Origin: Nothopassalora personata
Lineage: Eukaryota; Ascomycota; Dothideomycetes; Mycosphaerellales; Mycosphaerellaceae
DNA: 64,000 nucleotides
Reading direction: 5' to 3'
Assembly: GCA_033816765.1 (NCBI GenBank)
Contig: CM066298.1
Coordinates: 2,356,001-2,420,000 of the forward strand
The position numbers and the translations under genes were made by a program. This document shows, piece by piece, positions 1 to 64,000 of this stretch. Each line of letters starts with the position of its first letter. Position 1 is the stretch's first letter. The notes under the pieces were generated by a model. The model worked only from the letters and a program-made list of their open reading frames with translations, did no database searches and was not told the DNA's origin.

Positions 1-3000
1 TATTAAGCTACTACACGAAGTCGGCGTGCTTAAACTAATCTAGTACCTTAGTAAACCTATTAGCCACCTAGTCGTTAGTGCCTATCTACTTAACCTTAAT
101 CTTGCCTTTAGTAATAGCCTCGCGGATGTAGTAATAGCGGGTGTCGATGTGCTTAGTACGGCTATCTACACCGCTACTACGCTTCGTAATATCGATAGCT
201 AGCATGTTGTCCTTATATATAGTAATGGGGAACACTCCTAGCTCGCTTAGCTCTTTGAGTAGGTTACCTATACTAATGGCCTCCTTTGCTCTAAGTGTAA
301 GTTATATATACTTAGCCTCTATTAATAATAGTGTAATAATTGACTAACGGCCTAACTTCTATAAAACAGGTGCGCCTAGTATAGTAAATACGAAGGCGCC
401 TATTAACCGCCTATTATCTAGGTTATTAGCCTATAAGGCATTAACATACCCCTTCGGCTATAGGTCGTGTATAGTGTCTATACCCTTAAAGTATAGTCTA
501 CGGTACTTATGACCTACTAGATACTTCATAACTTTTATTAAAGCGTCTATGTGTTCTAGTGTTAGGTTTACTAAGAAGCGGCACAATAGGCATATATAAT
601 AGCTACAATCTAGTCTAGTTATTATAACTACCTAGAGGCACTCGCCTATAGCCTTCTAATAGCGGCTCTTAAGTATGCTATCCGCTGTATACTTAGCTAG
701 TACTTTACGGTACTAGTACTTCGCGTATATAGGCGCCTTCGGTAGCTTACTAGTAATGTTATATTCGTTAGCTAGCTTCTATAGATAGCCGTCCTATACG
801 ATATATAGCTTACGGTTCTTACGGTCTCGTATAATACGCATGCCTAGGTAGTAATAGACGTCGCTAAGCTCACGCATCTTAAACTTATCTTATAGCAGTG
901 TCGTAATTGCGTTAATGCCCTATAGTTATTTCGTAATAATAAGTAGGTTATCTACGTAGATGACAATAATAGCCCCTATAACTTTATGCTTAAACACGTA
1001 TATATTATTTATAATGTAAGTAAACCGTAGTGAGCTTAAGTGCTTACTAAGCTCCTAATACTACAATAGTAGTAACTGCTTTAGTCTATATAGTGCACGG
1101 CGTAGCTCGTAGACCTTGCTATTCTAGTTAAAGCTATATAGCATCTTAACGTAGACCTTAGGCCCTATTATAGTAGCGTTAAGGAAGGCAGTTATAATAT
1201 CGTACTACTTACACTTAAGGTTATGCTACGTAATCATTACGTATAGCATCCGTAATGTAGATAGCTTTACTACTACTGCGTACGTCTCGTTGTAGTTACC
1301 TTTACGTTATGTATTACTACGGATAACCTAGCGTACCTTGAACCGGCTAATCTTGCCATTAGCATTTAGCTTAACAGTATAGACCTATCTACCCTTTAGC
1401 ATACGTGTACCTACTAGTAGTGTAGCCTTGTCCTTATAAGCCTATGTCTAATATTGCTTAAGACTTATAAACTTAGCTTCTTTAGCTACACGCTACTTAG
1501 CGTGTTAAGGTGTAGCTATTGCTACCTTATGACTCTTAGGTATAATAACTGTTACTAGATCTAGCTAGTTAGTCGCGGCTATAAAGGCAATTACTGTCGC
1601 ATATAGCATGTCTTTAAGTTACTTAGTAGGCTGTTTAAGTGAGTAATACAGTACTCTATAGCCGTTAGCCGGATCTCGCACCTTCTATAGCGCTTAGCGT
1701 ATACGGTAAGATCGACGTAGTACTAGCTGTACTTATAGTAGGTCGTCTAGTGTCTTATCTTAATATAAGTCTACTACGCCTTATAAGAAGTCCTTATTAG
1801 CCTATTCACCTAGTGTATTAATAGGCCTGTTAATAACTATAATGTTTTTCACACCCCTAGGAGTTATACCTCGCTTAGCACCTACACGGCGTAGGCCTAG
1901 CTTAGTGTTGCGCTCTACCGGAAAGATGTCTTTAAACGAGATAAGTTAATCTTTATTAGTTTTAGGCTTATTAGCCATTACTGTAATAGGGTCATCGCCT
2001 TTAATAAACTAGACATCCTTAGTTCGAAATACCTTATGTACTAATGGCACGTACACACGGTAGATAGTACGGCTTTTATAGCTAACTAGCTTACCTTATA
2101 GTAAGCGTAAGTTAAACTTCTCACCTCGACCTATATTGTAGTTATAGACGAAGGCATAATAGCTATAGGCCTTAAGGTGTAATAGGCTTAGCTTCTTAGG
2201 CTTGCCTTACTACGAGTTAATAACCTCCTAAGGTAATAGTCCCTTAATGGCTACGCTCGGTGTAAGGTTAAGAAGATAGACTAAAGCCGTAACTACTTCT
2301 AGCTATAGGCCGACTAGTAGGCTAGCATCTAATAATAGCTTTCGAGCTATTGTATAAACAATGTAGTTACTTACCTCCGCTTCGCCGTTTTGTTCGGATA
2401 AGTAAGGTGTTATGATCTATAAACTAAAGCCTTTATCTTATAAATACTAGATAAGTGCATTACCGCTATATCTACCACCCCTATCTATACGGAAGATAGC
2501 AATACCTATGTTGTATTATGTCTTCACCTAGCGGTGTACGATGCGGATATACTAAGTAGCGCTATCCTTCTAAGCTAAGTAGAAGATAGTACGCTTTAGG
2601 CTAGCTAGGTAGGTGAATAGGGTGAAGTACTGTTCCTTACTAAGCCTAAGGTTACGTACTGTAACCATATCCACTACTACAATGTAGTATAGGGTTATTA
2701 GCCTTACTATAGGTATACGGTTATAGACCTTGTAGCCTATAGCCTTACGGTAGGGGATACACTCTCGTAGGTGCTTACTAAGGTCACCGTTACCGACAAT
2801 AATAATGCGCTTATCGTTATATAGCTAAACTAGCTTACGGCTATAAATGTGTCTAAGGCGGCAATGCTACAGGTCTTCTATAGTAGCTGTCGATAGCTCG
2901 ACCTTAGAAGAAGTGAGGGCTGTCGGTGAGTCCTTTAACTTTAAGAATAGTAGTCTAAGATAGCTATAGCAATGGGCTACCGTACGCTTACTATCCTTCT

Positions 3001-4700
3001 TTATAAAGAGGATTTAGTCGTTATTACGGTAGTACACACCCTTACGGCGAAGCGCCTCTATTAAGATTAGATTAGCTACTAGGCCTAGTACGTACAGCAC
3101 CTATAAGAAATAGGTAATGCCGAACTCGAATAGGTCTAGTTAGATAATACCGTATATAGTAGTAGTGATAATCCCCTTACCTGTCTTAATAGGAACATTA
3201 TAGGGTCTATAACTAACTATGTTACTAAGCGTGTTTATTATATAAGAAGTGTAGCCGGAGTCTACAACCTAATCGGTACGGTCCTTCGCTATAAGTATTG
3301 CTAAGGTATCTTAAATGTGCTCCTTAAATATAGCCGCCGTAAACATGTAATAGTTGCCGTTATAAGGAGTTATTAGATCCTCGAGACTGCCGTAGGCCGC
3401 AAATTGAGCGGTCTCCTTCGGCTACCTCTATAGGTTATTAGTAGTGTTATTCACCTACTAACGCTACTACTAGTTATCTAGAGTCTTAGGCTTAAATCTA
3501 GCTAGTATAAGCTTAGGGTAGAGGTTCTAGTATACTGTCTTAATATAACCTACAATACTATAGCTATCGTATGTTAGCTTCTACTACTAGTTATTATTAT
3601 TACTATTCTAACTGCCTCCGCGACTACCGTTATTCTAATTGCCGCGGCCTTCACGACCTCGTCCGCGTGTAGCACTACGGGGTGTACCGCCGCCACGAGT
3701 ATTGTTACTATTACCCTGTTATTAAGGGTTAGCTAGAGGGAAAGGGTTAGGGGTGTTCTACTTCACTACGAGATTAGCGGTCTTAGACTATTAAGCAGTC
3801 GCCTTATTAAGTAGGTCGCTTATTACCTTATCGAGTGTGATAGTCGTGCTGTCCTCGATCTTACTAGTAAGCTGCCTTAACTGTTTACGTTTTGCCGACG
3901 CGAATGTAGGGAAGTATAGTAAGATCTAGTATAGGAAGCGGAACAGGGCCTAGGCCTTTAATATAGCTAATTTAGTGCCGTTTAGATTAGTAAGCTTTAC
4001 TTAATATTGTTAGCAAAACTTATCTAGGTTAGAGCCGCTATAGGTATATAACTCGAACTCTAGATACAGGGAGTACTCCTTAGACTTTCCAGTTTAACCG
4101 TATGTCGACTTAAGATGGTCCTATAGGGTATTTAGTTGTTAATAGGCCTTACAGTTCTCGGCAATAGACTAACTACAATTAGTAATAATGAGTACGCGGG
4201 CCTAGTATTTCTTAGTATCCTATGCCTTAATTCGCTCCTTAAGTTCCTACTACTACTCGTTAGTGCGCATTGTAGGCTTCTGCTTAGTGTTGTTAATAAG
4301 TCCCTAAAGCGACTCGCTACGTAGTACGGACTCGAGCATATCGGCCCATCTACTATAGTCGTCTTTACCTTAGAGCTTACTAACACTAGGGGTGCCGTTA
4401 TTGTTACGGCCGACTATGTTAATAAAGCCGCGAGTTAATATAGGCTTCTTAGTCTTTCGAGGAGTAGCCGACTCGGTCTACTAAGATTGTTACTAGCTCT
4501 AAGTACCGGCGATAGACTACTACGCTAGTAGTATCTCGAGTCTAGTAATGTTACCGTTAGTGTTAGTATCTATCTACTACTATAGTGTACTAACTAGGTG
4601 TCGCTACGAATACTCGTCGCGTTACCGACTAGGTCGCGACTTAATATGTTTACTACTAAAGTCGCGTTAAGTCGCATCTACTAACGAGGTATCGCGAACA
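1..4700 (-). mobile_element. Ty1/copia retrotransposon relic, RIP-mutated, cut by the window edge
   Basis: Read on the minus strand, this block gives copia parts in the usual order. An Arg/Gly-rich Gag tail lies near 3600-3720. A protease motif VVDSG follows, with DSG at 3254-3262. The integrase stretch EQNGEAE lies at 2375-2395. The reverse transcriptase motif reads VIYVDN at 947-964, where the family has YVDD; the last Asp is changed to Asn, a G-to-A change. RNase H would lie toward position 1, beyond which the element runs out of the window. No frame is open for long and the stops are mostly TAG and TAA. CA and TG are scarce while CG is kept, which is the RIP pattern. The right end, with the presumed 5' LTR, is not sharply defined. 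Confidence 0.85.
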
Positions 4701-5054
4701 CGCGCGATTAGTAGGATACAATTAATAGTGTCTATCGGAAGGTATGCGCGCAGTTATATAGCGCGAGGGCGTTATAACTAGATAATGTAAGTAGATTAAT
4801 GTATTAAGAGAGATCTACGAAGTCGCGAGAAAGTAAGATAAGCTAAGAAAAAGTAGGTGCCTTAGGTAGCTAGGGCCTTAGTATCTAAGAAGTACTTAGG
4901 ATAAGCATTAAGTAGTACTATAGCCCTTACTAATAAGGACGGGGAATATAAAGTAGAGGTAGTACTAGGAAAGCGTAAGTATAAGGGTAAAGTGTAGTAC
5001 CTAGTGCGATAGAAGGGCTAGCTAGAAGAGTATAATAGCTAGAAGCTAGTATAA

Positions 5055-5184
5055 GGACTCGCGAATGCTACGCGTATAGTAGCCGAATATAAGGCGTCCG
5101 CGAAGACGGTATAAGCCGGCGGAAGGATCCGCGAAGGCTACGCGTATAGTAGTCGAATATAAGGTACCTACGAAGGCCGTATAA
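5055..5184 (+). repeat. Two tandem units of about 70 bp after the chromodomain
   Basis: The stretches beginning at 5055 and 5125 repeat each other over about 60 bases (shared core GCTACGCGTATAGTAG). The complete element has only one equivalent of this segment near 57880-57930, so the duplication is private to this copy. Confidence 0.7.
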
Positions 5185-5588
5185 GGCGCTAAAACAAGGG
5201 TATAGGTTATACATTTAGGCCTTAACCCTTCGGTAGCTAGATATAAGGACCTTACCCTTTAGACATAACCTCCTCTTTTTACTAATAACACGGGAGGAGG
5301 CCTATCCGATAGTATCTACATTAACGGTAGCCTCTACCCCAATAGTAAAATTAGCTATAACCTACATATAAGACACTAACCTATAGTATGTTCTATCGGA
5401 CTAAAAGGCTCGCTTACTTAGTTAAGTAAACACCCCCGATAGTAATAACATTAGAGAGGGAGGTAAGGAGAGAGAAGAGTAGAGAGAAGAGTATTTATTT
5501 TAAAAATAAACTTTTATAGGCGCGCTACGGCGCTACGTAGATAAAAGATAGGCGCGTAGTAGGCGGCTAATATACGTAGAGCGCGCGA

Positions 5589-6460
5589 TTACTCGTTATT
5601 ATTATCCTTATTATCCTCCTTATTATACTCGCCCCGTAGGGCTAGTAGTAAGAAGGCCCTATCGGTCGTAGTAGTATTGATATTTCTAGCCTATAGGAAC
5701 TATAACTACGGTTAGTATAGGATACGTATACGACACGTATATTACTTACCGTACGGCCGAGCTCGAAGAGCCTATTAAGGGCCCTATTCTACTCTTACTA
5801 TAGAACTACGGACGTAGTAGCGGCGGCGGAGGAGGGGGTAGTAGTAGTAGAGGCGCCGGCGAAGCGTACGCGGGTATTGCCTATACGCTTATTCTTATAG
5901 GTACTAAACTACCTCTTAGCCTAGGAGGAGGTTAGCCGATTTATATAGGGAGCGATAGTACGCCGCATACGGCGAGCGTAGGGAGCGCTAGCGAGGCGTA
6001 GTACTTACCTCTAAGATCTACTCGCCTAGCTAGGTATAGACCTCGTGCTACTAGTCTAGAGTATCCTACTCTTACTTAGTAATAGGGTTACTAAGCCCCT
6101 AGATAAGCTTATCGCGCTAAGCGCGAGCGGCGCGTAGGCGAGCTACTAGCTACGCGATAGCGACGCTAGTGTTACTAACGTAGGGGTACCTAATGTCTCT
6201 ATAGCGCCTACACTTCTTAAGTAACTCGCCGGTAGTAATACTATTATACGTATCCTACTCGTCTACTATACTATTAGTAAGCGTATCGTAAGCGAAGAGC
6301 GGAGCGAATACTCACTAGCTACGAAGTATAGTAGATAGCGTATATATATCTTAATGTCGGTGCCTAGGCGCCTAGCTAGTAAGGACTTAGGGGTCTACGG
6401 CCCTAGTACGCTAAACTTACGCTTCGCTAGCGTATCTAGTACGCCGAGCGCGCTAGACAT
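5589..6460 (-). pseudogene. Opposite-strand spliced accessory gene of the chromovirus, copy 1
   Basis: On the minus strand an ATG at 6458-6460 opens four exons: 6316-6460, 6009-6262, 5750-5920 and 5589-5690. They are separated by introns of 53, 88 and 59 bp. Donors are GTGAGT, GTAAGT and GTAAGT; each intron has a CTAA-type branch site and an AG acceptor. The joined exons total 672 nt and stay in frame (223 codons plus a terminal TAA). Internal stops are only TAG or TAA, as expected when RIP converts Trp and Gln codons. The product matches copy 2 at 58078-59012, for example GELLKKC in exon 2 and NRALNRLFELGR in exon 3. Exon 2 is 254 nt in both copies and the intron phases (1, 0, 0) agree. No known domain is recognised. 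It faces against gag-pol. Confidence 0.75.
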
Positions 6461-6873
6461 CTATACTAGTAGTACTAGTAATAGTGTTAGTAGTGCTAAT
6501 AGGCCCCCTATAAGGGCCTCCTAGCGGAGCTAGTCTTAGATAGCTTCGTCTAAAGCTATAGTAGTACTAGCGGGTCGCTAGATAGTCGCTAGCGAGGAGC
6601 TAGTAGATCGCTAGTAGTGCGGGTATAGTACGCTACGAGAACGTAGTATAAGGGAAAAGAAGGAAAAGAGGGAGAGGGTACGCTTCTTAAACCCTCGAGT
6701 TAGTTAACCTAGTAACTATAACTTTATACCTACCTATACCCTAATAACGATACGTACGAGACCCGTAGGCGGGTCGTATAGTAACGGAATCTACGAGAAG
6801 TAGATAGATTACTTATATAGGAACCTCCTAAAGCCGCGAGCTAAGGGTAGCTCGTCCTAGAAGGGGAGGCAGT

Positions 6874-7054
6874 TATAAGGGTAGCCTATAGCTAACCCTT
6901 ATATATAATACGGCTATACCTAGCTTAGTATACCGCACGTAACGCGTATACGTATACTAGGAGACGCGCATAGCGTCTATAGAAGAAAGTAAGCTTTAGT
7001 TTATCTACAATTAGAAGATCGTAGGCGTACTATATATTACGACATCCCCTTATA
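6874..7054 (+). repeat. LTR of chromovirus copy 1
   Basis: The block begins TATAAGGG and ends CCCCTTATA. It corresponds to the TGTAAGGGG...CCCCTTAACA LTRs of the complete element, with the TG/CA ends changed to TA, as RIP would do. Internal landmarks are shared, including GTTTATCTAC and GGCGTACTATATATT. Confidence 0.8.
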
Positions 7055-7068
7055 GCCTTACGGTCCTT

Positions 7069-7780
7069 ATAGTATATCTTAATATCTATACCTAGGCGCT
7101 TAGCTAGTAATAACTTAGGGATCTACGGCCCTAGCGCGCTAAACTTTTACTTTACTAGCGTATCTAGTACGCTAAGCGCGCTAGATATCTATAGTAGTAC
7201 TAGTAATAGTATTAGTAGTACTAATAGACCGCCTATAAGGGCCTCCTAGCGTAGTTAATCTTAAATAGCTTCTTCCGAAGCTATAGTAGTACTAGCAAGT
7301 TACTAGATAGTAGCTAGCGAGGAGCTAGTAAGTTGCTAGTAGTACTAGTATAATGCGCTACGATAATATAGTACGAGTAAGAAGAAGAAAAAGGGGGAAG
7401 AGGGTATACTTCTTAAACCCTCGAGTTAGTTAACTAGGTAACTATAACTTTAACTACCTATACCCCTATAATAATACGTACGAGATACGTAGGTAAATTA
7501 TATAGTAACGGAACCTATAAGAAGTAGATAGATTAACTATATAGAAACCTCCTAAAGCCGTAAGCTAAGGATAGCTCGTCCTAGAAGGGGAGGTAGTTAT
7601 AAGGGTAGCCTATAGCTAACCCTTATATATAATATACGGCTATACCCGGCTTAGTAAGCTACACGTAACGCGTATACGTATACTAAGTAACGCGTATAGC
7701 GTCTATAGAAGAAGGTAAGCTTTAGTTTATCTACGATTTGAAGATTATAGGCGTACTATATATTACGACATCCCCTTATA
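7069..7780 (+). repeat. Tandem second copy of the chromovirus 3' end, with a second LTR (7598-7780)
   Basis: Sequence from 7069 repeats that from 6341 with numerous substitutions: the first part of the accessory gene's exon 1, its upstream region, and then a second LTR at 7598-7780. The accessory ATG is lost here (CAT to TAT on the plus strand). The array is thus 3'-end, LTR, 3'-end, LTR in one orientation, which suggests recombination between related elements or a tandem insertion. Confidence 0.75.
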
Positions 7781-8960
7781 GTCCTTATACTAATTTCTTT
7801 AATTCCTCTAGTAACCTTCTTATTTATAATCTACTTTATACCACTATTAGTCTCCTCTCTAGGTTACCTTCTTAGCTTATCTAATTACCCTTTAACTACT
7901 ATATTAGGGTATAGCTACACCTTAGAACCTTTAAGATAGACCCTAACTTAGAAGTTTAGACACCTATACTAGCTAATTTAGGTCTAGCCTTACCTAAGAA
8001 CGTACTATCCCTACTAATTATACTAGAAGGTAACAATCTACCCTTAAATCTAGGAAAGAAGCCTATAATAGACCTTATTAACCTTAAAAACCTCCTTAAG
8101 GGACTTAAGAATAAGGACGATAAATCTAACACTAAGCTATAGAGAGTTTACCTAAAGAAGAAGTATAGAGTAAAGAAGATTCCTATAAAAGAGGTATTAG
8201 AGGAGAAACTCTAAGCTTAGTATAAGGCGTACAAGGACTCTAAGTAGAAAGGCTAACTCCGAAACTATTTAGGTTACTTAAGGCCCTCTCTAAAGGACGA
8301 AAGCCTCGCGTCCCTAAATTTAATCTTAAAGAGAAGAATTAGGATTTTAAGCCTATCCTTAGCCTTATAAAGTAATTTTTAGGTATCTATAACAACCTTA
8401 GTAATAAATCTAAGGTATAGTTTAATAATTAGGCCCTAGATTAGTATAAGGGAACCCTTCTAGATAACAAGAACTATAAGGCTATATTTAACATTAATAA
8501 CCTTACTAAGCTACTTTAGGGTATTTAAAAGGGTATAATTAAGTCTGCCCTAAAGAAGGAAAAGACCTCTAAAAAGAGAGAGGTACCCTAAGACAACGAG
8601 ACTAATAAAGAAGAGACCCTAAAGAAGAAGATAAAGGGTACTAATAACGATTAGGAGGGACTTATCGAGGAAATTAAGGGTTATATAAAAGAGATTATAA
8701 AGGATATAAAGGTCCTTAGCGCTAAGGTTACTCTACTTAGTTCCTATATAGAGTAAGGGGGTGTATAAAGCGCTAGGATAATATATAGATAACAGGTTTT
8801 AAGGACAATATAACCTAATTAAGCGTAGTAATTACTTACTTTTAGGAAATAAGATTAGGTACCTAAATTACAGGAATTGAGGGCTTCTTATTAAAAGAAG
8901 ACTTATATAAGCACCTTAAGGGTGCCACTACTTGTAATAAACATAGTGTTTTATACCCTG
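7781..8960 (+). repeat. RIP-mutated relic of unassigned type with a Lys-rich, gag-like reading frame
   Basis: One plus-strand frame from about 8313 to 8755 reads as a Lys/Asn/Leu-rich protein interrupted only by TAG/TAA (for example LKKEKTSKKREVP near 8555-8590, then KEIIKDIKVLSAKV near the end). An earlier stretch near 7940-8210 is also partly open. The composition recalls Gag or ORF1 proteins of retroelements. I found no zinc knuckle, RT or transposase motif and cannot name the family. RIP ends near 8960, where CA and TG become frequent again. Confidence 0.5.
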
Positions 8961-9606
8961 ATATCCAGACTTAATACCCTTGTTCTAGACCTCCATACCC
9001 GGTAATTTCACACCACGAGTCTCATCCTTGCCAGGACGGGGATCTGGCGGGGTAAACAACATGCATCGCTCTCTACATAATACAGTACTACAGATACAGT
9101 ACACATCATTTTTGCTTGACACCATGCATGCGGCATACTGTACACGAAGGCACGTGCCGACTGGCATCCATCTGCTGCAATGGACGCACAGGACGCAGTG
9201 CGTGACGTCGTGGCGCGAGAGCTGCGCCTCGGTTCGCCTCCTGCTGCGACCCATCATCTTGTTAGCCGATGTTTTGAACACAAGCTCAAGACTTGACTGT
9301 CAATGAGCGCTCGTCAACAGACTGCTCTACTCTCGTAATGCAGCGTTGAAAGTGCCTGATCGTTCTGATACTGGTATTTACTACTGATTCGTGCAGCATG
9401 TGTCGAACAACAACATGCAGATTGAAGTGGGGCCCACTCGGGGGAAGCCGCCTCGAAGGTACGCCCAAAGTACTCCGCCCCTTCAGCCCTCATCGCTTAC
9501 TGGGCGCGCAGTCACAACCGCGAAAGCTCTTCACCGTGCCGAATCATGTCGACCGCTGAACTCAGGCCTTGCGGGGACCCTTCTGCTCACGCCGATATGA
9601 GTCAAG
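8961..9606. other. Intergenic: edge of repeat block to the HET gene
   Basis: There is no convincing gene. Overlapping short frames on both strands share no motif. The stretch holds three copies of TACAGTA/TACTGTA (9081-9087, 9095-9101, 9136-9142) and presumably the promoter of the gene starting at 9607. Confidence 0.6.
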
Positions 9607-11889
9607 ATGCCACGCGAAGAGCGTCGACTGGAAATCATCTACGAGAATCACCAGCCGGTCCTTGGCACGTGTGCGGCACCGACCGCGTTCCCATACACCG
9701 CCGTGCCGGACCATTGCATTCGACTTGTCAGGATCCTGCCTGAAAGTGGTCCGGACGATGTGCGCTGCACGCTGGAAGTCTGCTCCGATTATTTCACGCA
9801 GCATGTGCACTATACTGCGCTGTCCTATTGCTGGGGTGATCCATCGGCTACGAAAGCTATTAGCTTAGACGGCCGCGCCGTCGCAGTGACGACGAATCTG
9901 TATCATGCGCTCGCTGCAATACACCAGCATCATGCCTCACTAGGCCAGTACAGGTACTGGATTGATGCACTATGCATTAACCAAGCAGATGGGAAGGAGC
10001 GGAACCATCAGGTTCACCAGATGTGGCGCATCTTCTCCAGTGCGGACGAGGTTCTGTCATGGGTGGGTCCGGAGGAGGAGGAGGAGGAGGAGGAGGAGCA
10101 GTCAGCTTCTTGCTTCGAAGCCATACGAAACATTGCTGCTTCTTGCACGTACAAAGGTGGTTTATGTCCGGGCTGGAAGAAATGCCACACTGCCTTGGAA
10201 CCGCTTCCTGCACAGCTAATCAGCCGACTTCTTCAACGAAGCTACTTCGAGAGAACCTGGGTCATCCAGGAATTTGTCCAGGCTCGCAAGCTGTGGTTAC
10301 TCTGCGGAAGATACTCTATCGCAGGAGACGAGCTCTACCACCTACAGAAGCTCTGCGCGGGCACCCAAGCAGGCGAGCTCTTGGCACATCGTTGGGCTAA
10401 CGGGCCCTACAGTCGTGATCATGTGCTCAAAAAAGAACTCAATGAAGCAGTCGCGTTGCTGGCTAACACTCTGTTCAGTTACTGCCGGTCGATTTGCACA
10501 GACGTCAGAGACAAGATCTTCGCCCTTCTCGGCGACCCGGTCATGAGAATGCTAGACCCATCAATGACATTAAAGCCAGACTACACGCTCGACATCGAAA
10601 GTGTTGCAGTCGCTTTCGTAAGGCATTGCGATGGTATCATCTTGAATTATGCTGGTGGCAAGCCGCGGGTCGAGCTTGACAAGGGCGACATTACATCTCA
10701 TCTCAATCGTTTCCTCTACTCACTCGGACAGGCCTTTGGGGTCGCAAGCCGCGCAGATTTCGTTGAACGTATCAAATCTCAGCTTCAAAGACGGGTCGCA
10801 AAGGAACAGACCCGCGATGGCTATACGAAGGCGGTGAAGATCGAAGCAGAACATCACATGTCGGGCATAATCGTTGACCACGTCATAGAGAAGCAGCTTC
10901 AGCCCCCTCGCATTCCTAGACTCACAATACTCAAAGAGGTCATACGTGGTCGGCCTGAGGAGGAAGCAGAAGGTGAAGTGCTATTTGGTGTCCAGTGGTC
11001 TCGACTCAGAGAGCACGGACCTTCTGTTGCCGTCCGGGCCCCTTCGCTCCTTGGACCAGCAAGAGAGCAGCATGGCTCAATGCACTCCACAGCTAAAGCT
11101 ACGAGCGAGTGTGCGGGCGTCTTCACGCGTATAACACACATTGCGAACTCAATCAACAGAGTGTATTCCAGAATGGATCCGCCAGGAGCCGCCGCGCGAT
11201 TCCTGTGCATGGACTGCCTTCGTGACTTCATAGGGCTCCATCAACTTGATCGCCACCTATGGCAATCGCATTTCAACGACAGTCGTAATCAATACACAAG
11301 CAAACGGCATGCCTGCGTTGCTTGCGCGCAGGTATGTCGAAGCCTTATTGACCTATATCAACACAAACGACAATGCCATGTAGCTGCATTTCCGGTTCAG
11401 GGCGATTTCTGGTGTGGCGAGATTAACCAAGAAACCGGCATGCCTTGCAATATCAGGTGGATGTCACTTGATCAAAGCGAGGCACATAGTATGACTCATC
11501 ACAAGGCCAAGGGTGAACTACTACGATGTCCGTGGTGTACAATTTGGACGACCACCAAGAGCTACGAGCTAGAAACACACATTCAGGCAGCACACACGAT
11601 CGCCCATTTCAGCGATCTTGAAAGAAGCGAGAGACAGGATGTGACTCACCGCAGTCCTGCTCGAGTCTTTCCAGACACACATCGATGGTACCGCCGCAAC
11701 GCTGTTGGGGACGTTTGCGGTCCATTCACCGGTCAGCAGATGCATACATACTATGACGCCGGATGGTTCGCGATGTTGAGCTCTTCCCAAGGCTTCATGT
11801 TCAAGAGAACCAAGGACTCGAAATTTCGGACTATTGAAGAGCTCATCGATTTGGCGGGCCACTCAGAAGAGCCTTTCTTGGTAGCCTAG
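9607..11889 (+). CDS. HET-domain protein with C-terminal C2H2 fingers and a GYF-like domain
   Basis: This intronless frame encodes 760 residues. The N-terminal half is a heterokaryon-incompatibility (HET) domain: YTALSYCWGDP at about 69-79, YWIDALCINQ at 117-126, VLSWVGP near 149-155 and ERTWVIQEF near 215. HET proteins act in non-self recognition and regulated cell death in ascomycetes. An acidic Glu run coded by a GAG/GGA microsatellite follows VGP. From about 534 to 662 there are C2H2-like fingers (CMDC, CVAC and CPWC, each followed by spaced His). The last 70 residues contain WY..N..G..CGPFTGQQM...Y..GWF, close to the GYF consensus (GPF, then M, then GYF). Fingers and GYF-like end suggest nucleic-acid and proline-peptide contacts; that is inference. 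The start is the first ATG of the open frame. Confidence 0.88.
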   Translation: MPREERRLEIIYENHQPVLGTCAAPTAFPYTAVPDHCIRLVRILPESGPDDVRCTLEVCSDYFTQHVHYTALSYCWGDPSATKAISLDGRAVAVTTNLYHALAAIHQHHASLGQYRYWIDALCINQADGKERNHQVHQMWRIFSSADEVLSWVGPEEEEEEEEEQSASCFEAIRNIAASCTYKGGLCPGWKKCHTALEPLPAQLISRLLQRSYFERTWVIQEFVQARKLWLLCGRYSIAGDELYHLQKLCAGTQAGELLAHRWANGPYSRDHVLKKELNEAVALLANTLFSYCRSICTDVRDKIFALLGDPVMRMLDPSMTLKPDYTLDIESVAVAFVRHCDGIILNYAGGKPRVELDKGDITSHLNRFLYSLGQAFGVASRADFVERIKSQLQRRVAKEQTRDGYTKAVKIEAEHHMSGIIVDHVIEKQLQPPRIPRLTILKEVIRGRPEEEAEGEVLFGVQWSRLREHGPSVAVRAPSLLGPAREQHGSMHSTAKATSECAGVFTRITHIANSINRVYSRMDPPGAAARFLCMDCLRDFIGLHQLDRHLWQSHFNDSRNQYTSKRHACVACAQVCRSLIDLYQHKRQCHVAAFPVQGDFWCGEINQETGMPCNIRWMSLDQSEAHSMTHHKAKGELLRCPWCTIWTTTKSYELETHIQAAHTIAHFSDLERSERQDVTHRSPARVFPDTHRWYRRNAVGDVCGPFTGQQMHTYYDAGWFAMLSSSQGFMFKRTKDSKFRTIEELIDLAGHSEEPFLVA

Positions 11890-14717
11890 GTCGATGGCCA
11901 GTCTGGTCATCACATTCATCGGTATCAGAGCGTAGAGAAGCAAGCTCGCCAGATGGGCTCTCTCATGCTATGCGCATGCTGCTGAGCCGCGTCGCGCCAC
12001 ATGCTAGGTATACTCAGCAGGAGGTCTTATGCGCTATACATCGAATATGACTACGCCGACGGGCATGGCGACTCACAGTTATGAAACACCGAGTGGCCAT
12101 CATACATAATCTTTGCAGATCAACTTGGGATCTGTGCGAGTGGTACATCACGGAAGCCAAGTCTCCTTACGCTGCTATAGGTTGGATATCTTACCTTCCA
12201 AAGATCTCAGCAAAAGGATCATGATTCGCATTCCTAGCTCCGAACCACTCAACATCATTTACAATATCGTCCACGAGCGCCTGTCGGAACCATTGCGTCC
12301 ATCCACACAGTCAAACCATCGGCTCCAGCAGTGACATCAGACGTGGTCCAGACCTCCCCGTTCACTACCAAACGAGCTTTCGCCAACCACTGCGTCTTCG
12401 GTCCATGCACTGCCACTTTTTTGAGAAAGTCTTCATTAGTCGTTGCACGCTTCCCATCCAGAACTCGCGAGAATCAACGTTGGCGGAGGAGTGAGGGGGA
12501 GACAATTTCGCGACCTGCCGTTCACAGTCTATTCACCTGATATGAAAGCGGTTTCGACATCGGAACCTATTCTATCGGATGCATGAGAAAGGCAAGAAAC
12601 CACGAAGGACGGCTGGCAGGCGCGTGGTCCCAACAGGCAGCCTCACAGCCAGTCTCGCCCTTAAATAGTTCTCCTGGGCGCGGATTACATAGACTACGAG
12701 CTCTTCAAGACCGACTCGACCCTATCCGTGAGAGCTCCTATAACTGTTCCGCTTCCGTTGCTTCTTACAGCCGCTTCAGGTCTTGATCGCTGGACGGTCT
12801 ACTCAACGGAAACACTGTGACTGCTCTTCTATGAACGCCAGAGGCTCCTCGCTTCCTTTCTAGGACAATTCAATACAATTTGCAAACCCGACATCCTCCT
12901 ATATCAAGTCCCGACATTTAGAACGCATCGGAGGGCTTCAGTTACACGTACTACCGGCTATGTGGCGTCATGCTGTGCCCAAAGTGAGTCACGCATCGCC
13001 CTCAAATCTGCACTCGCAGTCTCCAATCTTTCCATATCGGTCGAGTTAACCACAAAGACGGCCGCAGCTGTCGACGAGCACAATGTACGACTGGACTTAC
13101 GAATCAGAGCACGGACTTTTCCTATCACGTCCAGGAGCCGTGGCGGCGGCAGTGTCTCCCTGCGCCTTATGCCTTCCCGTCCAAAGTGACCAGCTGTCGA
13201 GCTGTATCCTCACTCGCGCTGTCGAGACAATCGGGATAGAATCTTTGCGCTTCTCAAACGACCCTGCGTTCCGTTACGCCTTCTTCAGCCTTCATTCAGT
13301 CTGACCCATGTCTACTCCCGGACCATAGCGGAGCTAGTCTCGAACTTCAACTGCACGCTCCAGCTGTCCAGACACTTCCCCAAAGGTTCTGGCATGTTTG
13401 GTCATCTATCCTAAGCATTAATTCAGAACAATCCCTTTCGAAACCATGTCGCCGTTCAGGGCGATGCCGATCATATGGTATTGTCCCGAGCACTTGATTT
13501 GGTGACAGGATCGCGGAAGTACCACTGAGTTCAGGCCGCAAAGTGCATTGCCAGCCCATTTGCACAGGTGTCGGCGAACTACGTCGATGATCATTGGGGC
13601 GATGACTAACAGCGCTGGTCTGAGGTACGGAGGCTTTGGAAAAAAATGATGATGATATGGCGGCAAAAAGACAGAGGGCTCTGACATTACAAACAACCGC
13701 ATCCATGCAACACCGTGAAGAGTCCCTTCTCATGTTATCCAGAACTACGTGCTTAATTCTACCCACTCCTTTCGCACTTCCCTGAAATGTGTGTCGGCGA
13801 GGAGGGGGAGGAGGAGGAGGCGGTCGGATCGCGGGACTGACACTGCTGAAAGTTTACTGCCGACTCGAAACAATAGGTTGTAGAAGCTGTAGAATTATCG
13901 TTGTAGTCTTCTGTTCCTCGATCCTCCCCATGCACCCATAGAAAACGCTGTAAATATACTCAACAACAACACACAATAACTCATGATCCGATCCAATCCA
14001 TCGACCCTCAACCAACAATGCATGTGGGGGCCGTCAGCGACCGCGACCGCCACCTCCACCCAACACTCCACCGAACACACGCACCATACGCACCTGGCAC
14101 CTTATTCTGGAGCGTCACACCAGCCCTCTATCCTCTCTTCATCCAAGATAGACGTCCAGATGTTGGTCCACCGGAAGGAAATACGCACATGTCACCTGCC
14201 GACCAAGTTCAGTAAACATCTACCCACTAGCAAAAATGCCAGGACTTCGGCCTTTTGCCATTCGTACCATGTTCTTGGTGATCCGTTTCGCGACTATTCG
14301 ACGCGTCTCATCGACTGATCCATCTGTAAGCTGCAGTCGCTGCAGTCCTTGTGTTGTTGTTCATGCGTGGCCATTGGCGCGTAGCTCCCTGATGTACTGT
14401 GAGGTCAGCTTGTCTGCATCCTACCACCATCATCTTCAAGCTTCTCCGGAGTCAAGGTGTGTCCAAAGAGCATCGCATCTGCTTCCACCGCTCTTTGTAT
14501 TCTTTGCCTACATATTGTCGCAGGCTTCTTTACACAACGAAGTGCCGCAGACGTCGCCGCCCAGCTATATCGAAGTCCATGCTATTGCTTCGGCACTTGA
14601 TATCCATGCCAGTCCATGACTCCCCCAACTCCTCATGCTTGCTGTGCACGCCTTGAACGGCTGCTCGAATGCTCGCTAGTATCGATCACGCAATGTGGAA
14701 TGTGATTGGGATCGCAC
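11890..14717. other. Gene-poor interval, no supported gene
   Basis: About 2.8 kb with only short overlapping frames on both strands and no recognised motif. Base composition is ordinary, with no RIP. The promoter or terminator of the flanking genes may lie here. A purine-rich run of GAGG units lies at about 13798-13822. A diverged, multi-intron or noncoding gene cannot be excluded by eye. Confidence 0.5.
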
Positions 14718-15945
14718 TTAACCGATTGGGCTCCACGGCATTGGCACCATGATGCGGCTCTTCATCGTCTGGATGAGAGGCACGGTCTTGTGGACCGTCT
14801 CGCCCCAGCCTGGGATGCTCCAGCTCTGCTCCCGACGGGCGCGGCGCTCCTCGAGGTCGGCGAATTGCCAGAGATGGTGGACTTCGTTCAGTGCGCCGAT
14901 TTGCACGAACCAAGCTGTAGAAATGTCAGTCATCTGCCCGCAGGTTTCACATCGTACTGTCCGCACCTCCGACACCCTCCATGACCTCTCTCCTCGCGGC
15001 CAGACCCTTTTGCCAATGTGTCTCCCACTCAAGTAGGTTGCCGGGATGCAGCGTGTACGATCTCAGCTCGAAGACACCGCCTAGGCGTCGCGGGGGTGAT
15101 GTTGGCCAGAAACGGAACTCTTGCATCAATGAAGTCCTCTTGGAAGTGATCAAGGTCTTGAGCTTCGCGTCGAAGGCGGGGAAGTCCTTGTGGTTCTGGA
15201 TGGAGTGGAGCGAGGCGTGGTAGCCGGAGTAGCGCTGGTATTCCCAGATGTGGACTGCAGCGGGTTAGTAGGGGTTATGAAGTAGTGCCGGGGCGTCCTC
15301 ACCGAAGGTATCGCACTCGCCAACCTCTGTCCGCCAGCTGCCGACCAGATGCACCTTGTTCTCGGGGATGCTGGCCATCTTCGGGTACCATTTGCCCACC
15401 AGCCCGACGTACTCGTCGACCTTGTCGGGCTTCACGTCGTGGAAGACGATGCTGTGGACATACTTGCCTCGCGCCAGGACCTGCGAGAAAGAGCGTTCGA
15501 TTTCACGGTCCATCTCCCGTCCCTCCTCGGTGCCGTAGATGAGACTCGACAGACGGCCCGTCTTCTTCTTGTTGCCGTCGGCATCTTGTTCGCGGGCAGC
15601 TTCACCTGTAGACGGTTGCAGTGAGCCTACGGCCTCGCCGAGCACTTGATGAGTAGCAGCAAAGGTGTTGGGAGACGACTTAGCACTGGCAGTGGACTCA
15701 GACGCACGCTCTTGCTCTTTACGCTTCCGGCTGGCTTCGGCTAAGTGGTCGCGGAACGCTTTCTGTTTCTGGTCGAAGATGTGGCCCTGCTCAGGCTCGA
15801 TGTCGGAGAGGGCGGGCGCCTTGCTCTTGTCCCACGGAGCTGCTGAGCTGGTGGTGAAAGGGCGAGCGAGGGAGACGGTGGGTGACGGGGCGATGGAGGT
15901 GTTGACGGCGGCGGAGAAGCGGGGTATCAAGCGTCGCGAGTACAT
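14718..15945 (-). CDS. NIPSNAP-family mitochondrial protein
   Basis: Exons are 15303-15945, 14967-15254 and 14718-14914 (minus strand), with introns of 48 and 52 bp; the joined frame gives 375 residues. The N-terminus is rich in Arg/Ser/Ala and reads like a mitochondrial presequence (RPFTTSSAAPWDK). The body holds two ferredoxin-like NIPSNAP repeats: the first around YVHSIVFHDVKPDKVDEY and, after the first intron, VHIWEYQRYSGYHA; the second around GGVFELRSYTLHPGNLLEW and AWFVQIGALNEVHHLWQF. NIPSNAP proteins are mitochondrial matrix or membrane-associated proteins linked to vesicle transport and mitophagy in animals; the role in fungi is unclear. Intron 1 has a CTAAC branch site. TACAGTA motifs lie about 115-280 bp upstream of the start. 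Confidence 0.9.
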
Positions 15946-17277
15946 GGCTGCGGACGGCGGGGCGGCGATGCCAATGTCTGCGATGCTGATGATGATGGTG
16001 GTGGTTGTTTCTTGCTGACGAATCGTTTGTTTGTGGGTGACAATGTCACGTTCCTTCCGTACTGTACTGGTAATGCCTTTTGAGCTGAGCTTTCCCGCGC
16101 GCGCGTTTGATCCTTGCTTGCCTGCTGTGCCTGCTGATATATGATCGGAAGTCTCCGCACTTGAACTGCTTGTTGTGCAGGTGGAAAGTCACCAAGTACC
16201 GTAGTACTATACAGTAGTACAGTACTTCCACTGCCGCTGCGCCCAGAAAGGAGAGGCGCAACAGCTTAGGTGCACGCTACCCCGCGTTGTCATGACCGAA
16301 ACGAGATGAATTTGTGGAGTTCCGCCCCCCCCCCGCGGTTCTGGTGCATTCATGCAGAAACATTATCCACATCTTTTCCGCGGACAGCGTCGTTGCGTGG
16401 AGAACGAGACTCATCGACGTAGATATCATGTTGAATGTAATAATGTAAGTAATACGAAGTGCTGTGCATGAACTTCAATCGAACAAGTTTTCCGTTCATT
16501 CTTATGTTCTGAGCACACATGAAATTATTACCGTTCCCATCCCATCGCTTCTCCATTATGCATTATGCATTGCATTATACATTACGCATTACACATTTCC
16601 CCTCACAATCCATGGCATGATCCTCTCATTCTCCCTTTCTATGCAAACGTGTTCTGTCTATTAATCTCTCTTCCCACTCGAGTATTCAACGACTCGACAC
16701 TACAACTCAGGTATTCTCAGGGCACCCATCGCCGCCGCTCTCAGGTGGAGCCAGCTGGTTCGGAGGTGCTGTCGAATTACACGGCTTCTCCAGAGGAAGT
16801 CCAGCATCACCTTCCACGCCTGCTGCGGTTGAAGAAGTATCTGCGGTCCAGGAAGGCTCGTCGACCCCCCATTGCAGTAGTCTGAACCGGCTTGAGGGCT
16901 CAAATGTATAGGTATTCCATTCCGTGTTCATGCCCTCGACGCGTTCGTACTTGTTATGGATCGCGTTTCTGATTTTAGCGTTGGCATGTACGACTCCGGA
17001 CAACTTCGACTTCCATCCCTTTACGAGTAGGTGGCTTCAGTCTTCGGCAGCAGGCCCACGTTGCAAAAGGGGCCGTCCCGGCGTCTTGGCTTCTTTCTTT
17101 GGGCAGAACGCTGGTAGGGTTCTGCATACCTGTCGAACATGCTTGGGCTACGCCCGCCTCACCGAACCCTGTTTGGTCTTGCGGTCTTCTGATCCCCCAC
17201 AAAAACAGGAGAGGTCCTCTCGCCTAGCGGTCATTGCTCATACACCGTGCCTTATGGGCTCGTCCATTCGCTATGAG
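15946..17277. other. Intergenic between NIPSNAP and the Kre9-like gene
   Basis: No gene is recognised. Contents seen: TACTGTA at 16060-16066, TACAGTA at 16210-16216 and 16218-16224, a 10-base C run at 16325-16334, and short ATGCATT-type repeats near 16557-16590. An open frame from about 16924 leads into the downstream gene, but its upstream part lacks family resemblance and is taken as 5' UTR or chance. Confidence 0.5.
16060..16224. promoter_or_regulatory. Cluster of TACAGTA/TACTGTA motifs upstream of the NIPSNAP gene
   Basis: One TACTGTA (16060-16066) and two closely spaced TACAGTA (16210-16216, 16218-16224) lie upstream of the start at 15945. The same heptamer recurs upstream of several genes in this window. 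A binding factor is not known to me. Confidence 0.3.
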
Positions 17278-17754
17278 ATGATCGCATTCATGTCCCTCAC
17301 GAGCGTACCATTCACTCATTTGCTTCCGTTTCCGTTTCTGTTTCTGTTGCTGCTTGTCCGCAATGCCTGGAGCCTGGGAGTCGACTTCACAGTTCCTGCT
17401 GGAGGCGCGACATGGCCGGCTGGCCCTATCACTGTGAAATGGTCTGATGTGGGAGGTTACCCTGACGAGAGCGATCTGGTGGCATATACGCTGGAGTTGA
17501 TGGTGGGAGGGAACTCGCAAAGTAATTCGGAAATCATTCAGACGATCGGGAAACCCAATGGCACGGTCTCGGATGGGTCGGTTGAAGATGAGATCGCGGC
17601 GGACATGTCGCAAAGCATACAAAATGGCTTCTATCTTCGGATGACATCGAATACTACGACTGGAGATCAGGTTATCAACTATTCGCAGAGGTTCACGCTA
17701 ATCGACATGAATGGCACAACGGACTCCGCATATCTCGAAGGTGCCAACGAGGTA

Positions 17755-19117
17755 TTACGCTATGCAATATTCCGCGCCATGCTGGGCCGCATAGCCGCGG
17801 TATCACCGTCCTGCCAAGCCCCATAGTATCTTGCTGTAGAACCCGGGAATCCAGTACTTTATCATCGCTATATCGTCGTGTCGTCGTTATATCGTTACTG
17901 TCGCCAGTCCCAGGTGTTGTTGGCGTTATCTATGCCTGCTAGGTTGCCGCAATGGCAGCAGAACGAGATCCAACGACTATTCGCAGATACTGCGCACAGT
18001 AACCAATATATTGCAGAGCTTATGAATATCGCTAGACGCAGTATCGACAAGCACCGTAACAACTACCTCCTCTTCGGTCATATCTACCTCGATAAAACGC
18101 TCAATGGTGGTGCCGGTCGCCCTCGCTCGCTCTTGCCGATCTTCGAGGAACGCATATTCGAATACCTCGCGGACAAGCCGACTGCGTATCAGGATGAAAT
18201 AGCGTGGTATCTATACGACGAGTTCGGAGTGGTTGTGAGCCAGAGTACTATCTCGCGTTGTCTCAAGCGGCATAAGTGGTCGAAGAAGGTCGCGTGTCGC
18301 CTGGCGAAGGAGCGCAATAAGGAGGTACGCGATTGGTTTGAGCGTGAGCAGGAGATGATGCCGATGAGTCGTGTCTGCTGTGTGGATGAGAGCGCTTCGA
18401 ATGAACGTACCGGTTGGCGCAAGACTGGTTGGACACCTATAGGCGCACCTTGTTTTGAAGAAGGCTCTTGTAAAAGAGAGGTGCGGTGGTCAGTACTGCC
18501 AGCTATAACGCAGGCTGGATATCTACCGGGGACGCTCGTGTTCCAAGGCAGTATCACTGCTGAGATATTCGAAGCGTGGCTCGAGCACACGGTGTTGCCG
18601 CAGTTGGAGAGAGGCTCTTTTCTGGTGATGGATAATGCGTCGATTCACCGCAGTGAGACGGTCGCACGGCTCTGCGCAGAGGCTGGTGTGTACCTGCAAT
18701 ATCTCCCACCATATTCGCCAGACTTCAATCCGATCGAGCTGTCATTCGGGGTGCTGAAGGCGTGGATCGGCCTTTCCGCGACTTCGAGGGCTTCGATCGA
18801 GATTGCGACTGCGACTGCTCAAGAGCTTGGAGTGTGTTATCATAAGGCTTTGGACGAGGTGGCTGTCGAACGCGTTTGGCTGGTCTCGAAGATGGCCCAG
18901 CAGTGCTGCTACGACGCTTGGAGCCTGCCGCCATGTGAGGCAAACAACACCTGGGACTGGCGACGACGAGGTTATATCAACGACACGATAATATTCATGA
19001 GATTGGGACAGAATATCGCTATTCCCAGGTTCTACGCGTGTTTACTATGAGGAACGCGGGACGGCTAATCCACGGACCCACCCCCGGCAGCATGGCGCGG
19101 AATATTGCATAGCATAG
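17755..19117 (+). mobile_element. Intact Tc1/mariner (IS630) DNA transposon
   Basis: This 1363-bp element is flanked by TA duplications at 17753-17754 and 19118-19119. Its 30-bp terminal inverted repeats, 17755-17784 and 19088-19117, agree at 28 of 30 positions (shared core TATGCAATATTCCGCGCCAT). It holds one uninterrupted transposase gene and shows no RIP, so it is probably young or was never present in several copies during a sexual cycle. It is inserted in the coding sequence of the Kre9-like gene. Confidence 0.93.
17932..19050 (+). CDS. Tc1/mariner transposase, DD34E type
   Basis: The first ATG of the frame gives 372 residues (MPARLPQWQQ). The N-terminal third carries helix-turn-helix-like segments (IAELMNIARRSIDKHRNN; later DEIAWYLYDEFGVVVSQSTI). 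The catalytic core shows three acidic residues: the Asp of CVDES, the Asp of VMDNASIH and the Glu of YSPDFNPIE. The second and third are separated by 34 residues, so the class is DD34E as in Tc1-like elements. NPIELSFGVLKAW closes the domain. All catalytic residues are present and the frame has no stops, so the enzyme could be active. It cuts at the terminal repeats and inserts at TA. Confidence 0.95.
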   Translation: MPARLPQWQQNEIQRLFADTAHSNQYIAELMNIARRSIDKHRNNYLLFGHIYLDKTLNGGAGRPRSLLPIFEERIFEYLADKPTAYQDEIAWYLYDEFGVVVSQSTISRCLKRHKWSKKVACRLAKERNKEVRDWFEREQEMMPMSRVCCVDESASNERTGWRKTGWTPIGAPCFEEGSCKREVRWSVLPAITQAGYLPGTLVFQGSITAEIFEAWLEHTVLPQLERGSFLVMDNASIHRSETVARLCAEAGVYLQYLPPYSPDFNPIELSFGVLKAWIGLSATSRASIEIATATAQELGVCYHKALDEVAVERVWLVSKMAQQCCYDAWSLPPCEANNTWDWRRRGYINDTIIFMRLGQNIAIPRFYACLL

Positions 19118-19680
19118 TATCCGGCGATTCTGCAAATGTACCCGAAGCACAGTACAACATGCTCGCTTCACCAGTATCCACGGCGACGCCCACTGCAACA
19201 TCTTCATCGACGCCTATCGCGACGGCGACAGCTCCGTCCACAGCGCCGTCTGGGCAAAGTGATGTTGAGAGCACCGGTGGACTGCCTCGTGGGACCTTGC
19301 CGGGGATTATTACAGGCGGAATGCTCGTTCTAATTTGGCTCGTATCGCTCTTCACATGGGTCGTCTTCGTTCGGGGCAGGGCACAACGAAAGAGGGTAGA
19401 ATCAAGGCCCTCCAAGCAAGATCAAGAGGAGATAATACACGAACACATCACGCCGACCTTCAGCGGCCACAAGGCTGAGCTCGCAGCACATCGAACCTCC
19501 GGCCTACACTTCACACAAACACGGGAGCTCAGCGCACAAAACGAGCGGTTTGAGATGAATGATCAAGATAAGATGGCGGAAGTCCCAGCATCACCCATCG
19601 TGTATGAGCTGGAGAGCAGTTGGTCTGGGTGGGAAGGTAGCTCAGGGAGAAGGAGCAAAGCGTATGATCCGACGCTGTAA

Positions 19681-20549
19681 TTTGATTGTATACACATGGC
19701 ATGAGAAATGCCTTGTGATACCAAGCCACTATATGTATGGCACTGGCGTGCGTGGGGACAGACTGTTGAGGAAACTGTGGAATTTCGTGGCACCACCGAC
19801 GGAAAAGCTTCGAAGTCAGATTGCTGTGATTGGCCTGTCGACATGTGTCTGCTTCCGAAATTCACCCGACCGCCATGGACGACTTTACGTCTCAGCTGCG
19901 AGCCACGGTTCAGTTCAGAGATGCATGCCTTGATGAGAAGAACAGCTACTTGGCCAAGAGATACTTAATCAATCAAGAATAGACGGCCTAGCCATGTTCC
20001 GCATTAACAGAAAAAAAAATCCATTCTGTTGATCTCCAAGCTCCATAATTCCACATCTCATATCCTACGAACCCGTGGAGAACACTCCCCTCAGAAAAAG
20101 AACAGACAGGCAGTGGTTGCGCTGCAAGCCTGCAGGATAGGGTATATACACAGTCTACAACAAGTGAAAAGTGAAAACCACGTTGTGCAGGACGAAGCGT
20201 TCTAAGCCCCCCCGGGCCCCCAACCTCTTCTCCAACAGCCACCCATGTCGTGCAACGCCTCGCCTCGCCTCCGCACACACACTTACACACACGAGACAAG
20301 ATTCATCTTCCACCCCCGTTCTCCAAAGACGGAGTTGAAACCCAACACAAACAACCACACATTCTACGCCCTCTGCCCCTCGCGCTTGCGCCGGTCCTGT
20401 TCTTGTCATACATAGTGTAAGGGTATTGATAAATCAATCATCTCTCTTTCCCATTTCCCATTGCTTGTTCGCATAACCACACCGCGAAAACAAAAACAAT
20501 GCAGCGGTGGTGTAATTCTTCGATCATGACCGTTATATGATGGCATTTG
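19681..20549. other. Intergenic between the Kre9-like gene and the tea1-like gene (convergent 3' ends)
   Basis: No coding sequence is supported. The stretch holds the 3' ends of two convergent genes. Short overlapping frames on both strands carry no motif. Confidence 0.5.
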
Positions 20550-23500
20550 TTAAGATGCGCCGTCGTGGGCGCCGCCGGATGTCATGGTAAGGCCAGATGT
20601 AGTGGGCGCAGCAGTAGGAGTGGCCATATCCTCTCTGCTGTCGCAACTGCCCTTGAAGGTTGATGTACCCGCAGAGGTGCCCGGCCTTGTCTCATCGTCA
20701 TCAATCTCTAGCCCTCTCCGCCAGTCTGCAAACGCGCCGGCAGCGTTGGCGGATGTGGTGGGAGTGGCGGGTGTTCGTTCAAAGTCGAACTTGTCCGACA
20801 GGCGGTAGTTCTTGTTGGTAGTCTCCCAATGTGTGCGCAGCGCATCGAGCTCGCTGGCAAGAGAGTCCAGGGCCATTGAGTTGCGACCTTCCCCAGATTC
20901 TGATTGACCGGCAGCAGAATATGTGCTTTCCCCTGACGCTGACACGCCTGATGTGTTTCGGGTGTGGCCTTTCTCCATCGAGTTCGAAGCTTCACTTGCT
21001 TCGCTGATGCTGGGAGGGCGAGCGTGGGCAGTACCATTCGGCACCGGCGTTGCCGAGGCGCTCATCCGCGACTGGCTTCGGTAGTTGTCTACACTGGACT
21101 CGACTTGATCAAGGAGCAGTTGGACCTTGTTCTCGGCGTCCTTGGCACGCTCCTCAAGCGCCGAGTTCTCCTTCTGCAACCGCTCAATGTCGCTGCGGGA
21201 GGAGCTATGTGACTCTTGCAGAGCCTTGAGATCGCTTTGCGCAGAAGTGTACGATGTCCTCGCCTGCTGCAGCTCTCTCTCGGTGCTCTGCATCTGCTGC
21301 TGCATGGTCTCGATCTTCTTCTCGAGCTCGGTGACGGAAGACTGCAGGCTTGATTGTGTCGCAGCGAACTCTTCCTTGAGCTTCGTCCTTTCAGCCTCCC
21401 AGTCTGCAGGAGAGCGACTGACAGGCGTGGCTTGTCTGCTAGTCTCAGCTTCATCCTTGGCCTTGTCGAGCTTCTTCTTGAGATCGCCATTCTCGTTCTT
21501 GACCCGCTGCAGCTCCTGCTTCATCTTGGAAAGCATTTTCTCGGTACCGCGAAGATACTTGACAGCTGCCTGGTGATCATTATCAAGAGCGGTGAGCTTC
21601 TCTTCGTAGTCGCGCTTCGTCTTGTCGCTACGCTCAGTGACGTCCTCAAATTGCTGCCTGAGCTCCTCGTGGATCTTCTGGCTGTTCTCGAGTTGCTGTT
21701 CGAGGTCGCGTACTCGATGCAGATCCGGAGTACTGAGGCGTGCGCTGCTGGGCGAATCAAGTGCCCTGCTACGGCGCTTCTCTGCAGCGCTGACGCCACG
21801 CTCTCCGAGGATGTCCTTCAGCGAGCCGTACTGCACAGACAGAGCGTTCGTCTCGAGCATGTGTCGCTCGAGCTTCTGTTCCAGCGCAGACTTCTCGGCA
21901 GTCAAGCTCTGGTTCTCTTTCATCGTGGTCGAGAGTTGCTTTCTGATCGAAAGGCCTTCGCGGCTGGCCTGTTCCTGGTAGGCCTCTAGACCAGCGATGC
22001 GCTCTTCAGCACGACGCAGCTTCTCGGATGCAGCATCAGCAGCAGCCTGGTTCTGTCGAACCATGGCGTTCGCGGCTTCGACTTGCTCTTGTAAGATCGC
22101 GATCCGCTCGTCGTTGGCAGCTGCAGGATCGACCTCACGTTCTGAAATCTTGCCAAGACCCTCGACCACCGCTTCGCGATGCGCACGAGCTTCTTCGGCA
22201 TGCTTCTGTGCCAGCTCCTCTGCATCCCGCAGGCGGCGAGTCGCTGACTCCAGCTCGGCAGTGCGGGACTCGTGCTGTGATCTGAGTTCCTGTAGACTGC
22301 GCTCCATGTCCGACTTGTGGCCGCGCTCCTCTTCGAGCTTTCTCTCCAGCAAATCGGCCTTCTCCGTCGAAGCAGCGACGGCAGATCGCAGAGACATGAG
22401 GATGGCCATATGGCTTTCGCCGCTTCCAGACACTTCTTCGAGCCTTCTGCTCAGCTCTTCCTTGTCCACGCTCAGCAGTCGGTGTTGCGAAAGAATCTCA
22501 TTATGATTCGCAGTCGCTTCACGAGCTTCGCGTTGTGCTTCGTGCAACTCAGCTTTGAGACTCTCAACCTGAGCACCATTCTTCTGGCGGTAGGCGTCCA
22601 GCTCCGCGACTCTTGCCTGCGCGGCATTTGCGGTATCCTCGAATTGCTCGCGTAATCGCTTCTCCGTTTCGACTTCGCGAATGAGGCCGTCGATCCGTGT
22701 GCTGAGCTCACGCTGGGCTTCGAGTGAGGACGCAAGCCGGCGGCTGATGTCATCACTACGACTAATCCCTCTGCTATCGCCGTCGGGCACCGGGCTTCCT
22801 TGTCCGGCAAGCTTTGCTTTGGCGAATACAGCTTCGTTGATGGCAGTGTCACGCTCCTTCTCAATCTGTGCGACACGCTCGCCGGCCTGTTTGGCCTGCT
22901 CATCGATGGTTTCTTGCACTCGCGCGAGCTCTGCGCGCATCTTCAGAAGTGCCTCGATGAGAGGTCTGTCGTCTTCGCCGAAACTCTCATTCGCGCGCTC
23001 GTCGAAGACAGGCGACTCCGCCGATCGAGCCTGGTAGCCGGCTTTTCGTGCAAGAGCCAATTCTGACGCATACCATTCATTCTGCTTCTTGACCTGCTCC
23101 AGCTCTCGCTGCATCTGATCGTGTTGGTGTACAAGCGCCGGCGAGGAACCAATGCCGGAGTCTTGCGGTCGTTCGGTGTCTTCGGACAGTTGTCGAACCT
23201 TGGGCAGCGGCGCCGCCTCTTGTGTATCTGTAGATTGGCGTGGCGTCTCGTCGAATTGTTCAGGCTGTCGGGTCTGCTGGGTCCGAGAGCTCGTCCGTTC
23301 GTTCGCCTGCGGTGGCTGAGTTTGCTGAGAAGGCTGATATGTTTGAGGAGGCTGATATGCCGCTGGTTGCCGGACAGATTGGGGTTTGGGCCGTGGCTCG
23401 CTGTCGTAATGGCCCTCCTCAGAGTCCAATGTAGGCGAAGTGGGCAACTTGGTCTGGGGCGCAGTCACATCGCGCGTTGCATCTATGTTGCTGTTCTCGA

Positions 23501-25365
23501 CTCTTTGCGGCCGCTCGTTCTCAGCGTTCGGGCTGAACGCCCGGTCTAGTGGTCTTGTCGGTTGACGCGCAGCAGGCGGCGCAGGCCCATGTTGTACCGG
23601 TCTTCCGGGTGTTTGAGGTGGGGGTCCCAACGGTGCAGGAAATTGGTTCTGTAGGCGTGTCGGGCGGGGCCCATCCGGTGAGCGTATCCTACCCGCACTG
23701 TCGCTGCGCTCACGTCCCATGAGCTCGCGCGGAGGTCCGCGATTGTGCTGGGCAGGAGACATCACTCGCTCACCACTTGGCCGCCTGGTCCCCTGTATCC
23801 GCTCGTTCGAGGACTGCTGCGAGGTCGAGTCGGGTGGATATCGGATCTTGCTCGTGTCAAGGATGTACGCCAGGCCAAGCTCGATAGGATCTCTTGGTGC
23901 ACTACTAGGCTCACCCGCCAACACCATAATCTGCTTGCCGACTGTCGTCATGCTGTGACCAGATCGCGGCGAAGGACTCGGTCCCATGTTCTGGAAGGTG
24001 TACCACCTACGCGAGCTGATCCTGAATGCTGCCAGATCACCCAAATCGGTGCCTTCTTCGGTTCGACCTCCAAAGATGTACATGACGTCGCCGACCAACG
24101 ACGCTGCGTGTCCTTCCCGTGCCGTTGGAATGTATCCTATACACTCTAGCTGTGTCCAGGAATTGGAATGCGGCGAGTACGACCAGACGTCGTTGAACCA
24201 TTGTACACCATCAGTGCCTCCGAACAGATACAGCTTGTCGCCCCAAGTGATCATCGTGTGATTCGTTCGCGCGGGTGGGATTTGGCCGTGTGGAGGACCG
24301 CCATCGATCGTGTTCTGGATGAGCACTTCCCACTTGTTCGTCGCCTGCTGCAGTGCATTCAAGTCGAAAGCTACCAAATCGTTAAAGAAGTAGCCTTCCA
24401 CTTGACCACCGAAGACGTAGATCTTGCTGCCCAGAATGTTCAGAGTGTGGCCGTAACGGCCGGGCGGTCGCGGTCCCGCAGGTAACGCTCGCGACCATTG
24501 TTTGGTGGCTTTTCACAGCGGTCAGTCGCGCCACGTCCCTCTTGATCGGCTGCGCACGACTTACAGGTGTTGAGCAGATATAGTGTATCATCCAGCATGT
24601 CGCCCTCGTCCATCTTGGTGTCTCCACCAAACACAATGAAAGCATTGCCCACCAGCAAGCTGGCGTGTCCCACTCTTGGTCCAGGACCTTCGCTGGTCGT
24701 CGCGACTGGAAAGCACGTCACGCTGGGCGAGCCGGCTTCCACCATCCAAAGGTCGCCTTTCACCGTACTGCCATTGATCAATCCTCCCATGAGATAGATG
24801 GAGCCGTCTTTGCTCGACGTGGCATTGACTGCGGCACCATATCGAGGGAAGGGGTTCGTGTGCGAGACGGTGAAGTTGAGCCGTCGCTGCGACCACGGGT
24901 ATGGTGACGGGTCGGGGGGAGGTCTGCCTTGGACTTGCATTCGATGTGACTACGCCAACGAGTCAGTAGGCGTGTGTCGGTCAGGGTACAGCGAGACACA
25001 GTATTAGATGATGTACTCACGTTCTCCCGGCTATTTGATCTGCTGTCGTCCCGCAACGACTTCTGCTCTGGACTCGGCGGCCCTCGCTGTGGAGTGTCCT
25101 CCCGCAGCGCTGCCACGCGGTCGTCAGCCGCTCGGGGTATGATGCCCGATTTCTCCTTCTCGTTGATGGGATTGAGGCTGCTGTTCACGCTCTTGGCGGG
25201 AGTGGGTGATGCCGGCTTTGCGCCAGTGTTGGACATGCCATTGGGCGCGGAGATGTGGGCGGTGGTGATGCCTCCCTCCTGCCCTTTGATGCCGGGTGCT
25301 GTAGTCGGCGCTACATGTGGTCCAGAGGCGCCTTTTTGTTTGGACGACTTGAACAGGAACGACAT
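20550..25365 (-). CDS. tea1: Kelch-repeat and coiled-coil cell-polarity protein, Tea1 type
   Basis: Exons are 25021-25365, 24565-24949 and 20550-24508, with introns of 71 and 56 bp. The joined frame of 4689 nt gives 1562 residues. After a disordered N-terminus, about 125-440 forms a Kelch propeller with repeated GG-x-Y/W blades (IYLMGGLINGS, IYVFGGQVEGYFFNDL, LYLFGGTDGVQWFNDVW, MYIFGGRTEEGTDL). A Pro/Gln/Arg-rich linker follows. A very long coiled coil (roughly 640-1330, with RLEEVSGSGESH and similar heptads) leads to a Ser/Thr-rich tail. This order is that of fission-yeast Tea1 and Aspergillus TeaA, which ride microtubule plus ends to mark growth sites at the cell tip. The tail ends at GGAHDGAS. 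It diverges from kog1 across a 2-kb spacer. Confidence 0.9.
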
Positions 25366-26228
25366 GTCGGCAGTGCGTGGAGGTTATCGCTGCCGTGGAT
25401 GCGCGTCGATTTCCAGGAGGTGGCCGAAACCTATGCAGGCGACAGGTCTGCGTCGCAAAGTGCAGTCATCCAGTCCGCGAGGCTGTAAAGCGCGAAACGA
25501 GGGTAGGTTCGATTCTTGGAGGTTAGGTGGTTGTGGAGGTGGAGGTGGCGGTGGTGGTGGTGGTGGTGGTGGAATCGAGGAATGATGGTTGGTGCAGCAC
25601 AGAGGCTGGCTGGATGGGATGGATGGAGCACGGGGAACTCTGCGAAAGCTCGAGCACCGCGGCTCAGGACGACCCTGGGACGCAAACACGACGACTGTCG
25701 ACCACGATGATGTCCCCGCCCTACTCTACGGCGTGTGGCGATGGTCGGCGCCGACGGTCATGTTCACGTTCACGTTGTCGATGTCGAGGTCGAGGATGGC
25801 GATGGTGACGGTACAGACGGGACAAATATTTCTCAATATTTCTCACGCCGGGGTGTGTGAGTGGACACTCCCAGGAGGCGCCGCCGCATTTGTTGGGTGG
25901 GTGGGTGGTCTTCCCGCAGCAGACCCCGATCTACAGTACAGTACTCTCACCACGATCTTGGAACCCAGGAATTGTTCCTTTTGTGCATCTTTCATCATGT
26001 CCTTGACAACAGCAACAGCACCATCCATCTTGTACCTCTTCTACATGCACGCGCACTGCCATCTCATGACTTATCAACGACTTTGCACCTGTCGAAGCCA
26101 TCATCATCAAGCAAGTTTCTCCGAGCACAATCGCTGCAGGCGCCATGCACACATTCGGCAAAGCTGAAACTCAGGGGACATGCCGTAGATCATTTTGACG
26201 CGGGCCGGACGCGACTAGAACTAATACT

Positions 26229-26229
<1 letters not shown>

Positions 26230-26260
<31 letters not shown>
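26230..26260. repeat. (TAA)n microsatellite
   Basis: About ten uninterrupted TAA units between tea1 and kog1. Confidence 0.9.
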
Positions 26261-26261
<1 letters not shown>

Positions 26262-27291
26262 CCAGCAGCAGTTCGATGCGCAGACTCGTCGTCCTTCTTC
26301 TCTTCCTCTTTCACAAGACATCTCACCTTGACCACCTCGAATCCGCTGCATGGGATCGAGGACGGCGAGAAGTCAAGCCGCGGTGTCCATCACGTAGAAT
26401 GGGGGGACCATCAGAAGATCCGGCCCGAGCCAAGCTTTGTGTACAGTAGAACCTAAGGCGGCCGGGATGGATGCCTAACGATGCTCGCCCTATCCGGGTG
26501 CCAGCCTTCTCTCGGCAGCACTGTCGAGATGCATTGCGCAATATTCGTGCATGCGGTGAGCTGTCCTTACCTTTTACTCTCACAGATTCTGGGCAGCCCA
26601 ACATGCAGTCATCTTGGATTTGTCAAGTCACCAATGGACCTGAGTCGAACAAGCCGCACCAAGATTCATGCGCAGACGACTATGCCATGCGAACACGTTT
26701 TCGAGAGGACAGACATTGACCTCCGTAACGCTTTGACTTGGGTTGTATCATTCTTCAGAGATATGGCTACCACCCATCGAGTTGTACGGGGTCACCTTTC
26801 ATCACGCCTGCCAGTTCAAGCAGCCGGGAGATGAGACTCGGATTGCTTCTCACGCCAGTACATAGTGAGACGCCACTCCTTACATGACTTGTGCAGCAAA
26901 TGTCACCGTGTGTACAGCATGATGGACATGTCTGCATAAGTCCGAGAAGCAGATTCATAGCAGAGCGTCTATACACATGTTTCAATGGGGCTGTACATCA
27001 CCGTATACTCACTAATGTGTTTGGTCATGGTCCAAGCGCACGTCATGCGATCCTGAAAGGATAACGAGAATATAGCCCGTACCTACTCGCCGCCGTGTCA
27101 TGTGTCAGCCTCGCGGTATGCTATGCGACGGAGAGTGATGTTCGTCTTCATGTTCAGATTGTGGGCCTGATTGACAAGCTTTTCGTACTTCAATCGGCAT
27201 ATCACCACTTTCGCTGAGTAAGCGTAGCGCGAACCACGAGATTCAAGCTGCCCGGTAGCATCGTGATTGGAAGGAAGCATGGTAGCAGGCC

Positions 27292-27310
27292 TCACAACAA
27301 CAACAACAAT

Positions 27311-27343
<33 letters not shown>
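27292..27343 (+). repeat. (CAA)n microsatellite before kog1
   Basis: About seventeen CAA units with one interruption (AAT), followed by a pyrimidine-rich stretch and then the ATG at 27421. A CAA-rich leader is typically unstructured; whether it lies in the transcript is not shown. Confidence 0.85.
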
Positions 27344-27344
<1 letters not shown>

Positions 27345-27420
27345 CTCTCACTCTCCCCCCTACCCCTCGGTTTCCGCCGACAAAGCGCTATGTGCCTCTA
27401 CCACAGGCACGGCCAAGGTA

Positions 27421-30400
27421 ATGACGCGCGGTGATATGAACGAGGGGGGCAACGGCAAGCATCCGCAATCGGTCGTGAACGGAGACGAGCTATTTCCTCG
27501 ACATGACAAGAGCTCGTCCTTCGGTGGAAGCGAACGACTATACCGGCCGACGACCTCAGTCTCGCTGAAGACACCAGCGAACGGACACTATGGCCACGAC
27601 AGCGATTCCGACGAGGCTGACAGCCTGCACTTGCACACGCACCCCCACCCGCACATGCCCGCGACCAACGGCCACCGACCACGGCAAGCACTGGCGCGTG
27701 CGAAGAGTGACTTTGGCCAAGGTGCACCGAACCCGCGACAGGGCCGCCATGGAAGTGAGGTGAGCAAAGAAGAAGAGTTGAACATGCGGCATGGCTGGCA
27801 TACGCAGCTCCAAAACGAGGAAGTCACGCGCAACTTGTCCGAGAACTTCTTCATGTATTACGAGGACAAGCGACACGAGACGGCAGGCAACCTCCCACCG
27901 GACTTCAACCCGTCGAAGCTGGTGACGGAGTGGCGCATGAAGGATCGCCTCAAGACAGTGTCGGCGTTGCTTGCAGTCTGTCTGAACGTGGGAGTCGATC
28001 CGCCAGATGTGATCAAGACGAATCCATGTGCGCGCCTGGAATGTTGGGTGGATCCCGTACCTCCGGACAGCAGCAACCAGAACTCGAACAACACCAATGC
28101 ACAGATTGGGAAGAATCTTCAGTCGCAGTATGAGAATTTGTCATTGCGCACGAGGTACAAGGTCATCCTGGATCCCACCATCGAGGAGCTGAAGAAGTAC
28201 ACCACGTCACTCAGAAGGACGGCACATAACGAGAGGATTCTTTTCCACTACAATGGACACGGTGTACCCAAACCGACGCAGAGTGGTGAGGTATGGTGCT
28301 TCAACCGCAGCTACACCCAGTACATACCCATCAGCTTGGTGGATCTGCAAGAATGGCTGGGCGCCCCTGGTCTGTGGGTCTGGGATTGCAGTGCAGCGGG
28401 TGGCGTCATTCAGCATTTCCTGGAAGGTGCCGAGAAGCATAGCGCGGCTCAAACCGAAGTCCTGAAGCGCGATCCGAACAGAGCACAGTCAGGACAGCCA
28501 CTTCCACGCTGGGAGGATTCAATACACCTCGCGGCTTGTCGCGACAATGAGGTGCTGCCGACCAATCCCGACTTGCCCGCTGATCTCTTCACGTCATGCC
28601 TCACGACTCCAATCATGATGGCTGTACGCTTCTTCATCCTCCAGAACCCCCTGTCATCAACTTCCGAGGTCACGCTCGCTGAAGCTCGGAATATTCCTGG
28701 AAAGGTCAGCGAGCGTAGAACACCGCTAGGAGAGCTTAATTGGATCTTTACAGCCATTACGGATACCATCGCGTGGAATTGCCTGGACAAACCTTTGTTT
28801 AAGAAGCTGTTCCGGCAAGATCTTATGGTCGCTGCTCTGTTCCGCAACATCTTGCTTGCTCAGAGAGTGATGCGCATGTTCCATTGCCATCCTGTCTCGC
28901 ACCCCAAAATACCAGACACCCACGATCACCCACTTTGGAAGAGCTGGGATTTGGCGGTAGAGATGATCTTGGCACAGCTTCCAAAGCTCATCCAACAACA
29001 GAAGGCGAACGAGGCTGAGGTGGAAGCGGCGCCGAATGGACAGACACCGCCGCCACAAATAGTCGAGCTCGATTACGTTCATTCCGACTTCTTTGCGGAT
29101 CAGCTGTCGGCCTTTGAGGTGTATCTCAGCTCCGCGCCTAGCAACCCGGGCGCTGCAGGCTACGCAAAGCCACCCGAACAACTCCCCATCGTTCTCCAGG
29201 TCCTACTCTCGCAAGTGCATCGGCTTAGGGCGCTGGTGCTTCTTTCGAAGTTCCTCGACCTGGGACCCTGGGCCGTTAACCTCGCGCTCAGTATCGGCAT
29301 CTTCCCGTACGTGCTGAAGCTTCTCCAGTCGCAGGCACTCGAGCTCAAAGCTCCGATGGTCTTCATCTGGGCACGGATATTGGCGGTTGATCAGACCTGT
29401 CAGAACGACTTGCTCAAAGACCAAGGCTTCGCCTACTTTACCAACATCCTTGTCACTACCAGTGGCATTCCTGTTGGTAATGTGGCCGAGCACCGTGCAA
29501 TGTGCACGTTCGTCATCGCCACGTTCTGCAGGGATTTCGGTCAGGGACGTAACGCTTGTCTGACCAACAACCCAGAACTGGTCGATGACTGCCTGCAGCA
29601 TCTCAGCGACATGGAAAATCCTCTTTTGCGCCAGTTCAGTCTGTTGTGCTTGAGCAATCTTTGCAGAGACTTCCCACCTGCCAGAGAAGCCTACATTCAA
29701 CAGGGCGCACATGAACGTATCTGCGACCGAAGCCACGACCCGGTGCCGGAGGTACGCGTGGCATGTTTGAATGCACTCGCGAGCTTTATCGCTACGCAGG
29801 ATATCGAGCAGCGGGACAGCATGGAGCTCGAGGAGATCATCGTTGGTATCGTCTGCTCGATGGGCATGGATGGTTCAATCATGGTCCGCAAGGAACTGAC
29901 AATCTTCTACTCCGAATACGTCAAGAAATACGAGAAGCGCTTCATCACTACCGCGTGGGAGCAACTCTTGGAAGAGCAAGACAAGAAGCAAGGAAAGGCA
30001 CCCAACGAGGATGACTTCGTTGCTGGTAGTGATGCGCCCGGCCTCAATGGCGGCATCAACGGCGTAAAGTCGCATCAGCGCAGCGTCTCTGCCAACATTC
30101 CAAGGAAGACGGATGCCACACCAGTCTTCATCAAGCCGAACATGAGGACGGAGTACTCGAAGCGGACAGTGTACCGCGCTGTGTGGCGCCAGCTGATGAG
30201 TCTGTCTGCCGACCCACATCCTGAGGTGGCAAGGAATGCTGGGATTGTCGTTGATTACACCCTCAACGCTCTACTTGAGTCACATCTTGGTCCTCATGCT
30301 GAAGCACTTCTTGATCTGATCGCGCTGCAAGGTCCTGTGAATGGAGCCCCGAAACTGTCCGTCACACCAGCCGCTGAGATCATGAGCAGACGACCCTCGC

Positions 30401-32013
30401 GAGATCTTGGCAGACCAGAGACGCCCCCAAGCCCGGCTCTGTCAACAGCAACTAAGCCAGACGGGTACTTTGCTCTTTCGCGAACCGCCAGTGTCGCTGC
30501 CGCGATGAAGAACCTCATAGGTTGGGGACCTAAGACGCCTGGCGAGATACCATCGACGCCTAGCTCTCCCCCACATGGACGTCGCAGCTCAGTGTATAGT
30601 ACTACCAGCGTGCCGTACAGATCTCGACCCTTGACGCCAGCCGATGCGGCACAGTTGCCCCCGGACCTACTTGACAACATCCCAGGCCCGCCTCATCAGA
30701 CGCCAGCTCCCGTACCACCAACGCCTTACTACAAAGGTCGAGATTGCAAGGAACTACCGCGCCTGCCTTTGAAGTCAGACTTCTTTGATTGGTCTGCGTC
30801 TTACTTCCGCGAACCGCAAATGCGGCCTTCGGAAGCGGACGAGCCAGGATCTAAAGACTACAACGAGCGATTGTGGCGTCGGAATCGCAACGACAAGATC
30901 ATTGCGTCCACGCAGCCACTGAAAGAAGCCGCCAACTCAAATCGCTGGGACAAGCCGTGCGGCTTCTTCGGCATTGGCGCTGCACCAGTGAAGATGGTCT
31001 TTCACCAATTCGAGAACCATCTGGTCACGAGTGATGACCGTGACAGTATAGCTGTGTGGGACTGGCATACGCAGTCACAGCTCAATCGTTTCAGCAATGG
31101 TAACCCTAAAGGTAGTCGCGTGACAGAGGTACGATTCATCAACGAGGACGATGTGGCAATGCTCATGACGGGCTCAAGTGACGGTGTCATCAAGATCTAT
31201 CGGCATTATGAAGATCCAGACAAGATCCACCATGTCTCGAGCTTCCGTGCCTTGAGCGATTTGTTCGACAGCGAGAAGGGCCTGAGCTCTGGTTTGGTGT
31301 TTGACTGGCAGCAAGGCCAAGGAAGAGCACTTGTCGCTGGTGACGATCGCGTTGTCCGCGTCTGGCAAGTCGGCCAAGAACTATGCATCAGCGACATCCA
31401 CACCCGAACTCGCTCTTGCATCACATCACTGACCTCCGACCAAGTCGAAGGCAACGTCTTTGTCGCCGGCTTTGGCAACGGCTCCGTGAAAGTCTTCGAC
31501 CAACGCCTTCCCCGTAGCGATCAAATGCTCGTCTCCTGGAACGAGCACAAATCTTGGATCGTGGGCGCCCATCTCCAACGCGGCGGCATGCGCGAGCTCA
31601 TCACCGCCGAAAGCAACGGCGGTATCCGTCTCTGGGACATTCGCATGAAAGGCTCGGTGGACAGCTACAACCCTCGCTCTGCGCGATCGCCTAGAAGTCT
31701 TCGCACACTGAGCGTACACGAGCACGCGCCCGTCTTCGCTACCGGTGGACGAGACCATACCATCCGCGTCTACAGCACGAAGAACATCTCGGCGGGTCGA
31801 AGCATTAGTAGTTTCGAGCCATATATGAGTTACCTTCGTGGCTTGAACACACCGAGGAATGCACCAATCACTGCTACCGCGTTTCACCCGCATCGCATGA
31901 TGCTCGCATGTGGAGCTGTCAATGATGGGCACGTCAACCTCTTCAAGTGCGATGTGCCGGACTATGAGAAGAAGGGTGGCGTTGTGGATGAGTGGAAGAG
32001 TGAGTGGGACTAG
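27421..32013 (+). CDS. kog1: TORC1 subunit Kog1/Raptor
   Basis: A single open frame encodes 1530 residues, a usual size for fungal Raptor. After a disordered N-terminus, the Raptor N-terminal conserved, caspase-like domain runs from about 120 to 330 (SENFFMYYEDKRHE; RILFHYNGHGVPKPT near 275; LWVWDCSAAGGVI near 320). HEAT-type helices follow (about 560-900; LRALVLLSKFLDLGPWAVNL, PEVRVACLNALASFI). A Ser/Pro-rich linker (about 1000-1110) leads to seven-bladed WD40 repeats to the end (DSIAVWDWHTQ, NGGIRLWDIRMKG, RDHTIRVYSTK). Kog1 recruits substrates to the TOR kinase complex at the vacuole membrane and so couples nutrients to growth. No intron is needed to keep the frame. It is divergent from tea1 and convergent with the amidase. 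Confidence 0.97.
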   Translation: MTRGDMNEGGNGKHPQSVVNGDELFPRHDKSSSFGGSERLYRPTTSVSLKTPANGHYGHDSDSDEADSLHLHTHPHPHMPATNGHRPRQALARAKSDFGQGAPNPRQGRHGSEVSKEEELNMRHGWHTQLQNEEVTRNLSENFFMYYEDKRHETAGNLPPDFNPSKLVTEWRMKDRLKTVSALLAVCLNVGVDPPDVIKTNPCARLECWVDPVPPDSSNQNSNNTNAQIGKNLQSQYENLSLRTRYKVILDPTIEELKKYTTSLRRTAHNERILFHYNGHGVPKPTQSGEVWCFNRSYTQYIPISLVDLQEWLGAPGLWVWDCSAAGGVIQHFLEGAEKHSAAQTEVLKRDPNRAQSGQPLPRWEDSIHLAACRDNEVLPTNPDLPADLFTSCLTTPIMMAVRFFILQNPLSSTSEVTLAEARNIPGKVSERRTPLGELNWIFTAITDTIAWNCLDKPLFKKLFRQDLMVAALFRNILLAQRVMRMFHCHPVSHPKIPDTHDHPLWKSWDLAVEMILAQLPKLIQQQKANEAEVEAAPNGQTPPPQIVELDYVHSDFFADQLSAFEVYLSSAPSNPGAAGYAKPPEQLPIVLQVLLSQVHRLRALVLLSKFLDLGPWAVNLALSIGIFPYVLKLLQSQALELKAPMVFIWARILAVDQTCQNDLLKDQGFAYFTNILVTTSGIPVGNVAEHRAMCTFVIATFCRDFGQGRNACLTNNPELVDDCLQHLSDMENPLLRQFSLLCLSNLCRDFPPAREAYIQQGAHERICDRSHDPVPEVRVACLNALASFIATQDIEQRDSMELEEIIVGIVCSMGMDGSIMVRKELTIFYSEYVKKYEKRFITTAWEQLLEEQDKKQGKAPNEDDFVAGSDAPGLNGGINGVKSHQRSVSANIPRKTDATPVFIKPNMRTEYSKRTVYRAVWRQLMSLSADPHPEVARNAGIVVDYTLNALLESHLGPHAEALLDLIALQGPVNGAPKLSVTPAAEIMSRRPSRDLGRPETPPSPALSTATKPDGYFALSRTASVAAAMKNLIGWGPKTPGEIPSTPSSPPHGRRSSVYSTTSVPYRSRPLTPADAAQLPPDLLDNIPGPPHQTPAPVPPTPYYKGRDCKELPRLPLKSDFFDWSASYFREPQMRPSEADEPGSKDYNERLWRRNRNDKIIASTQPLKEAANSNRWDKPCGFFGIGAAPVKMVFHQFENHLVTSDDRDSIAVWDWHTQSQLNRFSNGNPKGSRVTEVRFINEDDVAMLMTGSSDGVIKIYRHYEDPDKIHHVSSFRALSDLFDSEKGLSSGLVFDWQQGQGRALVAGDDRVVRVWQVGQELCISDIHTRTRSCITSLTSDQVEGNVFVAGFGNGSVKVFDQRLPRSDQMLVSWNEHKSWIVGAHLQRGGMRELITAESNGGIRLWDIRMKGSVDSYNPRSARSPRSLRTLSVHEHAPVFATGGRDHTIRVYSTKNISAGRSISSFEPYMSYLRGLNTPRNAPITATAFHPHRMMLACGAVNDGHVNLFKCDVPDYEKKGGVVDEWKSEWD

Positions 32014-32771
32014 GATTCTCACTCTCTTACACAAGGTCCGAGTGGGAAGGGTTTCGAGGCAGGATCGCCGGACTCAGGATGTTTCACGCCTTCGACGCTG
32101 CAGAGTGAGATTTTGACGCCGCCGCCGCCGAGTGGGAGTGCGTTTGGGAGTATGGTGGGCATGGACGGACTTTTGGAACTTTAGCGTGGTGTTTGGGGTC
32201 CGTTGTTATGATGGGGGATTTTGCGTACCGGTTATTGCGTGCGCGGTCGGCCTCTGCTATGCGTGATATAGATATGTTAGTTGAGTGAGTTCGATGGGCT
32301 GGGATTGCACGGAATGATGAAGCGAAAGACACAGCGATGCGAGGTTACGGCGATGTAGTGATGGTCTGGATCCCGGGAATATAGCATAGCGCTAATAACG
32401 GGAACGCGTCCCAATTACGTTCCATAGTTCAGCCAGATTATCATCCTACCTATATATTTCCATCGGTCCTTGGAATATGGGAGATGTTGCTAGGATTGCA
32501 TCTGTGATTACTACGAAAGGATGACGATGGCATTGTTGAGAGACGTTTGACTGCTTTTTCAGGACTTCGTTCCGGAGCGTTTCTTGCTGTATATACATAC
32601 GTACGGCATGGCATGGGACGGGACAGATTGTTGTCGTCCAGAGCTGTCGTGATGGTGGGCGATTGGGTTTAACCCTTTCATGACCCTGTATTGAATTTTG
32701 ACGACAGACGAGACAGCAAGAGCCATGCACGGTGCTATTGAATTTCTTTCCCCCCCCCCCCCCCCCCACAC
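32014..32771. other. Convergent 3' spacer between kog1 and the amidase
   Basis: No gene is seen. A run of 18 C at 32750-32767 lies within five bases of the amidase stop codon (minus strand), so on the amidase mRNA it is a G run just after the stop. Confidence 0.6.
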
Positions 32772-34519
32772 CTAACAATGAACCCCAAACCCACAAGCCT
32801 TCTCCATCTCCCCCACAATTCCGAACAACTCACTATCCCCATACCTCCTCCCAACCACCTGCACATTCACCGGCGCACCCTCAAACCCTCCCCCTTCCCA
32901 CATCTCCTTCACATGCGCGCACTTCTCGCTCAAAGGGACGTATCCCCTCGGGTAAGGCTGCTCCCCAGCTGTCTTGGCCTTAATAGGCGTCGGCAGCACC
33001 ACAGCAGGATAATCCACCCAGTTCCACAGCGCGGTGTAGTTCCAGTAGTATGCCGTGTCGTGTTTGGAGGCGGGGCCGACGAAGCAGGGCGCGAGGACTA
33101 CGTCGATGTCTTGGGCGTTCCAGTGCTCGACGAAGGCGATGCGGAAGTTGTCGCGGGCTACGCGGGCGGTGGAGATTTCGGAGGCGGTTGACTCGCGTTC
33201 GGGTCCGGTGGGATTGTCGAAGGTGGTGGTGACGGGCGAGAGGACGGTCTTGGTTAGGGGGTGCATTGGCTCGCCGGTTGCTGCTAGGGCGGCTTTGGTC
33301 CCGAGACCGGAGTCGGGCCAGTAGGCTTGGCCGATCATTTTCATGGCTGAGGCGGTCTGGTAGGGGGTGTAGGGTTTGAGGATGAAGTTGGCGTTGCCTG
33401 CCAGTTTGGATTGTACCCAATGGAGGGCTTCCCGGACGGGAGGCTGTGGTGTTATGACGCCGTCGTTGAGCATGATGCCGATCTTGATGGGTTTCTTCAC
33501 ACTGGTGTCGAGACCCGTCCATGGTAGTGGGATGATGCGAGGGTCGTGGAGGTGTCGGTTGGAGGACTTGAGAACGTGGGTGAAGAGGTCCATATCGCGG
33601 AGGGAGCGTGCCATGGGGCCCGTTGAGCACAGGACATTCAGCTCAGCGGGGAAACCTTGGGGTAGGAAGTCTTTCATGGTGAGGGTGTAGGTTGTGGGCT
33701 TGAAGCCGAAGATTCCGCAAAAGGCTGACGGGCCTCTGATAGATCCTCCGATATCTGTTCCAATGCCTGGCCGGTGTCAGCACGGTGAAAAGGCTATGCA
33801 CTCCGTCACTCTTACTCACCGAGAACAGATCCACGAATGGCGATCAGTGCCGACTCGCCACCGGTGGAACCGCCTGCAGATAAGTTGATGTTGTACGGAT
33901 TGTTCACACGACCCATGAAGCCATCACTCTCCAGATGCATGATGCCCTGAGGCTGATTGGTCTTGACGTAGAACACAGCGCCGGCATCCCGCAGGACCTT
34001 GATCATCAAGGAGTCCTCATCGTTGTACACACGTGTCGAGAGGTAGCCATAGCTCGAGTAGTGTCCCGCGATGGCCATGTGTTCTTTGACGCTGACGGGG
34101 ACACCGTGCAGCGGACCGATTGGCTTGCCATGCTGCGCGAGGTAGTCGTCGAGGTATCTTGCACGCTCAACCGCCTCGTGTGGGAAGTACTGGGTGAGAC
34201 AGCCGGTCAGCTGGTGAGCGATGGCGGCGCGTTTGGAAAATGCCGTGGCGACGGAGACTGCGCTGAGCTTCTTGCTGGCGATGGCGTGAGCGAGAGATGT
34301 TGCATCGTAGTGTTCGGTAATGTCAATGTCTTGCTGGGTCAGTATGCCACACGTGCGCGGGACACCCGTCACATCGCTTGGTGGAGGAGCCTCGGCGAAG
34401 AAGGACTCCGACAGACGGTACTGCTCCGGGATCGAGTCGTGAAGCTCTTGGACCAGCTTTTGTCGCGTCTCTTCAAAGGCGGGAGTGCCGTTCGGAAGTG
34501 GTACTGTCTGGATCAACAT
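32772..34519 (-). CDS. Amidase-signature hydrolase (acetamidase/FAAH-like)
   Basis: Exons 33820-34519 and 32772-33766, with one 53-bp intron, give 564 residues. The amidase signature is complete. The catalytic triad is Lys145 (VPVSVKEH), the cis-Ser at 218 (SAGGSTGGESALIAI) and the nucleophile Ser242 (GTDIGGSIRGPSAFCG). The intron falls between the two serines. Threonine replaces the second serine of the usual GGSSGGE. The family hydrolyses C-N bonds of amides; the C-terminal layout resembles fungal general or fatty-acid amidases, but the substrate cannot be read from the sequence. No signal peptide is evident, so it is probably cytosolic. It lies 600 bp downstream of a P450 gene on the same strand. 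Confidence 0.93.
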
Positions 34520-35118
34520 GATATATGCAACAAAGCGGGCCCAATGGTGTACTTCTACCGTCTGCAGAGGGCGAGCGTGTCATGTGTGCGAACATAGATT
34601 AAATATGCCGTCTCCTGTGTGCCCGTGGCCGCCGCCGGCCAGCTCTGAGAGCTGTGCCTATCGCAGCATCATCCTAGATTTGGATGTAGCATGACTGCGA
34701 ACGACCAAGTTGTGCGCTGCCCCCCCCCCCCCCCCCCCCCCCCCCAAAAGGCTGGTGATTAGTGCTGCGGGGTGCGCTTCGGCGGAAGGGGAGCTGATAT
34801 TGCGATGATGGCGAAAAGCTGTGATGGCTGTGATGGCTGCTATGGCTGTGATGGCTTGCGGATTGCTCTGATCAATATGTATGTACAAACATTGTCTTCC
34901 AGGCTCGCAGAGTAGTAGTTCACGACTATTGCAATCATCGAACAGACTCTCATCTGCTGATCGCGGCCAGCCCACCACCAACTCGATACGAACAGCATCG
35001 ACACCCAAGAAGTCAACTGTTCCCGCTGAACCTCCTCCCTCCGCTTCTTTGTACCAACGTACCGTGTGTCGGACCAGGTTGTTGCTGGGGAGCCCGGACC
35101 CCACCTCGCCATCTGAGA
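34520..35118. other. Spacer between amidase and P450
   Basis: No gene is seen. A 26-base C homopolymer occupies 34720-34745. A CTGTGATGG-type short tandem repeat lies at about 34817-34856. This should hold the amidase promoter, since both genes point the same way. Confidence 0.6.
34720..34745. repeat. 26-base C homopolymer
   Basis: An uninterrupted poly-C tract (poly-G on the minus strand, the coding strand of the neighbours) in the presumed amidase promoter. Confidence 0.95.
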
Positions 35119-36900
35119 TCACCAACCTTCTCTCTTCCACATTCGCACCCGAACATCTTTCTTTGGCACCACAGTCCCCGCTGTTGGAATACGCCCTCTG
35201 GTTGTAGTCAGTTTCAAGCATTACCCAAGTGTAGTCAACCGAACTTACGGATGCTCCCACTTGCCATCAACAGGCTCAATCTCCCAAGCGCTGATGATGG
35301 CAGCCGCAAACAGCACGACTTCTCGCTCAGCGAACGTCTTGCCTTTACACATCTGCTTGCCTCCACCCCAGACCTTCATTGTCTTGTAGTCGACGCTGAC
35401 GCCGTTCTGCTGCTTTTCAGCGGTAGAATCGTGTACCCAGAATCTTCGTGCATCGAATCGATCTGGGTCCCGGAAGTAGCGGCCGTCGCTTTGGTGGACC
35501 ACGTGCGGGATGCAGATATACTCTCCCTTCTTCAGCTCGAAGCTCTCTGGCTCCGACTTGCCCAAGAGCTTGGCATCATCTGCGCTCTCCCGCACGATGA
35601 AGTCTTGCTCAGCAACCTTGTAGCTCATGCTCGCAGCTTCAATTCGCATCGTCTCGAAGAAAGCACCCTTGAGCAGAGGACAATGCCTCCACAATGAGTT
35701 CAAATCGATCTGCACCTCGTCATCTGATAATGGCGCTCGCGTGACGTAAGGTGCGATCTCATCTCTGAGTTCCTGGAGCAGGCTCGGCTGTGAGTAGGCG
35801 TACCATACGAGCCAGAATATGACCTGATTAGCATTGATGTTCATGGCCCAGAAAACCGCGCCGTCGCCACCTCCATATGCTCGCGATGGTGACTTCGCCG
35901 CGAACCAAGCTTTCGTGCGATCAGCCATCACGGTGCTACAATCGCTCATATCTCCCCATCGACTCTCAGGTTCGTGACCCTCCTGGAGGCGATGCAGAGC
36001 ATCGTGATGGTCGATAATGGCATTGATCACGCGCTCGCGAGCTCGGGCGGCTGGTGCGATAGCAGGAAGCCACTTTGGCGCCCCGGCCATAAACGCATTG
36101 AATCGGGCATCCATGGTCCAGAGGTCGTTCATTATATCAGGGTAATTGACCAAGAACTGCCTACCCATGAGTGTTTCGGTGGCGATGTTGCCGACGAAAT
36201 TCTTCATTATAGGGTGCAGAGAAACTTCAGCGACCCATAGCTTGCCCGTTGAAGGATCTGCTTGACGCACAACCTTGGCTTTGCCGTCACGTTCCCACGA
36301 AGCTTGTTCGCTTGGAAAGGCAGCACCTGTGAGCATGTTCCGCACTCGCTTCTCTACCAGCCTCACCGTCGCAGGAATCGCCGAGTCCACAAACGCTGTC
36401 CTCATCATACCGGCAAGAGCCGAGTGAATAGGACCCCAAATTGCATCATGATCCATGTGGCGAACGGCGCCGCCATCGTCCCAGAACGCTTCCATCGTAC
36501 GAAGGACCATAGGCTCCATGCTGATGGGCGTCCCACGATCAACAAGAATCTGCTTCGCCATGCTCGGGGAGACGACCACATTATGCTTCGTGTTGCCCAT
36601 GATGAGGCAATATATCGACCCGTTGGGACCCAGGCTTTCCGCAGTCCTGCGAAGGAATCCGCCCATTCCAAGGACGAAAGAAGGGACGTGGCCTATCCAT
36701 GGGATCCAGTACGGTATGATTGGTACCGTGTGGACTCCGTGTGCTGATCTTTGCTTCCGTATCGCTATGGCGAAGCGGATGCCAGTGTAGACGCGGGTCG
36801 TGAGAAGTGTTGCCGCGATAGTCATCACGATAGCCAACAGTGGATGCCGCAGTGCTGACCACACAAGCCATGCGGCGCCCGTGATGATTTGCATCCTCAT
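35119..36900 (-). CDS. Cytochrome P450 monooxygenase
   Basis: Exons 35249-36900 and 35119-35197, with a 51-bp intron, give 576 residues. The short last exon is required to complete the family's C-terminal strand (PTAGTVVPKKDVRVR). An N-terminal membrane anchor is present (LLAIVMTIAATLL). The K-helix ExxR is ETMR at about 414-417, the meander reads DRFDARRF, and the heme-binding loop is WGGGKQMCKG with Cys near 518. Trp replaces the usual Phe of FxxGxxxCxG. The I-helix region (AMNINANQVIFWLVW) lacks the usual acid-Thr pair and resembles the CYP7/CYP8 type. The enzyme would sit in the ER membrane facing the cytosol and need a reductase. Substrate unknown. The amidase gene follows on the same strand. 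Confidence 0.93.
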
Positions 36901-37583
36901 CGTGCTGATTTATATAAGGTAGTCTATGTTCAGTAGACGACGTCTTGACCTGTCTGAATATATCTGCTTGCAAGCGAAAGGACTTGGATGCATACCGCCC
37001 TACATGATCCTTGGTGCGCGGAATCCCTCGTCCGTGCTGCAAAAGAACCTGGCCCAATCATCTTACACAATTGATCCTGGGCAATGTGCACATACGGACG
37101 TGTACCGCTTGGCCAAGCCAAAGTGGCTTCGATCGAACTTCGAAGCGATGTAGATGCCATCGTGCAGTAGTAGTACTGTACCCGACAGCTGTGGGAGCCC
37201 GGAGGCGACGGAAATAGGAGAGGACCTCAACCACGCGAAATGTACACGAAAGCAACGCGGGCGACCCGTCGGGCCGTCTCTCACCGAGATGTCTGAGCAC
37301 GACCGTTGCATCCAAGACTCTGTCCTTTCATACATCACTGAGGTCCAGAACGACACTTGGCAAAACGGGAGATGACCGCAGAGAGTCAGCGGCTGCGAAG
37401 GAATCGACTAAAGCCCACCAATTCAGCCAATCCAACTAAAGCCTTTCTGAAAGAATTAGAAATGGAAAGGTATCAATCAATATAACCCACACCTCCACCC
37501 AACAAACCCCCTTCCTCCCCACCGTAACCCCCCCCCCCTGGCCGCCGCCATGTCAAACTCCTCCAGCAACTCCAACCTATGTC
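36901..37583. other. Intergenic upstream of the P450
   Basis: No gene is supported; overlapping short frames on both strands show no motif. A TACTGTA heptamer lies at 37174-37180, about 270 bp upstream of the P450 start. Confidence 0.5.
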
Positions 37584-37850
37584 TCACAGAACCCAGGTGT
37601 CTGGGATGATAGTCCAAAGATATTTTCCTCCCTCTTCATCCTGACCAATTCTCAAGCCTCCCTTCGACTTTGCCTCTCGAGCACCTTCGAGGTCGAGGTC
37701 GAGTAGTGCGAAGCGTAGGATCCAGTCGACGGCATATTCGTCTTGGGCGACACGCTTCTTTTTGGTTTTGATGGGGTTCCGTTTCTTTGGGGCCGGTCGT
37801 TGCTGCTGCTGTATGTCCGTGTTCTGCGTAAGGAGGGAGGGGCGGCTCAT
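37584..37850 (-). CDS. Small hypothetical protein, 88 residues
   Basis: An ATG-initiated frame encodes a basic N-terminus (PAPKKRNPIKTKKKR) and then a mixed segment (AVDWILRFALLDLDLEGAREA). No family is recognised. The Lys/Arg-rich run could be a nuclear localisation signal. Its length and isolation make a chance frame possible; the balanced composition of the second half is the only argument for it. Confidence 0.3.
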   Translation of the reverse strand: MSRPSLLTQNTDIQQQQRPAPKKRNPIKTKKKRVAQDEYAVDWILRFALLDLDLEGAREAKSKGGLRIGQDEEGGKYLWTIIPDTWVL

Positions 37851-38370
37851 GGTGGGTGGAGGGCGGTGCGGTAGGTGTGAGGGAGGGAGGGAGGGGTTGC
37901 TGATGATATTTGTTTGTTGGAAGGAGGTTGAAGGTGCTTTTGTATTTTTGGGACAGGGCCCGTTCGGGATATTGCTATTGTTGTGGAAAAGTCAATAGGT
38001 GAGCTCGTGTGCGTAAGTGAGGTTCCAGAATGAGGGTTAGCTGGTCACACTCAGTGAGTGCAGATAGAAGACATCGACACAGAGCCTGCAATAGGTTCCG
38101 CGAATAATACTGACAAAACTTGCGAACACTCTAGCACCATCTGTACCACTTGGCGCTGAGGGACCATCACCAAGAGCAATGGCGGACAAGCGGCGAGACA
38201 GCACAATGTCATCATTCCTTTCACCACCATCTACCCAGCAAACGCAACGAGGCTAGGACTTTCGACGCACTCAACGTCGCTACCCCCAGATCATCGGCTC
38301 CCATGGCTCAAGCAGCTTGCCCGGGTCGAACGACATCTCCACGTTGAGCAGCCTCCCCGCCTCAAGCAGA
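37851..38370. other. Intergenic, nothing recognised
   Basis: GAGGG/GGA-rich at the left end, otherwise unremarkable. A leading exon of the following gene could lie here. Confidence 0.4.
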
Positions 38371-38946
38371 ATGTCCACTACAAGCAGTACACCAGCACCA
38401 CTCGGGCCCGCAGCCTTCGCGAAGAAATGGCTCCCAAGACTCGCCCATCCCCTCTCCAACTGGCCCGGCCACTGGTTCGAAGAAGGCGACAACCTCCTCG
38501 CAGAATCCACCCTCAGCGTAGACCACGTATACATCAAACAAGTCCTCGACGTCCTCCACCTTTTCGACGACGACGTAGTCCGCCAGAGGATTTCACCCTC
38601 CGACTACACCTCCCGCGAGCATATCCGGCTTGATGCCGGCTTCGAGAAACCGTGGCGATCAAAGTATACCAATCCTTTCGCTGCTGCAGCGCCTTTGCGG
38701 GAGCTGGTGACGACGAGTGTCTGGTGGTTCAATCAATGGAGGATCAGTGAAGTGACGCATACGAAGAGGGGGAAGAAGTGGAGTGAGGATGCGTGGGAGA
38801 GGATCTATACAGAGTATGTTGTAATGAAGGACGAGGGATTGTGGCAGGGTAAGTTGGAGAGAGGGTTATACAAGAAGACCAGGCAGGCGTTGCTGGATGA
38901 TATGCCGCATAATGTTGAGGCGTTTGTGAAGGTTGTGGATGATTAG
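38371..38946 (+). CDS. Hypothetical protein, about 191 residues
   Basis: The first ATG in frame is at 38371. The frame is open further upstream without an ATG, so an upstream exon is possible. After a Ser/Thr/Pro-rich start the protein is rich in Trp and aromatics and probably helical: KKWLPRLAHPLSNWPGHWF, DHVYIKQVLDVLHLF, TSVWWFNQWRISEV, ending ALLDDMPHNVEAFVKVVDD. No known domain is recognised and there is no signal peptide or membrane helix. Codon use is strongly C/G-ending in the first part, like the neighbouring genes, which supports a real gene. Confidence 0.6.
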   Translation: MSTTSSTPAPLGPAAFAKKWLPRLAHPLSNWPGHWFEEGDNLLAESTLSVDHVYIKQVLDVLHLFDDDVVRQRISPSDYTSREHIRLDAGFEKPWRSKYTNPFAAAAPLRELVTTSVWWFNQWRISEVTHTKRGKKWSEDAWERIYTEYVVMKDEGLWQGKLERGLYKKTRQALLDDMPHNVEAFVKVVDD

Positions 38947-39235
38947 ATGATGCGGATGCGGTGGAGGTTGGTTGCGGAGTTGTAGTTGATGCACAAGGAG
39001 ATCTTGGATCGCTCGGTTGATGCAACAGCATTTGCCATGCCGAGGCGTCTATATGTGCCGTTCTTAGCATTGACGACTTGGAGGAGGAGGAGGCAGCACC
39101 GGATTGAAGTGTCATCCTCACCTTTCTTGGTTGATGTTCGAGCGGCGGGCATGCAGAAGTGTTCTTTATCTTGCGAAGCGATTGGTAGATGCTCCCGTGT
39201 GTGACCATGCCAAAAGATGTTGGTGGCCTGCTTGC

Positions 39236-39548
39236 TTAGTCAACGTGACAGGTAGTAATATCTCGGGGACAGGCCTTCGAAGCAGCCAGCACACAGGTCG
39301 CGTTGGCGTACACCCGGCCCATATGAGCAGACTCTTTGATCCAGTCTTGGAGCTCGTCTTCTTCCTAGACGATGCATAGGGCTTGGAATCAAGACCTTGT
39401 GGCAGATCTGTGATCGGGACGTCCGTCGTTGAGCTCGCGCTTGGTTGAAGATGTCATCAGGCGAGGAACAGAGCAAGAGTCAAGACAGCCTCGACAGCCA
39501 TTGCGAGGAATCGTAGCTTCCTTGGCGTCTTCATGGGTTGAGGTCATA
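39236..39548 (-). pseudogene. HET-domain gene remnant
   Basis: On the minus strand a short stretch reads FQALCIV, stop, EEDELQDWIKESAHMGRVYANATCVLAASKA. It aligns by eye with the HET core (W-x-DALCI-x-Q, DW-x-x-ES-x-x-MG-x-VY-x-NA). In-frame stops are at 39389-39391 (TGA) and 39365-39367 (TAG), and the sequence ends at TAA 39236-39238. Upstream the frame shifts. Only about 50 codons of the domain survive. The nearest intact HET gene in the window is 30 kb away. Confidence 0.6.
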
Positions 39549-40252
39549 TCGGCTCGGTCCTCCATCGGCGAGGCTGTGCGTGGTTTCTGTCATTATCTTA
39601 TTTTATCGCGCACAAGCTCGTCATCACGTGGGACTACTTGTGCAGTAGCGGTCGAAGCTGGTGTATGTACTAAGGTACAATAATATCCTCCTCCACCGCA
39701 CTTTTCCCCACACATCATGTGCAAGCATACCGTTGCTAGGCTGGCTGTGCTACTGTACAGTAGCAATCCGAACGCGGCCGGTGTACAGTATGGGAGATGG
39801 TGAAGTGCGGTTCATCATCGGCACGAAACCTCCGCTCCCCGCCTATAGACCTGGATCATCTCGACCAGGATCAAATCTGAGGCCAGGCTGTACAAGCTGC
39901 TTGCCTTCTCAGCAATACGATAGGTCTAGCAGCGCAACGACCGCAGCATGGTCTGCACCGCGAACTGCTATGAGGCCTCCCTCCCTGCTATTCCCGCACG
40001 ACAAAGGCCAGCTGACCCTCCCTGCTCATCCTCAGCACCCCGACATCGACGGATCAGCCCGACATGATCTGCCACGCGACTGACAGGATTCACTTGCACA
40101 TGATCATGATGCACTAATTAGACATCAGACCCATACCTCTGTCTTCCTGCCCCACCGCTGCTCTTCCTCGTTGTTCCGTACTCCTCCAACGGTCATCCAT
40201 TGCCGTGCACCAGCGCGCCTCACCGGCTTCGCTCGCGACCGTAACACAGAAC
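39549..40252. other. Intergenic upstream of the MFS gene
   Basis: No gene is supported. TACTGTACAGTA forms a 12-base palindrome at 39751-39762 and another TACAGTA lies at 39784-39790, about 460-500 bp before the MFS start. Confidence 0.5.
39751..39790. promoter_or_regulatory. TACTGTACAGTA palindrome plus a further TACAGTA
   Basis: The palindrome (39751-39762) extends to CTACTGTACAGTAG with its flanks, and a third half-site is at 39784-39790. This is the most complete form of a heptamer seen in front of several genes here. Candidate dimer-binding site; the factor is unknown. Confidence 0.35.
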
Positions 40253-42523
40253 ATGGAGGGCGGTGAGAAGCCAAGAGATGGTACCAACCCGATGTCCGCT
40301 CCCATGGACGACGGCCGAGCGACGAGGCGTGTCGACTGGAAGGCGATGCTGCGTAACAGAAACGGCACGAGCACAAGACAGCACGGCGGCAGCGGCGATA
40401 CATCAGACACGGAGCAAGACAACACCGGAAAGAGACCAGCAAGGTGGAACATGGGAATGATGAATGCCGAGACAGACGAAGTTCCCGGCTCGGTCTTGCT
40501 GTTGTCGAAGGTGTCCGAATACAACGAGCCGCTTGGTATCCGCAACGCACCAGCGCGCACGTCGGCGTCCTCTTTGCCATACTCTCCCTCGAGATCAAGC
40601 TCCCAACAACGCCGAAGGTCTTCGATACAAGAGAAGAAGCGAACACCAGATGGACAGTTTGTGCTCGAACCACAACCGGACGACTCCCTCAACGACCCGC
40701 TGAACTGGTCGAAATGGAGACGGGATGCTGCCTTGCTGTCGCTGGGCTTCTACTGCATGCTGGGTGGAGGCATGACTGCCATCTTGGCAGCTGGCTTCAA
40801 CAACGTGGCACACGACTTCGGCGTCTCTCAGCCGAGGGTCGCACTCACCACGGGCTTGTACATGATGGGATTGGGCATCGGCAGTGTCCTGCTCAGTCCA
40901 ACTGCCATCTTGTTCGGCAAGCGGCCTGTATACCTCGTGGCCTCTGTAGCTTTCGCGCTTTCCGGCGTCTGGTGTGCTCGGTCAACGAGCTTTGGAAGTC
41001 TGATCGGAGCACGTATCTTCATGGGCGTTGCAGCGAGCAGCGTGGAATGTCTTCCTTCAGCTACCATTGCCGAGATCTACTTTTTGCATGAGAAGGGATA
41101 CAGATTGGGCATCTACACTCTCCTACTGCTTGGTGGCAAAAACTTGGTGCCCCTGGTCAGTGCAGCAATCATCGAAAGCCTCGGTTGGAGATGGGTCTTC
41201 TGGATTGTTGCCATTGTCGTGGCGTTCGGCGGTGTCCTACTGTTCCTCTTCGTGCCGGAGACGTTCTGGGATAGAACACCAAAGCCTCGCCGGCCGAAGT
41301 CGAGGCGGCAGGGAAGTACATGGAGTGTGCATCAAGTCTGGCAGCAGCTGTCGCACTCCCAGCCAGCAAGTCCTGGGCTTGAACGGAAGACGAGGCTTCT
41401 CCCGCCAAACCCGGAAGGTAGCATCATCGACGGGGCTGCGACTGAGCGCAACGCTCCTGGTCGACACGCACACTTCCAGATCGAATCTCTAGATGACGAA
41501 AAGCGTGGAAGCAGCGTCGACGACAGAGACGAGGAGAAGCAGGGCGACGAAGAACCATCACTTGAACCTGGTCAAGCCTCCCCGAACAGTCACCCTACGA
41601 TGCCATCTCCTGCTCCTGCTGTTGTAGCACACGACTACTTTCACAATCACGCGATCTATCATCCAGCCGTGGAAGCGCAACTCCCACATGTGCTCTCAAG
41701 GACTTCGACGAACCACAGCGAAGATCACGACCCTCGAAATGCGTACACCAAGCGCCTCGACTCCGCGCCCGCTCAGACCTGGGTGCAATCTCTCAAACCT
41801 TATGCTGGCCGCCTCTCGAGAGACAACTGGTTCAAAGTCGCCCTTCGGCCCTTCATCCTGTTTGCATACCCAAGCTTACTATGGAGTGCTCTGGTCTACT
41901 CCCTTTCGATCGGCTGGCTCATCGTTATTTCAGAATCCATCACTTACATCTACAAGAACCGCGACACCTACAACTTCACGTCGCTGCAGGCCGGTCTTGT
42001 GTACATCTCTCCATTCATTGGCGGTGTCCTCGGTACTGCCGTCGCCGGCAAGGTCTCGGATATCATAGTCCGCTACATGGCCCGCAAGAACGGCGGAATC
42101 TACGAACCTGAATTCCGCCTCGTTATGGCCGTCCCGATCGCTTTCACCACTACCATCGGTCTCATGGGATATGGCTGGAGTGCCCAAGAACGGGATGCAT
42201 GGATTGTGCCGACTGTCTTCTTCGGTATCATATCTTTCGGCTGCTCGCTGGGCAGCACTACCTCCATCACTTTCGCTGTGGACTCGTATCGACAGTACGC
42301 CGGCGAAGCGCTGGTCACCTTGAACTTCAGCAAGAACATCTTCCATGGGCTGGTGTTTAGTTTGTTCTTCAATGATTGGCTGGAAAGTGATGGGAGTAAG
42401 AGTGTCTTCTTGGCGATTGGAGGTATACAGCTGGGTTGTTTGCTTACGACGATTCCGATGTATATTTATGGAAAGAGGGCGAGGATGTGGACTGTGAGGA
42501 AGAATTTGATGGAGAAGTTTTAG
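40253..42523 (+). CDS. Major facilitator transporter, DHA1 type (Hol1-like)
   Basis: The first ATG gives 756 residues. A long polar N-terminus (about 140 residues) precedes the fungal DHA1 entry motif DPLNWSKWRRDAALLS. Six membrane helices follow (FYCMLGGGMTAILAAGF, LYMMGLGIGSVLLSPTAI, then VYLVASVAFALSGVW) with the motif-A-like loop FGKRPVY. A cytoplasmic loop of about 190 residues rich in Ser, Pro and acidic residues separates the second six-helix half (ALVYSLSIGWLIVISE, VAGKVSDIIVRYMARKNGG, IPMYIYGKR). Members of this group are proton-coupled antiporters for drugs, polyamines or cations; the similarity to Hol1-like transporters is by overall pattern. The substrate is not readable. Confidence 0.9.
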   Translation: MEGGEKPRDGTNPMSAPMDDGRATRRVDWKAMLRNRNGTSTRQHGGSGDTSDTEQDNTGKRPARWNMGMMNAETDEVPGSVLLLSKVSEYNEPLGIRNAPARTSASSLPYSPSRSSSQQRRRSSIQEKKRTPDGQFVLEPQPDDSLNDPLNWSKWRRDAALLSLGFYCMLGGGMTAILAAGFNNVAHDFGVSQPRVALTTGLYMMGLGIGSVLLSPTAILFGKRPVYLVASVAFALSGVWCARSTSFGSLIGARIFMGVAASSVECLPSATIAEIYFLHEKGYRLGIYTLLLLGGKNLVPLVSAAIIESLGWRWVFWIVAIVVAFGGVLLFLFVPETFWDRTPKPRRPKSRRQGSTWSVHQVWQQLSHSQPASPGLERKTRLLPPNPEGSIIDGAATERNAPGRHAHFQIESLDDEKRGSSVDDRDEEKQGDEEPSLEPGQASPNSHPTMPSPAPAVVAHDYFHNHAIYHPAVEAQLPHVLSRTSTNHSEDHDPRNAYTKRLDSAPAQTWVQSLKPYAGRLSRDNWFKVALRPFILFAYPSLLWSALVYSLSIGWLIVISESITYIYKNRDTYNFTSLQAGLVYISPFIGGVLGTAVAGKVSDIIVRYMARKNGGIYEPEFRLVMAVPIAFTTTIGLMGYGWSAQERDAWIVPTVFFGIISFGCSLGSTTSITFAVDSYRQYAGEALVTLNFSKNIFHGLVFSLFFNDWLESDGSKSVFLAIGGIQLGCLLTTIPMYIYGKRARMWTVRKNLMEKF

Positions 42524-43152
42524 CGATTGGGAGATGGGTATGATCGCATTGGGGGAGTATTTGGCATTGCATTTTGGTTAGATATTTCTTGCATACTCGC
42601 ATAGCGATTCAATGAACTCGGTGCGTTTTTGGCGCCCTTGGCGATGGTTCAAAGCCGCTTCTGGGATATTTTGTCCTGTCCAACAGCAAGACGGGAAGCG
42701 ATAACATGGCACCACCGCTGGGGGATGTGGAGGAAAAAAGTTCAGCTGCCCTACCAGGATATCAACCCGACATGTCTCACTCCAGTCCATCTTGTTCAAC
42801 GGGCAACAAGACCTTCAGGTTCACCAATGAGTCGCCCACATCGATCACATTCGTCTTTGGAGCCGTTCTGCATGCCCTCGAGATCTCATCTCTCGCGCTA
42901 CGGACCATTGACTGCCGTTCCTGCAGATGCTGATCAATACAATGAGGGGAACACAAAGTTCGACAAGGCACGGGTAATTGACCTTGCAGGCTCGGCAGGA
43001 ACCAAACGACGTACTTCGAGATCTTCCGTCCACACACTCACTGTTCCGCACAGTTTGCGTCCAAGCATATCGGCAGAGATCACCACGAAGTATACATATA
43101 TATCCATGATGCTTTCGTGAACATTTCTTTGGCTCTTGAGAGGTAGGTCGGG
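42524..43152. other. Intergenic between MFS and GH51 genes
   Basis: No gene is supported. It holds the MFS 3' end and the promoter of the GH51 gene. A TATATAT run lies at about 43094-43104, some 50 bp before the GH51 start and well placed as a TATA-like element. Confidence 0.5.
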
Positions 43153-45336
43153 ATGTTTGCTCTCAAAATCGCTGCGGCGGCGGCTGCTGCATGTGTTGTG
43201 TCTACGGCTGCGGTGGACATTACTGTCAAAGCTAGCGGTGGCAACTCTACCATTCACAAAGGTCAACCTTATGGATATGGCTTCTTGCACGAGGTATGTA
43301 ACGTCCAACTGATCACCTCATCGGTGCTAACAAGTTACCTCTAGGACATCAACAACAGCGGTGACGGCGGCATATACGCCGAGCTCATACGCAATCGAGC
43401 GTTCCAATTCAGCGAAAAGTTCCCAGTGAACGAGACTCTCAATGCCTACTTCCCAATCAACGGCGCCGGTCTGAGCGTTGTATTCCCAGAACAGCCACTA
43501 TCGAAAGCACTCCCTGCCAATCTTCGGGTCAAGGCCGGCAATAGCAGTGGACCGGTGGGTTTCGAGAATGAAGGATACTGGGGCATGGACGTTAAGCAAC
43601 AGACATACACTGGATCTTTCTGGGTCAAGGGTGCTTATAACGGCTGTTTCACTGCTTCTCTGAAGTCAAATTTGACGGATGACGTGTTCGGATCAATCCA
43701 AATTCCATCGAAGGCTGTGGCGGATGATTGGGTTGAGCACGAGTTCGAGCTGGTACCCGAGAAGGATGCACCGAACTCGAACAATACCTTTGCTGTCACG
43801 TTTGACCCAGCTGGGGCTGCCGGAGGATGCCTTGACTTCAACTTGATCAGCTTGTTCCCACCTACCTACAAGGGCCGCAAGAACGGTCTCCGTATCGACA
43901 TTGCGGAGGCTCTGGCTGGACTGAACCCTACGTTCCTGAGATTCCCAGGTGGCAATATGCTGGAAGGTCTCACAAACTCGACCTACTGGGACTGGAAGGA
44001 TACTCTTGGCCCGCTTCGCGAACGCCCTGGCTTCCAAGGTGTCTGGGGATATCAGCAAACTCATGGACTTGGCATAATGGAGTACCTCTACTGGGCCGAG
44101 GACATGGGCCTTGAGGCCGTTATCGGTGTCTGGGCGGGACTTGCGCTCGACGGCAATGTTACTTCTGAGGAAGACCTTCAGCCTTTCATCGACGACGCCT
44201 TGAACCAAATTGAGCTCATCCGTGGTCCTGCGAACAGCACCTGGGGCGCACGCCGCGCCGAGTTGGGGCATCCCGAGCCATTCGAGCTGAACTACGTCGA
44301 AATCGGCAACGAAGACTGGCTCGAAGGTTACCCCGAAGGCTGGGAAGCGTACAAATCCTATCGCCTCCCGCGCTTCTACCAGGCTATCACCACAGCGTAC
44401 CCCGACATCCAAGTCATCGCATCCGCCGCCACCTCTGACCCAGCCTCAGAAGGCGCGACCACCGGCCCAAGCACCAACGTCACCGATCGCCTCAACTTCA
44501 ACAACACCCCTGGCGTAATCGGCGATTACCACCCCTACCGCGAACCAGACGAACTCGTAATCGAATTCGACCGCTTCGACAACGACATCGGCCATATCAT
44601 TGGCGAAACCGCAGCAACGCACGTCAACGACGCGCCTAAACCACGCTGGGACCACGGTCTCTACAAGTTCCCCTGGTGGATCGGTTCCGTCGGCGAGGCT
44701 GTCTCCCTCATTGGGTACGAGAGGAACAGTGACCGCATCCCAGGCACTTTCTACGCTCCAGTCCTGAGAAATATGAATCGCTGGCAGTGGGCCATCACCA
44801 TAATCCAGTTCGCCGCGGACCCGGCTCTTACTACACGATCCACCAGCTGGTATATCTGGTCGCTGTTCGCCCATCATCCCATCACCGAAACACTCCCTAC
44901 CGAAGGTACCTATGGTCCCGTGTACTGGGGTGCTGGCAAGGACTCCAACCGGAATGATGCGTTAGTGTGGAAGGGTGCGGTATACAACACCACCAACGGC
45001 GAAGCAATCCCTATCTCCATCTCTTTCGAGGGTCTTGCTTCCGGAACGACGGCGAATCTCACGGTTCTCACGAACCCGGGTGGCGATCCTTATGCTGTGA
45101 ACAATCCGTTCACGGGTGTGAACATTGTTAATACGACTTCGACGATCGTTACGGCGAGCGAAGGTGGGGTCTATGAGTTCGAGTTGCCGGAGTTGAGTGT
45201 AGCTGTTCTCGACACGGAAGTCGGCCGAGGAGGAAGTGATGATTCTACTCCAGCGACGTTTGATCCGCCGGTGTATAGCGGTCGTGGGAGGAGGTATAAG
45301 AAGTCACTAGTTTCCAGGCTCACACTTGAGAGATAG
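43153..45336 (+). CDS. abfA: Secreted alpha-L-arabinofuranosidase, GH51
   Basis: Exons 43153-43293 and 43345-45336, with a 51-bp intron (GTATGT donor, CTAAC branch), give 710 residues. A signal peptide opens the protein (MFALKIAAAAAAACVVSTAA). The GH51 layout follows: YGYGFLHEDINNSGDGGIYAE, a carbohydrate-binding-like N-terminal region, then the barrel with FLRFPGGNMLEG, WGYQQTHGLGIMEYLYWAEDM and NYVEIGNEDW, whose Glu before Asp is the expected acid/base. The nucleophile is probably in GHIIGETAA. The C-terminal beta domain ends in a basic tail. The enzyme removes arabinose side chains from plant arabinoxylan and arabinan outside the cell. Several N-glycosylation sequons fit secretion. Confidence 0.95.
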
Positions 45337-46167
45337 TGTAGAATTTTAGGTTGGACTTCCTTAGGCGAAATGCCTCTTCTTTCGAAAGTTGTATCCTTCT
45401 AGCTCAAATATCACCCTATCATGTAGGCGATATCCGTCAATGCCCACCCATTAGTGGAGAAAGCCTAGAGTTGTGTTTGCTACATTTCTACCGCAGAAGT
45501 ATCCGCGGTTGGCCGTTATTTCCGACACGCCTATCTACCTCTTATACTATAATACAGCAAAACTGCTTTCTGAACCACATGAAGCACGAGACCAACAACG
45601 ACGTTGAGAAACTTATTGATACTTTGAGGTCATCGTCTTCGATGCCACTTGATGGACTTCGCTGATTGATTTACATTTACAGGTGGATACACACGCTGTG
45701 CCAATATGTACACGTGTTTGCTTGCGCAAGCATTTAGATCATCGAATGTGAGTAAATACCAAAGAACGCACTAGTAGACTCTAATTGCGCAAGTGAGTAT
45801 ACGCAGTCTTTTGTTGCCTTCGGGTGGCGACGGCTGATCTCAACACCACTCAGTGGCTGGGACCTGCGAATCACTTTGCTGGCTGGAATGTAGGGAGAAC
45901 ACTCGGGTTCCACCTTGTCTCAAGGCCGGGCAGATGAGCAGTCAGTGAACGGCTATCGCGTTTTCAAACGGTACTTTCAACAACATGGCATCGTTCTCCA
46001 CGGACACGGAACCTCGAATTACCTCACAAGAGCAATCGAATAATAAAGTTTCGAGACCTGCTTGCATCAGTAGTCAAGCTGTCCTCCTCCAGCGTCTCGG
46101 TGTCTATACTTGGAGTGAATGACCAGGACACAACCACCGACGACTTAGCAGCCGCTCGATACTTCAA
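45337..46167. other. Intergenic after abfA
   Basis: Ordinary composition, no gene recognised. A 104-codon plus-strand frame at 45351-45665 carries no motif and lies in the presumed 3' UTR of abfA. Confidence 0.5.
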
Positions 46168-47309
46168 CACTTGATGGTAACCACTTGATGGGTGATGCAT
46201 GTGTCTTGATTTGTTGTGTCTACGAAGGAAAAAAGGCAGCTATATATACCTAGCTTGTGTACGGGCACGGACCTATAGCCTATCCACTTCAAGTCACCCC
46301 CTCGTGCCTGTCACATGCTGTTATACGTATGCTGCTATCTAAGCTAAAGCTCTTAATTAGCAGTAGTTGTTTATTTATCTACGTTAAAGACTAAGTATCT
46401 AAGCTCTTATATTAGCCGTAGTTATTTATTTATCTACCTAAGCCTAATTAGACTCTTAATTAGTAGTAGTTGTTTGTTTATTTTTTATTGCCTAGGTTAC
46501 GGTTATTATATTAAAGCCTTTAATTAGCTATTTAGTATTATAGGTTAGTCTTAGTATAGGAGATATATTTACTTACTACATATAATAGTATTCTTATAAC
46601 TCGAGTCCTCCTCTCTTTAGACCTATATAATATATCGTAGTAGCTTATTACGTTATAAGACTACCTTAATATCAACGCTCTAAATTACGTAATTACTACT
46701 ATTTGCCTTTTACTTACTTATAGTATAGCCTATATTAGCGGTAGCTATGTTTACTAGTAACTCGAGTCGCGTCGCGTCCTTTTAAGTTAGTATTTATATA
46801 TCGCCGTGCTCCCTACTTCTTAGGCGGGTGTTATTTACGATAGTAAGGAGGAAGGTAGATCGTACGGAAGTACGTAAGGGTGTATAACTACTTAATAGTA
46901 ACTACTTAATAGGTAATGTATATATCTTAATTTATTATGTTTATAAAGGAAAAAAGGTAGCTATATATAGCTAGCTTATGTACGGGTACGGACCTTTAAC
47001 CTATTTACTTTATGTTACTCCCTCGTGTCTATTATGTACTATTATATATACGCTACTACCTAAGCTAAAGCTCTTAATTAGTAGTAGTTATATATCTATC
47101 TACGTTAAAGCTAAAGTATCTAAGCTCTTATATTAGCTATAGTTATTATTTATCTACGTTAAAGCCTAAGTATCTAAGTCTACTTAATAGTAACCACTTC
47201 ATAGGTAATGCATGTGTCTTAATTTGTTGTGTCTATGAAGGAAGAAAGGCAGCTATATATAGCTAGCTTCTGTACGGGCACGGACATATAACCCATTCAC
47301 TTCAAGTTC
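46168..47309 (+). repeat. Three direct copies of a small repeat; the middle is RIP-mutated
   Basis: Copies begin near 46168, 46888 and 47180. Shared landmarks are a start like CACTTGATGGTAACCACTT, then GAAGGAAAAAAGGCAGCTAT and GTACGGGCACGGACC. The first two extend further, through TCTAAGCTAAAGCTCTTAAT, to about 46440 and 47175; the third is truncated near 47309. The first 165 bp and the whole third copy keep normal CA/TG content. Everything from about 46335 to 47175 is heavily RIP-mutated. The arrangement recalls LTRs around a short noncoding body (a TRIM-like element) followed by a partial copy. No coding motif is seen. Confidence 0.65.
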
Positions 47310-48590
47310 AACGACCTCTTGATATCCACGAACTGACGCAAGTTCTTCATCACTGCGGCTGGATGAATCGGCCTTGGCCCGGAAGGGACGACTATCGGTG
47401 ATATTATCGTAGTACTCCTCGGTGATGGTACGCCATCTGTACTCCGACCTCCACGAGATCATTAACCAGTGCTATGCACACAAAATCATGGATGGCGAAA
47501 TCATACAGGAAGTAGGAATGGGGCCTGAAGACATGCTACCTTCAAGATGATCTGACGGTAGCTGCTATCAGTGTACTCTGAGTCCAGCCGCTAATCTGAC
47601 AGCTGTTATGCCACATGTTCCTGCTATGCTCGATGCATTTCTCCCACGACATTGCTGCCCTCGCCGGATTGGGTCAAATTGTCGCAACAATCGATACCAG
47701 GCTCTTTGACAGCCCTTTGAAGTCTTTGCGTCTTCTTCTTAACAAGTCACAATGCCCTTCTGTCATTGACCTGCAAGAAAGCCCTTTGTCTCGTTGTGTC
47801 GAACAATGCCTCTGACAAGACATATAACACTCCTGTTCTGCCTCTGTCTCATCTGCTCATCAGCACCCCATCAGAAACCCCACCAGCCCTCAAAGTGACC
47901 CGGCGCAATAATCATCCGTCCAGCCACAACTGGACCTGGTAAGTCCTCGCACCACTCCAACGCCCCGCCCACAACTGGAGCAAGGTAGAGTTCAAACGGC
48001 ACACGACAAAGGAATGGAATGTGAGTGCCTCACCGCTAACACTTCTTAGACAACATCGAACCAAGCCATCCACGAAGCAGACCACCGGACGAACAGATCG
48101 ACCTAGCGTGCAGTCTTTCGCCGAGGAGATTGTTAGACACGTGTATACTTGCCTGCTTGAAAGGTGCTTTGCTTTGTTGGATGTTGCTGCGGGTCCCATC
48201 TTGATTACAGACGCTTTGTTCTAGGATCGCCACGCCTTCTCTACGCCACTACTCATCCCAACTCTCTTTCGCTGCTGACCATGGGTAACGATATGATTGC
48301 GTGTCCCTTTTTGATTCGACACGTAGGCTGTAGTCCTGCTTGGGTTACGACGAAGGGTGGTTGAGGGAGCGTGCGCTGGGAGTTACTGATCATGCTACAC
48401 TTGATCCTTACCTTTTTTTCATCGGCCTTTCGCTGAGGCGAGGAGGTCGGAGAAGAAATTCGAAGGCTACACTCTTGGTATCGCGACCTCTTTGCTCTCG
48501 TAAGGACAAGCATGCAAACGGCACACCGTAGCTTGCCGCCTTGTGCAAGGCCAGCAACTCCATTGGCTTACCGCTTTGTTACTCACATTG
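47310..48590. other. Gene-remnant territory, nothing assignable
   Basis: Normal base composition. Short frames on both strands, among them a minus frame ending at 47253 (RTITEEYYDNITDSRPFRAK) and a plus frame 47615-47815. None shows a known family. Confidence 0.4.
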
Positions 48591-48599
48591 CCAGATCAT

Positions 48600-49455
48600 C
48601 ATTTGTTTCCATTCTCGATTTTGCAATCGAGGGGAGAGCGGCTCTGAACAGGGCAGTGCCTGGTAGTTAATATTCCACCTCTCCGTCGCGGAAAATCTAT
48701 TTCAATTTGTGACCGCAAATACCACAGCACGTTGGGGTCTCCTAGAATAACTTTCGAGCAATTGAACTTCACGACCAAGAACACCATCAGATTCGTGAAC
48801 CCCTGAAACGATCAGACGTGAACGACGACCTCGAAGCAGAGCCCGTACTACTTCCAAGAATCAATGAGCCGCAAGGATAAGTCGTCGCTCTATCCGTCTT
48901 CTAATTTCCCCCATTCACAGATCTTAGAACATCTCTGCTGGATGAATCACCGGCATAGAGCAAAATCGTCGATGATACCACGTCTGATGGGCTTTCGGCA
49001 ACGCATTCTCATCTTTCCATTGTATCATTTTTCCATTTCTCTACCGCCTGGGAGCGGCCCAAGGATACGCTCGTCCAGGTTAGGATTAATCTAGGACAGG
49101 GAAGCGAGCTTCTGTACAGGCCGCGTATGACGTCTATGCCTTTCAACACGTTGTCAATACTAACCCACGGTATGCGTTCAGTATCGCTGAACAATTTGCC
49201 ACACTTGTCAACACCAAATTCGATGACTTCAGTAAAACTGCCGCGCGTACTTCCTCGCTTAATCAGTGCATTGAGTGGGCGTGAGATCAGTCTGGCAGTG
49301 AAATTAGGGACCCCCAGGGAGCCCTTTCAAGCCTCCAAACCCGCCATGCGAAGATTATTGACAATGTCGTCTAGAGAATTCTCTACAGGAGGATCGTCTG
49401 CATTCTTTACAGGATGGTTAACACGTATCCCTTGTTATTTCGTCGGCTATCATAA
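48600..49455 (+). pseudogene. Broken multi-exon gene of unknown family
   Basis: A plus-strand frame ends WERPKDTLVQ at 49078. Across a possible 41-bp intron (49079-49119, GTTAGG...TACAG) it continues AAYDVYAFQHVVNTNPRY, through SIAEQFATLVNTKFDDF, to CIEWA. It then meets TGA (49282-49284) and TAG (49372-49374) but stays in the same frame as protein-like sequence until TAA at 49453-49455. Both stops could come from single C-to-T or G-to-A changes. Upstream, SILDFAIEGRAALNRAVPG near 48608-48665 and FRAIELHDQEHHQIREPL near 48755-48810 may be earlier exons. No domain is recognised. Confidence 0.4.
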
Positions 49456-50257
49456 GCCAGCTTAGACTTTTAGGAAAAGCCGTCTCTGTGGCAAGAAGGC
49501 GACGGGTGACCCTAGATGCGGCTCGAAAATTATTCCATCGCTGTCGTTACCCCATCTCAAGAATCTCGTGTATTGGCCCGTGGTGTTATATGCTAGGAGG
49601 AGACCTATCATGAAGGCATTACGCCCGTGACCAAATAGAACAATCCACATTCCAAGAGTATTGCGTAATTAGTCATGAACAGCACAGCACACCTTGTCGA
49701 GCGAATTCCGGGTCTTCTGCTCAACATTTGTAAAAGGTTCAAAGCGACGGGCAATCTCCTGTAGGCTGACAGGTCGGTCACTTCATAATATCGTTGCTGT
49801 TTTGTGACGGGATACCCGTCTGGCAGTGCCTGGCACCAAGAATCTACCTCTATAGCTGCCGTCTGTTCCCGTGTGACGACGACTAGGCAGGTCTCCAGAC
49901 CATTCCAGGAAGATGATGTGCTTCCTCTCGTGGTGACGATCAAGCTGATCAATTGGTGAGTGTTGCGTAGACTTTAGTGCATCATACCCGTAACCAGGCG
50001 CTCGGCACATCATATCGGGGTCCTTGGCCATCAATATGATAATTTCTGAGCTTGCGACCACTGTGCTCCCTGCGTCCTACTTGACGACCTGTGTTTGTAT
50101 CGGATTAAAGTTGATTAGAGTTTGCAAGGGCAAGTCCGAAAATGTCGGTACACATGCTATCTCCTTTGCATCCTTTGACTCGTTGTATCAATCGGACATC
50201 TGAGACAGGTACTAGATTTGCCCCAAAAGAGACCCAGCGAGTTTCTTCACATCCCGT
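49456..50257. other. Intergenic, no supported gene
   Basis: Two overlapping minus-strand frames (49608-49952 and 49783-50061) look partly protein-like (TRGSTSSSWNGLETCLVVVT) but have no recognised motif and conflict with each other. Confidence 0.4.
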
Positions 50258-51202
50258 TCAACTCAACCTCCCCCACTCCGGCCGGACCTTAACATGCTCA
50301 CGCTCCACAACCTTCCCACGATCCCACTCCCTCCCTTCACCTTTCTTGCTCCACCTTACACTCTCAACATCCCCCTCACCATCTATCGTCTTCGTGCCGC
50401 TGCCTCCCCTCTCCCACTTTCCCACCTCGTCTTCTGTAAAGCCCGCAGCGCGTAATCTCTCGGCGCCAGACTTCCTCCACTTCTCTCGATCCCGCATGGC
50501 TTCCAGCGCCATCTCCCAGTCGTCGTTATTACCATCTTCATCGTCGTCGTCGAGCGCGACGTCTTCCTTCGGGTCGTAACTCGAGTCGAAGCGCGCGTCT
50601 ATGTTGGACTCTTTGTGTGCGCCGCGACCTCGTGCGCGGGACTTTGTTGATGTCTTGGGCCCGATGATGTTGTCCAGGGGGTCTGAGTCAGAGGCATCTA
50701 TGTCGTCCACATTGCCTGGGCGGTGATGTCTTCGTTCGGGTGACTTCGGCTCTCTTTTTGAGCGCTCGCAATCATCTCGTCTTGGATACCGTCCCGCTCG
50801 CCCTGATCGCTTCCCCTCCTCTCCCTTTCCTCTGCCCCTCTCCTCATGCCTCCGTCTCGCCGAATACACCTCCCTCTCCCTCCTCCCATCTTCTTTTCGC
50901 CTCTCTTTCCTTGGCGATCTCGATCTCGATCTCCTTCTCTCCTTCTCGTCACTCTTCAATCCCCTCAACCTCGCCCGACTCTCGTCCGTCCCCCTTTTCA
51001 ACAGTGCAGCATTATGACTATCCGCCTCGTTCACAATATGTCTCAAGAATCTTGTATTCGGCTTCGGTGCGTCCCGATTTCTTGGTCCGGCATTGTTCAA
51101 GAGCGATCCTAAGCCATTTGCGATGAAGCGGTTGGTGTCTTTGCGCTCGGCGTCGCGTTTGAGGATTTGGGCGACATAGTCATCGGTGATGTCGGAGGAC
51201 AT
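50258..51202 (-). CDS. Conserved RS-rich nuclear protein, probably RNA-splicing related
   Basis: The ATG at 51202 (MSSDITDDYVAQILKRDAE) gives 314 residues in one exon. The first 80 residues are well structured and look conserved (RFIANGLGSLLNN, PNTRFLRHIVNEADSHNAAL). The middle is an Arg/Ser/Glu-rich low-complexity stretch (RRRSRSRSPRKERR) typical of splicing-associated proteins. The last part is acidic and then ordered (DDWEMALEAMRDREKWRKSGAERL, ending VKVRPEWGRLS). Fungal relatives are often labelled pre-mRNA-splicing factor 38B; I am not sure that name is correct. It was probably divergent from sos7 across a short shared promoter before the transposon arrived 104 bp upstream. Confidence 0.7.
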   Translation of the reverse strand: MSSDITDDYVAQILKRDAERKDTNRFIANGLGSLLNNAGPRNRDAPKPNTRFLRHIVNEADSHNAALLKRGTDESRARLRGLKSDEKERRRSRSRSPRKERRKEDGRREREVYSARRRHEERGRGKGEEGKRSGRAGRYPRRDDCERSKREPKSPERRHHRPGNVDDIDASDSDPLDNIIGPKTSTKSRARGRGAHKESNIDARFDSSYDPKEDVALDDDDEDGNNDDWEMALEAMRDREKWRKSGAERLRAAGFTEDEVGKWERGGSGTKTIDGEGDVESVRWSKKGEGREWDRGKVVEREHVKVRPEWGRLS

Positions 51203-51306
51203 ACCCAAGAGGTTTCCGAGCGGGGAGGATGTCGCGGTGGTGGAGAGTCGTGGTGATGCAGTGGAGGTGAAGTGTCCGAGGTCAGTGGGTTAATCAAAGT
51301 TTGGCG

Positions 51307-51354
51307 GTGGCCTAGGCTTACAAAACCGGCAAATACGCGTATTCGAAATCCTCA
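51307..51354 (+). repeat. Left terminal inverted repeat of the DNA transposon
   Basis: Begins GTGGCCTAGGCTTACAAAAC and matches the reverse complement of 62739-62787, perfectly for the first 30 bases and with small gaps afterwards. Confidence 0.9.
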
Positions 51355-51859
51355 CTCGCTGCACTCGCTCTTCCTCAACAACCATCAACAATACTGCTGC
51401 GACTCGCTAACTGCTGCGACTCGCCATTGTCGCACAACAATACTGCTGCGACTCGCCATTGTCGCCTATAATCGTAGCGAGTCGCGGCGGTATTGTCGCT
51501 TCCTCCTACTGCGCAGGTGAGTTAGGCTCCTTAATAATAGTAGACAGTAAGTATTGAGGAGCTCACCTTACTTGCTATTGTTATATTATAGCGGCGGGTA
51601 TATCAACTTCTACTGCTGTTACTATTTCTTCGACTCTACACTTATCGACATGTACAAATCTAACTATAGACGACTCACTTAGCGATATTAGCCTTAGAAC
51701 AACGACAACGACAGCGACAGCGACAGCGACAGTACACCTAATCCGCGCTCACCCTTATAAACGCGGTTATTACTATAGCTTACGATAGCGTAAGTGCGAT
51801 TCCGACTCGTTAGGCGCACGTAGGTAGACTAATGTTTAAACCTATAGTACATACCGCCG

Positions 51860-52448
51860 CCCTCGTACCGCCGATACCGACGATTTCTACTACGTGAGCG
51901 AGTCGACATAGGCACAATAGCTAGGAGACTCGTAGAAGATAGACAAGGGTAGTGTAAAGGTTACAAAGAATAATTTACGTAAGTTCGACTAGGCTAGCCG
52001 TATTATAGAGACTAAAGAGGGTATATGTCTTATAGTAGACTCGCTATACTATATATACTAACTCGTATTAATAGGTGAGCCGGCTTAGACGGACTGCGAT
52101 ACGTGTAAGAGAGCTAGTGTACGCTATATAGTCTTTACTACTAATGCCGATAAGACTTGTACGTATTGTAAGCGTTACGCGAAGGCTCGCTACAACTCTC
52201 GTAAGTTAGTTAAGGAGCCTAGCGAGTCTAACGAGTCTAGCAATGGTTTATTTAAGGCTATCGAGGGTGTTTTAACTACTTCTAGCGAGGCTAGCGAGTC
52301 TAGTACTCGCCCTACTAATAATATATCGACTCGCTTAGCCGCGGCGGAGGATCGTATTTAGCAATTAGAGGGTACTATTAGCCGCTTAATTAAATTTATT
52401 AGCGGTCTACTAGGTAGCGAGTCAGTCGCTAAATTTCGCTCTTAGTAA
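51860..52448 (+). pseudogene. Transposon-borne Zn2Cys6-like protein with coiled coil, RIP-damaged
   Basis: Exon 1 ends KFD-stop-ASRIIETKEG at 52020. A 54-bp intron follows (52021-52074, GTATAT donor, TACTAAC branch, TAG acceptor). Exon 2 then reads CDTCKRASVRY at 52095-52127 and CTYCKRYAKARY at 52158-52193. Spacing is C-x2-C-x6-Y-x10-C-x2-C-x7-Y. The two Tyr codons are TAT and TAC, one G-to-A step from Cys TGT/TGC. The pattern is therefore that of a Zn(II)2Cys6 binuclear cluster with two ligands lost to RIP. A Ser/Glu-rich linker and a heptad-like segment (TRLAAAEDRI, then LEGTISRLIKFI) follow. The end is TAG/TAA at 52443-52448. The likely role is DNA binding at the element ends or regulation of transposition (inference). 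The start is uncertain. Confidence 0.65.
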
Positions 52449-52819
52449 TAATATAATATTAAGTAGTCTACCTCCTATCTATGTACTACGAGTCTATACT
52501 TCCCTCTACTTTTTCGGTCTTAGCTACCTCGTAGATAGCTCGATAATAAGCCTATTTCTCGGTGCCTTTATACGCTAGTTGTCGTTAGGTAGACTCTAAA
52601 GTAATAGCTACGAGTCTAGCTACGAGTCTAGCTATGTAATTATCGAAGTACTAGTTGCTACTATAGACTCGCTTAAGGCACTAGTTGCTACTATAGTCTC
52701 GCTTAAGGACTCCTTCTTAATCTCTCTAATTTAACTCGTAGCTAGACTCGTACGCTCTTCCTTTACCTTCTTAACCGATACTTCGCTAGCTAACGTACTT
52801 ACTAGCTTATTGCCTAAAC

Positions 52820-53016
52820 TGTAAGGGGTAGCCTAGTATCTAACCCTTACATATAGCCTTATATATAACATACGGTCGCGACCGGCTACTAAGCCGTACG
52901 TGACACGCATAAGTACACCTTACGACGCGCGATGCGTCTAGAATAAAAGGTAAGAATTAGTTTATCTACGACTAGTAGGTCGTAGGCGTGCTATATATTG
53001 CGACATCCCCTTAACA
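52820..53016 (+). repeat. 5' LTR of the nested chromovirus
   Basis: 197 bp, TG...CA ends intact; preceded by the TAAAC target duplication. Confidence 0.95.
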
Positions 53017-53059
53017 GTTCTAATTCTTCTCTTCGTTACAATCTATACACGCTATAGAG

Positions 53060-56000
53060 TCCGAACGCGACGATAGTAGCGCTACGCCTACGGCTCCCCT
53101 AAGCCCTAGAGCCTAGTAACAAGCGAGGCGTGTAGCCTTAGTCGTAAGGAGGGATGCCCTTCGGGTAGAGGTTAAGGAGAAGGAGATGTAGAGGGAGATT
53201 AAATAGTTAGAGATCTTACGGGACGTAAGCGTGCCGCCGGCGGACCCTTAGGGCGAATCCGGCGGAGAACTATCCCCTACTCCCCCTCCCCCCCCTCTAT
53301 CTATAGTAACTAACGATAATATCGTATCTCGAGGCGCGGTCGTATCGCATGCGACACGTTTGCGTCTTAAAGAACCTACGCCTTTTAGAGGGGACTCGAT
53401 TAAGAAAGTACGGGTATTCCTAAGGGAGCTCTCTCTTATCTTTGCCCTCTTAGGCGGCACGTATACGACGAACGAGTTAAAGGTCCTATATAGGGTTATG
53501 TACCTAAGCGAAGAGGCAAGTAAGCGATAGCACGCTAACTATAGCGTCCTTAACCTTAAAGGGTATATATACTAGGACTTTAAGGAGTTCTATCGAGACG
53601 TATACGGTAATCCTATAAACCGCGTACTTAACGTAATGTTAGAGTATAAGGCGGTGAAATAGAAGGATAACTAGATAGTGCGTTAGTTTACGACTAAGCT
53701 AGATATTATAGAGGATTAGTTAGGGGACTATACGGAGGCGTAACGCGTACGATATATGCTCGCTAAGCTTACGCCTAGCCTACGGTCCGTAATCGTTAAG
53801 TTTTATAACATCCTAATAACTAGAGAGGAACTAGTAATCCTAGCTTCGCGCATTAAAAGCACGGAGCGTAGTAGCGGAGGGCACGACCGCGGGCAGTATA
53901 GTCACCGTAGGCGAGAGACTAAGGGCGACTAAGGGCGAAGCGATCGTAGCTCGAAGTAGTAGAAGTATAGTTAGGCGTCGCGCGACCCGGGTACGAGTTA
54001 CTAGCGGGACGCCGGCGGATCGTCTATAACCTTTAATAGGACTAAAGCGGAGTACTATAGATACTATAAGAAGGGTTACATTAAGACGGATTGCCCGAAC
54101 AGGCACCTATAGAAGGACCGTAGCGCGTAAGCGGTTCGTAGGGTAGACGCTACGAAGGCTCTAACTAAGAAGGGTAGCGACTAGGGAAAAGGTAGAGGAC
54201 TAGAAGTAGGTCGCTCCTAAGTCCGAGTTTTCCTAAAGTCGACCCCTTAAGGCGAGTAGATATGTGTCTATCGTAGCGACTAGGGAAAAGGTAGAGGACT
54301 ATAAGTAGGTCGCTCCTAAGTCCGAGTTTTCCTAAAGTCGACCCCTTAAGGCGAGTGGATGCGTGTCTAGCGCGTCACTTATAAGGCGCAGTCGAGACTC
54401 GTAAGGGCTTTCGCGAGGCTACGTTTCTCCTAGATAACTATACGGATCTTAGCCTAGTATCGTATAAGTATATACTCCGATATTAAATGTAACCTATTAA
54501 TAGGGCAAGGCTACCAAAGTTAGAGTCGTATACGCATAACCTAGGGTATTGCTACGGCGCCTTTGCGGTTCGGCTACGACTCGCTAATAACGCGGGAGTA
54601 GAGCGCGTAAGTAACGCTATCTACTACGCGGTGCCTATAGGTAGGCCATTAGTAATTTTAGGTAGACCCTAGCGGCATCGTAATCGGATAGTAAAGGCCG
54701 ATAAGGATAACTAGTAGTACTACGGTGTAGAGACGCCTACGGTTTAGTAGCGTAACGCACGCGAGTTCCTTAAGGATCTCGAGAGCTTAAAGTAGGTTTA
54801 TGCGATAAGTGTTCGGGCTATTACTATAGTAGTACCTAAAGGAGAGAACCCCTCGTAGCCTAAAGAATTTGTAGACTTCCGAGATGTATACGCACCTAAT
54901 AAGTAGGCGAAGCGTAAGATGCCCGACGGGGTTAAGCATACGATTAATCTCGTTAAAGGAAAGAAACCCCCTTTTAAGCCGCTATACCACTAGTCCTTAA
55001 CTAAGTTAGAGGCCTTAAAGGAGTACCTTACGTAAGTAATAGAGAAGGGGTAGATTAGGCGGTCCGTAAGCGAGGCGGGTGCGCCTATCCTGTTCGTACT
55101 AAAGAAGAATAGTACTCTTAGGCTCTATGTTAATTATAGAGGCCTAAATGAGATTATAGTAAAGAACCGATACCCCCTACCCCTAATTAGCGAGACGCTA
55201 GATAGGCTGTTAGGTTCTAGGTTCTTTACTATAATCGATTTAAAGGACGCCTACTATCGTATCCCTATTAAGCGAGGCGATAAGTAGAAGACTACGTTTC
55301 GCACGCGATACGGACACTACGAGTACCTAGTAATGCCGTTCGGGTTAACTAACGTACCAGTAACCTTTTAAGGGTATATTAATAAGGCGCTAACCGGCTT
55401 AGTTAATAACATTTACGTAGTCTACCTAGATGATATCCTTATCTATAGCGAGACGCGTAAGGCACACGTACGAGCCGTACGCGCGGTACCAGAGAGGCTA
55501 CGAAAGTTTGCCCTATTCGTAAACCCTAAGAAGTGTCACTTCTTCTAGGAGAGTATAGAGTTCCTTAGGTTTATCGTAAGCGCCGTAGGCGTGTCGATAG
55601 ATAGGAGCAGGGTAGCCGCTATCGAGGAATAGCCTATACCTACGACCTTTTATAAGGTCTAGTCCTTCCTTAGGTTTTGCAACTTCTACCGGCGTTTTAT
55701 AGAAGGATACTTAAGGGTCTATAAGCCCCTAACGGACCTACTAAAGGGATCTAAGGACGGTAAGAAGTACGGCCCTCTTACGTAGACCTTAAGCAAAGAG
55801 TAGGCGTTTCGATAGCTTAAGGCCGGATTCTTAGGTATACTAATACTTAGGCACTTCGATCCTACGCTACGTACGCGAGTTGAGACGGATACCTTAGGTT
55901 TCGCGATCGTAGGTATTATATCCTAATTGTTTAGTACTAAGTAGCATCTAATTGCCTTCTATTTACGTAAGATAATACTAGCCGAGTGCAACTACGAGAC

Positions 56001-57943
56001 GCACGATTAGGAGCTACTTATAGTAGTTAAGGCTTTTAAGCATTAGAGGCTATACTTAGAGGGCGCTACGTATACGGTGCGAGTACTAGTCGACTACGCT
56101 AACCTATAGGGCTTTATAACAGTAAAGTAGCTAAATAGGCGGTAAGCTCGATAGGCTACGTTCCTATAGTCTTTTAATTTTATAGTAGAGCATCGGCCGG
56201 GTAAGACTAACCTAGCCGACGCGCCTTCGAGACGTAGTAACTACGTAGCTATAACGTAATAAACTTCGAACTTACTACCTACCTTATAAAGTAAGCTGTC
56301 TTTCTAGAAGGAGTCTCTAGAAGGGATAAGCGAGCCGACGGTGAAGCGCGTACTTACTACCTACGAGGCGATATAGGGCAATATAGGCGCGGCGATAGTA
56401 GTGCGGAGAGGTAACCTTCCCTATTAAGACAAGCCGTCTTTACTAGTAGTAGTATGCGCTATAGTAATATAGGGTTAAGCTTATAGCTCGACGGGTAAGT
56501 TAATCCTACTCTTAATAAAGATCGCGTAGTAGTAAGACGACTAGTATGTCGTATGCTTAGCGTAGGCGCTAAGCGCGAGGGACGCTAAGGGATAGCATAT
56601 AAAGGATAACCTTATATACTACGGAGACGCGATCGTAGTACCTAGGGATTACGCAATTAGGTCGCATCTAATTCGTATATACTACGACGACGTCCTCGCG
56701 GGTCACTTTAGAAGGACTAAGACTAAAGAGCTATTACGACGTAATTATTAGTAGGACTCACTTAGTACGGACGTAAAACAATACGTCTAAGCCTATAGAA
56801 CCTACTAGGGTTCGAAGGCGAGGCGCCATCGACCCTACGGCGAGCTATAACCGCTTCCTAGACCGGAGCGACCGTAGTAGGAAATTACCATGGATTTTAT
56901 TACGGACCTACCTCTAAGTACGCGAGCCGGTTACGTATATAATGCGATCCTAGTAATAGTCGATCGCTACTTAAAAATAAGCTTATACATCCCGACAACG
57001 AAGACTTACATAGCCGTAGAGCTTACGAGGCTCCTACGAGACGAAGTCGTGCGACACTATAGTGTCCCGTTAGGTATAGTAAGCGACCGAGGTCCGGTCT
57101 TTACTAGTTAGTTTTAGAGTAACTTCTACTTCGAAGCGCGTGTAAAGCGTAAGCTATCTACGGCCTTTTACCCTTAGACTAACGGCTAAACTAAGAGGGT
57201 AAACTAAACCCTCGAACAATACCTTCGTTATTACTATAGTAACAATTAAACTAAGTAGGCTAAGTGACTTATAGTTGCTAAATTCGCAGCTAATAATAGC
57301 ATCTACCTAACACTACGGATAAGTCCGTTCGAAATAGCGTACGGTTAGCGACCTAAGATTACCCCTACACTAACTAGATCTCGAGACGAGACCTAGGGGG
57401 GGGAAAGTACTAGCAGCGGTAATAGCTACGAGTCGCATGCGAAAACTACGCGCTACACTCGAGGAGCGATAGAAGGCTATAGTAGAAAGCTAGGCTCGCT
57501 ACTATAACAAGACCTACTAAGCTAAGACCTACCGCGTAGGTAACTTAGTCCTATTATTAACGAAGAACCTTAAGTTAGCAGTGCTAAAGAAGAAGATAGG
57601 TCCGAAGTTTATCGGCCTATACCGTATTACGGACGCTATCGGTTCGTAGGCGTACCGCCTAGCGCTACTAGCCGACTTAAGGCTCTATAACGTCTTCTAT
57701 GTCTCTCTCCTCGAGCCGTATATCGGTAGCGATAAGGATGGACCCGTACCCCCTCTAGCTAATAAGGACGGAGAGTATAAGGTAGAGGCAGTACTAGATA
57801 GGCGTAAGCGTAAGGGTAAGCTACAGTATCTAGTCTAGTAGAAGGACTAGCTAGAGGAGTATAATAGCTAGGAACCGGCGGAGGGCCTCACGAATACGGA
57901 TCGTATAGTAGCCGACTATAAGGCGTTAAGGAGAAGTAAATAA
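53060..57943 (+). pseudogene. Chromovirus gag-pol, RIP-inactivated
   Basis: One frame can be followed with many TAG/TAA interruptions. The Gag body includes EPTPFRGDSIKKVRVFLREL near 53370-53430. A zinc knuckle at about 54050-54110 reads YYRYYKKGYIKTDCPNR, where the two leading Cys and the His appear as Tyr through G-to-A or C-to-T changes. Reverse transcriptase keeps VYLDDILIYS (YLDD at 55423-55434) and FRTRYGHYEYLVMPFGLTN. RNase H ends EHRPGKTNLADAPSR near 56190-56230. Integrase shows MDFITDLPLS (56890) and IVSDRGPVFTS (to 57111). A chromodomain (DGEYKVEAVLDRRKRKGKLQ) lies near 57768-57830, and the frame ends at TAA 57941-57943. Chromodomain integrases target heterochromatin. The protein cannot be made from this copy. 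Confidence 0.92.
54174..54371 (+). repeat. In-frame 99-bp tandem duplication between Gag and protease
   Basis: The segment 54174-54272 is repeated at 54273-54371 with a few changes (shared start GTAGCGACTAGGGAAAAGG). The period is exactly 33 codons, so the duplication would have kept the frame. Confidence 0.8.
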
Positions 57944-58077
57944 GACTAGCACTAGAGCATAAACAAAACTTTTCTTAACTATAAACAAAATAAAAGCTAA
58001 AGAGTAGCGCGCCTACTAGGGGCTACGTAGAGTAGTAGTAGGCGAGGAGCCCGCGAGTAGCGTGTAAGGCGAGCGCC

Positions 58078-59012
58078 TCAGTTATCGTTACGTAGTAACT
58101 TAGGTAAGAATACCTAGTCGGCGGCGGTAGTATCGATGTTCTACGCCTATAGGAACTAGGACTACGGTTAGTAGGGTACACTTAGGCGAGGAACATACAA
58201 CTTACGGCGCGGCCGAGTTCGAATAGCCTATTAAGGGCGCGGTTCTACTCCTACTAGAGCGCGAGGGCTTCGGCGGCGGGGGCGGCGGTAGTAGTAGCGG
58301 CGGCGGAGGTACGTATACGGGTCTCCCTGGCACGCTTATGCTTATAGGCATTAAACTGCCTAATAGCCTATAGGAAGGGTTAGCCGAAGCATAGGGGACG
58401 TACTAGAGCCCTCCCCCGCGAGTAGTAGTCGACTCGTACGAGCGAAGTAGCAACTTACCTCCTTAATGTCGTTGCCTAGCTAGGTATATAGGCGGATCTG
58501 CTCTACTAGCTCCTACTGCTAGAGGTCTATAGGCGCCTAGCCTATTATAGCCGTAAGGAAGTCGCGCTAGGACCGCGCGGCGCGTAGGCGGCTTACTAGC
58601 GAGGCGATAGCGTAGCTAGTATTAGGCACGTAGCTGTGTTTACTACGCCTATAGCGGCTACACTTCTTTAGGAGCTCGCCGGTAGTAACACTATTACAGT
58701 CATCGGCCTCGTCTAGTAAGTAGTTAGTATACGAATCGTAGGCGACACGCGTAGAGACTTACCCCTAACGAAGTACGGGAGGCACCGTATGTACATATTA
58801 ATTCTCTACGAGAGCTTAGTAGCTAGCGAGGGCGTTAGTAGCTACGAGGGTAATGCTAGTCGCTTACGACTACTAGGCGTTCTAGGGGCGTCGCGTACTA
58901 GAGCCGCCTAGCGGCGCTCGTCTTCTACGGCGCTAGTAGTGCTATCGCTACTAGTACTACTAGAGGAGGCGGAGCGGCTAGAGAATAGCGGCGAGGAGGG
59001 CACGGTAGACAT
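58078..59012 (-). pseudogene. Opposite-strand spliced accessory gene of the chromovirus, copy 2
   Basis: On the minus strand an ATG at 59010-59012 opens four exons: 58763-59012, 58459-58712, 58206-58367 and 58078-58146. Introns are 50, 91 and 59 bp, all with GTAAGT donors, a CTAAC branch site and TAG acceptors. The joined 735 nt stay in frame for 244 codons and end at TGA. Every internal stop is TAG, at sites where Trp or Gln would fit. The protein starts Ser-rich (MSTVPSSPLFSSRSASSSS), then has a likely helical core (GELLKKCSRYRRSKHSYVPN; SLVSRLRAARS) and a basic-then-Ala-rich part (FNAYKHKRARETR), ending LPKLLRNDN. No family is recognised. It faces gag-pol tail to tail, and its promoter must lie in 59013-59512. 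The same gene is in the copy at 5589-6460. Confidence 0.78.
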
Positions 59013-59315
59013 AATGATAATAATAATGCTAGCGAGGCGCTTACGATAATAGTACGGTACGGGTACGTAGTAGTAGTGTAGCGAAGGTAATAAGCTAGGG
59101 AACGTACTAGAGAATAGGGCTAGGTTAGGCTAGAGTTTTATGCCCCTAACTAGCTACGTCGGTATAGTAACTAAGCCTTACTTACCTATACCTACATAAC
59201 GACACGTACGTAACCCGTATATAGGCCGTATAGTAACTATAGTTCTAGAAGTTCGTAGGAGCCTCTACGTAGTAACTAGCGAGCTAAGGACAGCTCGTAC
59301 GGGAGAGGAGGCAAT

Positions 59316-59512
59316 TGTAAGGGGTAGCCTAGTAGCTAACCCTTACATATAGCCTTACATATAATATGCAGTCGCGACCGGCTACTAAGCCGCACGTAAC
59401 ACGTATAAGTATACCTTACGACGCGCGATACGTCTAGAACAAAAGGTAAGAATTAGTTTATCTACGACTAGTAGGTCGTAGGCGTACTATATATTGCGAC
59501 ATCCCCTTAACA
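59316..59512 (+). repeat. 3' LTR of the nested chromovirus
   Basis: 197 bp, same ends as the 5' LTR; followed by TAAAC (59513-59517). It also lies upstream of the opposite-strand gene and could serve as its promoter. Confidence 0.95.
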
Positions 59513-59599
59513 TAAACCTTTCCCTATAAACACTAAATTCTACTATCGAGAGGGGGCTCTAAACCCCGTTAGCTACGGAGACGAAGACGAAGAGGTTTA

Positions 59600-61560
59600 A
59601 GGGCTACTAGCTATAAGATTAACATACTCTAGAGACTCGGCGATTAGAGTTATAGTATGTCGATGCGGTAAGCTACGACTCGCTAGATGCTTCTCGCTCT
59701 AGCTTACTATACTCGCTAAACGAGAAGTAGCCTAACTCGCTATAGTAGCCTAGCGAGTAATGCCCTAATCCGCTAGACGTACTATAGTACTCGCTACTAT
59801 ACTCGCTCGCTAGTCCTTAAGCTTACGCTCGCGTCGGCGGTCTACGTCCTTTATAAGTTCGCTAAGACTAGCTAAGGACTCGTTACTACTCGAGTCCTCT
59901 ACTACTCCTCGTCTATATAGATTATTTAAGGCTCCGCGACCTTAGTTAACCTAATACGTAACGTTAACTAGTACTTCTCGCCTATCCTTCGCGTTCTAGA
60001 TACCCTTAGTGTACGGTATTAACATGTCCTCGAGATCTCGCTCTCGTAGGCTTAATTTACTTAGAAGAATAGGTGTATTATCTTTAGTAGCCTTTACGAA
60101 GAGGAAGGGCGGTATAGCATAAGGACGTGTAAGCTATAGGCCTAGCTTATCCGCGCCTTCTTAAAAGACGAGGTTATAAAGCTAGGTTATCGTATCTACT
60201 ACTTTAGCTAAAGACAACTCGTAGCGAGTCTATCGTCCGGTAATTTACTACGCGCTAAGGAGCTTATGCGGCTAATACTCCTATGTCTTAAGGTCCCCCT
60301 TACGTTTAATAGTAAACGGCACCTTATATAGCTTAACGGATATTATTAGGCTAGGTCCCCTAGGCGGTTAAGATAGCTTTTCGGCTTTACCCTAGACTAA
60401 CGAGATAGGAACACTTATACTACGAGCCTTAATAACACTAGTCCGTAAGCCCTAAGTAGCGCTCGATAACGGGTTAATTCTAGCATTACTAAGCTAGCGA
60501 ACATAAGTCTACTTATTACGAGCGAGTACCTTATTAGCCCGACTATAGCTACTCGCTACGAGTAATGTATAAAGACCGTATCTAGTAGTGCCGTTCGGTT
60601 TCGAAGGGGTCTCGGTACTAGGAATCGGCGATAAGGGTAAAGGCGGACTCGTTACGGACTCGCTAGGCTCGATAAAGGCTAAGTTAGGTATACTACATTT
60701 ACTACACCTTAGTAGATAGCCGTAGACCTCGCTATAAACTAGAGAAGTCTTTACTAACTTATGTATGTAAAGATCGTCCTAAGTTAGAGCTAATATAATG
60801 TTAGAAGTAGTAGGAAAAGACTAGTAGGAAAAAGGACGTAGGACGTAGACTCGTTACTATATAACCTATAATAGCTTACCGGCTTAAGCGAACAAGTCTA
60901 TTATTCGTTCCGTTAGCTCTAATCCGTTAAGGCGAGTTGGCGGTATGTACTTAGCGAGTCCCCCTCTACCTCGGAGATATTACGTAGTCTCGTTTCGTAG
61001 ATACTAATAGGCGTAGACATATAATTTCTTAGGGCCTAGGCTAGGGCCGGCCTCGCTACCGTCTAGTGTTAATAGATAGCTAGTAGTAGTAAGCTTCTTA
61101 TTAACCTACTCTAGCGTTAGAGGCGGTAAGTATATAGTAAGGTCTATAAGGTATTAGCTATAGGATTTATAGACTCGGTTAAGTAGAAGTAGTAGCGAGT
61201 CCGCACTTAAGCTATAGCGAGTCCGCACTTAAGCTATAGCGAGTCCTCCCTTAGCTAAGCTAGGACTCGCAGCTATAGTAGCGCTAGACTCGCTACTATA
61301 GACACCCCGGATTAACGTACTATACTAATCGACTCGCTCCTTCTACTAGCGAAGCTCCTCGTCCTTAGGGTTAAGTAGATGCCTACATAGTCGTACTCCT
61401 TTTAACTCTAGGTAGTTATATAGGATATCCGGTATGCCGTTTATATGCGATTCTAGGTTATAACGACGGATACGATAGCGGTTCTACTCGTTAACGAACG
61501 ATGATATAACACTTTAAAGGATTAGAATATAGATAGTAGCGAATGCTATCCTATCTACGG
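59600..61560 (-). pseudogene. Downstream part of the DNA transposon's minus-strand coding, RIP-damaged
   Basis: Near 61380-61510 the minus strand reads NRYRIRRYNLESHINGIPD and ILYNYLELKGVRLCRHLL, resembling the end of fungal integrase-core transposases (W-N-x-H-R-I-R, then G-x-P-x-x-LY). Further on it reads YVYAY, IPPTRLNGLELTERIIDLFA near 60900-60975 and YGYLLRCSKCSIPNLAFIEP near 60665-60725. It continues with KVPFTIKRKGDLKT near 60270-60320 and RRRERKLKD near 59820-59850, and ends in a Ser/Tyr-rich tail near 59610. Stops are mostly TAG and TAA. Whether this is one long transposase C-terminus or a second gene is not clear. Confidence 0.5.
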
Positions 61561-61599
61561 CTAATGCTTCCTTAAACAGTCCTATTATAATATACTAAT

Positions 61600-62651
61600 T
61601 AAAGAGGTCTCTCTAGCGATTAAATGTAGCCTTAGTACCCTCGTCCTACTAGTGTTCGATAGTTTAATTGCCCTTACTTAAGGTGTACTAGAAGGCCTTA
61701 TCGAACGTAAGTAGATTACTAGCGAGTCGCTCTCAGACTCGTAGATAGGTATCGGCTAGTATAGGCGTCTTAACGCCCTAATTAGATCGTACGCGATTTA
61801 GCACCCTACTACCGTAATGTATTACTCTAACGTATTAAGCAAATATAGAGAACTTCGTCTTCGCTATAGGCCCTATATAGTACTAGATAACCCGCCGAGA
61901 GTAGACGTTAATATAAGCGTAGATCTATATCTTAAAGCGCTCGTATTTTAGAAAGGCATCGATTAACTAGACGTCGTTAGGACCTTCTACTTTTAGCCTC
62001 GTATGCCGCGGTATTATAGGGTCTCGTATTATAGGATTACGAGAGATAAAAGGGATAGGGTTAATCGTATAAGCGAGTGTCCTAATACGGTCGCTAATAA
62101 AGTTAGCGAGTCTAGTCTACGAGTCTATAGACACCGAGTCTATAGACACCGAGTCTATCCTACCGTCTAATAATATAATAACTCTTACGTAGCTCTCTTA
62201 CTAGCTTACGATAGCCCTAGTCTTACTAATAGCTACTGCTTATAACTTCCTAAAGGACTCGCTATATCTTAGGCTCTATAGCTAGAGCTTATTCTTTACT
62301 AAGACTACGCTTTAATCTAATACCTCTTCGTAGCTCTTAATACTAGCGAAGGGTAAGGTCGAATCTATCGAGGCGGAGGATAGTATAAGACTCGCTATCG
62401 TCGAGGCTATATTTCTAGAATAGTTCCTCGACTCGCTAGCGTAGCTCGGCCTAGCGAGCCTAATTATAAGCCTAATTATCCTCGCGAGTCCCTCGCTACT
62501 CTACGAGTCGCTAGCGGAGGGTCCGTTCGCTAATTCGAATACCGTAGAGATTAAAGAGGTTGTCTCGAATAGCTGCCTATGTGAATTCAGCGGCAGTCCA
62601 TAGCTCGATATCGATACGAAAGGGCTCTAGATCGATCGCTAGACGTATCAT
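61600..62651 (-). pseudogene. DDE integrase-core transposase, N-terminal and catalytic part, RIP-damaged
   Basis: An ATG at 62649-62651 starts MIRLAIDLEPFRIDIELW and leads to RIRDN-like and GIRISERTLR segments typical of the helix-turn-helix before the catalytic domain. The catalytic frame (offset from the first by an indel or intron) reads RLKVEGPNDV-stop-LIDAF with the first Asp at 61958-61960. IWIYAYINVYSRRVI-type sequence follows. A second site reads RSN-stop-GV, where the expected Asp is Asn (61781-61783). The third is TIEH followed by two stops at the WW position, with Glu at 61655-61657. This matches fungal integrase-core proteins that carry D, D and E at such positions. Asp-to-Asn and Trp-to-stop changes are all G-to-A on the coding strand. 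Confidence 0.75.
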
Positions 62652-62682
62652 TATATAAAGTAATGTAGCGAGTGTACTATTA

Positions 62683-62720
62683 GACAAATAGCGAGTCTAT
62701 AAGACAAATAGCGAGTCTAT
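62683..62720. repeat. Subterminal direct repeats at the right end of the DNA transposon
   Basis: GACAAATAGCGAGTCTATAA-type units occur twice in tandem, about 65-105 bp inside the right end. Left-end counterparts are CTGCTGCGACTCGC at about 51394-51455. They share the core GCGAGTC/GACTCGC and are plausible transposase-binding sites. Confidence 0.55.
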
Positions 62721-62738
62721 AATAATGAGGATTGAGGA

Positions 62739-62787
62739 TTGCGAGTTTTGAATGCGGGTATTTGCCGGTTTTGTAAGCCTAGGCCAC
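62739..62787 (-). repeat. Right terminal inverted repeat of the DNA transposon
   Basis: Reverse complement begins GTGGCCTAGGCTTACAAAAC and matches 51307-51354. Confidence 0.9.
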
Positions 62788-62972
62788 TGTCGTTTGATGT
62801 GGCGTTTGATGACATACTTGATGAGGCGTGCCAGCAAAAGCCGGCGGGAAAGAAGCAGCGGAAGGGTTTCCGCGTCGCGCGCGCTTTTGTTGACATTCAA
62901 GTAAACAGAGGCAACGCCATAGAAGTTCGATTCTACAATTGTGCACAGAGCATACGATCAAGACAGGACAGC

Positions 62973-63800
62973 ATGGACCCTCAAGCAGCCCTCGCCATGC
63001 TCCAACAACGCCAACTACAATCGCTCTCGATTCTTACGCTCTCCGAACCCCTCCTCAACACCACCACCATCAACGCGCCCAAATCGCCGTCGCGTCGCTA
63101 CTCCAATGCCTCCCAAGCAACGCAAACACCGTCCTCGCTGGCCGCTGACTTGACCCACTACCGCGACCTCTTCTCCAAACTCCGCTTCTCCTACGTCGAG
63201 CAAGTGACCAAAGAACGCTTCCTCCGCAGCATCACCGCCGAGACACCCGAGTTCGTGTCGGCGGCTGAGAATGCCGAATTCGACCAAGTCCTCAAAGGCG
63301 AGAAAGCGGCACTAAAGCAGAAGAAAGAAGAAGTACGCGAGATCGTCGGCGTGCTTGAAGAACAGGGGAGGAGTCTAGCGAAGCGATACGAGAATGTCCA
63401 GCTTCAAACACAGCAGCTGGAGAGTCTGCCTGCCGACATCGCGTACCTTGAGGATACGATCGAGGCGTTGAAGGTGAAGCAGGAGCCGAGCAGTGAGGAT
63501 CCGGAAATGCGGCTGAACTTACAGCAGACGCGCCTGTTGCTGGAAGATAAACAGCGGGAGATGAGGACTGTCGACATGGAGATTGAGAGATTGCAGGCTG
63601 CGTTGCCGGCGAAACGAGCGGAAGTGCAGAGATTGAGAGATGAGTTGGCGCCGATACAGATGAGAAAGATCAAGGCGGTAGAGGAGGCGCAGGAGGCGAA
63701 GAGGAGGAGGGACATGGGAGCTGGTGCAGATGAGTTGGAGGAGAAGGGCAGGTGGTTGAGGGGTGTTGAAGCGAGTATGAAGGCCATGCTGGAGGTTTGA
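62973..63800 (+). CDS. sos7: Kinetochore protein Sos7
   Basis: The first ATG of the frame is at 62973, giving 275 residues in one exon. After a Ser/Thr-rich N-terminus comes the conserved Sos7 segment HYRDLFSKLRFSYVEQVTKE followed by RFLRSITAETPEFV. The rest is one long coiled coil (KAALKQKKEEVREIVGVLEE; RLLLEDKQREMRTVDMEIER) to residue 275. Sos7 is the partner of Spc105/Spc7 (KNL1) in the fungal KMN network that links kinetochores to microtubules. The transposon end lies 186 bp upstream of the ATG, so the promoter is probably truncated or now borders the RIP-mutated block. Confidence 0.88.
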   Translation: MDPQAALAMLQQRQLQSLSILTLSEPLLNTTTINAPKSPSRRYSNASQATQTPSSLAADLTHYRDLFSKLRFSYVEQVTKERFLRSITAETPEFVSAAENAEFDQVLKGEKAALKQKKEEVREIVGVLEEQGRSLAKRYENVQLQTQQLESLPADIAYLEDTIEALKVKQEPSSEDPEMRLNLQQTRLLLEDKQREMRTVDMEIERLQAALPAKRAEVQRLRDELAPIQMRKIKAVEEAQEAKRRRDMGAGADELEEKGRWLRGVEASMKAMLEV

Positions 63801-64000
63801 GGAGGTCCAATGCTACCTGCTGGCGTTTGCGGCCTTCTGGTTGTGCTGGGGGCTGAAGAAGATACCCTGTCCCCTGTCCTATCACCGTTCATGTTTCTTC
63901 TCTGGCCGCCTTTCTCGGCAGCGTCTACTCTGGAGGCGCAGCGATTTTTCGTCGAGGAACAGGGCCAGACATTCGATTGCAGCAGCCCCTCAGGCGGTCG
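63801..64000. other. Downstream of sos7 to the window end
   Basis: Two hundred bases with no assignable feature; the next gene, if any, is cut by the edge. Confidence 0.4.

What the first reader, a model, noticed from the sequence alone, without database searches (positions are those of the whole stretch)
58078..59012. A spliced gene on the opposite strand inside a Ty3/gypsy chromovirus
Seen: four minus-strand exons (58763-59012, 58459-58712, 58206-58367, 58078-58146), three introns with GTAAGT donors, CTAAC branch sites and TAG acceptors, and a frame kept over 245 codons. The only internal stops are TAG, where RIP would destroy Trp or Gln codons. Known: LTR elements normally carry only gag-pol, and an intron in the sense strand would be lost on retrotransposition. 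An antisense gene can keep its introns because the genomic RNA is not spliced on that strand. Inference: this chromovirus lineage carries a captured or evolved accessory gene driven from its 3' end, possibly opposing host silencing or controlling copy number.
Basis: partly seen in the sequence, partly recalled or inferred. Interest (0 to 1): 0.88.

Follow-up and report, generated by a model that had tools for sequence, protein, structure and literature searches.

The report
Spliced antisense gene in fungal retrotransposon
A mutation-damaged fungal jumping gene carries, on its opposite strand, a second gene cut into four pieces by three introns; related elements in the same genome keep the gene and its introns, so it was probably once a working part of the element, though what its protein did is unknown.

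Summary
At 58078-59012 (minus) four exons join into a 244-codon frame whose only internal stops are 13 TAG. It lies between the chromodomain end of pol and the 3' LTR of a complete, RIP-altered Ty3/gypsy chromovirus (LTRs 52820-53016 and 59316-59512, TAAAC on both sides). The host is a fungus near Fulvia/Dothistroma. In 47 of 47 further copies examined, every exon keeps its frame and all three acceptors are intact. Other families in this genome, one 53% identical in protein, keep the three intron positions. Transversions, which RIP does not make, follow codon position 2<1<3 in 9 of 10 pairs (7 significant; pairs overlap). So this was very likely a spliced, protein-coding gene under selection. 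[quoted passage not shown] A conserved three-intron version I did not find described; no homologue was detected. Function is inferred: a basic, perhaps nuclear, accessory factor. Against a simple picture, introns diverge no faster than exons except in one disrupted copy, and the protein changes faster than pol. Expression was not testable.

The parts
52820..53016 (+). 5' LTR (197 bp), preceded by TAAAC (52815-52819)
   Evidence: direct repeat
55099..57165 (+). pol: reverse transcriptase, RNase H, integrase zinc-binding domain; integrase core match below Pfam cut-off
   Evidence: Pfam with stops as X
57539..57922 (+). end of pol: SH3_Tf2-1 domain (57539-57721) and chromodomain (57776-57922)
   Evidence: Pfam above cut-off
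58763..59012 (-). antisense gene exon 1 (ATG at 59012)
   Evidence: ATG in 46 of 47 other copies
58713..58762 (-). intron 1 (50 nt; GTAAGT, CTAAC, TAG)
58459..58712 (-). antisense gene exon 2 (254 nt; same length in all 8 aligned sequences)
58368..58458 (-). intron 2 (91 nt; 63-91 nt in the 7 aligned sequences that have it whole)
58206..58367 (-). antisense gene exon 3 (162 nt; 162, 168 or 171 nt in the 7 aligned sequences that have it whole)
58147..58205 (-). intron 3 (59 nt in all 7 aligned sequences that have it)
58078..58146 (-). antisense gene exon 4 (ends TGA)
   Evidence: stop TGA (14) or TAA (33) in 47 of 47 copies
59013..59315 (-). leader between 3' LTR and antisense ATG, with a purine-rich tract next to the LTR; presumed promoter or 5' UTR
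   Evidence: position only; tract seen by eye; promoter role inferred
59316..59512 (+). 3' LTR (197 bp), followed by TAAAC (59513-59517); the LTR pair differs by 11 transitions and 1 transversion

Best explanation
The element is a complete, RIP-altered chromovirus with a second gene on the opposite strand between pol and the 3' LTR. Shown: four exons, three introns with standard splice signals, the same anatomy in other element families, and a coding-type substitution pattern. Follows from how LTR elements copy themselves (established knowledge): the genomic RNA is sense, so antisense introns are not removed and pass unchanged to new copies. Inferred: the antisense mRNA starts in the 3' LTR or in the roughly 300-base leader beside it, is spliced in the nucleus, and ends near the short gap after pol. 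Inferred, less sure: the product, a small basic protein (36 K/R against 23 D/E, stop positions not counted), is a nuclear accessory factor that helps the element's expression, integration or resistance to silencing, as has been proposed for other antisense genes of LTR elements.
For: Gene model exact. 13 TAG and no other internal stop; 0.002 of shuffles match. 47 of 47 copies keep frame in all exons; acceptors 47/47, branch sites 47, 47 and 46 of 47, donors GT in all. Distinct length changes are multiples of 3 in 12 of 12 exon cases and 0 of 6 intron cases. A second family, 40 scored copies, encodes a 53% identical protein with introns at the same places; families F and G likewise, E for the first intron. 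Transversions at codon positions 1/2/3: window against D 40/193, 28/193, 55/192 (third against first two p=0.0034); F against G 7/193, 3/193, 16/192 (p=0.0026). Second-position to fourfold transversion ratio 0.14-0.60 in seven pairs, pol 0.25. Family F has the chromovirus pol beside the gene. Chromodomain.
Against: Introns do not diverge faster than exons: window against D 37/197 intron and 123/578 exon transversions; D against F introns are slower, 3/172 against 36/578, p=0.018. Only D against E shows faster introns (31/135 against 30/396), where intron 2 of the E copy is disrupted. Third-position excess is not significant in 3 of 10 pairs (D-G, D-E, window-L047), and pairs share sequences. 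Fourfold against second position is significant in 2 of 7 pairs and not for window against D (12/53 against 28/192, p=0.21). Many in-frame length changes lie in triplet repeats. Every match listed for the gene carries stops (capped lists). L055 has a 4-nt longer exon 1 and no ATG, L053 no ATG, L047 an insert in exon 4. No homologue in the collections searched (one uL2 match at E 0.001 over 33 basic residues judged chance). No RNA evidence. A nuclear role rests on charge and analogy.
Confidence: 0.6

Rival explanations
1. The antisense transcript acts mainly as RNA: it pairs with the genomic RNA and feeds small-RNA silencing or limits copy number, and the frame is secondary.
For: Antisense transcription of LTR elements can act this way (PMC7264820, passages); introns are about as constrained as exons, as if the RNA or DNA itself mattered.
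Against: Codon-position pattern and frame-keeping length changes point to selection on a protein; splicing would remove part of the complementary RNA.
Confidence: 0.15
2. A host gene or another mobile element's gene was captured once, with its introns, in an ancestor of these families and is kept as a passenger.
For: Spliceosomal introns are normal in host genes; capture in antisense orientation is a way to keep them.
Against: No host copy or homologue found: every match listed carries TAG stops (150 candidates scored in each, not all listed); no hit in two protein searches (about 8000 candidates scored in each). Kept frame and codon bias argue against a mere passenger. Origin and role are separate questions, so capture may be true together with the best explanation.
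Confidence: 0.2
3. Chance frame in RIP-altered DNA, with splice-like motifs picked by eye.
For: RIP makes TAG common; one sense frame of the joined exons is also free of TAA/TGA.
Against: Same exons and introns in a family 53% identical in protein; transversion pattern; 47 of 47 copies in frame.
Confidence: 0.02

Closest known systems
brtn, antisense gene of the Boty element of Botrytis cinerea (Zhao et al. 2011, Virology 417:248; paper not held, known here from passages of PMC7264820, PMC8365987 and PMC4227169)
   Different: Protein relationship and intron content of brtn could not be checked. Host classes differ (Botrytis a Leotiomycete, recalled; here a Dothideomycete, inferred).
Plant antisense additional ORFs: Grande gene23, RIRE2, Retand (TRP28 domain), PvRetro13
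   Same: Same place and orientation; conserved in families; function unknown, nuclear in Grande (PMC7264820, PMC11963269, passages).
   Different: No TRP28 match here. The word 'intron' does not occur in either paper's main text, so introns in the plant genes are not mentioned there.
HBZ, antisense gene of HTLV-1 (PMC10186651, passages)
   Same: Antisense gene near the 3' end of a retroelement, expressed from the 3' LTR, with a spliced mRNA form.
   Different: HBZ is a bZIP protein, no bZIP match here; in the passages read, its spliced and unspliced forms differ only at the 5' end.
Antisense homing endonuclease genes with spliceosomal introns in rDNA group I introns (PMC9548176, passages)
   Same: Mobile element whose opposite-strand gene keeps a small spliceosomal intron and is expressed separately.
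   Different: Different element type and protein.

Membership tests
Ty3/gypsy chromovirus | two LTRs with target-site duplication | tested here: met
   197-bp LTRs, TAAAC on both sides
Ty3/gypsy chromovirus | RT, RNase H, integrase in that order | tested here: met
   Pfam order; integrase core itself below cut-off (17.6 against 32.6 bits), integrase zinc-binding domain above it (33.3 against 25.5)
Ty3/gypsy chromovirus | chromodomain at pol C-terminus | tested here: met
   PF00385, 27.7 bits against cut-off 25.1
Ty3/gypsy chromovirus | primer binding site and placement in an RT tree | not tested
   no tree built
Antisense additional ORF between pol and 3' LTR | position and opposite strand | tested here: met
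   chromodomain ends 57922, gene 58078-59012 minus, LTR starts 59316
Antisense additional ORF between pol and 3' LTR | conserved between families with coding constraint | tested here: met
   weaker than in pol
Antisense additional ORF between pol and 3' LTR | present in most copies of the family | tested here: inconclusive
   copies were found with the gene region itself, so copies lacking it would be missed
Antisense additional ORF between pol and 3' LTR | transcribed | not testable with these tools
   no RNA data
Boty brtn | homologous protein | not testable with these tools
   brtn sequence not held; protein searches found no relative
Boty brtn | same intron pattern | not testable with these tools
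   2011 paper not held; citing passages do not say
Retand TRP28 protein | Pfam PF04195 | tested here: not met
   no match; RIP damage lowers sensitivity
HBZ-like bZIP protein | bZIP domain | tested here: not met
   no match; RIP damage lowers sensitivity

The most novel reading that the evidence does not exclude
The introns are not passengers but part of the design. An antisense, intron-bearing gene can be expressed only from nuclear DNA through the splicing machinery and cannot be translated from the sense genomic RNA, so it is a built-in strand gate. The protein behind it changes faster than pol, as would a factor in a contest with host silencing or RIP. Introns as constrained as exons would fit this.
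Probability: 0.2. Interest if true: 0.8.

Novelty: new variant of a known kind. Interest (0 to 1): 0.6.

Why it matters
Antisense genes of LTR elements are known, but their functions are not. A multi-exon version with three introns, kept in more than one family and in high copy number, gives a marker of antisense expression that is easy to test: these spliced junctions cannot come from the sense genomic RNA or from DNA contamination. It also adds a protein family with no relative detected here, one that changes faster than pol while keeping its frame, which is what a factor working against host defence might do.

Tried and rejected
Processed (intron-less) copy: one place matched the joined protein across the first junction in one frame (C2:2453353). 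It proved to be a 2-nt deletion inside intron 1, not intron loss. A like match of family D (C1:5082997) spans 462 bases for 136 residues, room for the intron; it was not fetched.

A suspected further family near L049 was followed to L052, in which the gene was not found; dropped. A stretch of L050 that looked like another element held no copy of the gene. Searches for relatives in proteins, PDB, Pfam, IMG/VR and prokaryote genomes gave nothing credible; the uL2 match was judged a chance match of a basic patch, and a Pfam match at E 0.18 in one of five members was ignored. The 2 kb beside family G (L058) showed no pol by blastn or Pfam; Pfam on one strand of L059 also gave nothing, its pol was seen by blastn.

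In the codon tests the poorly aligned start of exon 1 and all gapped columns were left out; the pol comparison covers only 181 codons at the integrase-chromodomain end.

Structure prediction was not run.

Full report
What is there. The window is 64 kb of a 54.5-Mb fungal genome (G000, contig C12). The best protein matches of a neighbouring transporter gene are from Fulvia fulva (89%) and Dothistroma septosporum (85%), so the host is a relative of these (Mycosphaerellaceae, name recalled). At 52820-59512 lies a full LTR element: two 197-bp LTRs differing by 11 transitions and 1 transversion, and TAAAC on both sides. With stops read as X, Pfam finds reverse transcriptase, RNase H, integrase zinc-binding domain, an SH3 domain and a chromodomain in order; the integrase core match is below cut-off. 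It is a chromovirus by domain content. CA and TG stand at 0.28 and 0.21 of expectation and TA at 2.05 in the element, against 1.15-1.23 and about 0.5 in two gene regions of the window. That is the mark of RIP.

The antisense gene. The joined frame has 244 residues, 13 TAG, and no TAA or TGA inside; of 2000 shuffles of the joined exons a fraction of 0.002 was free of TAA and TGA. One sense frame of the joined exons is also free of them, so I did not rest on this.

Copies of the same family. A DNA search returned 40 near full-length copies at 95-100%, window included, and one match at 69% over half the length, which is family D below (only 40 candidates are scored, so counts are lower bounds). 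Among 48 copies aligned, distinct length changes in exons were multiples of three in 12 of 12, in introns in 0 of 6, in the 5' flank in 6 of 12, in the 3' flank in 0 of 1; several exon cases lie in triplet repeats. In 47 distinct copies covering at least 1300 of 1363 bases all four exons keep frame in 47. Acceptors are TAG in 47 for each intron. Donors: intron 1 GTAAGT 44 and GTAAG with a following deletion 3; intron 2 GTAAGT 47; intron 3 GTAAGT 37, GTGAGT 9, GTGGGT 1. Branch sites CTAAC 47, 47 and 46. ATG 46; stop codon 47. TAG stops number 12-16 per copy; 2 copies have a TAA, none a TGA. These copies were found with the gene region itself, so copies without the gene would be missed.

Other families. 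Beside one copy lies another element, family D, with 40 scored copies of its own. Its antisense gene has introns at the same three places and a protein 53% identical. L047 (close to the window family), L055 (close to D), L056 (E), L054 (F) and L053 (G) add to this. In the eight aligned sequences intron 1 has GTAAGT in 8 of 8, intron 2 in 5 of 8, intron 3 in 5 of 7. The exceptions are F and G, with ATAAGT at both, a change of RIP type, and L056, which is disrupted after exon 2. CTAAY lies 15, 15-16 and 25 bases from the intron end in every intron present. Exon 2 is 254 nt in all eight; exon 3 is 162, 168 or 171 nt in seven. Not every copy is in order: L055 has a 4-nt longer exon 1 and no ATG, L053 no ATG, L047 an insert in exon 4. 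Family F has the chromovirus pol directly beside the gene, 72.5% identical over 2 kb; for family G no pol was found in the 2 kb taken.

RIP-proof test. RIP makes transitions, so I counted transversions by codon position. In nine pairs between families the order is always position 2 < 1 < 3; the tenth pair, window against L047, does not show it. The third-position excess has p below 0.02 in seven of ten pairs; D-G (0.07), D-E (0.23) and window-L047 (0.38) are not significant. Pairs share sequences; window-D (40/193, 28/193, 55/192; p=0.0034) and F-G (7/193, 3/193, 16/192; p=0.0026) share none. Second-position against fourfold transversion ratios are 0.14-0.60 over seven pairs, significant in two of them (D-G, F-G), against 0.25 for 181 codons of pol between window and D. 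Between window and D the protein changes faster than pol: second positions 28/192 against 6/181, p=0.0001; fourfold sites 12/53 against 7/58, p=0.21.

Results against the simple story. Introns should drift freely, but window against D shows 37/197 in introns and 123/578 in exons, and D against F 3/172 against 36/578 (p=0.018). Only D against E has faster introns (31/135 against 30/396), where intron 2 of the E copy is disrupted. Either the introns carry signals, or the exons change fast, or leaving out gaps in short introns hides change. Fourfold against second position for window against D alone is not significant (p=0.21).

Relatives elsewhere. Two protein searches, about 8000 candidates scored in each of a 5.8-billion set that includes fungal records, gave nothing at E up to 10; the first may have been swamped by low-complexity words, the second used trimmed rows. 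PDB, Pfam, IMG/VR and prokaryote genomes gave no credible relative. Fungal genomes as such cannot be searched here, and RIP damage lowers sensitivity.

Literature. [quoted passage not shown]), which names Boty of Botrytis and Sclerotinia. PMC8365987 (passages) takes brtn from Zhao et al. 2011 for BcGypsy1 and notes that the gene is missing from the last annotation of B05.10. PMC4227169 (passages) reports Boty-like elements with a CHROMO domain and brtn. The 2011 paper is not held. Retand's TRP28 genes: PMC11963269 (passages). HBZ with spliced antisense mRNA: PMC10186651 (passages). Antisense homing endonuclease genes with spliceosomal introns: PMC9548176 (passages). Passages of PMC5408684 and PMC3248453 added nothing on antisense introns. 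In the listings I saw no report of an intron-bearing, conserved antisense gene in a fungal LTR element; subscription papers are mostly not in that library, and whether brtn has introns remains unknown to me.

Verdict. It is a new variant of a known kind: an antisense accessory gene of a chromovirus, here with three conserved introns and a protein without a detected relative. Its function is open; a nuclear accessory role is my best inference.

Noticed in passing
window 57165-57539: The pol domains before and after this stretch lie in different reading frames, so this copy's pol has a length change here besides its stops.
   Followed up: no
L042 (C2:2448000-2457500): Two look-alike element copies lie in opposite orientation about 2.3 kb apart, like an inverted duplication; both have the same 2-nt deletion in intron 1 in the alignment shown.
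   Followed up: partly
L031 3610-3630: A copy of the window's family ends just upstream of the start codon of a family D antisense gene, as if inserted there; this would give the order of insertion.
   Followed up: no
L050 about 5060-5480: A stretch that looks rich in CA/TG words, as if spared by RIP, lies beside RIP-altered element copies; possibly a younger element (by eye).
   Followed up: no
window 54174-54371: A 99-bp tandem duplication inside the gag-side region of the element.
   Followed up: no
L031 and window, antisense gene against pol: Between the same two families the antisense gene is more diverged than pol at second codon positions (28/192 against 6/181, p=0.0001), which could mean fast evolution or exchange of the module.
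   Followed up: partly
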